Shown: positions 1-64,000 of the stretch, in pieces
Numbering within the stretch: the first letter of the stretch is position 1
Layout: every line of letters begins with the position of its first letter
Source: Phycisphaerae bacterium
Lineage (GTDB): Bacteria; Planctomycetota; Phycisphaerae; Sedimentisphaerales; SM23-30
Direction: 5' to 3'
NCBI GenBank assembly: GCA_016342495.1
Contig: JAEIOG010000014.1
Location: forward strand, 1-64,000
DNA length: 64,000 bases
Notes under the pieces: model-generated
Databases searched by the model: none
What the model saw: only the letters and a program-made list of their open reading frames with translations
What the model was told of the DNA's origin: nothing
Position numbers and translations under genes: made by a program

Positions 1-639
1 CCCCAAAAAAAAGCTATTTTTGCTACCGCAAATCAGCTTAACACACCTATTCCCTAGACTATGGGATGGTTGTGATATTTAATCTATATATTTTAAGTGT
101 CTTTATTAATAATACCTATGAGACGATAGATTAAACAAAAAAATATGATATTTAACCTGCTATGGCCGACATAAACTAAGTGGAGCAAATAGTTTATGTT
201 GAAATCAATGTATGCGAATTGTCAATATCTGCTAATTATCAATACTTTGTTTCTTAAACAATATGTGAAAAGTTAAATTTTCTACTCATTTTTTTTTGAA
301 TGGTTAAAAGAGGTAAAAGTGATGAGGGGTGACTTGAATGATTTGCTAATAAGTCAATAGTAGTAATAGTTAAACCATATTGATTTAGAGTAATGATGAT
401 GCCGATTTGAAGGGCGGTGGTAAGGTTCGCTTGGCAAATGGACCGGAAATAAGTACCCTTAATATTAAGGGTGCCTCTAAAAACGAATTCTACAGTTACC
501 CTTATGTAAATATTTGTATCTATTTGTTATTATCTTCACTGAATAATTCCAAAAGACCATTTATATATTCGAAGGCTTTATTGAATCAGACTAATAAGAA
601 TTAAAAAGATCATTTTATGAGCTGTTTTGTCTACTTTTA
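1..639. other. AT-rich region without a supported gene
   Basis: I see no gene here. The only open frame of note (407-604) starts with TTG, has no convincing ribosome binding site and resembles no family I know. The one visible structure is a perfect 18-bp palindrome at 455-472 (accctt...aagggt arms), which has no T-run and so is not an obvious terminator. The region lies downstream of the minus-strand glycosidase gene that ends at 640. Confidence 0.5.
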
Positions 640-2238
640 TTAATTGTTAACAAGGAAAATTTCGCCAAGCAGTATATTGCATCCATAGTTCCCTACGCCT
701 TTGACATCAATGACTTCCAAGATGAGATTAAGCTTGTTTTCTTTAATTGCATCTTTGGCAACAGGGATTTCCAGCCATTTGCCACGAATTAATTCATTGC
801 CGGCAAGGTCAAGCTGCCAGATGACTTTTTCTTCATGTAATATTCGATAGAAGCGATAGCCAACGTTTGGCTCCTGGGCATTTAGATCATCTGACAAAAA
901 AATCTGCAGAGCTAAGCCTTTTTGTATATCTTTGCCTGTCAGATCAAAATCTAATTTGAACTGCACATTGTCATTAGGCTGCGAAGCGGTTTTAGCTGGG
1001 AAAGACAAACCTAAAAGGTCATTTTCGGCAATATCAGGCAGAATATTTATCGACCATTGTTGAGCTTTGTTGATATTGAATTTATTTAAAATTACTGGTT
1101 TAATTGAAGCGATGGTTGGTTTATTGGTATCACGTTTTGTCAGGTTGGCCATCACCCGAAATGATGAAGTCTTCAAATTGGCAAATTCTGGCTCAAGTAA
1201 TGGATTGGCCTGCCAGTATTTTTCGTTTGCCCCGCCAAAGTTTTTTGATGTATAGCGAATAGGTTCAAAGTCGGGGAGATATTGTGTTGGCACCGAGCCC
1301 CAAACCGTATTAAGATGACCCAGCATTAAATTACTTTGCTGCTGCTTTGAATAATTGATATAAGCATTTACTGCATTGGTATTTTTATAACTTGCTGGTA
1401 ATACCCGGAAACCTTTTTTAATAAACAAGGGAACCGAATCATAGGATTTTTCCAGATTATAATGCCAGTCGCAAATTATAATATCTTTGGGGATTAAATC
1501 GATAGCGGTATGGGTGCCGTTATCTGAAGCTTCCCATTTGCTCCCATACATTTTACTGGCATCAATAAGGCGATCACCCCACATCAGCATTTCAACTTTT
1601 TTATTCTGAATCAGGTGTTTATGATAATCATTTACAATTTTGGCGAAAAGCTCACCTTTATTTTTGCCTTTACATCGTGGGCAGTCATCATCAGCGATAA
1701 TAAAAACTTCATCCAAGCCAACATGCAAGGCATTAGCCTGGAATGCCTCGATCAGTTCATCCATTAAATCAAAAATTATCGGATTAACTTCCGGATGAAG
1801 AGGACACCAGCTGCGACAATATATGCCTTTGTTGCCCGGATATTTATTTGGTGTTTCATCGTATTGAGGATACTTAGTCAGGAAAGTGTTGGTATGGGAT
1901 GCCCATGACTGATGGCCCAGGCATTGAAACTGCGGGATGAGACGAATATTATTATCTTTGCATTTAGCGACTAGTTTATTGATTTGTTCTCTGCTGCTGG
2001 CTGATTGGGCGGCCAGCTCCGGGTGTTTTTTATATTTGAAACCGTAGTTTATCTCGGCAATGATAACATTGACTCCTATATTGGCAAGTTGGTCGATAAC
2101 ATTAGTTAGTCGTTCAACTTCCCAGCTGTTAGTAGCCATCACATGCAATCCGCGCCAGGGCTCTTTTTTGATTTCATCTGCTCTGGAAATATCAATCATT
2201 AATGCCAGTGATAGTATAATCGCAATATGTCGCAACAT
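640..2238 (-). CDS. Secreted GH20-type beta-N-acetylhexosaminidase-like glycosidase
   Basis: 532 residues. The N-terminus is a signal peptide (about residues 1-20, cut near SRA). The body reads as a glycoside hydrolase family 20 TIM barrel: the segment LHVGLDEVF around residues 171-179 matches the GH20 H-x-G-x-D-E signature that carries the Asp-Glu catalytic pair for substrate-assisted hydrolysis of terminal GlcNAc/GalNAc. The C-terminal ~150 residues look like a beta-rich accessory domain. A ribosome binding site (ggag) lies just before the ATG. It sits 84 bp downstream of an AmpG-like transporter on the same strand, which suggests release of amino sugars outside the cytoplasm followed by uptake. 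Sequence around the barrel is divergent, so exact substrate is unknown. Confidence 0.75.
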   Translation of the reverse strand: MLRHIAIILSLALMIDISRADEIKKEPWRGLHVMATNSWEVERLTNVIDQLANIGVNVIIAEINYGFKYKKHPELAAQSASSREQINKLVAKCKDNNIRLIPQFQCLGHQSWASHTNTFLTKYPQYDETPNKYPGNKGIYCRSWCPLHPEVNPIIFDLMDELIEAFQANALHVGLDEVFIIADDDCPRCKGKNKGELFAKIVNDYHKHLIQNKKVEMLMWGDRLIDASKMYGSKWEASDNGTHTAIDLIPKDIIICDWHYNLEKSYDSVPLFIKKGFRVLPASYKNTNAVNAYINYSKQQQSNLMLGHLNTVWGSVPTQYLPDFEPIRYTSKNFGGANEKYWQANPLLEPEFANLKTSSFRVMANLTKRDTNKPTIASIKPVILNKFNINKAQQWSINILPDIAENDLLGLSFPAKTASQPNDNVQFKLDFDLTGKDIQKGLALQIFLSDDLNAQEPNVGYRFYRILHEEKVIWQLDLAGNELIRGKWLEIPVAKDAIKENKLNLILEVIDVKGVGNYGCNILLGEIFLVNN

Positions 2239-2322
2239 GTTATCAGCTCCAAACAGTGGTTAAAAGATCAATTTGTATGCTGATATTAAACGAATTACTT
2301 TGATTTGTCAATAAGATGATAT

Positions 2323-3732
2323 TTATAATGATTGTTTACCATCCAGCAGTCTCCTGGATTGGTCTGGATCAATAAAAGGTAAAACCAGCAGCATTAATAG
2401 CTGAAATATCCCAACGCAGAAATACAGTCCCGCATAAATCATCAGTGCGTCGGGAATCCCGAAGGGATTGGAAACCTGATTTGGATCATAGCCAAGTTCA
2501 CCCGGCTTGATAACCTGGTCAGGATTTGGAGTATAAGGAAAATAATCCAGCATTATTGTTTTTACTATGCCGGCGAATTTGGCACCGATTGTGGTGGAAA
2601 AATTCATAATCGCCATATAGGCGGTAAACTGTGTAGCAGCTACCTTCGGCCATGATACCCCCATTGCCAATGAGAAAAATGAGACGGCCATCACTGCTAT
2701 GAGAAAAGTTTCCAATAAGGTTACAATAATCATATAATTCTTATTTGGCCAATGGGCAGTTGTAGCACTTAAGGTTATCCAGATAATCCCAATAATTATC
2801 CCTGTGATAGCTAGAGTCTTTCTTTGACCAATTTTGTCGGCTATAATGCCACCTAATATCGATCCAGCAACTGCAATCAGCGAACCCCAAAACCCGGTAA
2901 GATTGACCCATTGATCTTTTTGCCAGCCGAGGTTTTGCACCATTAAAACTGTGCCAGCTACTGAAAGAATTCCAATTCCAAAATTGATAAACAAAGCCAA
3001 GAATGCTGTCAGTATAGTTGATCGCAAACTGAAAGCTTTCAATAGTGTTTTGAACATTTGCAGTGTTGAACCAAAAGCCTGGGCTGAACTGGCAGGGCTG
3101 GCTTTGCCTTTGGACCAGGGCATTAACTTTTCTCCTGCTCTTTCCCTTAGAAGCAAAGGTAATAGCATTATTGCTGTTAAGAGGATTATCTGGACGATTA
3201 AAGCCATTGCCATATTTGAATGTTTTATAACTAACATTAGCCCCGATGAACCAATCATTGTGCCGAGATATTTAGCTCCATACATATAGCCATTAACTTT
3301 ACCGCGTTCATCTTCATGTAGAATATCAACAGCTAATGCATCTACTGAGACATCCTGCAGGGCATTGAATATATTATGAATAAATACCATGGCACAAATG
3401 AGTTTCAAATTAGAATCCAGATCCGAAATCAGTAGCATAGCACCGATAGTCAATATCATCATGATTTGGGCCAGTATGATCCATGGCCGCCGTCGGCCCA
3501 TCGAAGGTATTCCAAATCTATCAACAATTGGCCCCCATATCCATTTGAAAGCCCATGGCAAAGTACTCCATGCGACAATGTTCCCGATGTCATTTTCTAC
3601 AAGTCCTTTTTCGGCCATGTAAGCAGTTAGCGTATATATTACAAAGCCAAAAGGTATTCCCTGAGCGACATAGAGCCCACATAGGGTTGTAATACGGAGC
3701 AGGCGATTATCTGAAAGATTAATTTTTTGCAT
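2323..3732 (-). CDS. MFS transporter, AmpG/PAT-like
   Basis: 469 residues with about 12 hydrophobic segments, a normal size for the major facilitator superfamily. The N-terminal stretch GLYVAQGIPFGF and the motif D-R-F-G-x-P-x-x-G-R-R-R-P-W (about residues 72-86) resemble AmpG/PAT-type carriers, which move muropeptides or acetyl-CoA across the inner membrane. A cytoplasmic loop near residues 195-220 separates the halves, as usual. It is the upstream gene of a probable two-gene unit with the GH20-type glycosidase at 640-2238, so import of a GlcNAc-containing sugar or muropeptide is a reasonable inference. Substrate is not proven by sequence. Confidence 0.75.
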   Translation of the reverse strand: MQKINLSDNRLLRITTLCGLYVAQGIPFGFVIYTLTAYMAEKGLVENDIGNIVAWSTLPWAFKWIWGPIVDRFGIPSMGRRRPWIILAQIMMILTIGAMLLISDLDSNLKLICAMVFIHNIFNALQDVSVDALAVDILHEDERGKVNGYMYGAKYLGTMIGSSGLMLVIKHSNMAMALIVQIILLTAIMLLPLLLRERAGEKLMPWSKGKASPASSAQAFGSTLQMFKTLLKAFSLRSTILTAFLALFINFGIGILSVAGTVLMVQNLGWQKDQWVNLTGFWGSLIAVAGSILGGIIADKIGQRKTLAITGIIIGIIWITLSATTAHWPNKNYMIIVTLLETFLIAVMAVSFFSLAMGVSWPKVAATQFTAYMAIMNFSTTIGAKFAGIVKTIMLDYFPYTPNPDQVIKPGELGYDPNQVSNPFGIPDALMIYAGLYFCVGIFQLLMLLVLPFIDPDQSRRLLDGKQSL

Positions 3733-3865
3733 AGATGCCTTTGGAAATATTATGATCGTTATTAAGTGGTTGTATTATCATAGTTTCTCATAAAAAAACA
3801 TCTTCGTCAATATCCTAATATCCAGTTAAAGCTTATATTTCAGACAATAATCCATTTTTTTCAAC

Positions 3866-3895
3866 TTTACACAATAGCTAAAGATACGCTATAAT
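3866..3895 (+). promoter_or_regulatory. Probable sigma-70 promoter of uvrB
   Basis: A -35-like TTTACA (3866-3871) and a perfect TATAAT (3890-3895) are separated by 18 bp, about 37 bp before the uvrB ATG. I see no obvious inverted LexA/SOS operator between promoter and gene. Confidence 0.55.
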
Positions 3896-3932
3896 AATGA
3901 GATTGAATTATATTGACTAGTAAAGGTATCCT

Positions 3933-5969
3933 ATGGCTGACCATTTTAATACAAAAACCAGAGATTTCGAAATCGTAAGTGCCTTTGGGCCGGCTGGTGA
4001 CCAGCCACAAGCTATTGAGCAGTTATATGAGGGATTGATAAGTGGCCAACGCTTTCAGACTTTGATGGGGGTGACCGGGTCCGGTAAAACCTTTACGATG
4101 GCCAATGTTATAGAAAAATATCAGAGGCCAACTCTGGTCGTCAGTCATAATAAGACTCTGGCCGCCCAGCTTTATGAGGAATTTAAGGAAATCTTTCCCA
4201 ATAATGCTGTTGAATATTTTGTCAGCTATTATGATTATTATCAGCCAGAAGCCTATATACCCCAGCGTGATATTTATATCGAAAAAGATGCTTCGCGCAA
4301 TGATGATATTGAACGTCTGCGTCTGTCTGCGACGACATCGCTGATGAGCCGCAATGATGTCATTGTCGTGGCATCGGTTTCCTGTATTTTTGGATTGGGT
4401 TCGCCGGAAGATTATAAAGCGGCAATGGTTCCGGTGCGAGTCGGGATGGAAATTGACCGTGATGAACTTCTGCTAAGATTTACCGAGCTGCGTTATGACC
4501 GTAATGATATAGCTTTTGAAAGAGGGCGGTTTCGGGTGCGGGGCGATGTGGTTGAGATTTGGCCTGCTTATGATGAGTTTGCGGTTCGGATCGAAATGTT
4601 TGGTGATGAAATAGATCGAATCAGTCTGATTAATCCGGTTTCAGGAGAAGCCCTGGCTCAGGAAAATCAAACCTTTATCTATCCGGCTCAACATTATGTT
4701 ATGCCCGAAGAGCGTATTGACGGGGCATTGGAAAGTATTAAGACCGAACTGGATAAAAGACTATTGCAATTGCGCGGTGAGGGCAAATTGCTCGAAGCGC
4801 AAAGGCTCTCTGCCCGTACCCGTTATGATATGGAAATGATTCGGGAAGTTGGCTATTGCTCGGGCATCGAAAATTACGCTCGTCATCTTTCCGGCCTGCC
4901 AGCAGGAGCCAAACCCTTTACCTTGATTGATTATTTTCCTGATGATTATCTTTTCCTTATTGATGAATCTCATGTTACCTTGCCGCAGATGAAAGCGATG
5001 TTTGCTGGTGATTACAGCCGTAAGAAAGTCCTGGTCGATCATGGCTTTCGTCTGCCCAGTGCGATGGATAACCGACCATTGAAATTTGAAGAGATCGAAG
5101 ATAAGTGGGACAGGATAGTTTTTATCTCAGCTACGCCGGGCCCTTATGAAATGGAAAAAACTGAAGGAGCCGTTGTTGATCAGGTTATCCGTCCGACAGG
5201 CCTTATTGACCCGGAGATTTTTGTTGAACCAGCTTGTAGCCAGGTGCCGCATCTGATGGGGCAATTAGCTGACCGTGCCGCAAAGGGCGAAAGAGTGCTG
5301 GTAACGGTTTTGACCAAGCGATTAGCCGAAGACCTCAGTAAGTATATCTCCGAACAGGGTTTTAAATGTGCCTATCTGCACAGTGAAATTGTCACACTGG
5401 AACGAATCGAAATTCTGAAGCAATTGCGTGAAGGTGTCTATGATGTTATTGTTGGGGTTAATCTCCTGCGAGAAGGGCTTGACTTGCCTGAAGTGTCACT
5501 GGTGGCAATTTTAGATGCGGATAAGGAAGGTTTTCTTCGTAGCGAAACTTCACTTATCCAGACTATTGGCCGAACCGCTCGAAACGTCAATGCCAAGGTG
5601 ATACTTTATGGTGATAAAATTACTAATTCCATGCAGCGGGCAATTGATGAAACCGATCGAAGGCGTCAATTGCAGCAGGAATATAATGGCCAGCACGGCA
5701 TAACTCCTGAAACGATTAAGAAAGCCATTCGCCACAGCTTCGACAATGAACTGCAAGCGAGGCGCATAGCTCAGGAAGCATTATCCACTGATAAATATGA
5801 TTATGATCGTGAAGAGTTGATCGCCGCCTTGCAGCGGGATATGATGGCCGCCGCTGAAGCTATGGAATTTGAAAAGGCCGCCAAGCTTCGTGACCAGCTC
5901 GCCGAGGTGCAGGGGGCACCAACATTGAAAAAAAAGAAATCTAAAAAGAAACGGAATACCAAGAAATAA
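3933..5969 (+). CDS. uvrB: Excinuclease ABC subunit B
   Basis: 678 residues, the usual UvrB length. UvrB is the damage-verifying helicase of nucleotide excision repair and acts with UvrA and UvrC. Visible features are Walker A GVTGSGKT (46-53), the beta-hairpin [12 protein letters not shown] (99-110) that probes the helix for damage, a DESH Walker B box (344-347), helicase motif VI (QTIGRTARN) and a C-terminal UVR motif (about 625-660) for UvrC contact. The tail is very lysine-rich. A sulfatase gene follows after 38 bp with its own strong ribosome binding site, so any cotranscription is probably incidental. Confidence 0.98.
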
Positions 5970-6007
5970 TATTTTAATCAATATAGTTTGTTATACAGGA
6001 GGCAACG

Positions 6008-7531
6008 ATGAATAGACGGGATTTTATGGCTCAACTGGCATTTGCAGGTATGGGAATTACTTTTGGCGGCTGCGGTTTACCTGATAAAACAGTATCTTTT
6101 TTCAATAGGTCTGAAGATAATCCAAATATTTTGATCATTGTTACAGATGATCAGGGATATGCTGACCTGAGTGCTTATGCACATGCCGCTGATGATGTTA
6201 ATACTCCCAATATGGACAGGATTGCAAAAGAAGGTACATTGATGTCGAGAGCTTATGTCAGTTGTCCGGTTTGTTCGCCATCAAGGGCGGGCTGGAATAC
6301 CGGCTTATATCAGCAGCGATGGAATCCCCAGGCCGGATGGAACCCCGGTTTACCAGTTGACGTTAAAACTATTGCCGAATACATGAAAGAAGCTGGCTAT
6401 GAAACATGCAAAATTGGTAAGAATGATTATGGTAAAAATTACCATAGAACCGATGTACGCGAGCATCCGCTAAATCATGGTTATGATGAATTCTTAGGTT
6501 TTAGCAGTCATGCCCATGATTTTTTCCTGTTGTCAGAGGAAATTGAAAAGCGAACCCCTGACCCTCACGGGCATAGTGCCGCTTTGGGCCAGCTTTATCA
6601 TAATAATGACAAGCAAAGTTTTGAAGATGGATATACAACGGAAATATTTACAGACTTTGCTATTGACTATGTCAAACAACGAAAAGACCAGGATAAGCCG
6701 TTTTTTATGACATTGTCGTATAATGCTGTTCATCATTTGATTCATGAAGTGCCTAAGAAATATCTCGACAGGTTTGGCGTTAAAGAAATACCAAATTATG
6801 ACCCCGGAAAAGATAATAAAAACCGGTATAATGCTTATTATACCAAATATTCCAAGGTTGAAAGCATTAATAGTGAAGATATGCGTAAATATTATTTAGC
6901 TAATCTGAATTGTCTTGATGATAATATTGGGCGATTGCTGGATGTTCTGGACCAGCAAAATCTTACTGAAGAAACCCTGGTAATATTTTTTGCCGATAAT
7001 GGTGGCTCGCCTTTAACTGGGGCCTGTAATCAGCCTTTACGCGGTTCAAAGTATATCATGTTTGAAGGTGGAATTAGAGTTCCGTTTATGATTCGCTGGC
7101 CTGGCAGGATTCCTGCTGGTGAAGTTTATGATCATCGTCTATCAACCCTTGATATTTTGCCAAGCTGTATAAAAGCATCTGGCAGAGATATTCCCGATGA
7201 CGCTGTGCTTGATGGCTATGATTTTCTTGAGGCAGTTTCGAAAGGTACGGAAAGCTCAACTGCTGGTAAGCCGGCATTCTGGCAGTTTAAAGATCACTGG
7301 GCGGTGATAGATGGAGATTGGAAACTGGTGAAGACAACTGATTATACCAGCAGAAAACCTACGCATCTGATCAGACAGGGGCCTAAGCCAGATGCAAACC
7401 GTCCGGCCTTGTTTAACTTAAAAGATGATATTGCTGAACAGAATGATTTATATAGCAAAAACCCTGAAATTGTTACCCGCTTAACCGGTTTGTATCAAAA
7501 CTGGCGCAAGCAGTGCAGTCAGAACAGTTGA
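6008..7531 (+). CDS. Sulfatase (formylglycine-dependent), probable Tat lipoprotein
   Basis: 507 residues. Type I sulfatases hydrolyse sulfate esters using a Cys converted to formylglycine. The core C89-S-P-S-R93 is the maturation and catalytic motif; TDDQG (46-50) supplies metal-binding Asp residues, and further conserved parts are GKNDYG (about 138), H-x-H near 164 and the late ADNGGS. The N-terminus has a twin-arginine-like R-R-D-F, a hydrophobic stretch and a lipobox ending at Cys22, so it probably leaves the cytoplasm folded and is lipid-anchored. aggagg lies 6 bp before the ATG. The next gene, 38 bp on, is a GH50-like glycosidase, which suggests joint attack on a sulfated galactan or similar glycan. 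Confidence 0.92.
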   Translation: MNRRDFMAQLAFAGMGITFGGCGLPDKTVSFFNRSEDNPNILIIVTDDQGYADLSAYAHAADDVNTPNMDRIAKEGTLMSRAYVSCPVCSPSRAGWNTGLYQQRWNPQAGWNPGLPVDVKTIAEYMKEAGYETCKIGKNDYGKNYHRTDVREHPLNHGYDEFLGFSSHAHDFFLLSEEIEKRTPDPHGHSAALGQLYHNNDKQSFEDGYTTEIFTDFAIDYVKQRKDQDKPFFMTLSYNAVHHLIHEVPKKYLDRFGVKEIPNYDPGKDNKNRYNAYYTKYSKVESINSEDMRKYYLANLNCLDDNIGRLLDVLDQQNLTEETLVIFFADNGGSPLTGACNQPLRGSKYIMFEGGIRVPFMIRWPGRIPAGEVYDHRLSTLDILPSCIKASGRDIPDDAVLDGYDFLEAVSKGTESSTAGKPAFWQFKDHWAVIDGDWKLVKTTDYTSRKPTHLIRQGPKPDANRPALFNLKDDIAEQNDLYSKNPEIVTRLTGLYQNWRKQCSQNS

Positions 7532-7569
7532 AAATAAAAGAGAGTATTACCCTGCAATGGAGTTGAACT

Positions 7570-9669
7570 ATGAGAAACTATCGATTTATTCTTATCGTCT
7601 TGTGTATATCTGCCTTTACCACTGCTGCTGCTGCCAGAGAATTGTGGCAATTTATCCCTGGCAACCAGACCGGAGACATTACCGCCACCGATGCAACCTA
7701 CAGTATAGCTGATGGAGCGATGGCTATCAAAACAGGGAACCAAAAGGATTGGCCCGGTGTTACATTGCATGTCAAAGGGGATAATTGGGATCTTTCAAAG
7801 TTTCGTTATGTCAAGCTGGATGTCCAAAATACTTCATCTAAGATTCTAACGCTTGCAATGCGGATAGATGACCCACAAGGTAATGGCTCAAAGCACAGCA
7901 GGACCCAGTCAATTGATATTCCTGTCGGTAAAACAGCTGTACTTGATGTTCCCTTAAATGATTCACCATGGGTTTTAGATAAGCCCTTGGAATTAGTTGG
8001 CATGCGGGGTAATCCCACAGCTAATGAAAACTTTGATACAAAACAGATTTGCCGGGTTTATATTTTCCTTAATAAACCCAATGATAAGTTTTCTTTTAAG
8101 ATAAGTAATTTGCGAGCCGCCGGAGAGGTTCAATTCCTTGACTCCAAAACTTTTATTCCTTTTGTAGATGAATTTGGTCAGTTTATCCATTGCGATTGGC
8201 CCGGCAAGATTAAGTCCGAAGCTGGCCTGTTTAAGGCAAAGCAGAGCGAAGCTATGGAAATGGCTATTCAACCATCGCCGGGGAAATGGAATAAGTATGG
8301 CGGCTGGCTCGCTGGGCCCAAGCTTACCGCCAGCGGTTACTTCAGAGTTCAAAAGGTTAAGGGCCAATGGTGGCTGGTTGACCCGGATGGCTATTTGTTC
8401 TGGTCTCATGGTGTTGACTGTGTGGGAACCGGGGCCGCTAGTCCCATCTCAGATAGAGAGAATTATTTCAAATGGCTGCCGGACCAGAAGGGCAAGTTTG
8501 CTGATTGCTATAGCACAGGCAGCTGGGCCCCGCATGGTTATTATGCCGGCAAAGGCAAATACCGGACATTTGACTTTTCTCAGAGTAACCTCAAGCGTAA
8601 ATATGGGGATGATTATTTCGATGATTATGCATTGCTGTGTCATCAGCGTCTGCGTAGCTGGGGGATGAATACCATAGCCAATTGGTCTGATGCCAGGATA
8701 TATCTCAAAAAGAAAACTCCCTATACTGCGACTCTGCATTTTACTTCAAAGGTTATCGAAGGTTCGCAGGGTTACTGGGGTAAATTCTATGATGTATTTG
8801 ATCCTGAGTTTCGCTCGGCATTAAAACAGAGGATTGCAAGAGAAAAAGCTAAAACTATCGATGATCCATGGTGCATTGGTTTTTATGTGCATAATGAATT
8901 AGGCTGGGGCGATGATACCTCGCTGGCATTAGCGGCTTTGTTGAGCCCGAAAGATCAGGCTGCCAAGAAAAAGTTTATGGCGGTCCTGCAAGAGAAATAT
9001 ATTGATATCGACAAATTAAATAAGGTGTGGGGCTCTGATTATGCCAGCTGGGACGCTTTGCTGGAAAGTCAGGCCAGACCGGACCTTGCCAAATCACGCG
9101 AGGATCTAAATGATTTCTACCGGCAGGTCGCCGAGCAGTATTTCAAGATTATCAAAGAAGAATTGAAACTGGCCGCCCCTAATCAGCTTTACCTTGGCTG
9201 TCGCTTTGCCTGGGTCAATGACACCGCCGCTATTGCTGCCGCTAAGTATTGCGATATCATTTCCTATAATCGTTATAAAAGAACAGTCTCTGACTTGCGA
9301 TTACCGGACAATATCGATAAACCTCTGATTATCGGCGAGTTCCATTTTGGCACACTTGACCGGGGCATGTTCCATACCGGGCTGGTCCCGTGCAAAGATC
9401 AGGATGACCGGGCCGATCATTATCGCAATTATGTCTATGGCGCCCTGCGCAATCCAGATATTGTCGGAACTGGCTGGTTCCAGTTCCGCAGCCAAGCCTT
9501 AACCGGACGCGGCGATGGCGAGAACTACCAGATAGGACTGCTGGATATCTGTGATAGCCCCTATCCCGAAACCATTAAAGCCGTCCGTGATATAGGCTAC
9601 GATCTATACAATTATCGCTATAATGTAAGGCAGGTTGAACCTGCAGACAACTTACATAAGGGTCATTGA
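7570..9669 (+). CDS. Secreted GH50/beta-agarase-like glycoside hydrolase
   Basis: 699 residues with a signal peptide (about 1-22). Residues ~25-190 form a beta-sandwich, carbohydrate-binding-like domain; the rest is a clan GH-A barrel of the GH50/agarase type, recognised by GYFRVQKVKGQWWLVDPDGY and FWSHGVDCVG. The probable acid/base is E443 in YVHNE and the nucleophile E590 in IIGEF. Beta-agarases of this type release neoagaro-oligosaccharides, but many planctomycete relatives act on unknown beta-galactans, so specificity is open. It follows a sulfatase by 38 bp, probably in one transcript. Oddity: the last 13 residues (from about 9631) are encoded by a dispersed intergenic repeat, found again at 11841. 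Confidence 0.82.
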   Translation: MRNYRFILIVLCISAFTTAAAARELWQFIPGNQTGDITATDATYSIADGAMAIKTGNQKDWPGVTLHVKGDNWDLSKFRYVKLDVQNTSSKILTLAMRIDDPQGNGSKHSRTQSIDIPVGKTAVLDVPLNDSPWVLDKPLELVGMRGNPTANENFDTKQICRVYIFLNKPNDKFSFKISNLRAAGEVQFLDSKTFIPFVDEFGQFIHCDWPGKIKSEAGLFKAKQSEAMEMAIQPSPGKWNKYGGWLAGPKLTASGYFRVQKVKGQWWLVDPDGYLFWSHGVDCVGTGAASPISDRENYFKWLPDQKGKFADCYSTGSWAPHGYYAGKGKYRTFDFSQSNLKRKYGDDYFDDYALLCHQRLRSWGMNTIANWSDARIYLKKKTPYTATLHFTSKVIEGSQGYWGKFYDVFDPEFRSALKQRIAREKAKTIDDPWCIGFYVHNELGWGDDTSLALAALLSPKDQAAKKKFMAVLQEKYIDIDKLNKVWGSDYASWDALLESQARPDLAKSREDLNDFYRQVAEQYFKIIKEELKLAAPNQLYLGCRFAWVNDTAAIAAAKYCDIISYNRYKRTVSDLRLPDNIDKPLIIGEFHFGTLDRGMFHTGLVPCKDQDDRADHYRNYVYGALRNPDIVGTGWFQFRSQALTGRGDGENYQIGLLDICDSPYPETIKAVRDIGYDLYNYRYNVRQVEPADNLHKGH

Positions 9670-9812
9670 TTGGTAGGTTCTCCCGGCGTCGTTGCCGCCT
9701 GCTTCGGGGCAGATGTCGGGCGCCGGGGGAGATGTTTTTAAGCAGGTCGAGCATCTTGCTTAACATTAGTTTCATTGCCGCACTGACTGGAATTTAATGA
9801 CAATCAAGATGC
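9631..9812 (+). repeat. Dispersed repeat, copy A
   Basis: This copy begins caggttgaacctgcagacaa inside the 3' end of the glycosidase gene and runs to about 9812. Copy B at 11841-12000 matches over nearly its whole length in the same orientation, apart from an insertion of about 19 bp (a second ...gggcgccggg...gatg block near 9717-9735) present only here. It is richer in GC than the surrounding genes. Function unknown; it behaves like an intergenic repetitive element. Confidence 0.8.
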
Positions 9813-9827
9813 TTGTCCTACTTAGCT

Positions 9828-9900
9828 GGTTGTCGGGCGGGCGGGGCAGATGTTATTAAATCCACTTCGGCATTATAACTCATTCAAAAAGTGAGTCCTA
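9828..9900 (-). repeat. Inverted relative of the 12011/12193 repeat
   Basis: The segment from gttgtcgggcgggcgggg to attcaaaaagtgagtcc resembles, in reverse complement, the paired repeats at 12011-12105 and 12193-12288. The match is imperfect but spans the GC-rich gggcgggcggg block and the AT-rich attcaaaaa block in the right order. It abuts the 3' end of the deacetylase fusion gene. Confidence 0.5.
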
Positions 9901-11637
9901 CGCCTGTGATATGGAAGCTTCGGCCATTCCATTAAAAAGGGCAGCGGTTCCGGTTTTAAGGTTTCTTAGGCTATAGCCACCTTCCTGAATGACCAGAACT
10001 GGCCGGTTCAGTCCGGTTAATCGGGCCCCTATGGTTTTCAGGGCTTTAACTGAAATGTTAAAGGTTCCGGTTGGGTCGTTCTTCATAATATCCATACCCA
10101 GGCTCACAATGATAAATTCAGGTTTAAATTTCTTTAGATTGCCCAGCGCTTTGTCAAAGGTTTTCAGATATAGTCTATCATCGGTTCCGGCGGCCAGTGG
10201 ATAATTAAAGTTAAAGCCCAGGCCATCGCCCTGGCCCAGTTCATCGTTAAAGCCGCTGAAGTAAGGGAAAGCGCCATCAGGGTCACCGTGAATCGATACC
10301 GTCAGCACATCATTGCGATTATAAAAGATGTCCTGAGTGCCATTGCCATGGTGGAAGTCTATGTCAAGGATGGCTACTTTGCCGACTTTACTGAGATAAT
10401 TGGCGGCAATTGCGGCATTGTTAAAATAGCAGAAACCGCCATAGACTTTGCTTTCGGCGTGATGGCCCGGAGGTCGACATACCGCATAAGCTACTTTGCA
10501 GCCGGCCAGGATTTCTTCTGCGGCGGTAAGTGCGACATTAACTGAACCACGGGCTGCTTTATATGCGTTTTGATCCAGCGGCGTACAGGAGTCAATGCAA
10601 TAATATCCAGCCTGAGTGGGCAGATTCTTAGGTCTGCGGTTCCGGCGACGGATAGGGAAGGTGTCAGGATATACTGACCGTTTAGCTGAAAGTTTGGTGC
10701 ATACCACCTTTAGAAATTCCACAAAATGTTTGTCATGCACGGCCAGGATAGCATCTTCTTTGAATCTTCTGGGGCCTATCGCGGTGAAAAGCCCGGTCAG
10801 TTTCATCGCTTCGGTGATAGTTGCCACTCTTGCCGGTTTTTCAAAATAGCCTTTGCTGCGTACATGATGAATTTCGTGGTTCTGGTCGCTGACCATTACA
10901 AAGGGTTTTTCCAGTATTCCGGTAGCTACCGTTTTAGCTGGTTCGGGCTTTTTGCTATATTTTCGTGGCCGCAGGCATATCGGGTCATCGATAAAGGATT
11001 CGATAACTTCTTCGATATAAGCCTGATTGACAACATCCTTAAATCTCCTTTGCAGAATCCACCTTACCGCAGAACGGACTTCAGCGCGACTTGGCAGTTC
11101 ATCGCGGCCCAAACCATCATAGAGCAGATAAGCACAGGATGGGGGCTGACCTGCCGGCAGATGATAGTCATTATTGATGATGGGCCTGACACCATAATTT
11201 TCATAGAATCTCATTCTTTTGCGGCGTAGTTCCAGCTCGGCGACATTATCGGTAAGGGCCGGGTCATCAGGGTCAACTTCCATATAAATCCCGCTGGAAT
11301 TATTGGCCTGGCAATATTCCCGGGTAGCTTCGTAGAGGGCTCCTCCGATCCCGCCGCCTTTGATGTTTTTGCCAACGGCGATATAATCCAGAAAACTGCT
11401 GTTGATCTCCTTGAAATGCAGAATAAGTGAAAAGCCCAGCACCTTACCCAAAGAGGTTTCGGCCACCAGTAGCGTTGTACGATACATCGAATCAAAAGGA
11501 TTGGCAAGCAGGCAGGAAATTCTGTCGGCCCGGCCCGACAATTCCGGGAAATTCTCCCGCAAGATAGCGGCGGCCTGAGCGATGCGGTCCTGACTGACTG
11601 GCAGGGCGGCATCATGTAAATGACGAATTCGAATCAT
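9898..11637 (-). CDS. GNAT acetyltransferase - histone deacetylase/acetylpolyamine amidohydrolase fusion
   Basis: 579 residues with two opposing activities in one chain. Residues ~1-165 look like a GNAT N-acetyltransferase (acetyl-CoA loop near 90-105, K-G-G-G-I-G-G-A; FLDYIAV strand before it). Residues ~240-579 are a class II-like histone deacetylase/acetylpolyamine amidohydrolase: PPGHHAE (about 388-394, the His-His dyad), DIDFHHGNGTQ (about 424-434, Zn-binding Asp and His), SLGMDIMKNDPTG (about 511-523, second Zn Asp) and a glycine-rich IQEGGY near 548. It could set the acetylation state of a protein lysine or of a polyamine. There is no signal peptide. ggaga precedes the ATG. The gene stands alone and is bracketed by related repeats on both sides. 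Confidence 0.88.
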   Translation of the reverse strand: MIRIRHLHDAALPVSQDRIAQAAAILRENFPELSGRADRISCLLANPFDSMYRTTLLVAETSLGKVLGFSLILHFKEINSSFLDYIAVGKNIKGGGIGGALYEATREYCQANNSSGIYMEVDPDDPALTDNVAELELRRKRMRFYENYGVRPIINNDYHLPAGQPPSCAYLLYDGLGRDELPSRAEVRSAVRWILQRRFKDVVNQAYIEEVIESFIDDPICLRPRKYSKKPEPAKTVATGILEKPFVMVSDQNHEIHHVRSKGYFEKPARVATITEAMKLTGLFTAIGPRRFKEDAILAVHDKHFVEFLKVVCTKLSAKRSVYPDTFPIRRRNRRPKNLPTQAGYYCIDSCTPLDQNAYKAARGSVNVALTAAEEILAGCKVAYAVCRPPGHHAESKVYGGFCYFNNAAIAANYLSKVGKVAILDIDFHHGNGTQDIFYNRNDVLTVSIHGDPDGAFPYFSGFNDELGQGDGLGFNFNYPLAAGTDDRLYLKTFDKALGNLKKFKPEFIIVSLGMDIMKNDPTGTFNISVKALKTIGARLTGLNRPVLVIQEGGYSLRNLKTGTAALFNGMAEASISQA

Positions 11638-11840
11638 AAAAAATCTCCAGCTTTAACTATGGATACCTTCATAATAATTAACGTTAGCAATTGGAATCTA
11701 CCCTTTAGCCTATGCCTGATTTGAGGTAATGCCGAGCCCTGGTTCCTCCAGAAAAACCATAGCCCTTGGGTCTAAAACCAATCGATAGCTATTATAGCCT
11801 GAAAATTCAGCTTCAGCCAATTAATTTTAAAGTAATATTG

Positions 11841-12000
11841 CAGGTTGAACCTGCAGACAACTTACAGAAGGGTCATTGGTCGGTGGATACTCCCGGCGTC
11901 GTTGCCGCCTGCATCGGGGCAGATGTTTTTAAGTTGGTCGAGCATCCTTGCTTGACATTTGATTCATTTTAACGCAGGTTGGAATTAAATGACAAGCAAC
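11841..12000 (+). repeat. Dispersed repeat, copy B
   Basis: Same orientation as copy A at 9631-9812, and near-identical over the first ~85 bp (caggttgaacctgcagacaa ... gccgcctgc). The homology continues through tttttaag...ggtcgagcat and the ggaattaaatgacaa block. Together A and B form direct repeats on either side of the GNAT-deacetylase gene. Confidence 0.8.
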
Positions 12001-12010
12001 TGTCAAGGGG

Positions 12011-12105
12011 CGGGGCTGACTTTTTTGAATAGCCATCATGCCAGAATGAATTCATTATCATTTGTCCCGCCCGCCCGACATCCAGCCCGATGCAGGCGGC
12101 AACGA
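12011..12105 (+). repeat. ~95-bp direct repeat, copy D1
   Basis: Runs from cggggctgacttttttgaat to gcaggcggcaacga. It matches D2 (12193-12288) almost base for base, including the shared gccagaatgaattca core and the cgcccg(c/t)ccgacatccagcccg block. The offset between the two is 182 bp. Confidence 0.8.
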
Positions 12106-12192
12106 AGGTGCTAAGCGCACGGCTGACTTGCTCAAGTTCACCTAGAAACAGCCGCTTCCGCTGGGCGCTGGTTCCGGCTGCACCGTATCGTG

Positions 12193-12288
12193 CGGGGCCC
12201 ACTTATTTGAATGAGTCATCACGCCAGAATGAATTCAATAACATCTAGCTCGCCCGTCCGACATCCAGCCCGCAGCAGGCGGCAACGA
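12193..12288 (+). repeat. ~95-bp direct repeat, copy D2
   Basis: Second copy of D1. Its right end overlaps the inverted copy C of the A/B repeat, so D and A/B appear to be neighbouring parts of one larger repetitive unit that occurs in both orientations. Confidence 0.8.
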
Positions 12289-12346
12289 CGCCGGAAGCAT
12301 CCACCGACCAGTGATCCTTATGTGATGAGGGTGCAGGCTCAGCCTG
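12261..12346 (-). repeat. Inverted copy C of the A/B repeat
   Basis: The reverse complement begins caggctgagcctgca and continues through ggtcactggtcggtgga-like sequence to gccgcctgct, matching the first ~85 bp of copies A and B with several substitutions. Confidence 0.75.
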
Positions 12347-12376
12347 CTGTGTCCAGCTTCAAGCTGGTAGCCTGGA

Positions 12377-12686
12377 GCGAACTTGCAATGGTCTGATGTG
12401 AATTTACATTGGTTTGATGTAAGCTTACAATGGTTTAGATAAAGTTTACATTGTATCATTACAACTTTGCAATGTATCATTACAAATTTACATCAGAGCA
12501 GATAAAGTCTGCAATATATCAGATCAAGTTTGCAATGATACAGATGAAGTTTACATCGGAGCAGATAAAGTTTACAATGGAGCAAATCAAATTTACATCA
12601 GAGTAATGTAAGCTTACAATGGACCAATGTAAATTCACATCAGAGCAATGTAAATTTACATTTGGCCTCTGCAGACTTGCAATAAA
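12377..12686. repeat. Array of 15 units at exactly 21-bp spacing, near-palindromic core
   Basis: A core of the form tgtaa(a/g)(t/c)ttaca recurs without a single base of drift. The right half-site (ttaca, ttgca or a one-base variant) starts at 12383, 12404, 12425, 12446, 12467, 12488, 12509, 12530, 12551, 12572, 12593, 12614, 12635, 12656 and 12677. Some cores are perfect 12-bp palindromes (12418-12429, 12607-12618, 12649-12660). Linkers vary, and in the right half they tend to alternate between an atgga-type and a tcagagca-type, hinting at a 42-bp higher-order unit. 21 bp is about two helical turns, so all cores face the same side of the DNA. Because 21 is 7 codons, the minus strand also reads as seven-residue repeats in two different frames, without good start sites. 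Function unknown. Confidence 0.9.
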
Positions 12687-12765
12687 CCAGCTGTTGGCCA
12701 TTATCAATATTGCCGCTGCGATTAATATCGGACAAAGCTCCATTTAAGTCCGATAGCTGCTGATT

Positions 12766-12823
12766 TGTCTCAATAAGGGGGAACTGTATCAATAAGGAAA
12801 AAAGTGTATCATTAAGAAAATTG
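12766..12823 (+). repeat. Short triplicate repeat tgt(a/c)tcaataagg-like
   Basis: Three imperfect copies start at 12766, 12785 and 12805 (spacings 19 and 20 bp), each of the form tgtNtca(a/t)taaggNaa. It lies just beyond the 21-bp array but uses a different core. Confidence 0.55.
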
Positions 12824-13026
12824 CACCAGAATTAAATATTTTCCGGTTAATTTTAGATTGAATTTATCCGAGAAAGAATAGGTCACGGACCGGCATTGCC
12901 GGTTTTACAAAACAACCGATGGGGACGGATTGGCACGGATTCAGAAGATGATTTTTTCACGCCAAGTCGCTAAGCCGCTAAGGTTTTGCTATTACTTATT
13001 GCTTTTGTCTTCTTTGAATGTTTCTT

Positions 13027-13095
13027 TTAACGCAAGAGCCGCAATAGTCGCAATGGGATATAAAGCCATAGCGTCTTTAGCGGCTCTTGCGTTAA
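13027..13095. repeat. Inverted repeat with 16-bp perfect arms downstream of the giant gene
   Basis: Arms ttaacgcaagagccgc (13027-13042) and gcggctcttgcgttaa (13080-13095) enclose a 37-bp loop. It lies immediately 3' of the stop of the minus-strand gene that ends at 13114. There is no T-run, so a transcript-end stabiliser or repetitive palindrome is more likely than a classical terminator. The nearby gccaagtcgctaagccgcta (12961-12980) resembles low-complexity intergenic repeats. Confidence 0.7.
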
Positions 13096-13113
13096 GATAA
13101 TTCCTGTTTTATT

Positions 13114-16100
13114 TTATTCCTGCCAATACAATATCGGATAGCCGCCAGCGGTCGGTATTTGCCAGATATCATCGCTGCCATTGGCGGTTTCGCCGACGAA
13201 ATCCCAGCCGGCGTTGAGGTAGGTTTCTATATTCTGCATCGCTGCGGTATTTAAGCCAGTGCCACCATCGCTGGTGGATTGGCCGGAGGTTTCGATGTCC
13301 CAGAAACTTGATTCAACTTTATCATAATCATATCCAACTAAACCGCGAACGTATTCATTGCCATAGACATATCCAGTTGCATAACATTGACTGATTGTGC
13401 CCTGATTACACCCCACCAGCCCACCTACCATAGAATCACCGCTAACGGATCCAGTGGCATAGCTTTGACTAATGGTACCATTGTTCCCTCCCGCCAATCC
13501 TCCACCACTTCCATTATCACCCCTAACAGCTCCAGTTGCAAAGCTTTGACTTATTATACCTCCATTATAAGTAACCAAACCACCTGAACTAACGGATGCA
13601 GTCGAATAACATTGGAAGATCTCACCAGTACTAAACCCTGCCAGTCCACCACCACTAACGCAACCAGTCGTATAGCATTCAATGATTATCCCATAGTTCC
13701 ACCCTGCTATTCCACCAATTCTATTATGTCTATATCCGCCAACAATATTAACGGATTCCAAACCAAGATTACTTATTTTCCCATTAGAATAGACACAGCC
13801 AAAAAGGCCAAGATGATCTTCTTCGGTTGCTTTTATGGTTAAGTTAGAAATTGTATAGCCATTACCATCAAAAATACCGCTAAAGCCCACACCTTGAAAG
13901 GCAGTATTGTTATTGTCAATATCTCTTCCGATGACAGCGTGATTGAAGGTATATCCTGCTAAATCAATATCAGCGGTCATAATGAAATGTTTATCCAATA
14001 GAGAATCATCATTGCCAATATTAATTAGCTGCTGGGCAGAAGATACCTGATAGGGATTAGCTTCTGTGCCATCTCCTTGATACCATGTCGTAACTATTGG
14101 AATTTTTGTCAACCAGCATTCTAGAAATTGTGTCAAATCCTGTAGGTCAATCTTTCCATCAGTAACCCAGTCAGCATCACCGCAAGAGTTATTTGGGTCA
14201 GGGCAATCAGTTAGCCAATGTTGGCTGATTATCGCAAAGTCTTCCAAGTTTACGCTACGATAGAGATTTAGGTTGATCATTACTGTTATATTTTCCAAAA
14301 CACCATTCGTGTCGCTGATAGTTAACGTAGCTGAATGATTACCGATTTCCAGAGAGCTGACATCGAGAGTTGCAGTCACAGCTGTTCGGTCATTGGGGGC
14401 ACTGGAGGTGCCTGTTTCGGGATTTATTGAAACAATCCAGGGGGTATTAGAGGCAATTTGCCAATCGAGAGAACTGTAGCCAACATTGAACACTTCAAAG
14501 CTAATGGTTTCAAGGAGAGCATGATCTGGCACATTGAGATTAAAGCTTTGATCGGAAATGCCTATTGCAGGTTCTTGACCAAGGCTGATTATGATGTCTA
14601 CGAGCGAGCCTCTTTGGACGAAAGTATTAGATGTTAGACTTTGGGTCATCACTAACCCTACTGAGATGTTAGGGCTATAAGCAAAGGAAATTTCGCCAAG
14701 GACTAGCTCCGCTTCGGTGATAGCGGTTTGGGCCTGCACTTGATTCATTGATATAATATCTGGAACAATTGCTTCATAAATATAAAAACTGAAAGGAACT
14801 TCAACATCTGCTAAAATGCCATCGGTATCGCTGATAATTAAAGAATCTTCATAACCACCAGCTTCCAGCATACTGATATCAAATGTTGCCGTGACAGTTG
14901 TCCGGTCCGTAGGATAAAGCGAGTTGCCTGATTCAGGTGCGATTATTGCATTCAAATAATTTGGGTCAGATACCTGCCAGTTTAGAGTATTTTCACCGGC
15001 ATTGAATACTTCAAAACTGACAATTAATGTTGCGGTGGTATCGGGCATATCATTAGCATAAACCAGATTACCAAAGCCAATTGCCGGGGATTTCCCTAAA
15101 CTAACAACTAAATCTACAGCATCGCCAACAATAGCAGCTTGACCGGCTGCTGGATATTGACTAATTATCATACCAGCCTGTACCGTCTCGCTATAGACAT
15201 AATTAATATCACCAATAACCAGTCCCACTGCAGTTAATGCAGTTTGCCACTGAACTTCAGTCAGAGCCACAATATCAGGAACCGCGATAAAATTCATATC
15301 AGCATCTGGGTCCTGCCAACGCAAAATTGGATAGTCATTAATCGGCATATACCAGATATCAGCAGTGCCGTTTATCGACAAACCTGCAAAGTCCCAGCCA
15401 GCATCAAGATAGGTGCTTATGTTTTGCATTTGAGCAGTTGGCAAGCCAGTGCCACCTGCACTGGTTGTGGCCTCTGAGCTTTCGGTATCCCAAAAGCAAC
15501 TAGATATTTCACTGTCAATATTTACAGTCACATCACGTGGACGTAAAAAAAATCCTAAATCCTCATACCAGGTATGACGAAAAATGTATGCAGGATTTGC
15601 CTCACATATCGCATAATCCTTAGCCCCGATAGTATAACAATTATTAATTATCCCTAAATCATTGAATTTGCATATACCATTTGATACATCACATTCAGAA
15701 TAGCAATTACTTATAATACCCTGCTCAAATATGCTGCTTGGAGGTGAATGGTTATAATTAACTTCGATAAAAGCAAAGTAACCATAGTTTATCCCGCAAA
15801 TACCACCAGAGTTATCACCTTCTATGTTACCGGTAACGAAGGAATTATGAATTTCACCACAATTATAGCCACAAATACCACCGATATACTCAGAATTTTC
15901 TCCGGCGATGATATTGACATTTTCCAGACCGAGATTGGTTATTTGTGCGTCATAATCGGTTTTACCAAATAAACCCAGGTAGCTATTATTATCATTAGCT
16001 AATGGATCAATGGTAAGGTTGCTGATGATATGATTGTTGCCATTAAAACTGCCGTTAAAAGCTATATACTGATCATTGTCATTGGTATAGAAAATATTTG

Positions 16101-19038
16101 GTGCGATTATTGCCGTTGTGAAGGTATAAGCGGATAAATCGATATCAGCGACAAGGATAAAATGCTTATCAAAAACAGATTCATACGAGCCAATAGCTAT
16201 TAATTGCTCAGCTGATGAAATTTGATAAGGATTGGCCTCTGAGCCATCTCCAGTTGAACCTATATTTATAATAAGATCAATTGGTAATCCTGTTTGATCG
16301 ACAATACCATAGGGGCTTTGATTTATTACCACATCAGCTGGTACATTAAAATTATAGCCATATGTAATATCGCCAACGGTAAAGCCTGCATCGATAATCG
16401 TTAGTTGAGCATCATCTAAGGTCATACTTATCACATTAGGAACAACAATAGCATCAGGATATTGCCATAAAAACTCAGGATATCCACTTTCTCCGATCAC
16501 CCAGATATCATCAAAGCCATTGGCAATTTCACCAACAAAATCCCAGCCGGCATAAAGGAAAGTGTTATAATTCTGCATATCAGCAGTTGTTAAGCCTGTG
16601 CCAGCGGCACTGGTATTTTGTCCAGAGGTGTCAATGTCCCAGAAACACGAAATTGTTTCATCAACAACATATAATTTACCACAAAACCCACCAACATCAT
16701 TAGAATTAACAGCGTTAACATTGCCAATAGAGTAGCAATTGCAGTTTTCATTATCTCCATAACCGCAAAATCCACCGATATAAGAAGAATAAGAGACTGA
16801 AATTGCTACATTAGCATAACAATTTTTGGTCAATCCACCCAAATGCCCACAAAATCCACCAATATATTGACAGCTGCTATTCAAGCTTATACTGCCTGAT
16901 GCATAACAATTGGCCAATGACACTCTTAGCAAATCCCCACTCATAGAACCAATATACTCAGAACCATTTCCTGATATTATATTAACATTTTCCAGGCCAA
17001 GATTAAAAATTCGAGGCTCTATATTAGCGTAGCTAGAAACCTGACCAAATAAACCAAGATAATCATTTCCATCATTATTTGTATCTGAATCAGATAATGT
17101 ATCAATTGTTAGATTTGAAATAATTTTACCATTACCATTAAATGTTCCACGAAAAGATCCTTGACAACCACCAACCGCAGGGTCAGTATCCGGTGCAATA
17201 ACAGCTGTAGTAAAAGTATAACCTGATAAATCAATATCAGCGGTCAAAATAAAATGCTTATCCATTAAATCATAATTAGAACCAATGGAAATCAGCTGCT
17301 CGGCGGTATTGATTTGATAAGGATTCGTTTCAGTCCCATCACCACTATCAAATTGATAGCCAGTAAAAGAGACTATTTTATCTGGCAAATAACCATCATT
17401 GTCTGAAATGAAAATTTTACGGTCAGATTCAGGGGACTCTATAAACACTTTGGTATCAATTAAAATTGAAACTGTAGTTCTTTCTAATTCATCAGAAGAA
17501 GTGCCCGCAAGTGGGCTTAGTGATTTTATCCAAACTGCATTTGGATCGATGAACCAATCAAGAGTATTGCCTCCAGCATTGTAAATATCAATTGTTAATT
17601 CTAACTCCGTGTCTTCTGGTGTAATATTAAATGCTGGATTTGTTTCTGATACACCAATCAAAGGCGCCTTTCCTAAACTGATAACTAAGTCGACTATCAA
17701 ACCAATTTCATCAACCAAGCCAAAAATACTTTGCTGTTTTACTGTCCCGGATGGAAAAGTTGAATCATAAACAAAGGTAATATCTCCTATAATAAAACCA
17801 CTGTCAGTAATAGATTCCTCAGCTGAAGTTTGAGTTTCTCCAACAACAACTGCTAGATAAATTTCATTAGGGTTTTGCCATGCAAGTACAGGATAGTCTT
17901 TCATTGTCCAGATATCCTCTGTTCCATTAGCTATCTCAAAAACAAAATCCCAGCCTTCATTTAGAAAACTATTAATATCCTGCATTTGTGCAGTTGTCAA
18001 TCCTATACCACCTCTACTGGTGGCATACCCAGATGTTTCTATATCCCATCCGCACGAGATTATATCTGTTATGTTTGCGGCACAAAAACCGCCACGACCA
18101 GCAATGACTAAACCTGTTGAGTAACAATTAGTAAGATTGCCAAAGCAATTATAGCCACAAAAACCACCAGCTTGATTAGGCCATTGGCCAATGACTGTTG
18201 CATTTGAATAACAATTATTTGTACTACCAAATCCACATTGGCCTATAAAACCACCAGTTTGCCGGCTACCTTCCACAATGCCATACGAAAAACACGCTGT
18301 AATTTCACCATAATCTCTGTATCCAATGAATCCTCCAACTCTACTGTAACCTTCTACATAAGAGCTGGTATAACATTTACTAGTTAAGCCATAATTTATA
18401 AAACCAGATAATCCACCTACATGACTATCACCAATAACAGAACAACTGGTATGACAAAAACTGATAGTGGCATTGTTAGTGCCGGCAAACATTCCACCAA
18501 CACAATCATCTGCATTAACATTTCCAGTAACAAAACAACTATCTACAGAAGTATATGATATATATCCACACAGACCCCCAACATAATCAGAATCCTCTCC
18601 TCCAATAATATTTACACTTATTAAGCCAAGATTTTTGATTTCTGAGTTTTCACCATTGCAATAGCCAAATAATCCCAGATAATCATTATCTGTTTGCGAA
18701 GCATCTATTGTCAAATTTGAAATTGAATGGCCATCACCATCGAATTTACCACAAAAAACTCCGCCCAACCCGCCTTGGTGTCCATCGGTTTCACTATCAA
18801 TATCCGGTGCGATGACCGCCTTATCAAAACTATAACCCGATAAATCAATATCTGCTGTCAGAATGAAATGTTTGTCATAATCTGCTATAGTCTGGCCCAG
18901 ATTTATCAGGTCGGCGGCGGTTGCTATCTGGTAGGGATCCGCTTCGCTGCCATTTCCGCCATCAAAAGCGGTGGCTGTAGCGGAAAAAACGACTAGCAAT
19001 GTTAAAATAGCTAAACCCAGCGACAATATTCTTCTCAT
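13114..19038 (-). CDS. Giant secreted GLUG / PASTA-like / dockerin-like repeat protein
   Basis: 1974 residues with a signal peptide (about 1-24, cut near ATA). Four long modules begin with G-(D/N)-G-(T/S)-E-x-(N/D)-P-Y-Q near residues 27, 566, 929 and 1650. Each continues with DKHFI-x-x-ADIDL and a run of GLUG-type repeats (G-G-(L/F)-x-G, alternating with x-C-Y-x-x-G/A). Between them are four PASTA-like segments (about 394, 866, 1252, 1424; V-P-(D/N)-(I/V)-I start, V-D-L-(V/I)-(V/I)-(S/N)-(L/I)-G end) and three BACON-like beta-sandwiches (each with a (T/S)-L-(D/N)-W strand). A dockerin-like segment (about 1596-1645: LEDFAIISQHWL ... DGKIDLQDLTQF) is internal rather than terminal. Probably an extracellular adhesin or structural protein. 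aggag precedes the ATG. Catalytic residues are not apparent. Confidence 0.85.
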   Translation of the reverse strand: MRRILSLGLAILTLLVVFSATATAFDGGNGSEADPYQIATAADLINLGQTIADYDKHFILTADIDLSGYSFDKAVIAPDIDSETDGHQGGLGGVFCGKFDGDGHSISNLTIDASQTDNDYLGLFGYCNGENSEIKNLGLISVNIIGGEDSDYVGGLCGYISYTSVDSCFVTGNVNADDCVGGMFAGTNNATISFCHTSCSVIGDSHVGGLSGFINYGLTSKCYTSSYVEGYSRVGGFIGYRDYGEITACFSYGIVEGSRQTGGFIGQCGFGSTNNCYSNATVIGQWPNQAGGFCGYNCFGNLTNCYSTGLVIAGRGGFCAANITDIISCGWDIETSGYATSRGGIGLTTAQMQDINSFLNEGWDFVFEIANGTEDIWTMKDYPVLAWQNPNEIYLAVVVGETQTSAEESITDSGFIIGDITFVYDSTFPSGTVKQQSIFGLVDEIGLIVDLVISLGKAPLIGVSETNPAFNITPEDTELELTIDIYNAGGNTLDWFIDPNAVWIKSLSPLAGTSSDELERTTVSILIDTKVFIESPESDRKIFISDNDGYLPDKIVSFTGYQFDSGDGTETNPYQINTAEQLISIGSNYDLMDKHFILTADIDLSGYTFTTAVIAPDTDPAVGGCQGSFRGTFNGNGKIISNLTIDTLSDSDTNNDGNDYLGLFGQVSSYANIEPRIFNLGLENVNIISGNGSEYIGSMSGDLLRVSLANCYASGSISLNSSCQYIGGFCGHLGGLTKNCYANVAISVSYSSYIGGFCGYGDNENCNCYSIGNVNAVNSNDVGGFCGKLYVVDETISCFWDIDTSGQNTSAAGTGLTTADMQNYNTFLYAGWDFVGEIANGFDDIWVIGESGYPEFLWQYPDAIVVPNVISMTLDDAQLTIIDAGFTVGDITYGYNFNVPADVVINQSPYGIVDQTGLPIDLIINIGSTGDGSEANPYQISSAEQLIAIGSYESVFDKHFILVADIDLSAYTFTTAIIAPNIFYTNDNDQYIAFNGSFNGNNHIISNLTIDPLANDNNSYLGLFGKTDYDAQITNLGLENVNIIAGENSEYIGGICGYNCGEIHNSFVTGNIEGDNSGGICGINYGYFAFIEVNYNHSPPSSIFEQGIISNCYSECDVSNGICKFNDLGIINNCYTIGAKDYAICEANPAYIFRHTWYEDLGFFLRPRDVTVNIDSEISSCFWDTESSEATTSAGGTGLPTAQMQNISTYLDAGWDFAGLSINGTADIWYMPINDYPILRWQDPDADMNFIAVPDIVALTEVQWQTALTAVGLVIGDINYVYSETVQAGMIISQYPAAGQAAIVGDAVDLVVSLGKSPAIGFGNLVYANDMPDTTATLIVSFEVFNAGENTLNWQVSDPNYLNAIIAPESGNSLYPTDRTTVTATFDISMLEAGGYEDSLIISDTDGILADVEVPFSFYIYEAIVPDIISMNQVQAQTAITEAELVLGEISFAYSPNISVGLVMTQSLTSNTFVQRGSLVDIIISLGQEPAIGISDQSFNLNVPDHALLETISFEVFNVGYSSLDWQIASNTPWIVSINPETGTSSAPNDRTAVTATLDVSSLEIGNHSATLTISDTNGVLENITVMINLNLYRSVNLEDFAIISQHWLTDCPDPNNSCGDADWVTDGKIDLQDLTQFLECWLTKIPIVTTWYQGDGTEANPYQVSSAQQLINIGNDDSLLDKHFIMTADIDLAGYTFNHAVIGRDIDNNNTAFQGVGFSGIFDGNGYTISNLTIKATEEDHLGLFGCVYSNGKISNLGLESVNIVGGYRHNRIGGIAGWNYGIIIECYTTGCVSGGGLAGFSTGEIFQCYSTASVSSGGLVTYNGGIISQSFATGAVRGDNGSGGGLAGGNNGTISQSYATGSVSGDSMVGGLVGCNQGTISQCYATGYVYGNEYVRGLVGYDYDKVESSFWDIETSGQSTSDGGTGLNTAAMQNIETYLNAGWDFVGETANGSDDIWQIPTAGGYPILYWQE

Positions 19039-19407
19039 AACAATTCTCCTGTTAAATCTGGCCCCAAGTCGATTATTAAGGTACTATACCCCTTTAGAAG
19101 CATTTTTGCAAGGATAAAATCCGAAATCACCTTTACACATCCCTTTTTTAAGGCTAATTAATTAACCTGGGACATTTGCTGTAAATGGCTGAGGTGTTAG
19201 CCAATTTCAATTGACTTTGCGGCGGTGATGTTCTATTCTTTAGCACAAATGTCACGCCAAAAGTCAAAATTATGGTAATCTTTTAGCTACTGGAGCAACC
19301 AGCGATGGTTGACAAGAATCAGCCTTGTCAGTTAATGGTGTTGACACAGTTAGAAAGAACTATACCCTTGGGATATTTAATGATACCCCGATGTTAAAGG
19401 ACCGAAT
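19039..19407. other. Divergent intergenic region before thyX
   Basis: It separates the giant minus-strand gene from thyX. Two overlapping hairpins are visible: caacca/tggttg (19296-19311) and tgacaag/cttgtca (19310-19330). A TTGACA at 19341-19346 could be a -35 box, but the nearest -10-like tatacc is only 14 bp away, so I do not call a promoter. Confidence 0.4.
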
Positions 19408-20142
19408 ATGCCTCAAGTTAAGCCAAAAGTTACCTTGATTCGTCATACCGAAGATGCCCAGCAGGTTGTAGCTGCTTCCGGTAAGCTTTGTTATGCCGCC
19501 GATACTGCCGATTTACTCATCCAGAATCCCGATGATGCCGAAACCTTTATCAAAAGGGTGGTCAAAATGGGGCATCTGAGCATTCTTGAACATGCCTCGT
19601 TTACATTTTATGTCGAAGGCATTTCCCGGGCCATGACTCATCAGCTGGTTCGTCATCGGGTCGCCAGCTATTCCCAGCGGTCCCAGCGTTATGTCGACCA
19701 TGAGCATTTTGATTATATTGTCCCGCCGGAATTTGAGGATAAAATCGTTGAAGTCCAGGGCAAATATATCAATGCCGTCGATTATTATAAGCAAACCATG
19801 GAAATGATCGGCCAGCGCTACAGTAAATTACTGGATTCCCTGGGTCGTCAGGGTGAAATCTCCAATCAGGATGCCCGTTATGTCTTGCCCAATGGCTGTG
19901 AAACCAAAATTTTTATCACTATGAATGCCCGGGAGCTGCTGCATTTCTTTGAAGAACGCACCTGTATGCGGGCCCAGTGGGAAATCCGCAATGTTGCCAA
20001 TGAAATGCTGAAAATTGTCAAAGAAAAATGCCCGGCCATCTTTGATGGCGCCGGCCCGAAGTGTGTTAGACTGAAAAAATGCCCCGAAGGTAAAAAAACC
20101 TGCGGTAAATTCCAGGAAATGCTCGAAATTTATAATGAATAA
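19408..20142 (+). CDS. thyX: Flavin-dependent thymidylate synthase
   Basis: 244 residues. ThyX makes dTMP from dUMP using FAD, NADPH and methylene-tetrahydrofolate, replacing ThyA. The signature R82-H83-R84-x-x-S87-x-x-x-x-S92-x-R94 is the ThyX motif that binds dUMP and FAD; R-E-L-x-H-F-F and R-x-x-W-E-I-R near 170-195 are also typical. The C-terminal ~30 residues form a Cys-containing tail (C-x6-C-x5-C pattern), an addition beyond the core. aaagga precedes the ATG. It stands alone on its strand between the giant secreted protein and a FlgI-like lipoprotein. Confidence 0.95.
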   Translation: MPQVKPKVTLIRHTEDAQQVVAASGKLCYAADTADLLIQNPDDAETFIKRVVKMGHLSILEHASFTFYVEGISRAMTHQLVRHRVASYSQRSQRYVDHEHFDYIVPPEFEDKIVEVQGKYINAVDYYKQTMEMIGQRYSKLLDSLGRQGEISNQDARYVLPNGCETKIFITMNARELLHFFEERTCMRAQWEIRNVANEMLKIVKEKCPAIFDGAGPKCVRLKKCPEGKKTCGKFQEMLEIYNE

Positions 20143-20563
20143 GCATCTGAAACAGGTAAAAAGGTTGTTTTTTGTCTGAAATTACGCTTTATTACCCGAT
20201 TTTTAAGCATCATATGCCGCTTTTCATGCTTAATATGTGATATCTCATGCGTGAGATACGACAGATAACGCGTGAGTTGTGGCATATTAACTGTTATTTT
20301 GAGGTTTTTATCCGGGAAAATCCTGATAAAAGGGCAAAAACAGGGCTTTTTACCCCTGATTCTGATATTTTGGGACTTTTATTACTGCAATTCCAGATGC
20401 TTATCATACTTTTATCTTGTGTTAAGCTGCTTAATTTGTTAAGGTTTTTCTTAATTACAGAAGAAAAAACTGTTTTCCCGCTATCAATACTGAAATATGG
20501 ACCGAAACGGACCATAACAAACCTCTTACTAATGCGGTTTTTACAACTGCAGGCGGTGCGATT
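20143..20563. other. Intergenic region with small inverted repeats
   Basis: Two inverted repeats are clear: ttaagcat/atgcttaa (20203-20233) and tatctca-tgcg-tgagata (20241-20258). An open frame of 106 codons (20247-20567) starts inside the second palindrome, has odd composition and no family resemblance, and I treat it as spurious. I see no confident promoter. Confidence 0.4.
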
Positions 20564-22216
20564 ATGAAGAAACTGTTACTTATTGTTTTGTGCGCTTTGC
20601 CAATTATTATCTCTGGCTGTAAAACCAATAAAAAAGAAGAATTCTGGGGACCATCTACCCCGCAGTGGAAACCGGATTCCCAGGTCAGGGACTTATGCAC
20701 TATTACCAATAATAAAGCAGTGCGGGTATGGGGCTATGGCCTGATTATTGGCCTGCCGGAAACCGGATCTAATGATGCCCCTTCATCCAGCGTTAAAGAA
20801 CATATCAGGAAGCAGTTACAGGTTTTCGGCAAATCAAGACTGCCCCAGGAATATCAAAATATGTCTGTGGTCCAGATGATAGCTTCAAATAAGACCGCTA
20901 TTGTCGAAGTTTCAGGTATTGTTCCGGCGGCGGCCCCTAAGGGTACCGGCTTTGATATTGATGTCGAAATCAACTGGGCATCTCGCACCCGCAGCCTTCA
21001 GGGTGGTTTTTTGCTGCCCTGTGATCTTACCGTAGTAACTTCCGGGCATCGGGGCAATCTTGTCAGAGGGGTGGTAGGTGCTATCGCATCGGGGCCCATT
21101 TATATCAATAGCTTTGTCGAAAAAAAACCGGCTGTCAATGGTCTGGCTCTGCATCAGGGGGCAATTCTCAATGGCGGCAAAAGTATTATTGACCGCAAGC
21201 TGACCTTGAAAACTGAATACTCCGATTTTCGCCTGATTTCGCTGTTGGAAAGAAGGATTAATGAACGCTTCCAAAAAGGAACTGAGCCGAAGGTTGTCTA
21301 TAATACCAAAGATGCCAGCATAATTGAATTGGATGTCCCCAGAGAATATCGGGATAAATTTGTGCATTTCATTCAGGTGCTTTCAGCTATGTATTTACCC
21401 GACAATGTCGCATTCCAAACAAAAAAACTAAAAGAAATTGATGCCCAGATCGTCCGGGGTAATCTGACCATGCAGCAATGGGCCGAAATCTCTCTGATCT
21501 GGGAATCGATAGGGCGGCAAGCTTTACCGCATATGCAGAAATACTATCAAAGCACGGACAATTACGCTCAATTTCATGCAGTCAGAACCGCACTGAACCT
21601 TCAGGATGATCTGGCGGTAAATCGTATGGTCGATATTGCCATGTCAGATAGCCATAAGTGTCAGATGCCGGCAATTCGTTTTCTGGCCTATAAAATTGGC
21701 GATAGTCGCGTTTATACCCGGCTGGAAAAATTATTAGCCCATTCTAACCCCGAAATCCAGCTTGAAGTATACAGTACATTAAGTGCCAGCCCAGGCTTGG
21801 CTATCAGGAATTATCAGATGCCCAGCGGTTTCCGCATGGATATTATTGAATCTTCATCTAAAGGATTAATTTATATCTGGGCCCATCGTGAGCCTAGAAT
21901 TGTGATTTTTGGTAAAAATCTGCTTTGTCGCAAAAATATCTTTTTTGAAAGCAATGACAAGTCTATTACAATTAACAGTACCGAAACTGATAATGATATT
22001 AAAGTCATCAAAACTTCACCGTTAACATTTAAGAGCATTAGTGCCCATTCATCAACTTTCCTGGTCAAAGACCTTATCGATGCCTTATCATGTTCGCCTC
22101 AGGCAGCTAATCCCGGGCTGGGCCTGAATTTCAGCGAAATTGCTTCAATTATCAAGGAATTATCCGAACAAGGTATAATTCCAGCCGATGTTAAAATCTA
22201 TACCGGTCAAAAATAA
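20564..22216 (+). CDS. FlgI-like lipoprotein with HEAT-like C-terminal region
   Basis: 550 residues. A lipobox ending at Cys19 (MKKLLLIVLCALPIIISGC) marks it as a lipoprotein. Residues ~45-290 resemble the flagellar P-ring protein FlgI: V-x-G-Y-G-L-I-I-G-L-P-x-T-G followed by T-A-(I/V)-V-x-V-x-(G/A)-x-(V/L)-P and the SLQGG-(F/T)-LL block. Unlike FlgI it is a lipoprotein, is longer, and has a helical HEAT/ARM-like region (about 320-410) plus an unknown C-terminal part. No flagellar genes are nearby; neighbours are thyX, an EEP-family lipoprotein and smc. It may form an envelope ring or scaffold unrelated to motility. The next gene follows after 14 bp. Confidence 0.72.
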   Translation: MKKLLLIVLCALPIIISGCKTNKKEEFWGPSTPQWKPDSQVRDLCTITNNKAVRVWGYGLIIGLPETGSNDAPSSSVKEHIRKQLQVFGKSRLPQEYQNMSVVQMIASNKTAIVEVSGIVPAAAPKGTGFDIDVEINWASRTRSLQGGFLLPCDLTVVTSGHRGNLVRGVVGAIASGPIYINSFVEKKPAVNGLALHQGAILNGGKSIIDRKLTLKTEYSDFRLISLLERRINERFQKGTEPKVVYNTKDASIIELDVPREYRDKFVHFIQVLSAMYLPDNVAFQTKKLKEIDAQIVRGNLTMQQWAEISLIWESIGRQALPHMQKYYQSTDNYAQFHAVRTALNLQDDLAVNRMVDIAMSDSHKCQMPAIRFLAYKIGDSRVYTRLEKLLAHSNPEIQLEVYSTLSASPGLAIRNYQMPSGFRMDIIESSSKGLIYIWAHREPRIVIFGKNLLCRKNIFFESNDKSITINSTETDNDIKVIKTSPLTFKSISAHSSTFLVKDLIDALSCSPQAANPGLGLNFSEIASIIKELSEQGIIPADVKIYTGQK

Positions 22217-22230
22217 GGAAATATTATCAG

Positions 22231-23295
22231 GTGAGAATTATCTCTGGAATTATGAAATTTTCATTGCTCTGCTGGATTTTCCTGCTGGTTGGCTGTCAAA
22301 ATCAAAAGACTGTGACTATCAGAGTTTTGCAATTTAATATCTGGCAGGAAGGCACCCAGATAAATGGTGGTTTTGATGCTATTATTGATGAAATCATTCA
22401 CGCCCAGGCTGATCTTATTTGCCTTAGTGAAGTGCGTAATTACAATTACTCCAGTTTTGATAAGCGAATAGTTGAAGCATTAAAACAGAAGGGTTATATC
22501 TATTATGCCCAGCGCAGTGAAGACACCGGTTTATTATCCCGATTCCCAATTCTTAATCAGCAGGCTATTTTCCCGGTTGAAAATGATCGAGGTTCAATTA
22601 CCAAAGCCTTAATTGATGTCAAAGGAATTACGATTGCCTTATATAGTGCCCATCTGGATTATCGAAATTGTGCCTGCTATCTTCCCCGTGGCTATCATAG
22701 TTCCACCTGGAAAAAACTCCCCGCTCCAGTAACTGATATAGCGGTGATTAAAGCTGATAATCTTGCATCCCGTCGCGATGAAGCGATTGATGCTTTCATC
22801 AAAGATGCTCAGAATGAAGTTAAAAAGGGGAGTATCGTCTTTTTAGGTGGTGATTTCAACGAGCCATCCCATTTAGACTGGACCGCTGATACTAAGGAGT
22901 TATTTGATCATAATGGGGTTGTGATTCAATGGCGTAACAGTGTTAGACTGACAGAGGCAGGTTTTGTTGATGTTTATCGTCAAATTTATCCCAATCCAGT
23001 TAGCCATCCGGGATTTACTTTTCCGGCGGACAATCAAGATATTGGTATCAATCGACTGGCCTGGAGCCCCGATGCTGATGACCGGGATCGCATCGATTTT
23101 GTCTATTTTTATCCTGATTGTCGGTTGAATCTAAAAAAAACAGCAATTATTGGCCCCAATGGCTCGATTGTTAGAAATAACAGGGTGGCGGAAACTTCAC
23201 AGGATTTATTTATTGCCCCGGTTGGCATCTGGCCCACCGATCATAAAGCGATTTTAGCTGTATTCGACCTTAAACTTAAGAAAAAATACAATTAG
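22231..23295 (+). CDS. Endonuclease/exonuclease/phosphatase-family lipoprotein
   Basis: 354 residues from a GTG start preceded by aagga; an ATG 21 bp further on is a possible alternative. A hydrophobic leader ends in a lipobox (LLVGC, Cys22), so it is likely membrane-anchored outside the cytoplasm. The fold is the EEP (DNase I/sphingomyelinase/inositol phosphatase) type: LQFNIW, the metal Glu in CLSEVRN, SAHLDY with the catalytic His, GGDFNEPSH and a terminal WPTDHKA with the general-base His. An extracellular location fits a phosphodiesterase or phosphatase on lipids, sugars or nucleic acid; substrate is not evident. It follows the FlgI-like lipoprotein by 14 bp and probably shares its transcript. 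Confidence 0.85.
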   Translation: MRIISGIMKFSLLCWIFLLVGCQNQKTVTIRVLQFNIWQEGTQINGGFDAIIDEIIHAQADLICLSEVRNYNYSSFDKRIVEALKQKGYIYYAQRSEDTGLLSRFPILNQQAIFPVENDRGSITKALIDVKGITIALYSAHLDYRNCACYLPRGYHSSTWKKLPAPVTDIAVIKADNLASRRDEAIDAFIKDAQNEVKKGSIVFLGGDFNEPSHLDWTADTKELFDHNGVVIQWRNSVRLTEAGFVDVYRQIYPNPVSHPGFTFPADNQDIGINRLAWSPDADDRDRIDFVYFYPDCRLNLKKTAIIGPNGSIVRNNRVAETSQDLFIAPVGIWPTDHKAILAVFDLKLKKKYN

Positions 23296-23530
23296 GACCG
23301 ATAATATTTAACAAGTTCAATGAAAAACTGGAAAAAAGCTTGTTTTATTCCCAAATATCAATATCATTTAGTGATTAATATATATTTATGGACAGTCCAC
23401 AGTCTGGGGTTTTTACCTGACTTTTATTTTGGTTTATAGAGTTTTGCATATTTAAGATTGTGGCTTATCCCGACCAGAAAAATTATACCGCTGTGGTATT
23501 TGCCTTTGTCATGGAGGACAAGTTAAAAAT

Positions 23531-26500
23531 ATGAAGCTCAAAAGAATTACTGTTTGTGGCTTTAAGAGTTTTGCCGACAAAACTTCATTTGAATTTGGCG
23601 ATGGTGTTACCGTTGTAGTTGGCCCCAATGGCTGCGGCAAAAGTAATGTCGTCGATGCCGTCAAATGGGTGCTCGGTGCTCAATCGGCCAAGGCTTTGCG
23701 AGGCACGCAGATGCTTGATGTCATCTTTAATGGCTCTGGCACCCGCAAATCCATGAGTTATGCTGAAGTTCAGCTGGTTTTTGACAATACCACCCGCATG
23801 CTTCCCCATGATCTTGACGAGGTTTCGGTAGTCCGTAAGCTTTTTCGTAGTGGCGAAAGCGTTTACATGCTTAATGGCAAAAACTGTCGTCTCAAAGATA
23901 TACGCGAAACGTTCCTTGATACCGGTATTGGGGCCGATGCCTATTCAATTATCGAACAGGGTAAAGTTGAATCTATGCTACAGGCATCTGCTGATGAACG
24001 CCGTATTATTTTCGAAGAAGCCGCCGGCATCAGCAAATATAAAACTCGTCGCAAAGAAGCCCTGCGCAAACTTGAGCGTACCGAACAAAATGTTCTGCGT
24101 CTGCAGGATATTGTAAATGAACATGATAAACGTCTTCGTTCCATCAAACTTCAAGCCGGCAAAGCTCGTAATTATCAGACATATAGCTCGCGGCTAAATG
24201 AACTGCGGCTTGCCCAGATACTTTCTGAATATAACAATTTACAGGAAAAATCTGAAAAGACTCGTCTGAAAATCATGGATGTTCAGGATGAACTGGTCGC
24301 TCTTACCGCTACTACTGAAAAAGCAGAAGCCCGGTTAAGTTTGCTTGACCATGATATTGATCGTCTGGATAATGAAATTCATCAGGCAGAAAATCAGCTC
24401 CTGCAATGCACTGGCCAGATCGCTACCCAAGAAGATCGTATCGAAATGGGCCATAAACGTCTGGGCGAGCTTTCCGGTATGCGTAATCGCAATAATAGCC
24501 AGGTACAGCAGCTTCGCCAGCAATCCAGTCATTTGCAGGAAAATGCAATAATTGACCAAGCCCAGATCGACAATGCTCAAAATGAATTACAAGCTAAGCA
24601 GGATAAACTTCGACAATTGCAGGATCAGCGTCAGGAACTCATTCTTGAGCTTAATGAATATCGCGATCAGCTTGAAGATGAAAAATCTGGTGTGATTGAT
24701 ATCGTTCGCCGTACCGCTCAACTGCACAACGAAATTAATTCGATAGACTATCGCTGTGATAATCTTACCGGTCAGAAAGATCGGCTCAGTAATCGCAGTG
24801 GCCAGATATCCGAAGAAATCGAAACTCTCCTTTCCCAGCGTATGACTCTGGAAGAAAAGCTTGTCAGCATCAAGCAGATTCAAGCCGAGTCTCAATTCCA
24901 ACTGGAAGAAAAACGCCAGAAGCTGGCCAAACTTAGCGAAGAACAACTCAAGTGCAGCGAAAATCTTTCTACCGCCAAAGAATATCGCAGTGGCTTGCTT
25001 TCGCGCCAACAGCTGCTTTCTGATCTGGAAGCCAAATTCGATGGTGTCGATCAGGGTGTTAAACAAATTCTTCAGGCTCGTCAAAATTCTGATGAATATC
25101 TTTATGTCAAAGGCATGTTAGCTGAGTTTATTCAGGCTGATGTCCAATATGCCGGTATCATCGAAGCAGCCTTAGCTGACAAAGCCCAACATCTTGTCAT
25201 TACCGATAGTACCGCTGTCCTTGCCGATGCTGATAAACTCGGTGAACTTAAAGGTCGCGTACAGATGATATGCCTGGATCGCTTTACATCAACGCCGGAA
25301 TCTTTAGACATCAATGCTTTTCCACAAATCAAAAATAAATTAATTGATCTGGTTAGCTATCCAGCTGATTGTGAGATTTTAGCCCGGAACCTTTTAGCCA
25401 ACACCTTATTGGTTGAAGGTTTAAGTGACGCATTTGACTTAATTGGTCAACTGCCGAGAGACTATCGTTTTGTAACGCTTTCCGGCGAAGTTCTAGAAGC
25501 CGACGGCACTTTACATGTTGGCCCGCAAATTGCTGAAACTGGCTTGATTTCCCGTAAAAGTGAATTGCGACAACTGGAAGAAAGTCTCGCCGAAGCCGCT
25601 GACCGCATCAATGACCTGCAATATCAATCTGAACAATATGTTTCGCAGGCTCAGCATCTGGACAAGAATCTGCAAGAGCTTCGTACCGTTATCTATGAAA
25701 CCAGCACCGAAGAAGTTGAAATTCGAGGTCTAACCGATCAGATTGATCATAATCTCGAAAAGCTCAAGCACGAACAGCCTTTGATTGCTTCGGAGATTGA
25801 CACTCTCGATGCCCAGATTCATGTTGCCCACCAGAGTAAAACTGACAGCCAGCAGAAACTTGAAGAACTCGAAGAAGTTTCACTGCAGCGTAATGAACAT
25901 ATTGAATTTCTGGAAGAACGTATCGACATCCTGCAAAGTCAGGATGAAGAAATCCAAAGCGATATAACCGATGTTAAAGTTTCCTTTGGCCAGATTCAGC
26001 AGCGAACCATGGCCTTGCGGGAGAAGATTGCTTCAGTTAAATCTCAGCTTCAGCGTTATCAGCACAATATTGCGACTCTGCAAAATGAATTGGATCATGC
26101 TGATGAAAATTATGTGACAACAGAGTTATCTATCTTAAATTCAGAAAGCCGTATCGCTGATTTATTTTCTGAGCGTCAATGTCATCAGGAAGTTTCCGGC
26201 AAGCTCAGAATTCAAAGGTATGACCTGCATGAAGAAAAAGTCAATCTTTACGAGCAAACCAAAGTCGATATTAAACGTCGGGAAGAACTCCAGGGAAAAC
26301 TGCATCAGCAACAAATGCAATATAATGAAGCCCGCCTGAAAATTGAAAATATCAATCAGCGTGCTATGGAAGAATTGCAAATCGATGTCGCAGAAACCCT
26401 GCAGACCACTGAAATTCAGGAAATGGATTGGGAAGCAGTTTCTGCTGAAATTAAAGACCTGCGCAGTAAAATTAATCGTCTGGGAAATATTAACCTTGAT

Positions 26501-27109
26501 TCTATCACCGAACAGGAAGAACTTGAAAAACGCAGCGAAACCCTTTTGGCACAAGCTAAAGATCTTTCCGAAGCAAAAAAAGAACTGGAAGATCTTATTG
26601 AAACTATCAATGTTAAAAGCATTGAGCTATTCCGTAAAAACTTTGAAATTATCCGCGAAAACTTTGCCGACTTGTTCCGCAAACTATTTGGTGGTGGCAA
26701 AGCTGAAATCGTCTTGCAGGATCCTGACAATATGCTCGAATGTGGCATAGACATTGTCGCTCGTCCTCCGGGCAAACAACTACAAAATATTTCCCTTATG
26801 TCCGGTGGCGAAAAAACCATGACCGCCGTGGCATTGCTAATGGCTATCTTTAAGAGTAAACCTTCACCATTCTGCCTGCTTGATGAGGTTGACGCGGCCT
26901 TAGATGAAGCTAATAATGAACGCTTTAATATGGTGGTTCAGGAATTCTTAAGTGAATCTCAATTCGTCATCATCACTCACTCACGCCGAACCATGAGTAT
27001 TGCCAATACCATCTATGGCGTGACTATGCAGGAACGTGGCGTTAGTAAGAAAGTTTCAGTTCAGTTTGCCGAAGATGATATAGACCCAACCAATGAAAAT
27101 GCTGCTTAA
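23531..27109 (+). CDS. smc: Chromosome segregation SMC protein
   Basis: 1192 residues, typical for bacterial SMC, the ATPase that with ScpA/ScpB compacts and separates chromosomes. Walker A is GPNGCGKS (31-38). Two long coiled coils flank a hinge of about 500-680 (start near GVDQGVKQIL, glycine-containing hinge halves). The C-terminal head has the ABC signature LMSGGEKT (near 1096) and Walker B FCLLDEVDAALDE (near 1114). A long gap after the preceding lipoprotein gene and a hairpin terminator just behind suggest its own transcription unit. Confidence 0.97.
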   Translation: MKLKRITVCGFKSFADKTSFEFGDGVTVVVGPNGCGKSNVVDAVKWVLGAQSAKALRGTQMLDVIFNGSGTRKSMSYAEVQLVFDNTTRMLPHDLDEVSVVRKLFRSGESVYMLNGKNCRLKDIRETFLDTGIGADAYSIIEQGKVESMLQASADERRIIFEEAAGISKYKTRRKEALRKLERTEQNVLRLQDIVNEHDKRLRSIKLQAGKARNYQTYSSRLNELRLAQILSEYNNLQEKSEKTRLKIMDVQDELVALTATTEKAEARLSLLDHDIDRLDNEIHQAENQLLQCTGQIATQEDRIEMGHKRLGELSGMRNRNNSQVQQLRQQSSHLQENAIIDQAQIDNAQNELQAKQDKLRQLQDQRQELILELNEYRDQLEDEKSGVIDIVRRTAQLHNEINSIDYRCDNLTGQKDRLSNRSGQISEEIETLLSQRMTLEEKLVSIKQIQAESQFQLEEKRQKLAKLSEEQLKCSENLSTAKEYRSGLLSRQQLLSDLEAKFDGVDQGVKQILQARQNSDEYLYVKGMLAEFIQADVQYAGIIEAALADKAQHLVITDSTAVLADADKLGELKGRVQMICLDRFTSTPESLDINAFPQIKNKLIDLVSYPADCEILARNLLANTLLVEGLSDAFDLIGQLPRDYRFVTLSGEVLEADGTLHVGPQIAETGLISRKSELRQLEESLAEAADRINDLQYQSEQYVSQAQHLDKNLQELRTVIYETSTEEVEIRGLTDQIDHNLEKLKHEQPLIASEIDTLDAQIHVAHQSKTDSQQKLEELEEVSLQRNEHIEFLEERIDILQSQDEEIQSDITDVKVSFGQIQQRTMALREKIASVKSQLQRYQHNIATLQNELDHADENYVTTELSILNSESRIADLFSERQCHQEVSGKLRIQRYDLHEEKVNLYEQTKVDIKRREELQGKLHQQQMQYNEARLKIENINQRAMEELQIDVAETLQTTEIQEMDWEAVSAEIKDLRSKINRLGNINLDSITEQEELEKRSETLLAQAKDLSEAKKELEDLIETINVKSIELFRKNFEIIRENFADLFRKLFGGGKAEIVLQDPDNMLECGIDIVARPPGKQLQNISLMSGGEKTMTAVALLMAIFKSKPSPFCLLDEVDAALDEANNERFNMVVQEFLSESQFVIITHSRRTMSIANTIYGVTMQERGVSKKVSVQFAEDDIDPTNENAA

Positions 27110-27122
27110 AAATAATCTAAAA

Positions 27123-27150
27123 CCCTCGATCTTGAAAGTCGAGGTTTTTT
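27123..27150 (+). terminator. Rho-independent terminator of smc
   Basis: Stem cctcga (27124-27129) pairs with tcgagg (27139-27144), followed by six T residues, 15 bp after the smc stop codon. Confidence 0.85.
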
Positions 27151-27182
27151 CATAAATAACCATCCAAAATTTGGGGCTGAGC

Positions 27183-28523
27183 ATGAATTTTAATTGTAAT
27201 AATTACTCTCGGCGTGATTTTATCAGACTGAGTTCTGCTTTTGCAGTTACCGCTGTCGTGCCCAAAATTTCAGTTGCTAGCCAAAAGTCCAAAACCAATA
27301 TCATTCTTATTATGGCTGACGATATTGGCTTTGAATGCTTTGGCTGTTATGGCAGCAAAATGTACAGCACGCCCAATCTGGATAAACTTGCCGCTGATGG
27401 CATCCGGTTTACTCATTGCTATGCACAACCACTTTGTACTCCCAGCCGCGTTAAATTAATGACAGGGAAATCCAATATTCGGAATTATGTTGATTTTAGT
27501 GTTTTGGATAAATCTCAGCAGACATTTGGTCAGATGCTTAAAACTGTCGGCTATAAGACCTGTATTGCTGGCAAATGGCAATTGTTTGGAGCTGAACATT
27601 ATCCTAAGGAAGTTCGAGGGACCGGAACCTTACCCGAAGATGCCGGATTTGATACTCATTGTCTATGGCAGGTCGAAAAATTAGGTGAACGCTATTGGGG
27701 ACCATATTTGCGTATCGATGGCATTCACAAACAATTTCCTAAGGAATCCTATGGCCCCGATGTTTGTACAAACCATATTGTTGATTTCATTGAGAAAAAT
27801 AGCTTTAAACCATTTTTTGTTTATTATCCGATGATTCTGGTCCATAATCCTTTCCCGGTAACTCCCGATAGCAAAGACCCAAAATGTAAAGATAAACAGA
27901 AGAATTTTGCTGACATGGTAAATTATATGGATAAGCTTATTGGCAAAATTATTGATACTGTTAAATCTCAAAATATTCAGGATAATACCTTGATTATGTT
28001 TGTTGGTGACAATGGGACTAATACCTCAATTATTTCAAAACTCGGTAATCTCACCATCCAGGGTGCAAAATCTAAAACCACAGATTATGGCACCCGGGTT
28101 CCGCTTATCGCTAATATGTTAGATGCCAAAGGGGCGGTTGTTTGCGATGATCTTGTAGATATGAGTGATTTTATGCCAACTATCGCTGAAGCTACTGGGA
28201 TGAAGCTGCCTGATAATGTTAAGATTGATGGCCAGAGTTTCTTCCCTCAGCTCAAAGGTCAAAAGGGCAATCCGCGTGATGCAATTTTTATGTATTATAA
28301 TCCAAGACCTGTTGCTAAGCCAAATCAGGAGAGCAGCTTTGCCCGTGATAAACGCTGGAAACTATATAGCGATGGTAAACTCTATGACATTAAAAATGAT
28401 GTAATGGAAAAGTCGCCAATTACCGTAGATAAGGATACTCAAGAAACCAAAACCATTCGTAGAAAACTTCAGGACATAATTAATTCTATGCCTGCTAAGC
28501 CGCAGATGATACGTAAAAAATAA
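27183..28523 (+). CDS. Sulfatase (formylglycine-dependent), Tat-exported
   Basis: 447 residues from the ATG at 27183; a TTG at 27171 would add four residues but is less likely. The leader S-R-R-D-F-I-R-L is a twin-arginine signal. The core C85-T-P-S-R89 is the Cys-type sulfatase maturation motif, with MADD (44-47) as metal ligands, GKWQL and GDNGT further along. It is an arylsulfatase A-like enzyme probably acting on a sulfated polysaccharide outside the cytoplasm. Unlike the sulfatase at 6008 it lacks a lipobox and has no glycosidase neighbour. It lies directly behind the smc terminator and converges on the methyltransferase gene. Confidence 0.92.
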   Translation: MNFNCNNYSRRDFIRLSSAFAVTAVVPKISVASQKSKTNIILIMADDIGFECFGCYGSKMYSTPNLDKLAADGIRFTHCYAQPLCTPSRVKLMTGKSNIRNYVDFSVLDKSQQTFGQMLKTVGYKTCIAGKWQLFGAEHYPKEVRGTGTLPEDAGFDTHCLWQVEKLGERYWGPYLRIDGIHKQFPKESYGPDVCTNHIVDFIEKNSFKPFFVYYPMILVHNPFPVTPDSKDPKCKDKQKNFADMVNYMDKLIGKIIDTVKSQNIQDNTLIMFVGDNGTNTSIISKLGNLTIQGAKSKTTDYGTRVPLIANMLDAKGAVVCDDLVDMSDFMPTIAEATGMKLPDNVKIDGQSFFPQLKGQKGNPRDAIFMYYNPRPVAKPNQESSFARDKRWKLYSDGKLYDIKNDVMEKSPITVDKDTQETKTIRRKLQDIINSMPAKPQMIRKK

Positions 28524-28527
28524 TAGA

Positions 28528-29268
28528 TCATTTTTTCTGCAGTATTGTCAATATCGACAGGCCAGCAAACATAGGGATGCCTGCTGATAAGATATGTTTT
28601 TCCAGTGCGAATATTTCACAAAGCAATTCATTGCTGCCTAGTGGTGGTATTATTATGTCAGCGTCTCTTTGCAAAAAAGGCAAACATTTATGAAAAAGCC
28701 TTTCAGCCAATGCCAACGGAAATAATAATGAATTAGCATAGCTTAGCCGGACTATTTTCACATCAAGCGGGGCAATGATTTTCTTAAATTGTGACATATT
28801 ATAACGACGTTTGTGATGGTGCAACGCATCTCTTTTGGTCCAGAGCCAGCTATATGCTGGTACAGTTATAATTAATATCCCGCCGGGTTTAACTAATCTT
28901 AAAGCCTCAGTAATACCGGCGGTATCATCATCAAGATGTTCTGCGACATCCAGCATCAAGGCCGCGTCAAAGCATCCATCTTTAAGTTCGAGGCCTTTAA
29001 TGATGTCACCTTTGAAAACTGTCATATTTCGCTGGCGGCAATATCCCAGTGCGGTATCGCTAAAATCTATTCCGCTTATATCATAGCCTTGTTCTTGTAG
29101 TTCAACCATGGTCATGCCACAGCCGCAACCTATATCACAAACTTTTTTACCGCTGTTTTTCGGTAAAAACTTTTTTAATAGATGGCTGATTATTCTTCGT
29201 TTGGCAGTAAACCACCAAAAATGCTGTTCCAGCTCATACATCTGATCATATATTTCCTGCTCCATCAT
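28528..29268 (-). CDS. Class I SAM-dependent methyltransferase
   Basis: 246 residues. The glycine-rich SAM-binding loop VCDIGCGCG lies at 43-51, with the acidic GIDFSD about 20 residues on and LDVAEHLDD (motif II region) near 130. The C-terminal part has a loop of aromatic and basic residues. The start ATGA overlaps the stop of the upstream glycosyltransferase by 4 bp, so the two are translationally coupled. The pair probably glycosylates and methylates a polyprenyl-linked sugar or surface glycan; the acceptor is not evident. Confidence 0.85.
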   Translation of the reverse strand: MMEQEIYDQMYELEQHFWWFTAKRRIISHLLKKFLPKNSGKKVCDIGCGCGMTMVELQEQGYDISGIDFSDTALGYCRQRNMTVFKGDIIKGLELKDGCFDAALMLDVAEHLDDDTAGITEALRLVKPGGILIITVPAYSWLWTKRDALHHHKRRYNMSQFKKIIAPLDVKIVRLSYANSLLFPLALAERLFHKCLPFLQRDADIIIPPLGSNELLCEIFALEKHILSAGIPMFAGLSILTILQKK

Positions 29269-30254
29269 ACTTCCTCTTGGGTGATTGACTCTGGATTGCT
29301 GTGAAAACCTTCAACTTCAGCTGGCAGTGAATCGGATTTTTCCTTACATATATATAAAGGGCGGCCTTGTGATTCGGTAAATATTCTGCCAATATATTCA
29401 CCAATCATACCAATGACCAATAATTGAATTCCGCCCAGGAAAGTAATTGCAGTTATTAATAAAGCATAACCTTGAACTTTTATATCATAAACCAACTTTT
29501 GGATAATAACAGAAATGCCAATAATAAATGAAATCAGGCAGACGATCCCGCCAAGTGTAACACCTAAGCGTAGCGGTGCATCCGAAAAACTCAGCACAGC
29601 ATCAAATGCAAGTTTAACCAGCTTAAAAAAACTATATTTTGTTTCTCCGGCCAGTCGTTCATCTCTATCATAAAATACCGGGCATTGCTTAAAGCCAGCC
29701 CAGGCAATCAAACCCCGGAAAAAACGATTACGTTCACGGCACCGCAATATCTGGTCTGCCACACAGCGATCCATTAATCGAAAATCACCGGTGTCTGCCG
29801 GGATATCAACTTTGCTAAGCCAGCGGATCAACCGATAAAATGCCCATGAAGTAAAACGTTTAAGAATAGTTTCACCTTTGCGAACGGTTCGGCGGGCATA
29901 GACTATTTCAAAGCCCTGTTTCCATTTTCCTATCATATCAATAATAACTTCAGGGGGATCCTGCAGGTCAGCATCGATTAATACTATCGCGTCGCCTTTG
30001 GCATGGTCCAGCCCGGCGGTCATAGCCATCTCATGACCAAAATTGCGGCTGAAAAACACATATTTCACATCGGAGTCTGTTTTTGCTAATTTGCGAATAA
30101 TCTCACGTGAATCATCTTTGCTGCCATCATCTACAAAAATAAACTCAAATTTATGGTCATTAACAGAGATTTTGAGTTTTGCCAGCCGCTCATATAAGGC
30201 CTCAAGGCAGAGGCTTTCATTGTAAACAGAAATAATTACGGAAATTAAGGGCAT
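29265..30254 (-). CDS. Family 2 glycosyltransferase, polyprenyl-phosphate mannose/glucose transferase-like
   Basis: 329 residues. The GT-A core carries VDDGS (41-45) and the D-x-D-type DADLQD (94-99) of the DPMS/GtrB branch, which moves a hexose from a nucleotide sugar to polyprenyl phosphate. About two membrane helices follow near 225-290 (LGVTLGGIVCLISF, LLITAITFLGGIQLL). It is the first gene of a two-gene unit with the overlapping methyltransferase. The product may feed sugar to a membrane glycosyltransferase; no flippase or GT-C partner is adjacent. Confidence 0.88.
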   Translation of the reverse strand: MPLISVIISVYNESLCLEALYERLAKLKISVNDHKFEFIFVDDGSKDDSREIIRKLAKTDSDVKYVFFSRNFGHEMAMTAGLDHAKGDAIVLIDADLQDPPEVIIDMIGKWKQGFEIVYARRTVRKGETILKRFTSWAFYRLIRWLSKVDIPADTGDFRLMDRCVADQILRCRERNRFFRGLIAWAGFKQCPVFYDRDERLAGETKYSFFKLVKLAFDAVLSFSDAPLRLGVTLGGIVCLISFIIGISVIIQKLVYDIKVQGYALLITAITFLGGIQLLVIGMIGEYIGRIFTESQGRPLYICKEKSDSLPAEVEGFHSNPESITQEEV

Positions 30255-30442
30255 ATTCTTACCTGATTATTGTGTAAATATATTATAGTCCATTTAATAT
30301 GATTATCGTCGCTTTTGATGTATTCTTAAAGTTTTTTATTGGAATATTGTAAAATTAGTGCTGATGTGGCATTTCTAACAGGTGAATTCTCTATGAAAGG
30401 GTTTTAATGAATAAAAATAATCTTTTTGTCTGGTTTTTAGCA

Positions 30443-30471
30443 TTGACTTAGCCTAATAAATTAGATATTAT
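30443..30471 (+). promoter_or_regulatory. Sigma-70 promoter before tRNA-Leu
   Basis: TTGACT (30443-30448), a 17-bp spacer and TATTAT (30466-30471) match the consensus closely. Transcription should begin near 30478, about 93 bp before the tRNA. Confidence 0.7.
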
Positions 30472-30476
30472 TCTTG

Positions 30477-30528
30477 GCTCACACATATTATCGAACTTGT
30501 TGTGTGAGCTGGCAAACTTAATTTTGCC
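30477..30528 (+). other. Two hairpins in the tRNA-Leu leader
   Basis: gctcacaca/tgtgtgagc (30477-30509) and ggcaaa/tttgcc (30511-30528) lie between the promoter and the tRNA. They probably help fold or process the precursor. No T-run follows. Confidence 0.6.
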
Positions 30529-30570
30529 GGATGCCTATAAGTTATAAGCCTTTATAGCTAAATGACTTAA

Positions 30571-30654
30571 GCCAAAGTGGCGGAATTGGCAGACGCGCGG
30601 GATTCAAAATCCCGTTTCCTCACGGAAGTGTGGGTTCGATTCCCACCTTTGGCA
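30571..30654 (+). tRNA. tRNA-Leu (CAA)
   Basis: 84 nt. The acceptor stem gccaaag pairs with ctttggc; the anticodon loop ttCAAaa (anticodon 30605-30607) lies on a cggga/tcccg stem. A long variable arm (tcc-tcac-gga) is class II, and the T arm is gtggg-ttcgatt-cccac. The 3' CCA is not encoded; six T residues follow at once and may end transcription. Confidence 0.97.
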
Positions 30655-30710
30655 TTTTTTCCCTCTTCTTTGTACTTCCCTCTTGTTATTTCAGTTAAGG
30701 GCCTTTATTT

Positions 30711-31853
30711 ATGAATAATTTCACTGCTGACATAAGTTCTTTACGCACACCATGTTATGTCGTTGACCGAGGTCGTTTAGCTTCCAATCTGACTATTCTC
30801 AAAAATGTTCAAGATCGCACCGCCGCTAAAATACTATTGGCATTAAAAGGTTTTGCGATGTGGTCTGTTTTTGATCAGGTAAGCGGAGCCCTCGCTGGTG
30901 CCTCAGCCAGCGCTTTATTTGAAGCTAAGCTTGCTAAAGAACTGTTTGGCAAGGAGTTGCACCTTTGCGCTCCGGCCTATCGTGGTGATGAAATAGAAGT
31001 ATTTACTCAAATTTGTGACCATATTGTCTTTAATTCATTTTCGCAATGGCAGCGATTTAAACCCTTTATTGATGATTCCAATGTCAGCCCGGGTTTACGT
31101 CTAAATCCTCAGCATCGTGAAACTTCTGTCGAGATTTATGATCCCTGTGCCAAATATTCACGCTTGGGCATTACTGAGGCGAATTTCCGTCCTGATATGC
31201 TCGATGGCATCGAAGGTCTGCATTTCCACAATCTATGTGAACTCAATTCTGATTCACTGGCAAGAACGCTGGCAGCTGTCGAAGATAAGTTTGGCCAGTA
31301 TTTCCATCAAATGAAATGGGTTAACTTTGGCGGTGGCCATCATATTACCCGTCCTGATTATGATGTGGACCTTCTGTGTGAACTGATTTCTGATTTCCAG
31401 GGTAAATATGATGTCCAGGTTTATCTCGAACCGGGTGAGGCGATAGCGATAAACACCGGCTTTCTCATCTGTTCTGTACTTGATATAACTTACAATGAAA
31501 TGCCAATAGCGATTCTGGACACCTCAGCATCGGCGCATATGCCCGATGTCTTAGAAATGCCATATCGACCTGAAATTCAGGGTGCCTCCACTCCTAATGA
31601 TAAAGCTCATACCTATCGTCTTGCCGGGCCCACATGCCTGGCAGGCGATGTCATTGGTGATTATTCTTTCGATCATGAACTCAAAGTTGGAGATAAACTT
31701 ATCTTTTGCGATATGGCTCATTATACCATGGTCAAAAACACCATGTTCAATGGCATCGCACTGCCTGATATTGTAACTTATAACCCAAGTACCCAGGAAT
31801 TCACTGTCCAGCGACATTTTGAATACGAAGATTTCAAAAACAGGCTATCCTGA
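30711..31853 (+). CDS. nspC: Carboxynorspermidine decarboxylase
   Basis: 380 residues, normal for the family. NspC is a fold-type III PLP decarboxylase that turns carboxynorspermidine or carboxyspermidine into norspermidine or spermidine, the last step of the alternative polyamine route. PLP-binding K46 lies in LLALKGFAMW; LHFHNLCE, FGGGHHIT and the glycine-rich EPGEAI around 245 are typical. The partner dehydrogenase is not adjacent. It begins 57 bp after tRNA-Leu and may have its own promoter. Confidence 0.93.
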   Translation: MNNFTADISSLRTPCYVVDRGRLASNLTILKNVQDRTAAKILLALKGFAMWSVFDQVSGALAGASASALFEAKLAKELFGKELHLCAPAYRGDEIEVFTQICDHIVFNSFSQWQRFKPFIDDSNVSPGLRLNPQHRETSVEIYDPCAKYSRLGITEANFRPDMLDGIEGLHFHNLCELNSDSLARTLAAVEDKFGQYFHQMKWVNFGGGHHITRPDYDVDLLCELISDFQGKYDVQVYLEPGEAIAINTGFLICSVLDITYNEMPIAILDTSASAHMPDVLEMPYRPEIQGASTPNDKAHTYRLAGPTCLAGDVIGDYSFDHELKVGDKLIFCDMAHYTMVKNTMFNGIALPDIVTYNPSTQEFTVQRHFEYEDFKNRLS

Positions 31854-31945
31854 TAGCATTTCACTGTTGCATTCCTGTCATTTTCTTATTAAAATATTCC
31901 CAGTAGGTTTAATTAATTTGATTTGGAAAGATTGTGAGGTTCGAT

Positions 31946-33046
31946 ATGCATAAATGGGGCATACTTTTATTATTGTTTATATTTGTTGGCTGTGGCAGTG
32001 ATACCGAAATTACTACCGAAAAGGTTTTCAACGATAGCTCTGATAAGCTCACCCAGACTAAAATTGTACCGACTCTGGATACCCCCATGCCCGAAGGTAA
32101 TGTTATCTGGTGCAGTACCTTTCAGTTGGCATGGAATGAGTTAAAAAATGACATTATCAAATCTCCCATACAATTAACTGACCCCGTAGTCAACGCCATC
32201 GCTCAAAGTCTGAACAATGCCAAGCAGGGCAAAAATGATCTGGATACTCAGGATTACTATGCAAAAGCGGGCTATGTCGCAGATGGTATAATAGAAACAA
32301 TAAAGCAGGAGATGGCCGCTAAGTTTCCGGATTATGATACATCGCATCTAATCCCTGGTGGTGAGGAGATAATCTGGGCTTATAGCTATTTAAATGTCCG
32401 GGCTAAGTTTACTGAACCTTTTATGGAGCAGGCTTTTACTTTCATAAACTCTGATGGAACCTCAACAAATATTGAGGGATTTGGCCTGAGAGAAAGTTAT
32501 CGCAGCGGTAGAAGAGACATTGCCCGGCAGATTGATGTATTGTATTTCAAAGAATATGATGAGAAATTTGGTTTAGAAGAATTTATAATTGATCCATGCA
32601 AATTCACCTCGCCTTATCAAGTTATTTTAGCTTGCGTTGAGCCAATGGACACTCTGAATAAAACAATAGCATATATTGAAACTAAGATTGAAGAATTTAA
32701 AACAGCCGATATTCATGAATCTGAAAAGATTTTTTCTGGCGGTGATGAATTATCTGTACCTGTAACTTGCTGGAAGATTGAACATGATTATAAAAAACTG
32801 ATTGGTGTTAATCTGAAAAATAAGGGTTTTGATGAACTCTTTATTGGTAAAGCATTGCAGGATATTTCATTTCGTCTGGATAGAAGCGGAGCTTTTGTTG
32901 TATCAGAAGGAAATGCTGATCTGATGGAATGTCAACCGCGTGATTTTAAATTCAATCGCCCATTTATGATCTACCTGAAAAAACGTGATGGTGGCGAGCC
33001 ATTCTTTGCGATGTGGGTAGATAATGCCGAATTATTGAATAAGTAA
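31946..33046 (+). CDS. Uncharacterised lipoprotein with serpin-like C-terminal part
   Basis: 366 residues from the ATG at 31946, chosen because gaggt lies 5 bp upstream; a GTG at 31934 would add four residues. Leader and lipobox (LLLLFIFVGC) indicate a lipoprotein. I do not recognise the whole protein. Two parts recall serpins: NVIWCSTFQLAWNEL near the N-terminus and, at the end, FRLDRSGAFVVSEGNAD followed by FNRPFMIYLKKRDGGEPFFAMWVDN, which matches the serpin pattern F-x-(R/A)-x-(H/R)-P-F-x-x-x-I-x-x-x-x-T-G-x-x-L-F-x-G. No classic reactive-centre loop is clear. It could be a serpin-fold inhibitor or a remote relative. The gene converges on the riboswitch-controlled gene. Confidence 0.55.
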   Translation: MHKWGILLLLFIFVGCGSDTEITTEKVFNDSSDKLTQTKIVPTLDTPMPEGNVIWCSTFQLAWNELKNDIIKSPIQLTDPVVNAIAQSLNNAKQGKNDLDTQDYYAKAGYVADGIIETIKQEMAAKFPDYDTSHLIPGGEEIIWAYSYLNVRAKFTEPFMEQAFTFINSDGTSTNIEGFGLRESYRSGRRDIARQIDVLYFKEYDEKFGLEEFIIDPCKFTSPYQVILACVEPMDTLNKTIAYIETKIEEFKTADIHESEKIFSGGDELSVPVTCWKIEHDYKKLIGVNLKNKGFDELFIGKALQDISFRLDRSGAFVVSEGNADLMECQPRDFKFNRPFMIYLKKRDGGEPFFAMWVDNAELLNK

Positions 33047-33062
33047 AATTTGCGAGTTTTCA

Positions 33063-33635
33063 CTATTTATCAGAGTTTTGCATATTATTTGGCACTTGCA
33101 GATCATAATACTGATCCAGCATCTCAGATTCATGATCCTGGTACCAGCTTTGCAGTTCGGGGTAATAATTGGATTTTGCCTGGACATAGCCCACGAAATT
33201 GTCAGGGCCGGCTTCGACTATGCGTTTTTGCAGCCAGGGCATAATCAGGCCCTTACCTTCAAGTTTTGGATGAATTGAGTGATCAATAAGGTATATTAAC
33301 TGTTTTAGCGTTAGCGGCTCGGTAGAAGTTTCAATAGCACAGGTAGGGCTGGCGCCCCAGGCAAAATGGAGCATATCGGTAACCCGATAATGAATTAAAT
33401 CACCTTTTTGATAGGCTCTAATAAGGATAACATCCTTTTTGCCACCGCCAATGAGGATTCGGGCAATAGTTTTCTGCTTTATCGCCGGGATTGCATAATG
33501 TTCGCGATCATCAGCTAAAGCCTGTGATATTTTTTTATGTGCAGAAGTTTTGGCGATGCGTTCAAAATCAAAAGCATCCCTCTGCCAATAACAATTGGGT
33601 CTGAAATCCAGGTTATATTTTTCTTTTTCGGTCAT
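33063..33635 (-). CDS. Uncharacterised protein under SAM-I riboswitch control
   Basis: 190 residues, cytoplasmic by appearance (no signal peptide or membrane helix). I do not recognise a family. It has an N-terminal charged part, a central basic segment (LIGGGKKDVILIRAYQKGDL) and aromatic-rich C-terminal segments (YVQAKSNYYPELQSWYQDH). The gene is alone: its 3' end converges on the lipoprotein at 33046. Its 5' leader carries a complete promoter, SAM-I aptamer and terminator on the same strand (33728-33935), 93 bp before the ATG. Since SAM-I riboswitches usually shut off methionine or SAM synthesis or uptake genes when SAM is high, a role in that area is inferred, not shown. Confidence 0.7.
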   Translation of the reverse strand: MTEKEKYNLDFRPNCYWQRDAFDFERIAKTSAHKKISQALADDREHYAIPAIKQKTIARILIGGGKKDVILIRAYQKGDLIHYRVTDMLHFAWGASPTCAIETSTEPLTLKQLIYLIDHSIHPKLEGKGLIMPWLQKRIVEAGPDNFVGYVQAKSNYYPELQSWYQDHESEMLDQYYDLQVPNNMQNSDK

Positions 33636-33727
33636 AATTTTGCCTTTGTGCTATCAAAGGGCTGGCAAAAACATTCACTACGGCATAAAAACTGACTAAT
33701 AATAACATTTTCTATCGATTTTTATAT

Positions 33728-33752
33728 AAAAAAACCTTCTGTTTCCAGAAGG
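33728..33752 (-). terminator. Intrinsic terminator of the SAM riboswitch
   Basis: On the minus strand ccttctg, a gaaa loop and cagaagg are followed by seven T residues. It is 3' of the aptamer and 5' of the gene starting at 33635, as in transcription-terminating riboswitches. A second cttctg copy in the aptamer's 3' flank (about 33770-33780) could form an alternative pairing. Confidence 0.85.
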
Positions 33753-33783
33753 GCCAAACACCATTTATTGCTTAACAGAAGCC

Positions 33784-33891
33784 GCATTGACCCCATCGAT
33801 AATTCGATCAGGTTGGCGTTGGCACCTTGGCGGTATACTACCAGGTTGCCGTAGCGATCATCGGGCCAATCCCTCACGCTACTCTTAATGC
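33784..33891 (-). promoter_or_regulatory. SAM-I (S-box) riboswitch aptamer
   Basis: Read on the minus strand, the RNA contains GGGATTGGCCCGATGA, then CGGCAACC, then CCAAGGTGCCAA in the order and spacing of the SAM-I core. A closing P1 helix is formed by gcatt (33891-33887) and aatgc (33788-33784). The P3 stem (tgGTAgtaTACcg) and a short P4 hairpin (atcgaattatcgat) are also visible. A promoter precedes it and a terminator follows it. It controls the unrecognised 190-residue gene at 33063-33635. Confidence 0.9.
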
Positions 33892-33907
33892 GTTATTTAC
33901 ACCTCTT

Positions 33908-33935
33908 ATTATAGCACAGCGATACAAATATGCAA
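33908..33935 (-). promoter_or_regulatory. Promoter of the SAM riboswitch unit
   Basis: On the minus strand TTGCAT (33935-33930), a 16-bp spacer and TATAAT (33913-33908). The start point would be near 33901, ten bases before the aptamer's P1. Confidence 0.75.
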
Positions 33936-34058
33936 AGTTTTTTTTGTTTTTTTGCAAATTGTTGTCATTTATGGGTTTGTGGCGATTTTTTGTTTTACCG
34001 AACCACAACTGGGCGATAAAATATCATGGATTATAAATAGTATTTAACGGATTTCATA

Positions 34059-34448
34059 ATGACCGACTTTGGAATAACTGAAAAGAAAGCAAATCAACTG
34101 TTCAAACGGATGGCCGAGGCGGGTTTGACCGAAGATGATATGATTGAGCAGTTTATCCGCGGCAGCGGACCCGGCGGCCAAAAGATTAATAAAACGGCCA
34201 GCTGTGTATATCTCAAGCACAAGCCTACAGGTTTTGAAGTTAAAATGCAGCGGGAACGCTCTCAACCTTTAAACCGTTATTATGCCCGTAAGAGAATGTG
34301 TGAATTATTGGAAGAAAAAGTGCTGGGCCATAAAAGTCCCGCGGCGATCAAAGATGAGAAAATCCGCAAACAAAAACAGAGACGAAAACGGAGAAAGAAA
34401 AATACAGTTGAAAAGACTGTTCAAAATGAAACTGGCAAGAACAAATGA
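34059..34448 (+). CDS. RF1-domain GGQ protein, ArfB/YaeJ-like ribosome-rescue factor
   Basis: 129 residues. GSGPGGQKINKT (35-46, GGQ at 39-41) is the peptidyl-tRNA hydrolysis motif of class I release factors, here in a short protein without codon-recognition domains. The C-terminus is strongly basic (KQKQRRKRRKK), like the tail ArfB puts into the mRNA channel. It probably frees stalled ribosomes. The next gene starts 28 bp on. Confidence 0.85.
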   Translation: MTDFGITEKKANQLFKRMAEAGLTEDDMIEQFIRGSGPGGQKINKTASCVYLKHKPTGFEVKMQRERSQPLNRYYARKRMCELLEEKVLGHKSPAAIKDEKIRKQKQRRKRRKKNTVEKTVQNETGKNK

Positions 34449-34476
34449 TCTAATCTAATAAGAAAGGAAGTGTATA

Positions 34477-34821
34477 ATGGATAATATTTTGTATTTAGGC
34501 ATCAAAGGTTCGGTGGTGGCTATTGACCGCGGAAATGGAGCGGAACTTTGGCGTTGTAAACTCAAAGGCAGCAGCTTTGTTAATATACTGGTCACAGAAA
34601 GAGATATTTACGCCCACACCGGCGGGCATCTATATTGTGTCGACCGGGAATCCGGCCAGGAAGTATGGCACAATGAATTGAAGGGTTTAGGTTTCGGGAT
34701 GGCTATGTTGGCATTAGAAGGGATCAGTACCGATGCCGCCGCGGTTATCCATGAAATACAGGCCCAGCAGCAAAGAAATAGTGCCGCAGCAGGCGGAGCC
34801 GGGGCTGGTGGGGCAGTCTAA
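34477..34821 (+). CDS. Small PQQ-like beta-propeller repeat protein
   Basis: 114 residues. Two PQQ-like repeats (LGIKGSVVAIDRGNGAELW, about 6-25, and HTGGHLYCVDRESGQEVW, about 49-66) would make only part of a propeller, so it probably oligomerises or caps another protein. No signal peptide. The C-terminus is low-complexity Gly/Ala. aaggaag precedes the ATG. Function unknown; such short single-blade proteins are found in planctomycetes. Confidence 0.7.
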   Translation: MDNILYLGIKGSVVAIDRGNGAELWRCKLKGSSFVNILVTERDIYAHTGGHLYCVDRESGQEVWHNELKGLGFGMAMLALEGISTDAAAVIHEIQAQQQRNSAAAGGAGAGGAV

Positions 34822-34870
34822 AAGATTTTTTGCGATTGATACGTTCATTACACAAAGGAAATGAGATTAA

Positions 34871-36118
34871 ATGGGTTTACTGGATATTTTTGCGATTCTA
34901 TTTATTTTAACCGCTTTGTTTGGCTATGTTAATCATAGATTTATTAAGCTGCCACGCACAATTGGGCTTATGTCCATGTCACTGGTATTAGCTTTTATCA
35001 TGATTATCCTGCGCCGTTGCGGGCTGTTCGACAATGAACCGATAGAGCGAATGATTGGCCAAATTGATTTTTATAAGATTCTCATCGAAGGGGTGCTGGG
35101 TTTCATGCTTTTTGCCGGGGCACTGCATGTAGATATTAATAATTTACGTGATCGCAAATGGAGTATTGGCATTTTTGCGACAGTTGGAGTTGTGCTTTCA
35201 ACTTTCATTATTGGCGGAGCGATATTTGGATTGAGCAAATGCTTTGGCTGGGAATTAAATTTTATAATTTGCTTGTTATTTGGGGCATTGATTTCACCTA
35301 CCGACCCGATTGCGGTATTAGCTATTTTGAAAAAGGTCGGAGCACCCAAAAGTATTGAAACCAAGCTGGCAGGAGAATCTTTATTTAATGATGGTGTCGG
35401 CGTTGTGGTATTTATTGTCCTGCTTGGATTCCTGGGTAAGCCTCCAGGTTTTGGTGAGGTTACCTTATTATTTGTCGAAGAGGCTTTTGGTGGCATCATG
35501 CTGGGCTTAGTTGCCGGCTGGATTGCATTTAGACTATTAAAAAGTATCGACCATTACCAGACCGAAATTCTTATAACTCTGGCACTCGTTACCGGTATGT
35601 ATTCATTTGCTCCGGCTATCCATGCCTCTGGGCCTATCGCCTGCGTTGTAGCGGGTTTGTTAATTGGAAATCATGGCAGGAAATGGGCTATGTCTCCGGA
35701 AACCAGAGATAACCTTGATAAATTCTGGGAACTTGTCGATGAGATATTAAATGCTTTATTGTTTGTTTTGATTGGTCTGGAAGTTGTGGTTCTGCAATTA
35801 AACTGGCAATATGTAGCCGCTGGCTTGATTGCGATAATTGTGGTTTTGACTGCCCGCTTTATTTCAATAGCGGGTCCTATTATGGTTATGAAGAAATGGG
35901 TGCAATTTTCCGACAATGCCATCAAAATTCTCACCTGGGGTGGACTGCGGGGTGGCATTGCGGTAGCTCTGGCACTATCTATTCCTGAAAGTGAACCCAA
36001 AAGAGAAATGATTTTAACGATGACTTATGTGGTCGTGGCTTTTTCGATTATTGTTCAAGGCTCGACAATTAAATATTTATTGAAAAAACCACTTAAAGAA
36101 AAAAAGGTGTATTCATGA
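34871..36118 (+). CDS. Na+/H+ antiporter, CPA1/NhaP type
   Basis: 415 residues with about 12-13 membrane helices. The conserved CPA1 parts are present: [15 protein letters not shown] (near 137-151), the FNDG ion-binding segment (near 171-175) and [15 protein letters not shown] (near 355-370). It exchanges sodium for protons and helps in pH and salt balance. Its stop overlaps the next start by 4 bp (ATGA), so it is translationally coupled to a heparinase-type lyase, an unusual pairing. Confidence 0.88.
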
Positions 36119-37881
36119 AAAAGTTATTTATTGTAGTTTTATTGTTTGCTTGTAATTGCTGGGCGGCAGATGTTCTGGATGGCTTGAAAACAGAACATCC
36201 AAGGCTGCTGATGAATAATTCCAGACTGGCTGAGCTTAAAGGTTTAGCCAAAGATGACAAAGTTTTGGCCCGATATGTCAATGATGTTATCAAGCAGGCC
36301 GACGGAGTTATGAATAAGAAGCCATTGCAACGAATTCTCATTGGCCCTCGACTGTTAAATGTAAGCCGTGATTGTCTGGACCGGGTATATGATCTAGCTT
36401 TTGCCTATCGCTGGACTGGCAAGAAAGCGTATGCCGATAAAGCTATTGAAAATATGCTGACAGTTTCAGAATTTCAAGATTGGAATCCTTCGCATTTTCT
36501 TGATGTAGCGGAAATGACACACGCCTTAGCTATTGGTTATGATTGGCTTTATGATGTTATGTCTGCCCAAGAGCGAAAAACCATTCGCCAGGCGATTGTG
36601 GATCTTGGTTTAAAACCTGGTTTAGATTGCTATAATGGCAAAGGCTGGTGGCATAAAAATAAATTCAACTGGAACCAGGTCTGCAATGGCGGACTTACAA
36701 TTGGTGCTTTGGCTATTGCTGAAGATGAAACCGAGTTATCCAGAATTATTATAGATAATGCTGTCAAGTCACTACCTCTGGCATTGAAATCCTACGAACC
36801 CGATGGCTTGTGGATGGAAGGGCCAGGCTATTGGCATTATGCTACCCGCTACACTGTGGCGATGCTTGCATCATTGGATACGGCTTTGGGGCATGATTTC
36901 AACCTCTCCCAAAGCAAGGCCATGGAAAAAACTGTAAGATTTCCAATTCAAACTACCGGGCCTATAAACTATATGCTCAATTATGCCGACAGCGGCAAGG
37001 CTCGTCGCAATCCGATGGGTTGTGTCCTGTGGCTGGCCAAACATTATGATGATAAGTTTGCCGCCAACAATGAACATGAATTATTGGAAAGCGGCAGGGC
37101 AGAAGTTGGCCATGTACTTTGGTATTGGAAGCCTAAAGTTGATAAAAACCAGCAACTTGACCTCGATGCTTTTTTTGCTGGCGATGTTGCCTTAGCGGTT
37201 TTTCGGTCTGCCTGGAAGGATAAAAATGCCTTGTTTACCGGTATTAAAGCCGGTTACAATCAAGTTGCCCATGGCCATTTGGATTTAGGGACTTTTGAAC
37301 TGACGGCACTAGGAGTCCAATGGGCGATAGATTTAGGCAGCGATGATTATAATCTATTGAGCTATTGGGACATGCGACAGGGTGGCGGACGCTGGAAATA
37401 TTATCGTTTGAATTCATTGAGTCATAACGTTCCAATAATTGATAATGAAAATCAGTTGGTAGCCGGCAAAGCCAAATTTATTAAATTTAGCGGTAATACC
37501 AGTGAACCTTATGCAATAGTAGATTTGACCAGTGCTTATAAAAATAAAGCATCTAAGGTTATAAGAACCCTGAAACTTACTGACAATCGTAAAGCCATCA
37601 CAGTTAAAGATGATTATTCATTAAGTGGTCAATCTTCGCTACGTTGGCAAATGACCACCCCGGCAAAGATAACTCTTAATGGTAAAAAAGCAGTTTTGAC
37701 TCAAAATGGTAAAACTCTGGTTGCAACTATACTTCAGCCAGCCAATGCTATATTTAGCGAATTGTCAACAAAACAGAAATTACCCCAGAAAAACAATAAA
37801 GGCACAACACAATTGGCCGTCCAGTTGGAAAATGTCAAAGGTGATACCGTCATTGAAGTTAAATTAGAACCACAATTTTAA
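36115..37881 (+). CDS. Secreted heparinase II/III-family polysaccharide lyase
   Basis: 588 residues with a short signal peptide (cut near CWA). The N-terminal half is an alpha/alpha toroid with family residues in [10 protein letters not shown] (near 182) and [16 protein letters not shown]; the C-terminal half is a beta-sandwich starting near [14 protein letters not shown] (near 383), with a conserved His. Enzymes of this group cleave uronic-acid polysaccharides such as heparan sulfate, alginate or ulvan by beta-elimination. It is coupled to the antiporter, and lies in a gene neighbourhood rich in sulfatases, so a sulfated uronic polysaccharide is plausible. Exact PL family unclear. Confidence 0.85.
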
Positions 37882-37882
37882 A

Positions 37883-37908
37883 GTGGGGTGGGCCATGCCC
37901 ACGCTGAT
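37883..37908 (+). repeat. REP palindrome, copy 1
   Basis: gtggggtgggccatgcccac then gctgat. It is a diverged member of the family at 55531, 56189 and 61333; as at 61333, aaatcatattgcgttagcta-like sequence follows. Confidence 0.75.
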
Positions 37909-37962
37909 TAAATCATATTGCGTTAGCTATACCGAATCGAATGAAAGATAAAAAATTAAGTT

Positions 37963-39924
37963 ATGGCATGGATAAATTTTAGAAATATCACTAAAGAATA
38001 CTCAGGAAGACAAATTCTGGATAATGTCAGTTTTGAGATCAATCCCAATAATAAAATTGGATTGATCGGCCCAAACGGTTGTGGCAAAACGACACTGTTG
38101 AAGATGCTTTGCGATGATTTAGAACCTCAGTTTGGCAGTATTGATATTGCCGCTGATGTTCGCATTGGCTATGTCCCTCAGCATATTGACTATGACCCCG
38201 ACGACACGGTGATGGATTGTTTGACGCGGAGGCATCGTCAACTCCATGATGATTTGCGTGCCAGAGAGCGAGAGCTGGAAAATCACACCCCTGATGCTGA
38301 TATGAACAAATTAATGCATAAATATCAGCGAGCTCGTGATAATTATGACCACGCTGGTGGCGATCATTTTGAATCGCGGGCCCAATCTATGATTGACGCT
38401 TTAGGTTTAGCTGATAAACTCGATCAAAAGGTGCATCTGCTCTCAGGTGGCGAACGTAATGTTTTGACTATGGGCCATGCATTATTATCTGATCCGAATT
38501 TATTAATTCTTGATGAACCTGGTAATCACCTGGATTATATGGGGCTTGCCTGGCTGGATGATTTCCTCAGACGTTTTCGCGGTGCTGTGCTGATTGTATC
38601 GCATAATCGCTATCTTTTAGACCGGGTAGCTAACCAGATCGTTGAACTGGAAGATGGCAAGGTCCAGTGTTATCCTGGTAATTATTCAGCTTATAAGAAA
38701 ATAAAGCAGGAAAAGCTCGAAGCTCAACAGGCCTTGTATAAATCTCAGCAGCAGCGTATCGATGACATTAAGAAACTGGTGCAGAAATTCGCGGATATCG
38801 CCCAGGGCCATGCTTCTGACCCTTCATGGGGCAAAAGGCTCAGGGCTCGGCGTAGCCAACTTGAAAAGGCTCAGGCAGATGCAATTGACAAACCAATTAT
38901 TAAAAACAATAGGATCAATGCCCGGTTCACTACCGAAGCCACCAAAGCGGATATTGCATTGCAGATTATTAATTACAGCAAAGCTTTTGGTGATAATGTT
39001 CTGATGGAAAATATTAATTTCCAGATTGGTGGCGGGCAACGCTGGGCTATTGCAGGCGATAATGGTTGCGGCAAAACGACATTATTAAAGGAAATCGTTA
39101 CCCATGGCCGTTGGGAACATCAGCAGATTCGCATTGGCCCTAGTTTATCAGTAGGTTACTGCGCCCAGAATCAGGAAACTCTAGATGCCGATTCGACCGT
39201 CTATGATGAATTGCTTTCAATTCCAGATACTAATGAACAACAGGTGTTAGATATTCTTGCCAGATTCTTATTTACCGATGAAGAGGTTTATAAAAAAATC
39301 AGCAATCTTTCCGGTGGAGAACGTAATCGATTGCAACTTGCAAAATTAATGCTGACTAAACCCAATTTTATGATTCTTGATGAACCAACTAATCATCTGG
39401 ATATTCCGACAAGAGAAGCAGTCGAACAGGCATTACTGGAATTTGAAGGTACGCTTTTGGTTGTCTCACATGATAGATATTTTCTCGATACGGTGGTAAA
39501 CAATATCGCTGAAATTGAAAATAAAGGCATTAAACTCTATAAAGGCAATTTTACCAGTTATTGGGAAAAGAAAAGCCAACAACTCCAAGGTATCGCCGGA
39601 CGCATTACCACCCGCGGCAAAGATCGTGGCGTGGATAAAACTGAAAAGGAAAAAGCCGGTGGCCAAGCCTGGAAAGACCGTAAAGCTCAAGCGGCAATCA
39701 TCCGCAAAGCGGAAAATACTGTAAAAAAAATAGAAGATTCTATCGCCAAAACTGAAGATAAAAAGGAAAAACTTGAAGCTGAGATAGCCGAAGCTTTTAC
39801 CAATGGCGAAAATGAAAAGGGCACTGAACTGTCAATCCAGCTGACTAATATTAACGTTGAAATCGAACAACTCTATGACAAATGGCAATTAGCCGCCGAT
39901 GAACTTGAACAACTCAACGCATAA
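37963..39924 (+). CDS. ABC-F ATPase (Uup/YheS-like)
   Basis: 653 residues with two ABC cassettes and no membrane domain. Walker A motifs are GPNGCGKT (36-43) and GDNGCGKT (about 365-372); signatures are LLSGGERNV and NLSGGERNR. The first Walker B region reads LDEPGNHLD (Gly where Thr is usual), the second LDEPTNHLD. Between them is a coiled linker with basic residues (arm/linker), and the C-terminus ends in a coiled coil (about 540-653). ABC-F proteins bind the ribosome and can protect it or assist elongation. A membrane protein gene follows after 24 bp. Confidence 0.93.
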   Translation: MAWINFRNITKEYSGRQILDNVSFEINPNNKIGLIGPNGCGKTTLLKMLCDDLEPQFGSIDIAADVRIGYVPQHIDYDPDDTVMDCLTRRHRQLHDDLRARERELENHTPDADMNKLMHKYQRARDNYDHAGGDHFESRAQSMIDALGLADKLDQKVHLLSGGERNVLTMGHALLSDPNLLILDEPGNHLDYMGLAWLDDFLRRFRGAVLIVSHNRYLLDRVANQIVELEDGKVQCYPGNYSAYKKIKQEKLEAQQALYKSQQQRIDDIKKLVQKFADIAQGHASDPSWGKRLRARRSQLEKAQADAIDKPIIKNNRINARFTTEATKADIALQIINYSKAFGDNVLMENINFQIGGGQRWAIAGDNGCGKTTLLKEIVTHGRWEHQQIRIGPSLSVGYCAQNQETLDADSTVYDELLSIPDTNEQQVLDILARFLFTDEEVYKKISNLSGGERNRLQLAKLMLTKPNFMILDEPTNHLDIPTREAVEQALLEFEGTLLVVSHDRYFLDTVVNNIAEIENKGIKLYKGNFTSYWEKKSQQLQGIAGRITTRGKDRGVDKTEKEKAGGQAWKDRKAQAAIIRKAENTVKKIEDSIAKTEDKKEKLEAEIAEAFTNGENEKGTELSIQLTNINVEIEQLYDKWQLAADELEQLNA

Positions 39925-39948
39925 TAATTTTACTATTGAATATATTCC

Positions 39949-42015
39949 ATGACAAAAGCAATTCTGAAAAAACTAGCTGATTCAATCGACACCAAACCTT
40001 ATATTTGGCTATTATCTTTTCTGGCCCTTACTTGTTTTGCATATTTTGGTTTTGGCCAGAATTCTGTCATCAAAGTTTTTGATACTTTCGATAGCCATGT
40101 TATCCGCAATTTCCATGATGGCCGACTTTTCAACGAATATGGCATAACTAACTGGTACAATCTCGAAGCCTGTGGCACCGACAAAACAGTAAATGATATT
40201 TCTTACACTTATTCCAGTCAGTTCCTACTCTGGTTTTTTCATAATCAAGTCGGCTATGTCCTTGCGATTGTCCTTCAGTGTACGGTCCTGGCCTTTAGCG
40301 TCTTTCTATTAGCTCGAAAAACCATAAATTGCAGTAATGCCGCCGCCTTGGCTGCTGCAATTATTACCATAGCTTATCTGTCCTGTAAAGATTTAAAGCT
40401 AAGCAATATTTATTATAATAGCTCTCTGGCACTATTACCGCTGGTGATTTTATTTCTGAAATATTTATCCACAAAAGCAAAAATAAATATCAAAGACATA
40501 GTCCTGCTGATACTCTTTGCCTTTGGTTTTGGCCTGACTAATACAGTTTTCGTATCGACACCTTTCGCTTGCATAGTCTGTGTTCTTTACTTTATTTTTA
40601 TGGGTGGAATAAACAGAAAACTAATCCTCTTGACAGCTATTTTCTGGGCGATTACCATTCTCCCTTGCATCGACAACTTGTTAATTCTGGCAAAATTGGG
40701 CCCAATATCACATCGGACTGCATGGGATATTGAAAAATTGATTAAATACGCTATTAATATAAATATTACTAAAGGCTTTTATGTTATTATAGCAATTATG
40801 CTCATTGGTTTTTCCTTTAAAAAAGTTTCTTCCGAGCAATTAAAACTATTCGGCTTATTTTTCGTATGCAATAAGGTTATACCAATTATAGCTATCTGGC
40901 ATACCCGGTTAGCCGCTGAATATAATTTGCCCAATGTCAATATCGCCAGAGTAAAATGGTTTTGCTGTATATGGGCCGGACTGCTGTGTGCGTCTTTCCT
41001 GAAAACCTTAGCTAAACAGCAAGTAGCTAAAAAAGCAGGGATTACGACCTGTGTTGCAATTATCATTTTAATTCTAATTTGCCCGGCTACCTACGCATGG
41101 CAAATCAGCAGACATGCTGGCTTATTCGATACCTATAAAAACTATACCAGCTTTGCCCCCGATGACATCATCCGTAATCATCATAATAGCAATGAACCTT
41201 TCAGGGTCGCCTGCATTAGCGACAAACCAACCTATTGCTACCGTTTAGCGATTAACGAAATCGAAACCCTCGGTGGCTACATCAACTGCTATTCTCTGCG
41301 ATATTATTATTATTGGCTAAATATGATCGAACCCTTAAAAGGGACAGATTCACAATATTATGAAATGTTCCCCAGCTCCGCTCGACAATTGAATCTCACC
41401 TACAATCCTCAGGCCACTGACCAGTTGCCCAGCTGGCATTATGATACCGAAATGGTTTCATTAGCTAACGCTAAATACATCTGGTCGCAAAAGCCTTTAA
41501 CCTATCCCGGTTATGAATGTATATTTGAAAATCCAGAACCAGATATCCCTCAAAATGGTTTGGCATATTATAAAGCCATAACCAAAAATATTCCTGTCGA
41601 TGGCTTTGGATATGTCTATTTTAATCATAATTATCTTCCGCGTGCTTTTACGGTCAATAATTTTGAAAACTGTGACAATCTGGCCGATCTATATAAAAAA
41701 TTATCCAGTCTTTCAATCGACCAGATCAAGGAAATGGTATTGCTGGAAAAGGATTACTCAAGTGAAATCCCGCTGCTAACTGCAACCCATAGCCACTGCA
41801 ACATCACCAGCTATACCCCCGATAAAATTACCGTACAAACCCAAGCCGATGGCCATGCAATCCTGGTTATCTCCAATAATTACAATCCATTTTGGCACTG
41901 CTATATTGATGGCAAAGAAGCAAAACTATTGCCCGGCTTTGGCGCATTCTGGGCTGTGCCAATCACTCCCGGGCAACACAATATAGAATTTATCTATTCT
42001 TATTCTAATAATTAG
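39949..42015 (+). CDS. Large multi-pass membrane protein, GT-C/YfhO-like
   Basis: 688 residues with about ten hydrophobic helices in the first ~380 residues and a soluble C-terminal part. The C-terminal end (LVISNNYNPFWHCYIDGKEAKLLPGFGAFWAVPITPGQHNIEFIY) resembles the periplasmic end of YfhO-type GT-C glycosyltransferases, which glycosylate lipoteichoic acid or lipids. The N-terminal FDTFDSHVIRNFHD may correspond to an acidic first loop, but I cannot confirm a catalytic residue. It converges on the GH20 gene, sharing 4 bp. Confidence 0.6.
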   Translation: MTKAILKKLADSIDTKPYIWLLSFLALTCFAYFGFGQNSVIKVFDTFDSHVIRNFHDGRLFNEYGITNWYNLEACGTDKTVNDISYTYSSQFLLWFFHNQVGYVLAIVLQCTVLAFSVFLLARKTINCSNAAALAAAIITIAYLSCKDLKLSNIYYNSSLALLPLVILFLKYLSTKAKINIKDIVLLILFAFGFGLTNTVFVSTPFACIVCVLYFIFMGGINRKLILLTAIFWAITILPCIDNLLILAKLGPISHRTAWDIEKLIKYAININITKGFYVIIAIMLIGFSFKKVSSEQLKLFGLFFVCNKVIPIIAIWHTRLAAEYNLPNVNIARVKWFCCIWAGLLCASFLKTLAKQQVAKKAGITTCVAIIILILICPATYAWQISRHAGLFDTYKNYTSFAPDDIIRNHHNSNEPFRVACISDKPTYCYRLAINEIETLGGYINCYSLRYYYYWLNMIEPLKGTDSQYYEMFPSSARQLNLTYNPQATDQLPSWHYDTEMVSLANAKYIWSQKPLTYPGYECIFENPEPDIPQNGLAYYKAITKNIPVDGFGYVYFNHNYLPRAFTVNNFENCDNLADLYKKLSSLSIDQIKEMVLLEKDYSSEIPLLTATHSHCNITSYTPDKITVQTQADGHAILVISNNYNPFWHCYIDGKEAKLLPGFGAFWAVPITPGQHNIEFIYSYSNN

Positions 42016-44063
42016 CGTATTTTGCTCGCTGAATATCTCAAACCTTTTACTTCATTGGCTATGCCACTTTGCTCATCAAAATCAACCGCAATCGCAGTAA
42101 AACACCATTTCCAGCTACTGCCTTTATCCCATTTACCAAATGACACTCGCATTAAAATCGTATTCCATCCTTGATTAAGTTTAACTTTCGTTGTCGGACG
42201 ATTGATATAAATATCATTGCTGTGTGGCACTTCTTTACCGGCATTGCCGACTAATCCGGGATTATCCCATTGGGGTGGGTCGATACGCTTGCCATTAATA
42301 AAAATATCACTCCCAACATTTGACCATGTGCCAGAGCGTGGAACGCCTGCCCCGCGTCGACCGCCAGCTAACGATGGGCTGTTAAAGCCCAGCCAAAAGC
42401 CGACTTCCTGGCTCTTAGGAGAATATACAAAGCTACGAGCATAAACCGTATTATTTCCCTTATTGTTAGCTATGACACCATCAAAACCAAAAAAATGATT
42501 TAAATGAATTGTCCCGCCTCTAATCGGCCCACTCCATTTATAACTTTTCCCATCAATCTGATATTCTTCCGCTGTCGGGTTCTTTTCGATCTCGCTGAAA
42601 GCTTTATCGAGTTTGCCGCGATTTCCAATCGGTCCTACGATACTCCATTGCACCTGAGAAGGTTTTACAAATTGATATGGCATATTATTCTCGGCAAACC
42701 AAACTTTCTGGTTAGCTATACGATTCTCAAATCGCAAATAATCCTGGTATTCTTCAGTATCTGCTTCAGGCAGTTTAGCCCAATATTGCTGATAATCCTT
42801 TTCACGTCCATGCCAGATCGTATCAGCATAAGCAACCAGTGATGGATAAACCGCAGCTATACGCAGAGAATTCCCCGGCTCCGCTATCGCATTATCTGGC
42901 CAATAACAAAAAATCCCGCCTAATGCCTTATCATCGCCTTTATGCGTTCGGCAAGGCTGTTGAAAAAACAAACGATAATAACCTGCCAATGGATCAAGAT
43001 GATTAAGGTAATTTGAACGGCTGTCAATATATGGGTTCTTACCTGTTGGCTTGCCGCTACCTGACCATAATTGCGTTACTATTTCACTATCAACTGGTGC
43101 AGCCCCTGGTCGCCATATAATGGGTTTCTTGCCATACTTGCGTACTTCTTTGACAATCTCAGGTATGAAACTCTTCATCTTTATACGCACTTCATCCGAA
43201 CCTATATGAAAATAGGGCGATGGAAACAATTCTACCCATTCGGCTATCTGGCTTTTTAAAATCTCCAACCCTTTTTCAGTTTGCATTTCAAAGCCAAAAG
43301 TTTTAGTGAAATATTCACTATGACCCGGCATATCCATTTCCGGAATAATCTCAATGCCCCGTTCCGCTGCATACTGAACTAATTCTTTGATTTCAGCTTT
43401 GGTATAATACTTGCCCGGTAAGCGAGTATGCCGCATATTGTCAGCAGCGTTTAATTCAGGGTATTTATCCGATTCCACCCGCCATCCAGGATAGTCTGTC
43501 AGATGAAAATGAAATGTGTTCAGTTTATAGCGGCTCATTACTTCGAGCAATTCTTTCAGTTGTGACACTGGTCGATAGTTACGGCCAACATCTTCCATAA
43601 AACCACGCATCCCAAAAGCTGGTTCATCCTGAATAATCGTGCCTAAGTTAATATTGAAAATAAATAGTTTTTGACCATTACCATTATCTGATTCACCTGT
43701 GAGCTGTTGCAATGTTCTGATTGCCCACAGCACACCACGGTTCGTTGAAGCGGTTATTGTAATGCCATGCTGCTCAAAATCAATGCGATAACCTTCATCA
43801 GCTATTTTTTTATCAGCTTTGATAATCAAAGGCTTTGCTTTAGTTGAATCACCCTTATTGAATAATTGATCCAGTGTTCTCTTGCTATAACTTGTCAGTA
43901 GCAAATCTGGATCACTGATTGATACTCCAGAGCAGATAAATCCAATCTGAGAATCTGAATTGACTTTTTGCGGTTCAGGCACAATTGTACTATTAGCTAA
44001 TGCGGCCTCTGATAATAATATAGAAAATGATATTAACATTACGATTGTAGATTTTTTTAACAC
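42012..44063 (-). CDS. Secreted GH20 beta-N-acetylhexosaminidase
   Basis: 683 residues with a signal peptide (cut near ALA). A GH20b N-terminal domain (about 25-150) precedes the TIM barrel, where FHIGSDEV (about 285-292) holds the catalytic Asp-Glu pair. GFMEDVGRNYRP and HLTDYPGWR are also classical. The C-terminal ~230 residues form an additional beta-rich domain, perhaps sugar-binding. It removes terminal GlcNAc/GalNAc from glycans. Unlike the GH20-type gene at 640-2238, its N-terminal domain is complete. Confidence 0.92.
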   Translation of the reverse strand: MLKKSTIVMLISFSILLSEAALANSTIVPEPQKVNSDSQIGFICSGVSISDPDLLLTSYSKRTLDQLFNKGDSTKAKPLIIKADKKIADEGYRIDFEQHGITITASTNRGVLWAIRTLQQLTGESDNGNGQKLFIFNINLGTIIQDEPAFGMRGFMEDVGRNYRPVSQLKELLEVMSRYKLNTFHFHLTDYPGWRVESDKYPELNAADNMRHTRLPGKYYTKAEIKELVQYAAERGIEIIPEMDMPGHSEYFTKTFGFEMQTEKGLEILKSQIAEWVELFPSPYFHIGSDEVRIKMKSFIPEIVKEVRKYGKKPIIWRPGAAPVDSEIVTQLWSGSGKPTGKNPYIDSRSNYLNHLDPLAGYYRLFFQQPCRTHKGDDKALGGIFCYWPDNAIAEPGNSLRIAAVYPSLVAYADTIWHGREKDYQQYWAKLPEADTEEYQDYLRFENRIANQKVWFAENNMPYQFVKPSQVQWSIVGPIGNRGKLDKAFSEIEKNPTAEEYQIDGKSYKWSGPIRGGTIHLNHFFGFDGVIANNKGNNTVYARSFVYSPKSQEVGFWLGFNSPSLAGGRRGAGVPRSGTWSNVGSDIFINGKRIDPPQWDNPGLVGNAGKEVPHSNDIYINRPTTKVKLNQGWNTILMRVSFGKWDKGSSWKWCFTAIAVDFDEQSGIANEVKGLRYSASKIR

Positions 44064-44205
44064 AAAAACACTCCTTACTTTGTTGGCTGTGATATAAAAA
44101 AACTTTTGTCTATTATGTTTTCAAAACGCAAAAAGTCAATAATAAAATCTATTTGAAAAACTTTACACTACAGTTTTAGTTAAAATTCGCAATAAATTTC
44201 AGGAC

Positions 44206-44239
44206 AAAAAAACGCCATGACCTCAAAATCATGGCGTTT
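44206..44239 (-). terminator. Terminator behind the pilin-like secreted protein gene
   Basis: On the minus strand an aacgccatga/tcatggcgtt stem with an 8-nt loop is followed by a T-run (from aaaaaaa on the plus strand), about 20 bp past the stop at 44261. Confidence 0.9.
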
Positions 44240-44260
44240 AGGGTGTATAGCTTCTATAAC

Positions 44261-46537
44261 TTAAAAAGTATCAGTTTTTTTTGATGAGTTTACTGATGGG
44301 CCATCAGTGATTTTGATCACAGGCAGTTTTGCTTGTTTTCGTAATTTATTATTTTCTTCAACAGCTTGTTTGAATTCAGCTTCATTTCTGAATCTTTTGA
44401 CATGGGTATCTGCAAATAAAACATTGCGGCCCATTTCGGGGTGATTGTCATATTTATCGAAAGCGATTATGATACTTGCTGAAGCAGAAGAGTTAACGCC
44501 TTTGCCATAATAGTGATATGGCTGGGTATGAGGAGAAGAAGGGCAGATTTCTCTATTGAAGAAATCTTCACCCAGATATGGCTTAAGGCTGGCAAGGCTG
44601 TCAGGAGATTTGTCATCATTATCTTGAGTATACATAACTGTCGCTACGCCAATTTGCCTGAGATTGCTCATACAAACAGTAGCTTTGGCAGTGGTTCTGG
44701 CTTTGCTCAGAGCGGGCATAAGAATGCTGACGCCCAAAGCACCGGCTGCTATGCCACCGGCTCCCATCGATGCGGAGCTACTTGAACCCCTTTGATAGGT
44801 ATAGATACCATCTTTTTCGCTCCAGCAATAGCTGACTGCTGGTTTCATATCTTTGGCGTGATGGTTCAAATTTGGCAACTGCGGGATTGTTATTCCTGCC
44901 TGCATACCGATAATGCCGGAGAACATACCCCAAAATTGCCGGATATTTGTGGACATGGCGATAAATTCTTTTTCAGTATCGGTATAGCTGAAACTGAGTA
45001 AATTTTTGGGCATGTCGGCAGTAGCGGCTTTGAATCTTGCATTATTTAAGATGCTCTGGCGTTTGGCGACAGGTTGTTTGAGGAAATCGATAGCCGAACG
45101 ACACATTGCGTCGTTTGTGCCAAAGACCAGATACTTATCGTGAACGGTCCAGCTGGGGTTAAGGCCAAACATAGCCGCTGGGCCGATATTCCAGCTTCTG
45201 ACTTGATATTTATCATAGGATTGTTGGGAAATCTGGAACATGCCATTGGATAATTCTTTAAATTGTGTCTGAAGCAGGTTTTCCAGCGGGATAAAATTGT
45301 CCTGGAAAAGTTTGGCAGAAGTAAGTTCGCATATCATTACACCACCGCCGGCGGGGGATTCTGGCATGGTTCCCGGAGGGATCATATACATAACCGATGG
45401 GCCGGCAAAGCTTTTAAGCAGGCCATCACGGAATTTTACGCCCAGTTGCTGTTCGGCCATCCCGATGCCATCTTGAATTTGCTGGAACGCTTCAGGGGGT
45501 GCCAATTGTTGGGCGGTATTCATGATAGTATCTATCATAGCAGTAATGTTGGTATTAGAGACACTAACGGAATAGACACTCTGGTCGACCATTTGTAGCA
45601 TTGCTGTGTCAATAGGTCGTGATGCGGCCATCAAACCGGTATAAGGTTGCGGTATTGCTAATTTAGTTTCGTCAATAAAATCGCCATCTTTGATGGAAAC
45701 TCTGGAAGTTAAGGTAGTAATTTCACCCAGTCCAAGTTTGTCGATAACGGCTTTTGCGATTTCAAAAATCTGTCGGGCTTCATCTTCGCCTTCCAGTTCC
45801 ATGATATCTTCGATGATTCTACCAATTTTCGGGGCATCTGCATAGAAAGTTATTACGCCTGTACCACCTTGGGTTTTGGTTAAATTTTTCAAATATACAG
45901 GTTTTTTATTAACTTTGGCTTTGGTTAGATTTTTAACGGTGCTACCGGTATCTTCACCAAAAACGAATACGAAATAATTGTCCATCCATCCAAAGTAAAC
46001 TTTTTCTTTTTCCTTTTTTGGGGCCGCGTACATATCAAAACCATTGATTTTTAGCATTCTACAATCATTTTTCACCTGGGCTTCCAGCATGGAATATAGA
46101 GGCATAAGTTTGTCTTTATTTTCTCCGCCATCAATAACAGCAAAGGCAGTGATTGGTATATCTTTGTTAGTCTTATTTGCCAGCAAGCCAAATACCATAG
46201 GGCAGTTGGCCACACTTTTAGCCATCATCAGGACCTGCTGTACCTGTTCCATGTCGACTTCACCGATCTCATTTTTAATTTCTTTATTGTTGAGCAGTTC
46301 AGCCTTGACCTGTTCAATGAATTTCTGGGTAGCAGGATCCTCGATAAGCTTGTACATAGTGGTTGTCTTTAGTGCAGGTTCGACGGTTTCCAAGCCTTCA
46401 AAACCCAGCAAAAATACCGGTTGACCAGAAATTCTCGCAGTAATTTGGTCAACAGCTGTTGTTTGAGCAAAGATAGCATTGCACATCACCGACAATGCCA
46501 AAATTGCTATCAGAAACAAGTTTTTTTTGAATTTCAT
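44261..46537 (-). CDS. Secreted DUF3352-like protein with C-terminal pilin-like H-X9-DG-type tail
   Basis: 758 residues with a signal peptide (cut near IFA-QTT). Residues ~25-560 look like the DUF3352-type secreted domain. After a glycine/serine linker (about 588-595) comes a hydrophobic helix and pilin-like sequence GVSILMPALSKARTTA (near 600), SNLRQIG and a terminal NVLFADTHVKRFRNEAEF, the H-X9-DG-like signature of planctomycete type II secretion pseudopilins. Usually that module starts a protein; here it is near the end. gggag precedes the ATG. No neighbouring secretion genes. Confidence 0.75.
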   Translation of the reverse strand: MKFKKNLFLIAILALSVMCNAIFAQTTAVDQITARISGQPVFLLGFEGLETVEPALKTTTMYKLIEDPATQKFIEQVKAELLNNKEIKNEIGEVDMEQVQQVLMMAKSVANCPMVFGLLANKTNKDIPITAFAVIDGGENKDKLMPLYSMLEAQVKNDCRMLKINGFDMYAAPKKEKEKVYFGWMDNYFVFVFGEDTGSTVKNLTKAKVNKKPVYLKNLTKTQGGTGVITFYADAPKIGRIIEDIMELEGEDEARQIFEIAKAVIDKLGLGEITTLTSRVSIKDGDFIDETKLAIPQPYTGLMAASRPIDTAMLQMVDQSVYSVSVSNTNITAMIDTIMNTAQQLAPPEAFQQIQDGIGMAEQQLGVKFRDGLLKSFAGPSVMYMIPPGTMPESPAGGGVMICELTSAKLFQDNFIPLENLLQTQFKELSNGMFQISQQSYDKYQVRSWNIGPAAMFGLNPSWTVHDKYLVFGTNDAMCRSAIDFLKQPVAKRQSILNNARFKAATADMPKNLLSFSYTDTEKEFIAMSTNIRQFWGMFSGIIGMQAGITIPQLPNLNHHAKDMKPAVSYCWSEKDGIYTYQRGSSSSASMGAGGIAAGALGVSILMPALSKARTTAKATVCMSNLRQIGVATVMYTQDNDDKSPDSLASLKPYLGEDFFNREICPSSPHTQPYHYYGKGVNSSASASIIIAFDKYDNHPEMGRNVLFADTHVKRFRNEAEFKQAVEENNKLRKQAKLPVIKITDGPSVNSSKKTDTF

Positions 46538-47049
46538 AATAAAACTCCCAAATTTTGTGGCTCAAATGAGCCTGTGTCTGAATTAGTGCAGCAGGTAAAG
46601 AATTTACCAGTCTGCGTTCCGAATAATTTACTTTTATAACCAGTTCCCACCCTTACCTAATAATATCAAACCCAGAGAGTCTGTCAAGTCATAATCTGTT
46701 CGTGATTTTTTGGCCGAATTTCGTTATCTGGGCAGTTATTTTATTGACAGTGTTTCCATTAATATGTATAGTATATTTATACATAAATTGCTAAAGTGGA
46801 TTTTACCTTGTGATTTTGATTATTTAAGTCCCATAAAATTAAGCAAAAAGTATGCCCGCTGCTTAATTTCAATTGATTAAGCTATTTTTGATAAGTGCCT
46901 ATGCAGAGGAACATTACAGCGCTTTTCAAGTTATTTTCATACCTGATATAATGTAAATACGATAGACACCAGAATTATTGTTGTATTTACCCCCAATATA
47001 AAGCAAAGGTTTCATTTTTTTATATATTGCAATCAACAGGAGAATTCAG
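46538..47049. other. Divergent intergenic region between the pilin-like gene and the C25 peptidase gene
   Basis: A strong sigma-70 promoter for the plus strand is visible (46744-46772, listed separately). A tataat at about 46947 is a second possible -10 box. The remainder is AT-rich and I see no conserved RNA. Confidence 0.5.
46744..46772 (+). promoter_or_regulatory. Probable promoter of the C25 peptidase gene
   Basis: TTGACA (46744-46749), 17 bp, TATAGT (46767-46772). The start point would lie about 270 bp before the gene, giving a long leader; a second start nearer the gene is possible. Confidence 0.5.
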
Positions 47050-50000
47050 ATGAGTAATCTTAGGAGATTTGTTTTAGTTGTATCGCTATTGCTGGTACCC
47101 ATATCGCTTTGGGCTGATATGATCCGCACAGAGGTGATTATTGACGAATTTGCCATAAAAAGCGATTCTGACGGCTATGCAGTTTTTGAATGTAATTTTG
47201 ATGAAGTAAGTTGGCTAAGTTCTGCCGGTGAGCCCCAGATCCCCTGGAAAGTTACAACCGTTTTATTACCAGTTAATGCAATTTTATCCACTGCGAAATG
47301 TGTTGTCGCCAATCAGGAAAATATTGTGATGCAGGGGCGATGGCAAATTTCACCTATGCCAGTAGCTTTTACTTACGACAACGATAATAATATAGTCTAT
47401 GATTGGCCTGTTGATGCTGATATCCAGCAGGGTTATGATGTCGGAGTTTATCAGGCAAATAAAATATGGCCCGCTAAGGCTGCCAGAATTGCAGACACCG
47501 GTAAGCTTGAAAGATGGCAGTTGGTCGAAATCGCAGTCCCAATGGCTAGATATAATCCAGTTACCGGCCAATTATCTCGTCAGCTGGCAGTGTCCGTTGA
47601 AATCGAATTTGAAACTACAAAAGCGGCCAATGCAACAAAATCCCCGGCAGTGCCAGCTAATGCACGCATTACCAACAAGGTTAAAGCCCTGGCAGATAAT
47701 TTCACCGAGCAGGCGGACTCATACAATGCCAGCACGCTTTCAGTAAAAGATGGAGATATTTTGCCATTGGGAGGTGTTGGGCAATATACAATCATCACTA
47801 GTAATGAAATAGCTACAAGTTCAACAAAACTTAATGACTTTATTGCTCATAAGCAATCACGAGGTTTTAATGTCCAGCTCATCACCGAAGATGACTTCGG
47901 TCAGGGGACTGGCGATACGGCAGCAACTAATATCCGTGCATGGCTTCAGGCTAATTATCAGGCCGATGGAATAGAATACCTGCTTTTGATAGGCAATCCG
48001 GTTCCCACTGAAGGTTATGTGCCTATGAAGTTATACCCTTGTGGTGAAAGAAATATCCCAACGGATTATTTTTATGCAGAGCTTACCGCTGACTGGGACG
48101 CTAATGGCAATGGTATTATAGGTGAAAGTGGAGAAATAGAACGATATTTTGAGATTTATGTAGGTCGTATTCCGCATTATGGTGATATGACAATTACCGA
48201 TGCGATTCTTGAAAAGACCATTAATTATGAAAATTCTGAAGATACCAATTGGCGACGTAATGTTTTGATCCCCATCGTACCTTTGGATACCGGCACTTCT
48301 TGTTATAATCTTGGTGAACAGATTAAATATGATTTGCTCGAGCCCGACGCTATAGCAAGTGCTCGTCTTTATCGTGATGGCTATGGCTTCGTTGCGAGCG
48401 AATCAGGGATCATTCCTCCACCAGAATTTCCAGCTTCAAAATATCCAGCTACGGCATGGGCCCAAGGTGATTATGGCATGGTTATCTGGAGTACCCATGG
48501 CTGGTCAAAAGGTGCTTCAGGCATTATCGGCACTGGTGATACCTATGCTTTAGATGATGGTCATCCCAGTACAACTTTTCAGGGATCATGTGAAACAGCA
48601 TATCCATACCATGATGATAATTTGACCTACTCACTTTTGAAAAATGGCGGCATTGGCACAATTGGCGCAACTCGTAATGCCTATTATTATGGTCAAACCA
48701 ATTTTAGGAATTCGCCAACAGCAGCTGCAATGGGCTATTATTATGCCAAGGGTGTTGCTGCTCGCAAATCAAATGGTCAGGCTCTTTATGACCTAAAAGA
48801 AGAAATTAGCTCATGGTGGACTCATAACTGGACATTATTTAATCTTTATGGTGATCCATCGGTAGTGGTCTTGCAAGACCCGCCGGTAATGACAATTAGT
48901 CCTACCCATAATAGTTATGTCGAGATGGTCCGCGGCGAAGAAATATCAAAAGCTATTGAATTTACTATAGCAAACAATACAGATAATAATTCATATATTA
49001 CCGTTAGCAAAAGCCAGGATTGGTTGACTATGCCAATATCGGCTGGAATGATTGGAGCAAACAGTTCATATGATCTTCCTGTTAGTATTGATTCCAGTGT
49101 CGCTGAAACTTTGGCAGTGGGAACTTATACCGATACAATTGTTTTTACCGATACGGATAATCATATTGTTGTTGAGCGTGGTTTCACTTTAGTGGTTAAA
49201 ACTACTGGCCTTAAAGGGTATTGGAAACTTGATGAAGCGGAAGGTACATCGGCAGCCGACTACAGTGGCTTCGACAATAATGGTTCCCTGGCTGAAGAAA
49301 TGGAACTTGTTTCTCAGGAAGCTGTCTTTGGCAATGCTATGTATTTCGATGGTGTTGATGATTATATTAACGTTAGCGACATCTCGGTTAATAGCAATAA
49401 AGTTACTATTTCAGCATGGATTAAAACCGATGGAATACCTGCTGACCGTGATGCGATATTTTTCACTCGTTCCGGCCAAGCTTCTGGTCTGGGATTCAAT
49501 GATGGTAATACTTTGAGTTATCACTGGAGAAATACTAATCATGACTGGGATTCCGGTTTGGAGGTTCCTGATAATACCTGGACATTTGTCGCATTGGTTA
49601 TCGAACCTGATAAGGCCACCATGTATATGTATGCCGGGGCAGGGCTGGAAACAAGCATACATTATGCAAATCATGAACCAGATTCTTTTATGGATGGCGA
49701 TACTAATATCGGCAGAGATTCTACCGACAACAGTCGCTGCTTTAAAGGCTATATTGATGATGTGCGAATTTATGATTTTGCCGCAGATATAAATACGATC
49801 GTGCTTATCGGAAAAGGCGGACCTGCTTCTAATCCGAAGCCGGAAAACACCCAGCAAAATGTTAGTGGCAGTACCTTAAGCTGGATAGGTAATCCTGCGG
49901 CAACTGGCTATGATGTTTATATGGGTAGCAGTGCTGATGTAATAGCAAATGCTACAACTGATTCAGATGAATATTCAGGCAGAATAACTGAAACTCAATC

Positions 50001-51036
50001 GCAATTTACCTTTAAGCCCAACTCGAAATACTTCTGGAGAGTTGATATCGTTACTGAAAATGAAATTTTACCAGGGGCATTATGGCAGTTTAATACCGGT
50101 GATGGCACTGGCATGATTACCCGTGAGATATGGACTGATATAGCTGGTGGCGACTATCTTGATTTATTAAATAGTCCTAAGTATGACACCGCTGCCGACT
50201 ATACTCAAACTTTGACTACTTTTGAAACATCAACGAATTTCGCAGATAATTATGGTTCAAGGATTCATGGTTTTCTAGTTCCAAAGGTTTCAGGTGTATA
50301 TAGCTTCTGGATTGCCGGGGATGATGGCTGTGCATTGGGCCTGAGCCCTGACACTAACCCTGACAATGTCGCCTTGATTGCCCAGGTACCAGGGTATACT
50401 AGCCTTAAACAATGGGATAAATATACAGAACAGAGATCTATAAAAAAACCACTTATTGCAGGTAAGCACTATTATATTATTGCTGTTCACAAAGAAGGTG
50501 GCGGCGGTGATCATGTAGCTGTTGCATGGCAAGGGCCAGACTTTGACATGGAAGTTATCGCTGGTGAATATCTGGTTCCGTATCGCGATGATCATAATGC
50601 TCCACCGTTTTTCCAGAGTAACCCGGTTATACTTGACCGTGCCGTTGCAAATTCCAGTTACAATGCTAATATCGCCAATATGGCTACTGACCCGGAAGGG
50701 ACAGCTATGACTTTTGACAAAGCATCTGGCCCGGATTGGCTCATTATCACAGACGATGGCACTATTGAAGGTACTCCAACCATTAGCGATATAGGTATAA
50801 ATGCTTTTGTTGTTGATGTTGCTGATGCTGATGGCATAACTTCGAAAATGACAGTTCAAATTGAAGTTATAGCTTCGGGCAATTTGGAAGGTTTTGCTCT
50901 AATTGCCAAATATTGGCTGAACTCAGATTGTTGTGGCTGTAATCAATGGTGCCAGGGTGCTGATATTACTTCTGATGGTATAGTCGATCTGGATGACCTT
51001 GACGCATTTATTACAACATGGATGATTGATAATTAA
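47050..51036 (+). CDS. Secreted gingipain-like C25 peptidase with LamG, PA14 and dockerin-like domains
   Basis: 1328 residues with a signal peptide (cut near LWA). After a pro-region (to ~240) comes a C25 cysteine-peptidase domain (~245-615) with H483 in WSTHGW and C514 in FQGSCETAYP as the probable catalytic pair. Then follow a BACON-like segment (~615-715), a LamG-like lectin domain (~717-900), an Fn3-like stretch (~910-1000), a PA14-like domain (~1021-1160), a putative Ig domain (~1170-1270) and a C-terminal dockerin-like pair of Ca-binding turns (~1276-1328; LEGFALIAKYWL, DGIVDLDDLDAF). It probably cleaves proteins at or near the cell surface. aggag precedes the ATG. A terminator follows. 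Confidence 0.85.
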   Translation: MSNLRRFVLVVSLLLVPISLWADMIRTEVIIDEFAIKSDSDGYAVFECNFDEVSWLSSAGEPQIPWKVTTVLLPVNAILSTAKCVVANQENIVMQGRWQISPMPVAFTYDNDNNIVYDWPVDADIQQGYDVGVYQANKIWPAKAARIADTGKLERWQLVEIAVPMARYNPVTGQLSRQLAVSVEIEFETTKAANATKSPAVPANARITNKVKALADNFTEQADSYNASTLSVKDGDILPLGGVGQYTIITSNEIATSSTKLNDFIAHKQSRGFNVQLITEDDFGQGTGDTAATNIRAWLQANYQADGIEYLLLIGNPVPTEGYVPMKLYPCGERNIPTDYFYAELTADWDANGNGIIGESGEIERYFEIYVGRIPHYGDMTITDAILEKTINYENSEDTNWRRNVLIPIVPLDTGTSCYNLGEQIKYDLLEPDAIASARLYRDGYGFVASESGIIPPPEFPASKYPATAWAQGDYGMVIWSTHGWSKGASGIIGTGDTYALDDGHPSTTFQGSCETAYPYHDDNLTYSLLKNGGIGTIGATRNAYYYGQTNFRNSPTAAAMGYYYAKGVAARKSNGQALYDLKEEISSWWTHNWTLFNLYGDPSVVVLQDPPVMTISPTHNSYVEMVRGEEISKAIEFTIANNTDNNSYITVSKSQDWLTMPISAGMIGANSSYDLPVSIDSSVAETLAVGTYTDTIVFTDTDNHIVVERGFTLVVKTTGLKGYWKLDEAEGTSAADYSGFDNNGSLAEEMELVSQEAVFGNAMYFDGVDDYINVSDISVNSNKVTISAWIKTDGIPADRDAIFFTRSGQASGLGFNDGNTLSYHWRNTNHDWDSGLEVPDNTWTFVALVIEPDKATMYMYAGAGLETSIHYANHEPDSFMDGDTNIGRDSTDNSRCFKGYIDDVRIYDFAADINTIVLIGKGGPASNPKPENTQQNVSGSTLSWIGNPAATGYDVYMGSSADVIANATTDSDEYSGRITETQSQFTFKPNSKYFWRVDIVTENEILPGALWQFNTGDGTGMITREIWTDIAGGDYLDLLNSPKYDTAADYTQTLTTFETSTNFADNYGSRIHGFLVPKVSGVYSFWIAGDDGCALGLSPDTNPDNVALIAQVPGYTSLKQWDKYTEQRSIKKPLIAGKHYYIIAVHKEGGGGDHVAVAWQGPDFDMEVIAGEYLVPYRDDHNAPPFFQSNPVILDRAVANSSYNANIANMATDPEGTAMTFDKASGPDWLIITDDGTIEGTPTISDIGINAFVVDVADADGITSKMTVQIEVIASGNLEGFALIAKYWLNSDCCGCNQWCQGADITSDGIVDLDDLDAFITTWMIDN

Positions 51037-51051
51037 TACCATATAGATAAC

Positions 51052-51088
51052 AAAAAAAGGATGGACACCTATTGTTCATCCTTTTTTT
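51052..51088. terminator. Bidirectional-looking terminator after the C25 peptidase gene
   Basis: aaaaaaaggatgga (51052-51065) pairs with ttcatccttttttt (51075-51088) across a 9-nt loop, ending in seven T residues, 15 bp past the stop codon. Confidence 0.9.
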
Positions 51089-51215
51089 ATGGTAACACAC
51101 ATATTCATGATTACTTTTCGAATTTTATTTGATTATTGACAGAACAGAGTTTTTATGGCAAAATTCATCATCGTTAATTAATATGCAAATAATTTTAATA
51201 AGTAGTGGTATTGTT

Positions 51216-53669
51216 ATGAAAAGCTTTATTTTGGTAATTGTTTTAGGACTGTTTTTCTTTTTGCCTCAAATACTTCATGCCAGCCAGGATGACAGTTATA
51301 GCCATAAAGCAGATAGTGGATATTTCAAATCAGCTCAACCTGTTTGGCCATCAGGGCGAGAAAAAGAGATGAATCTTTTTGTGGGTTTCCGTGCAATTTT
51401 TAATAAACCTGATGCCAGCGAAACCCATCTTTTAATTGCCGGATCATCTAATTACAGAGTTTTCCTCAATGGCAGATTTCTTGCACATGGCCCAGCCCGT
51501 GGCCCGCATGGTTTTTATCGTGTCGACCACTTACTGTTGCCTAGTGGGCAATTGCAGGATAGCAATCTCATTGCTATTGAAGTAGCGGGCTATAATGTCA
51601 ACAGTTTTTATTTACTTGATCAGCCAGCTTTTCTGCAGGCAGAGATTGTCGCTGATGATAAAATTATCGCTTCAACTAATGGCCATGGCAATGAATTCCA
51701 GGCTTCGGTTCTTAACTATCGAACTCAAAAAGTACAGCGATATAGTTTCCAGCGTCCTTTTATTGAATACTACAAACTTTATCTGACTAGCGAACTTTGG
51801 AAAACCCAAAAAGATGCGGATTTTGAAATCGCCAAATGCGATATAATTCCACCTATGAAATTATTATCTCGCAATGTTCCATATTCCAAATTCAATTGCA
51901 TATCGCCGAAAACTTTTGTTTCCCACGGGACTTTTACCCAAAATATTGAAGTGGAAAAGCTTTGGAAAGGGCGTGAATTTGTCAATATCAGCCCGAGATT
52001 CAAGGGTTATCGAGAAAATGAACTGGAGGTTATCCCTTCAATTGAGATTCAGAAGACAAAATCAATATCAAATGAAAAAGTTCTGGAAAAGTATGATGCT
52101 AAACCCTTAGATTGTAAAGTCGACCAGTTTGCGATAGTGGACTTTGCCACAAATCTTACAGGGTTTGTGGGTATGAAAATTCATTGCTCCCAAAAAACAC
52201 GCTTGTATTTAACCTTTGATGAGATATTGCAGGATAATGATGTTAATTTCAAAAGACTTGCTTGCGTCAATGCCATTGGCTATGAACTACAACCGGGAAA
52301 CTACCATTTAGAATCATTTGAACCATATACACTGCGATACCTAAAACTGATGGCTATCGAAGGTGACATTGAAGTCAGCAATATCTATCTACGGGAAATG
52401 GCAAATGACCATACCGATCTTGCTGAATTTGATTGCAGTGACCCTGATTTAGTTGAAATATTCGAGGCGGCAAAGCAGACTTTCCGTCAGAATGCCACTG
52501 ATGTCTTTATGGATTGTCCATCTCGGGAACGAGCCGGTTGGCTCTGTGATAGTTTCTTTACCGCACGAGTCGCTCTTGATCTGACAGGGGATACCACTAT
52601 TGAAAAAAATATGTTTGAAAATTATTTGCTGCCAGACAAATTCGACCATATACCTGCTGGCATGTTACCAATGTGCTACCCGGCTGATCATAATGATGGT
52701 GTTTTTATCCCTAATTGGGCATTATGGTTCGTGGTGCAACTAGACGAATATCTAGTTCGAAGTAATGACAGGGAGCTTGTCGATGCCCTTGAATCCAGGG
52801 TTATGGAATTACTTAAATATTTTGAAGGTTTTGAAAATAATTCTGGTTTACTGGAAAATCTCGAAGGCTGGATATTTATTGAGTGGTCCAGGGCCAACGC
52901 TTTTGTCAGGCCCATCAATTACCCTACAAACATGCTTTATAGCCATGTCCTTGAAGTCGTATCCAGAATATATGATAAACCACAGCTTCTGGAAAAATCG
53001 AAAAAACTTAAAAAAACAATTTTATCCCAGTCATTCGATGGTCAGTTTTTTGTTGATAATGCGGTAAGAAAAGATGGCATAGCGAAGTCAACTGCCAACA
53101 AATCTGAAGTCTGTCAATATTATGCTTTTTACTTTAATATTGCTAGTCCTCAAACTCACCCACATCTTTGGAATAAACTGTGTAATGATTTTGGTCCTGA
53201 CCGAAAGGATACCAAAGCTTATCCACAAGTACATATGGCCAATGCTTTTGTTGGTAATTATTTAAGACTTGAGTTGCTGAGTCGTTATAATGAGTCTTTG
53301 CGACTAAAAAATGAATTAGCGGGATACTTTTTGTATATGGCTCAGCAAACCGGAACTTTGTGGGAAAATGTCAGCACCTCTGCCAGTTGTAATCATGGTT
53401 TTGCCTCTCATGTCGCTCATTGCCTGTATCGCGATGTCCTCGGCGTCGAGATTGACCCTGTCAAAAAAACCGTAAATATAACTTTGCGGGATCTTGGCCT
53501 GGAAAACTGTTCAGGACAAATACCTACCGCTCATGGTGTTGTTAGTGTAAAATGGGATGTTAATAATAATCAGATTCACCTTGATGTGTCAATGCCACGT
53601 GATTATAAACTTATAAAGAAAAACTTTACAGGCAAGTTGCTGGATGAAAAAATAACAATCTTGGATTAG
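51216..53669 (+). CDS. Secreted GH78-like alpha-L-rhamnosidase
   Basis: 817 residues from the ATG at 51216, selected because it begins a clear signal peptide (MKSFILVIVLGLFFFLP); an upstream ATG at 51129 would precede it with a non-secretory stretch. N-terminal beta-sandwich domains (~40-400) lead into a six-hairpin (alpha/alpha)6 glycosidase domain. The segment DVFMDCPSRERAGW (near 429-442) is the hallmark of GH78 rhamnosidases, and further acidic residues lie in the barrel. It would remove rhamnose from plant or algal polysaccharides. Separated from the C25 gene by a terminator, so independently transcribed. Confidence 0.85.
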   Translation: MKSFILVIVLGLFFFLPQILHASQDDSYSHKADSGYFKSAQPVWPSGREKEMNLFVGFRAIFNKPDASETHLLIAGSSNYRVFLNGRFLAHGPARGPHGFYRVDHLLLPSGQLQDSNLIAIEVAGYNVNSFYLLDQPAFLQAEIVADDKIIASTNGHGNEFQASVLNYRTQKVQRYSFQRPFIEYYKLYLTSELWKTQKDADFEIAKCDIIPPMKLLSRNVPYSKFNCISPKTFVSHGTFTQNIEVEKLWKGREFVNISPRFKGYRENELEVIPSIEIQKTKSISNEKVLEKYDAKPLDCKVDQFAIVDFATNLTGFVGMKIHCSQKTRLYLTFDEILQDNDVNFKRLACVNAIGYELQPGNYHLESFEPYTLRYLKLMAIEGDIEVSNIYLREMANDHTDLAEFDCSDPDLVEIFEAAKQTFRQNATDVFMDCPSRERAGWLCDSFFTARVALDLTGDTTIEKNMFENYLLPDKFDHIPAGMLPMCYPADHNDGVFIPNWALWFVVQLDEYLVRSNDRELVDALESRVMELLKYFEGFENNSGLLENLEGWIFIEWSRANAFVRPINYPTNMLYSHVLEVVSRIYDKPQLLEKSKKLKKTILSQSFDGQFFVDNAVRKDGIAKSTANKSEVCQYYAFYFNIASPQTHPHLWNKLCNDFGPDRKDTKAYPQVHMANAFVGNYLRLELLSRYNESLRLKNELAGYFLYMAQQTGTLWENVSTSASCNHGFASHVAHCLYRDVLGVEIDPVKKTVNITLRDLGLENCSGQIPTAHGVVSVKWDVNNNQIHLDVSMPRDYKLIKKNFTGKLLDEKITILD

Positions 53670-53714
53670 ACGCACGAAATTTCATAAAAAAATGAAAAAA
53701 ATGTAATTAAATGC

Positions 53715-53742
53715 TTGCAAAATAAGATATTTAGTGTAAATT
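53715..53742 (+). promoter_or_regulatory. Probable promoter of tRNA-Tyr
   Basis: TTGCAA (53715-53720), 16 bp, TAAATT (53737-53742), with the start about 45-50 bp before the tRNA. Confidence 0.5.
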
Positions 53743-53797
53743 ACTCTTCTCGTTTGGTGTTGGCTTCGGTCGACGCTGACAAGAAAGAAAAAATAAT

Positions 53798-53880
53798 GGG
53801 TCGATGCCCGAGTGGCTAAAGGGGAGGGGCTGTAAACCCCTTAGCGGAAGCTTACCTTGGTTCGAATCCAAGTCGGCCCA
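53798..53880 (+). tRNA. tRNA-Tyr (GTA)
   Basis: 83 nt. The acceptor stem GGGTCGA pairs with TCGGCCC; anticodon loop ctGTAaa (anticodon 53832-53834) on an aggggc/cccctt-like stem; long variable arm (agc-ggaa-gct), as in bacterial tRNA-Tyr; T arm cttgg-ttcgaat-ccaag. No encoded CCA; a T-run follows immediately. Confidence 0.97.
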
Positions 53881-53990
53881 TTTTTTTTCTTCTTATTCCT
53901 TTCTTCTTTTCCCTATAATTATTTACAAACACTTGATTTACGTCTATAATCCCTTAAACTTTAATTTCATGTTAAATACTTTAAGGTAAT

Positions 53991-55517
53991 ATGATTATGA
54001 CCAAAGACAATTTCAAAGATGCTCATTATGCTGTGGCTAACCAATGCAATATTAAACCATTTTTTATTGTTATTTTTGGCGCTACCGGCGATCTGACATC
54101 CCGTAAGCTTATACCGGCTTTGTTTAGCCTGTATCAACAAAAGCTACTTTCCCCCCAATGTCGCATAATTGCTTTTGCCAGAAGACCTTATGGCGACGAA
54201 AGTTTCAGGGATTATCTATTTGAGCTTATGAGGGAATATGGAATTTTTAACGATGAAAATGCTCAATACTGGCCCGATTTCGCTAAAATTATTAGCTACC
54301 ACCAGAGTAGTTTCGATGACCCAGAAGGTTATAAATCTTTAGCCAGCAAGTTGCATCTGTCCCAGCAAAATCAAGTGTGCGCTGACGTACTTTATTATTT
54401 ATCAACCCAGCCCAGTCAATTTGGCACTATTGTTGAAAATATTAAAGCAGCCAAGCTTAATCATCCAATTTGTTCAGCAGGGTGGAATCGGGTTATTATC
54501 GAAAAACCCTTTGGCCATGATCTTGAAACCGCAAAATCGCTAAATGCCGAACTGACAAGTGTTTTTGACGAAAATCAGATATATCGAATTGATCATTATC
54601 TTGGCAAGGAAACTGTCCAGAATCTACTGGTCTTGCGTTTTGCCAATGCTATTTTTGAGCCTTTGTGGAATAATAAGTATGTCGATCATATCCAGATAAA
54701 AGTCCATGAATCCCTTGGCGTAGGCACCCGTGGGGCACTATACGATCAGCAGGGTGCATTGAAAGATATTGTGCAGAATCATATCATGCATCTGTTATCA
54801 CTTATTGCGATGGAGCCACCAAATTCACTGGAAGCCGACGCTGTCCGTGACGCTAAGGTTAATTTGCTCAAATGTATCAGAAAGGGCGATGTTGGCCCGG
54901 ATCACCTGATAGCCGGCCAATATAGCGAATCTGAAGTCAATGGTCAGAAAATCCCCGCATACCGCGATGAAAATGGCGTAAAGGCCGATTCTGCAACAGA
55001 AACCTATGTTGCACTGAAGCTGTTAATTGATAATTGGCGATGGGAGGGTGTACCGTTTTATATCCGAACCGGAAAATGTATGCCTGCTCGATTAACCGAG
55101 GTATCTGTTTATTTCAAGAGTATCCCGCGTGTCTTGTATAATAAGGCCGACCAGATGGCTAATAATTGTCTGACGATTCAGGTTCAGCCAGATGAAGGTA
55201 TTAATTTACGATTTCAGGTTAAAACACCCGGAAGCCCAGCCAAAATCGTCCCTGCTGACCTTAATTTTAACTATTCTGAAAGCTTTGGCGGCAAAAGTCC
55301 CGATGCTTATGAAAGGCTATTACTTGACGCCGCCGCTGGAGATGCTACACTATTTACCCGTAGCGACGAAGTGTTGGCCGCCTGGCGATTTATTGACCCA
55401 TTAGTTCAAGGTTTAAAGCTGCTAACAGCTGAAAATATCGCCAAATACCCCGCTGGCAGCTGGGGACCAGAACCGGCAAGAGATTTGATAGAAAACGATG
55501 GCAGAAAATGGCGATAA
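53991..55517 (+). CDS. zwf: Glucose-6-phosphate 1-dehydrogenase
   Basis: 508 residues, the usual length. It oxidises glucose-6-phosphate with NADP+ to start the oxidative pentose phosphate pathway. GATGDLTSRKLIPAL is the nucleotide-binding turn; RIDHYLGKE (about 199-207) is the substrate-binding and catalytic signature with its His. Downstream pgl or gnd are not seen here; a REP palindrome and the RAYT gene follow. An in-frame ATG two codons on (53997) is a possible start. Confidence 0.96.
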   Translation: MIMTKDNFKDAHYAVANQCNIKPFFIVIFGATGDLTSRKLIPALFSLYQQKLLSPQCRIIAFARRPYGDESFRDYLFELMREYGIFNDENAQYWPDFAKIISYHQSSFDDPEGYKSLASKLHLSQQNQVCADVLYYLSTQPSQFGTIVENIKAAKLNHPICSAGWNRVIIEKPFGHDLETAKSLNAELTSVFDENQIYRIDHYLGKETVQNLLVLRFANAIFEPLWNNKYVDHIQIKVHESLGVGTRGALYDQQGALKDIVQNHIMHLLSLIAMEPPNSLEADAVRDAKVNLLKCIRKGDVGPDHLIAGQYSESEVNGQKIPAYRDENGVKADSATETYVALKLLIDNWRWEGVPFYIRTGKCMPARLTEVSVYFKSIPRVLYNKADQMANNCLTIQVQPDEGINLRFQVKTPGSPAKIVPADLNFNYSESFGGKSPDAYERLLLDAAAGDATLFTRSDEVLAAWRFIDPLVQGLKLLTAENIAKYPAGSWGPEPARDLIENDGRKWR

Positions 55518-55530
55518 TTTGACATATTAG

Positions 55531-55554
55531 GTAGGATGGGCTTTGCCCATGCTG
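55531..55554 (+). repeat. REP palindrome, copy 2
   Basis: gtaggatgggctttgcccat followed by gctg, directly behind zwf. The inner gggc/gccc arms can fold. It lies upstream of the RAYT gene in the orientation opposite to copy 3. Confidence 0.85.
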
Positions 55555-55599
55555 TCTTTGATTTCTTGATTATAATATAATTGGCGATATTTTAGTCCC

Positions 55600-55620
55600 A
55601 ATCAGCATGGGATACCAAGG
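55600..55620 (-). repeat. Truncated REP remnant upstream of the RAYT gene
   Basis: aatcagcatgggataccaag has the outer ends of a reverse-oriented REP but lacks its middle (gcatagcccatcct). Its tail supplies the aagga ribosome binding site of the transposase gene. Confidence 0.65.
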
Positions 55621-55626
55621 ATTTAT

Positions 55627-56184
55627 ATGACTAATTATAGAAGATCGCATTTAGGGTTGACGTATTTTTTTACTGTTGTGACGCATCAGAGAAGAAAGTT
55701 TTTAATTGATGAGTTGGCTAGAAAATGTTTAAGGCAAGAATGGAAAACTGTAGAAGCAAACTATCCATTTGAAGTTATTGCGATTTCTTTGTTACCCGAA
55801 CACATTCATTGTGTGTGGCGATTGCCAAAAGAAGATGATAATTATTCCCGGAGATGGGGAATAATAAAAAAAGAGTTTTCAAAATCCTATGTAGACAAAG
55901 GTGGACAGCAAAGTGAACAATGTCAATCTAGGATAAACAAACATGAATTAGGAATATGGCAACGAAGGTTTTTTGAGCATCGTATAAGGGATGATAAAGA
56001 TTTGAAAAATCATATTGATTACATCCATTATAATCCGGTTAAACATGGGTTGGTTAAAAATGTTTTTGAATGGCCCTGGTCTACAGTACACAAATATTAT
56101 CGTCAAGGGTGTTATCGTGGTTTTGATTGGAATGTTGTAAATGGACTTGAGTTTAATGAGAATATTGAATATGATATGGAGTAA
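55627..56184 (+). CDS. REP-associated tyrosine transposase (RAYT, Y1_Tnp family)
   Basis: 185 residues. The HUH motif is PEHIHCVW (near 58-65), and a candidate nucleophile is the Tyr in the downstream helix (DDNYSRRWGIIKKEFSKSY, near 74-92). RAYTs are single-strand nicking enzymes related to IS200/IS605 transposases that recognise REP palindromes; here REP copies flank the gene in opposing orientation (55531 and 56189), the expected arrangement. The gene starts 10 bp after a truncated REP and ends 5 bp before a complete one. It appears intact. Probably a domesticated REP-processing enzyme rather than an active insertion sequence. Confidence 0.9.
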   Translation: MTNYRRSHLGLTYFFTVVTHQRRKFLIDELARKCLRQEWKTVEANYPFEVIAISLLPEHIHCVWRLPKEDDNYSRRWGIIKKEFSKSYVDKGGQQSEQCQSRINKHELGIWQRRFFEHRIRDDKDLKNHIDYIHYNPVKHGLVKNVFEWPWSTVHKYYRQGCYRGFDWNVVNGLEFNENIEYDME

Positions 56185-56188
56185 TTTA

Positions 56189-56215
56189 ATCAGCATGGGC
56201 ATAGCCCATCCTACC
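56189..56215 (-). repeat. REP palindrome, copy 3
   Basis: On the plus strand atcagcatgggcatagccca then tcctacc, the reverse complement of copy 2's form. It lies between the RAYT stop and yfcE, whose ribosome binding site (agga) follows straight after it. Confidence 0.9.
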
Positions 56216-56226
56216 AGGAATTTATT

Positions 56227-56721
56227 ATGAAAATTGGAATTATAAGTGACACTCATGACAGTCATGAGAATGTATTAAAAGCAATTGACCTGTTCAATGA
56301 TAATGATGTAGATTATGTCTTGCATGCCGGTGATATTGTTTCGCCTTTTACTGCTAAGGCTTTCGCTGGCTTAAACGCACGCAAGTTTATCGCCGTCTAT
56401 GGCAATAACGATGGCGAAAAAATGATGCTTAAAAACACCATCACCGACTTTGGCGGAGAAATTCATGAGTATTGTTACAAAGGCACCCTGGGCGGCAAAA
56501 GAATTTATATGATTCATGTACCTTTCGATATTGACGAGGTCGTTAAAAGCCAGGAATACGATATTGTAATTTATGGCCATACCCATAATCAGGATATTCG
56601 TCAGGAAGGAAAGTCACTGGTAATCAATCCCGGAGAAGCAACCGACTGGCTGACCGGTGCCGGCAATATGGTTATACTGGAAACTAATGATATGAGCTAT
56701 GAAGCTTTGATGATTAAATAG
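56227..56721 (+). CDS. YfcE-like metallophosphoesterase
   Basis: 164 residues. Calcineurin-like phosphoesterase signature residues: GIISDTHDSHEN (3-14), HAGDIVS (37-43), GNNDGE (near 58-63) and IYGHTHNQ (near 118-125). Enzymes of this group hydrolyse phosphodiesters with two metals. The gene begins 11 bp behind REP copy 3 and precedes the cyclophilin genes by 28 bp. Confidence 0.9.
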   Translation: MKIGIISDTHDSHENVLKAIDLFNDNDVDYVLHAGDIVSPFTAKAFAGLNARKFIAVYGNNDGEKMMLKNTITDFGGEIHEYCYKGTLGGKRIYMIHVPFDIDEVVKSQEYDIVIYGHTHNQDIRQEGKSLVINPGEATDWLTGAGNMVILETNDMSYEALMIK

Positions 56722-56749
56722 TTAAATTTATTAATAAGGAAGATTTTAA

Positions 56750-58081
56750 ATGTTAAAATTAAAAGTGAAATTTGTGGTATTATTGACAATTATGGCTATC
56801 CTGGTTAGCTATGGTTCAGTATTTGCAATTGGAGCAGAGGCGAAAAAAATTGAGACAATATCAGGCAACCTCAAAGCAACATCAGAAAAAACTAAAAAAC
56901 TGGATAAAATTAAAACTGAAATTAAAGCAGTTAAGAAAAAAATTACAGTTAAACAGCCTACCTATCTGCTGACAACGTCGATGGGAGATATTGTTCTGGA
57001 ACTGGACAATACCAAAGCCCCCATTACTTGTAAGAATTTTGAAAGCTATGTCAAAAAAGGTTTTTATAAAAACACCTTATTCCATAGGGTAATTCCAAAT
57101 TTCATGGCTCAATGCGGTGGTTTTGATACTAATATGAAACAAAAGCCAACCGATGCTCCAATCAAAAATGAAGCAAGTAACGGTTTAGAAAATCTTCGTG
57201 GTTCAATCGCTATGGCCAGAACATCTGATGTTGATAGTGCCACCAGCCAATTTTTTATTAATGTCAAAGATAATTCATTCCTAAATTATCCGACTCGTGG
57301 TGGCTATGCGGTCTTTGGCAAAGTGATCTCCGGTATGGATATTGTTGATAAAATTGTAATGGTAAGCACTAAAACCGAAGGCATGATGCGAAATATACCG
57401 GTTAAGCCTATTATTATTAAAGATGTGGTCGAAATCAAAGAAATTGATCCGACAACATTAGATATTAATAAGAAAAAAATTGAAAAAAAGGTTGATGCAA
57501 GCACTTCTTCTGCGAAAAATCCCAAAGTCATTATAGAAACTTCCATGGGCAAAATTACATTGGAACTTGACGCAGTTAAAGCTCCGATTACTACCGCTAA
57601 TTTCATTGCTTATGCCAAAAGCGGTTTTTATGATGGCACTATTTTTCATAGAATTATCAGTGATTTCATGATTCAAGGTGGTGGCATGACCAGCAATATG
57701 ACGAAAAAACCAACCAACGCCCCTATAAAAAATGAATCAAAGAATGGTTTAAAGAATAAACGTGGCACAATTGCCATGGCCAGAACGCAGGTTCTCGATA
57801 GTGCCACCAGCCAATTTTTCATCAATGTCAAAGACAATACCATGCTGGATTATCCCGCACAAGGTGGCTATGCGGTTTTTGGCAAAGTCGTTGATGGTAT
57901 GGATGTGGTCGATAAAATTCGTTATGTCAAAACTGGCACTAATGATGTCCCAACTGATACAGTTTTGATTAAATCAGTCAAACTTGTCGAAGAAGTTAAA
58001 AAGCCTGCAGAAAAAAAAGAAATCAGAAAAGATGCTATAGAAGAAACTGCCAAAAAACTTGAAATCGAAAATAAAAAATAA
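56750..58081 (+). CDS. Secreted double-cyclophilin peptidyl-prolyl isomerase
   Basis: 443 residues with a signal peptide (cut near VFA). Two cyclophilin domains follow (about 68-225 and 260-425), each with F-H-R-V/I-I-x-x-F-M-x-Q-x-G-G and the conserved A-R-T(S)[13 protein letters not shown] core. They catalyse cis-trans isomerisation of prolyl bonds, here for exported proteins. The lysine-rich linker and C-terminus may be charged spacers. The next gene is a single-domain, cytoplasmic cyclophilin 48 bp on, closely related, so a local duplication is likely. Confidence 0.93.
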
Positions 58082-58129
58082 AATTTAGCACCATCTCTAA
58101 CTAATATGTTCAACACAAAGGAATAATTA

Positions 58130-58630
58130 ATGAGTGATACAAAAAATCCAAAAATCGAATTGAAGACCAGCAAAGGAATTGTCATTCTTGAACTTGATGC
58201 AGAAAACGCACCGGTTTCTACCGCTAATTTTGTGGAATATGTCCAAAGCGGCCATTATGATGGCACAATTTTTCATCGTGTTATCGATAATTTTATGGTT
58301 CAAGGCGGTGGCTTCACCAAAGATATGACTCAAAAGAAAACCAATAAACCCATTCAAAATGAATCTGACAATGGTCTGAAAAATGATTGCGGCACAGTCG
58401 CGATGGCTCGTACAGCTGACCTGCACAGCGCCACCTGTCAATTTTTCATCAATGTCAAAGATAATGATTTTCTCAATTATCCCAGCAATGGTGGCTACGC
58501 AGTCTTTGGCAAAGTCGTAGAAGGCATGGATATAGTTGAAGCGATCAAAGCAGTCAAAACTGTATTTACTCATGGAATGCAGGATGTACCTAAAGAAGCC
58601 GTTGTCATTGAATCTGCCACTTTGCTGTAG
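58130..58630 (+). CDS. Cyclophilin-type peptidyl-prolyl isomerase, cytoplasmic
   Basis: 166 residues, no signal peptide. The FHRVIDNFMVQGGG and ATCQFFIN segments are the cyclophilin active site (with Cys instead of Ser in the latter). It resembles the domains of the preceding secreted protein and probably arose by duplication with loss of the leader. coaD follows after 21 bp. Confidence 0.94.
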   Translation: MSDTKNPKIELKTSKGIVILELDAENAPVSTANFVEYVQSGHYDGTIFHRVIDNFMVQGGGFTKDMTQKKTNKPIQNESDNGLKNDCGTVAMARTADLHSATCQFFINVKDNDFLNYPSNGGYAVFGKVVEGMDIVEAIKAVKTVFTHGMQDVPKEAVVIESATLL

Positions 58631-58651
58631 CAGACCAGAAAGTGAGAAACT

Positions 58652-59149
58652 ATGCCAGACAATAAGTTTGTTAGAGCTTTATTCCCCGGTTCATTTGACC
58701 CCATAACTAATGGTCATCTGGATGTTATCCAGCGTGGCAAGAAAATGTTCGATCAGGTCATTGTCGCTATCGGCGATAATGTCCAGAAAGACTGTCTGTT
58801 CACTGGACAGGAACGCCTGGAAATGATCCAAGAGCAATTTGGAGATGACCCCGAAATCAAGGTCGTCCGCTTCACCAATCTGACCGTTGAATGTGCTAAA
58901 GAGCATGACTGTCAGGTAATATTGCGTGGTTTAAGAAACTTAACCGATGTTCAGTATGAATTTCAGCTTGCCATGACAAATAGGGCGATAGCCGCAATTG
59001 AAACGGTTTTCATTATGACCAGTGAAGAATTCGGTTTTACATCTTCAACCCTGATTCGTGAAGTTGGCCGCTATGGCGGTGATATTTCTCGATTAGTGCC
59101 CGATAAGATTTATAAACTGCTCACTGAAAGATTAAATGAAAAATATTAA
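58652..59149 (+). CDS. coaD: Phosphopantetheine adenylyltransferase
   Basis: 165 residues. CoaD transfers AMP from ATP to 4'-phosphopantetheine in coenzyme A synthesis. The nucleotidyl-transferase turn FPGSFDPITNGH (11-22, with T/H pair), LRGLRNLTDVQYEFQL and the ISSTLIRE-like FTSSTLIREV are characteristic. The downstream pterin-synthase gene overlaps it by 14 bp. Confidence 0.96.
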   Translation: MPDNKFVRALFPGSFDPITNGHLDVIQRGKKMFDQVIVAIGDNVQKDCLFTGQERLEMIQEQFGDDPEIKVVRFTNLTVECAKEHDCQVILRGLRNLTDVQYEFQLAMTNRAIAAIETVFIMTSEEFGFTSSTLIREVGRYGGDISRLVPDKIYKLLTERLNEKY

Positions 59150-59522
59150 TCATAAATTTGGCATTCAGGTCGAGCATCAATTTGATGCCAGCCATTATAT
59201 AACTTTGCCCGATGGAACAGTAGAACCCCAGCATAATCACTGCTGGAAAGTTCAGGTAACTGTTGAGACTAATGAACTGGATAACCATGGTTTAGTAATA
59301 GACTTTATCCAGCTAAAAGGGTGGGTCAAGGCAATCACTGACGAATTTGAAGCTTGCCGATCGATTAATAACCACCCTGACTTTGCTGATATCGCCGCTA
59401 CTACAGAGAACTTCGCTTTTGTTATCCACAGCAGGTTATCTGACCTGTTGCCTGCCAGGGTCAAGCTTACACGAGTCCAGCTGTGGGAAGCCAAAGGCTG
59501 TCAAGGTTATTACGAGACATAA
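59136..59522 (+). CDS. 6-pyruvoyl-tetrahydropterin-synthase-family enzyme, possible PTPS-III type
   Basis: 128 residues. The tetrahydropterin-synthase fold is recognised by the zinc ligands H20 in FDASH and H33/H35 in HNH, plus WEAKG near the C-terminus. QueD enzymes (7-carboxy-7-deazaguanine, queuosine route) have a Cys four residues before HGH; here no Cys is there and E30 lies three residues before HNH. Such a Glu is described for PTPS-III, which makes 6-hydroxymethyl-dihydropterin for folate and can replace FolB. So queuosine or folate roles are both possible, and I favour the latter weakly. Start overlaps coaD by 14 bp. Neighbouring coaD does not settle the pathway. Confidence 0.75.
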   Translation: MKNINHKFGIQVEHQFDASHYITLPDGTVEPQHNHCWKVQVTVETNELDNHGLVIDFIQLKGWVKAITDEFEACRSINNHPDFADIAATTENFAFVIHSRLSDLLPARVKLTRVQLWEAKGCQGYYET

Positions 59523-59747
59523 CTCTAGTTATAGAGTGACCATGAATTCTTTGCGAATCGAAATCTTACACTATATCATATGGTAGGCCCTGCAGGGTAG
59601 TCGTGCATAAATTAAATATCTCATGCGATATTTATAATATAGAATTACCCCATTTTTTGACGATGTATGATAGGTCGCCTATAATATAATGATTATGGCT
59701 TAGATATTTTTAACTTAATGTATGAATTGTTGTGATGAAAGGTTTAA

Positions 59748-60227
59748 ATGATGCAATGTCAGCTTTGTAAAAAACAGGCTACAGTACATCTTACTGAGAT
59801 AATTAATGGGCTCAAGATAGAAAAACACCTCTGCGAACATTGCGCTCGCAAGGAAGGTATTACTATAACTACTAATATGCCCGTTAAAGAATTATTATCC
59901 GATCTGGTTAATTCTCAACAGCAGGCCCAGCAAGTCTCTCAGCTTAGTTGCGACGATTGCGGTATGACCTTTGGCCAGTTTCGCAAAGGCGGATTGTTAG
60001 GCTGCCCGAATGATTACCAGGTTTTTAAGGAACCTTTGCTCAAGTTGATTCAGAAAGCCCATGAAGGTGCGGCCAAACATGTTGGCCGGGTCCCCCATGT
60101 TAACAGCAGCAATATTGTACCAGATCAGCTAAAAATAATGAGATTAAGACGTGAACTGGAACAATCCATCGAACATGAAGACTACGAAGCAGCAGCTAAA
60201 ATTCGCGATCAGATTGAAAATTTATAA
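59748..60227 (+). CDS. mcsA: McsA-like zinc protein, activator of arginine kinase McsB
   Basis: 159 residues. An N-terminal zinc-binding array begins C4-x-x-C7 and C29-x-x-C32, then a second set (SCDDC near 65-69, and GC near 84). The final ligand pair usually reads C-x-x-C; here it is C-x-x-D, so one site may be weakened. The C-terminal ~35 residues form a UVR-type helical hairpin. McsA activates the protein arginine kinase; the kinase gene follows directly, as in Bacillus operons, but ctsR and clpC are absent here. Confidence 0.85.
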   Translation: MMQCQLCKKQATVHLTEIINGLKIEKHLCEHCARKEGITITTNMPVKELLSDLVNSQQQAQQVSQLSCDDCGMTFGQFRKGGLLGCPNDYQVFKEPLLKLIQKAHEGAAKHVGRVPHVNSSNIVPDQLKIMRLRRELEQSIEHEDYEAAAKIRDQIENL

Positions 60228-60251
60228 AATTAGCTAACTTTGAGATTATAT

Positions 60252-61298
60252 ATGACTTTAGATTATAGACATGTAGCAACCTGGATGAGAGATGCAGGGC
60301 CCCTGAGCGATATAGTGATTTCTTCACGCGTCCGATTGGCTCGTAATATCAAAGGTTTTCAATTTTTATCCAAAGCTGATGCTCAGCAGAAGCTTGAACT
60401 TTTGGAATATATTCGCGCTGGTTTAATGAATTCCGATTTGGCCAATGAGTTGACTTTTTTGAAAATCCAGGATACTTCACCTCTGGAAAGGGAAATCCTT
60501 GTTGAAAGGCATCTTATATCCAAACATTTAGCTAATTCCCAATCCCCCGGTGGCTTAGCACTAAGTGCCGATGAATCTCTGGCTGTTATGGTAAATGAAG
60601 AAGACCATCTGCGATTGCAGGCGATGTCTGGTGGCCAGCAGTTGATGGAAACTTATCAAAGATTGGTAAAAATCGAAAATATTCTCGATGAAAGAATCCA
60701 ATATGCTTTTTCTCCTGATTTTGGCTATCTGACAGCTTGCCCGACCAATGTTGGAACCGGGATTCGGGTTTCGGTTATGTTGCACCTGCCTGCGTTAAAG
60801 CTTACTGGCCAACTGGATAAAATCTTCCGAGCTGCAAATGATATGAAGCTTGCCGTCCGTGGTTTCTTTGGCGAAGGAACCGAGCCTGTTGGCGATATGT
60901 TCCAGCTTTCCAATCAAACGACACTGGGTAAAACCGAAATTGATATTATCAATGATTTAATTAGCGAAGCTGTTGTCCCTGTCGTGGATTATGAACGCAA
61001 GGCTCGCGAAGCTTTAATGGATGAAAAGCCCATAGAGCTGGACGATAAGATATTCCGGGCTTTAGGTGTTTTGACCAATGCTCGTATGATTGCCTCAGAA
61101 GAAGCGATGTATCAGCTTTCGCTGGTGCGGCTTGGAATTAATCTGGGGCGTATTGAAGGTATCAGTTTGGAAACTATCAACGACCTGTTTCTGTTTATCC
61201 AGCCTGCCCATCTGCAATATATGAACAATTCTGAACTAAACCCGCTTCAACGCGATATGGCCAGAGCAGACTATATACGCCATCGCTTGCAGCAATAA
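60252..61298 (+). CDS. mcsB: Protein arginine kinase
   Basis: 348 residues from the ATG at 60252; a TTG at 60240 would add four residues. McsB phosphorylates arginines on misfolded proteins and repressors, marking them for ClpCP-type degradation. ISSRVRLARN (23-32), VNEEDHLR and the ACPTNVGTGIRVSVMLHLP segment are the phosphagen-kinase-like core. The C-terminal RDMARA (near 335) matches the R-D-x-x-R-A phosphoarginine-binding allosteric motif. Directly downstream of mcsA. Confidence 0.94.
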   Translation: MTLDYRHVATWMRDAGPLSDIVISSRVRLARNIKGFQFLSKADAQQKLELLEYIRAGLMNSDLANELTFLKIQDTSPLEREILVERHLISKHLANSQSPGGLALSADESLAVMVNEEDHLRLQAMSGGQQLMETYQRLVKIENILDERIQYAFSPDFGYLTACPTNVGTGIRVSVMLHLPALKLTGQLDKIFRAANDMKLAVRGFFGEGTEPVGDMFQLSNQTTLGKTEIDIINDLISEAVVPVVDYERKAREALMDEKPIELDDKIFRALGVLTNARMIASEEAMYQLSLVRLGINLGRIEGISLETINDLFLFIQPAHLQYMNNSELNPLQRDMARADYIRHRLQQ

Positions 61299-61332
61299 TT
61301 GTAACACTTTAGCTATTTGAAGCAAGTTGCAG

Positions 61333-61358
61333 GTAGGATGGGCTATGCCCATGCTGAT
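61333..61358 (+). repeat. REP palindrome, copy 4
   Basis: gtaggatgggctatgcccat then gctgat. After it comes aaataacatcgcgatagcga, a second small palindrome also seen, diverged, after copy 1 (37909-37930). Confidence 0.85.
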
Positions 61359-61429
61359 AAAATAACATCGCGATAGCGATACTAACTTACACACTTTCGC
61401 ACCTTTAACCAATTTTAAGAGAAAATCAG

Positions 61430-61801
61430 ATGAAAATTTTAGTTGTTGGATTAGTTTTGGCCCTGGTTTTAATTTCTGGTTGCCAGACTCCCTATCAAAT
61501 GCAGGGCCTTGGTGGTGGCTATTCCGAAGAAATGCTTGGACTGGATGGTTATATTATCACTTATCGAGCAAATTACAAAACTCCCGATACCAAAATCTAT
61601 GGCTATTTACACAAAAGAGCTGCCGAGCTGACCAGCCGAATTGAATGTAAATATTATGCTGTCACAGCCGACAGTGCTAATCCGCATAGCGCAAATAGTA
61701 TCTCCATAAAATCTACAAGCGATAAAATTAGGGTCATAAAAATAAAATGCTACCGCGACAAACCCCGTGGCAATATTGAATTGTACGAGGTTGGTCAATA
61801 A
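61430..61801 (+). CDS. Small lipoprotein of the CC0125/CC1285 type
   Basis: 123 residues with a lipobox ending at Cys18 (VLISGC). The segment GGYSEEMLGLDGYIITYRAN followed by a helix YLHKRAAELTSRIECKYYAV matches the CC0125/CC1285 family, an envelope lipoprotein of unknown function. Its 5' region carries REP copy 4. A stretch of 427 bp without a gene follows. Confidence 0.75.
   Translation: MKILVVGLVLALVLISGCQTPYQMQGLGGGYSEEMLGLDGYIITYRANYKTPDTKIYGYLHKRAAELTSRIECKYYAVTADSANPHSANSISIKSTSDKIRVIKIKCYRDKPRGNIELYEVGQ

Positions 61802-64000
<2,199 letters not shown>

Follow-up and report, generated by a model that had tools for sequence, protein, structure and literature searches.

The window, a stretch of 64,000 nucleotides from a Phycisphaerae bacterium (contig JAEIOG010000014.1), contains a genuine SAM-I riboswitch unit preceding one small protein gene. 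Promoter, aptamer, terminator and gene follow each other in uninterrupted succession on the minus strand. The gene encodes a 190-residue protein whose link to the cellular SAM supply is probably one of response or of action upon it. Few cues to gene function are independent of protein homology, and riboswitches are one of them. In the present case, a SAM cue is attached to an otherwise unannotated protein family, and a distant genome shows the association again with another class of SAM riboswitch. The association, if confirmed, adds one more gene to the SAM regulon.

The unit begins with a sigma-70-like promoter with an extended −10 motif (TG), located at positions 33908-33935. Direct reading identified the TTGCAT box (33935-33930), a 16-nt spacer and the TATAAT box (33913-33908), as originally predicted; a promoter scanner gave a 10/12 score in another register, again with TG ahead of the −10 box. 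A transcript would start near position 33901. The original prediction also placed a SAM-I core with a closing P1 helix within the interval 33750-33910. Scanning with the Rfam SAM-I model (RF00162) bore this out, yielding a match at 33894-33781 on the minus strand that covers model positions 1-108 of 108 with 65.1 bits (E 7.1e-13), against a curated cut-off of 44.4 bits. SAM-I was the best-scoring family of its clan. The aptamer is complete from P1 to P4, and its alignment to RF00162 includes all of the binding-core sequences (AAGAG, GGCCC..AUGA, CGGCAACC and AAGGUGCCAA). Alignment and folding concur on the P1 helix, formed by six Watson-Crick pairs between CGCAUU (33887-33892) and AAUGCG (33783-33788). 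A pseudoknot is possible between a UUGG loop and the CCAA sequence in J3-4. The aptamer is followed by the predicted intrinsic terminator (33752-33728), recovered both by folding and by scanning and comprising a 7-bp stem, a GAAA loop and seven U residues. The hairpin, CCTTCTG-GAAA-CAGAAGG (33752-33735), has a calculated energy of -10.8 kcal/mol. Since the terminator pattern alone was found once in the stretch as compared to 1.2 times in shuffled sequences, the element derives its weight from its placement right after the aptamer rather than from the pattern.

The gene lies at 33063-33635 on the minus strand. It starts with an ATG, 92 bp from the T-run (93 bp in the original count), and is preceded at a distance of 7 nt by a probable ribosome-binding site, AAAGG (33643-33647). 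Its codon score of 0.19 per codon equals the median for long genes in the window (0.194), as opposed to 0.01 or below for the other reading frames, and none of 2000 shuffles of the region produced an ORF of this length. A plus-strand gene ends at position 33046, converging on the 190-codon gene from a distance of 16 bp; the SAM-I unit therefore has a single gene, as had been proposed. The convergent gene (31934-33046) encodes a lipoprotein-like protein of 370 residues, with a C-terminus resembling serpins by reading; a Pfam search with it gave no match.

On balance, we lean towards interpreting these features as a SAM-I attenuation unit whose gene product has an accessory part in SAM/methionine homeostasis and is synthesised at low SAM levels. 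Transcription would initiate near 33901. With plentiful SAM, the aptamer would close P1 and the 33752-33735 terminator would form; with SAM scarce, RNA polymerase would read through into the single 190-codon gene, and the soluble protein so produced would act as an accessory in SAM/methionine homeostasis. SAM binding, the direction of control, the transcription start and the role are inferred; the notion that SAM turns the gene off draws on the precedent of the S-box family and on the presence of the terminator. Step-wise folding identified a possible antiterminator, whose 3′ strand (33749-33763) overlaps the 5′ arm of the terminator and whose partner is the 3′ strand of P3 and J3-4 in the aptamer (33828-33814). 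Transcripts of about 154-166 nt, in which the terminator is still incomplete, are predicted to adopt this structure preferentially; it is separated from the aptamer fold by only 1-2 kcal/mol, a gap that SAM binding could outweigh. Such a pathway resembles that of a kinetic OFF switch, but an equal or larger gap, with the terminator arm engaged, was also obtained for 265 of 1000 dinucleotide-shuffled linkers. The antiterminator was therefore dropped as positive evidence, and switching is not established by sequence.

The lack of a significant antiterminator is one of the observations that would suit a different scenario, in which the riboswitch once served a methionine- or threonine-pathway gene, since lost, and survives as a decayed or locked remnant. 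The terminator would then simply cut off a short leader RNA, with the 190-codon gene expressed from elsewhere or barely. The distribution of SAM-I leaders also bears on this scenario. SAM-I was present in two of 98 related genomes, the only other occurrence (genome G073, contig C496, 177-278, plus strand; 56.7 bits) preceding a 126-residue ORF with no Pfam match. In six genomes of the same class, the gene behind the SAM-I leader is threonine-synthase-like; in other classes, it is often homoserine-dehydrogenase-like (gene names assigned by reading). In the present case, the nearest threonine-synthase-like gene has no SAM leader, which also speaks for this scenario. Against this, the aptamer core and P1 are intact, as are the promoter and the ribosome-binding site, and the coding signal of the ORF is normal. 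We regard the remnant scenario as unlikely. In a further genome (G291), a SAM-I match of 50.4 bits near 5293-5395 has a gene about 500 bp downstream, which by reading alone looks like a SAM-dependent methyltransferase of the cyclopropane-fatty-acid-synthase type.

The 190-residue protein had been described as soluble and unrecognised. No match was found in Pfam, NCBIfam or PHROG, nor, at E<=10, with the S-AdoMet lyase family PF23780, and a sequence search of the PDB returned nothing convincing. A profile match to Rab GTPases in the PDB (E 0.013) was treated as due to chance. AlphaFold models reached a pLDDT of 45 with the protein alone and 54 with three sequences; all Foldseek matches to these models were above E 0.1 and were disregarded. 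Scans of phages, plasmids and IMG/VR revealed no relative, and neither did searches of 161 genomes of the same order (at E < 0.01) and 392 genomes of the phylum. A match by DNA pattern turned out to be an unrelated phage primase-like protein, and other sub-threshold genome matches, two of which were inspected, lacked co-linear homology and were set aside. The protein is indeed uncharacterised, no domain or fold match having been obtained. The protein is not wholly unrecognised, however, as two distant relatives, with about 21-30% identity, were found in other Phycisphaerae, making it a member of a tiny, patchy family.

The first relative (P0001), the only match in a sample of the class, is encoded by a metagenome-assembled Phycisphaerae genome (G616; JAICIO010000233.1). 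With 397 genomes searched, an E value of 5.5e-4 per genome would carry little weight, but the relative aligns with the window protein end to end. A two-row profile then recovered a third member, in genome G747 (1459-2001 of the retrieved locus; E 1e-6 per genome), which aligns with both others; a search of 37 genomes of the family to which G747 belongs yielded none beyond it. Shuffling gave p values of about 1e-8 for the window protein and P0001, about 8e-5 for the window protein and the G747 protein, and 2e-10 for the latter and P0001. The N-terminal RPxxYW and C-terminal S..YP.L..WY stretches, both largely outside the first G616 match, agree independently, to an extent reached by 1 and 2 of 3000 shuffles, respectively (full counts: 1/3000, 15/3000 and 2/3000). 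The similarity is co-linear across the N-terminal, middle and C-terminal parts, and the shared motifs are RPxxYW near the N-terminus, YR..[DN], PL[TS]...[QE]L and S..Y..L..[WH]. The three known members come from separate families of the class; the RPxxYW family is rare and patchily inherited in Phycisphaerae.

The G747 locus had been retrieved on the basis of the protein match, without regard to leaders, and was then scanned with Rfam. A single match was obtained: a SAM-I/IV riboswitch (RF01725) of 65.1 bits, against a cut-off of 41.1 bits, on the same strand and about 0.9 kb upstream of the homologue. The locus (contig C48, 1929-3466, minus strand) consists of the riboswitch, a terminator-like hairpin and four small genes, tightly spaced or overlapping, the fourth of which is the homologue. 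By our own rough estimate, as opposed to a computation, chance would put a gene in such a position about once in 1000 cases, given a genome of 2.6 Mb with a few SAM riboswitches. In our preferred reading, two distant lineages would each have brought the family under the control of SAM, by means of a different class of SAM riboswitch. The first three genes of the operon have no Pfam match, and these could be the real targets of the riboswitch. Besides the window, only two members are available for this comparison, of which the G747 homologue lies behind a SAM-responsive leader and the G616 homologue does not, an Rfam scan of the G616 locus having found no SAM leader. The search for riboswitch-gene pairs in relatives, suggested in the original prediction, produced one such pair, in G747, although the SAM-I leaders inspected in the class mostly lie ahead of a threonine-synthase-like gene.

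These data are also relevant to the possibility that the riboswitch works and that the gene is lineage-specific cargo with no SAM-related role, acquired by a leader that was mobile or had been duplicated. Such an origin could account for the absence of SAM-I from 96 of the 98 relatives and of the gene from all others among the 161 genomes of the order, for the missing leader in G616, and for the neighbouring genes, whose order is not conserved among family members. Furthermore, among the leaders compared, the one in the window most resembles another SAM riboswitch of the same genome (see below), as if copied from it. On the other hand, the G747 homologue, which was found without regard to leaders, sits behind another SAM riboswitch class. 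We consider the cargo hypothesis possible, albeit doubtful.

The second SAM riboswitch of the genome is on contig C110 (9294-9391, minus strand). It is the second-best match to RF00162 in this genome, at 28.9 bits, and scores 73.7 bits as SAM-I/IV. The P1, P2 base and P3 elements of the two aptamers are nearly identical, with nearly every aligned base the same, and the window aptamer is closer to that of C110 than to any other SAM-family leader compared. This likeness suggests common descent inside the lineage, as if P2b and P4 had been gained or lost in the evolution of one aptamer from the other. A pattern search of about 1.7 Mb of the genome disclosed no more SAM riboswitches; this is a weak negative, since the C110 control ranks low under this pattern and escaped the earliest versions of it. 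Scanning 140 kb of the genome with Rfam likewise found no further SAM riboswitch. On another contig (C26, 15420-15612), two matches to the Acido-Lenti-1 RNA, separated by about 100 bp, point in opposite directions.

The C110 riboswitch leads a gene (9230-8574, minus strand) for a near-orphan protein of 218 residues. An 11-pair hairpin covers the ribosome-binding site of this gene, which may therefore be controlled at the translational level. The protein shows a sub-threshold match to the S-AdoMet lyase family PF23780 (19.3 bits against a cut-off of 28; E 0.0012) and 42% identity over 33 residues with an annotated phage SAM hydrolase, itself a clear member of PF23780. SAM lyases convert SAM to MTA and homoserine lactone (PMC7877911). 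In our literature search, we came across no SAM lyase reported to be controlled by a riboswitch and, for this reason, the C110 unit may be the more surprising lead. Together, the G747 operon and the C110 gene make the SAM link of the window gene more than guesswork. The original proposal that this gene is a new member of the SAM regulon is partly supported; it is plausible, and better founded than it could be from the sequence alone, with one independent association and one weak identification of a sister gene on its side and the G616 homologue, devoid of a SAM leader, on the other.

The C110 gene raises the further question of whether the window protein helps the cell cope with SAM depletion, as caused for instance by phage SAM lyases, low SAM switching on a small defence or anti-SAM-loss set. 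A SAM-lyase-like gene under the sister riboswitch and a patchy distribution, which fits defence genes, would agree with such a role, and PADLOC reported a BrxA match to the 190-residue protein, so weak (E 0.029) that we ascribe it to chance. However, no defence genes were seen near the unit, and the sister gene resembles SAM lyases only weakly. We judge this role the least probable of those discussed. Only slightly less remote is the wider idea that the lineage keeps a small set of SAM-sensing units controlling uncharacterised proteins, namely the RPxxYW family and the C110 lyase-like protein, with which it would react to a loss of SAM independently of the classical methionine pathway, perhaps as a measure against SAM-destroying phages.

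The unit differs from known systems in several ways. PF23780, represented in phages and bacteria, is touched by the weak match of the C110 sister gene and not by the window protein. The SAM-I/IV class (RF01725) includes the C110 and G747 leaders, and the window RNA shares P1, the P2 base and P3 with the former; it differs from this class in having the P2 internal loop/P2b and the P4 of SAM-I, and in lacking the downstream SAM-IV hairpin. With SAM-I/S-box RNAs (RF00162), the unit has in common a complete aptamer, including the conserved cores, P1, the K-turn and the pseudoknot strands, and, with S-box attenuators, the promoter, the intrinsic terminator and the gene order. In contrast to these, it controls an uncharacterised gene, and its candidate antiterminator, statistically unsupported, pairs with P3/J3-4 and has no evident partner in the 3′ strand of P1. 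Finally, whereas Planctomycetota S-box units of the thrC and hom types have a threonine-synthase-like or homoserine-dehydrogenase-like first gene, they belong to the same riboswitch class and the same phylum as the unit described here.
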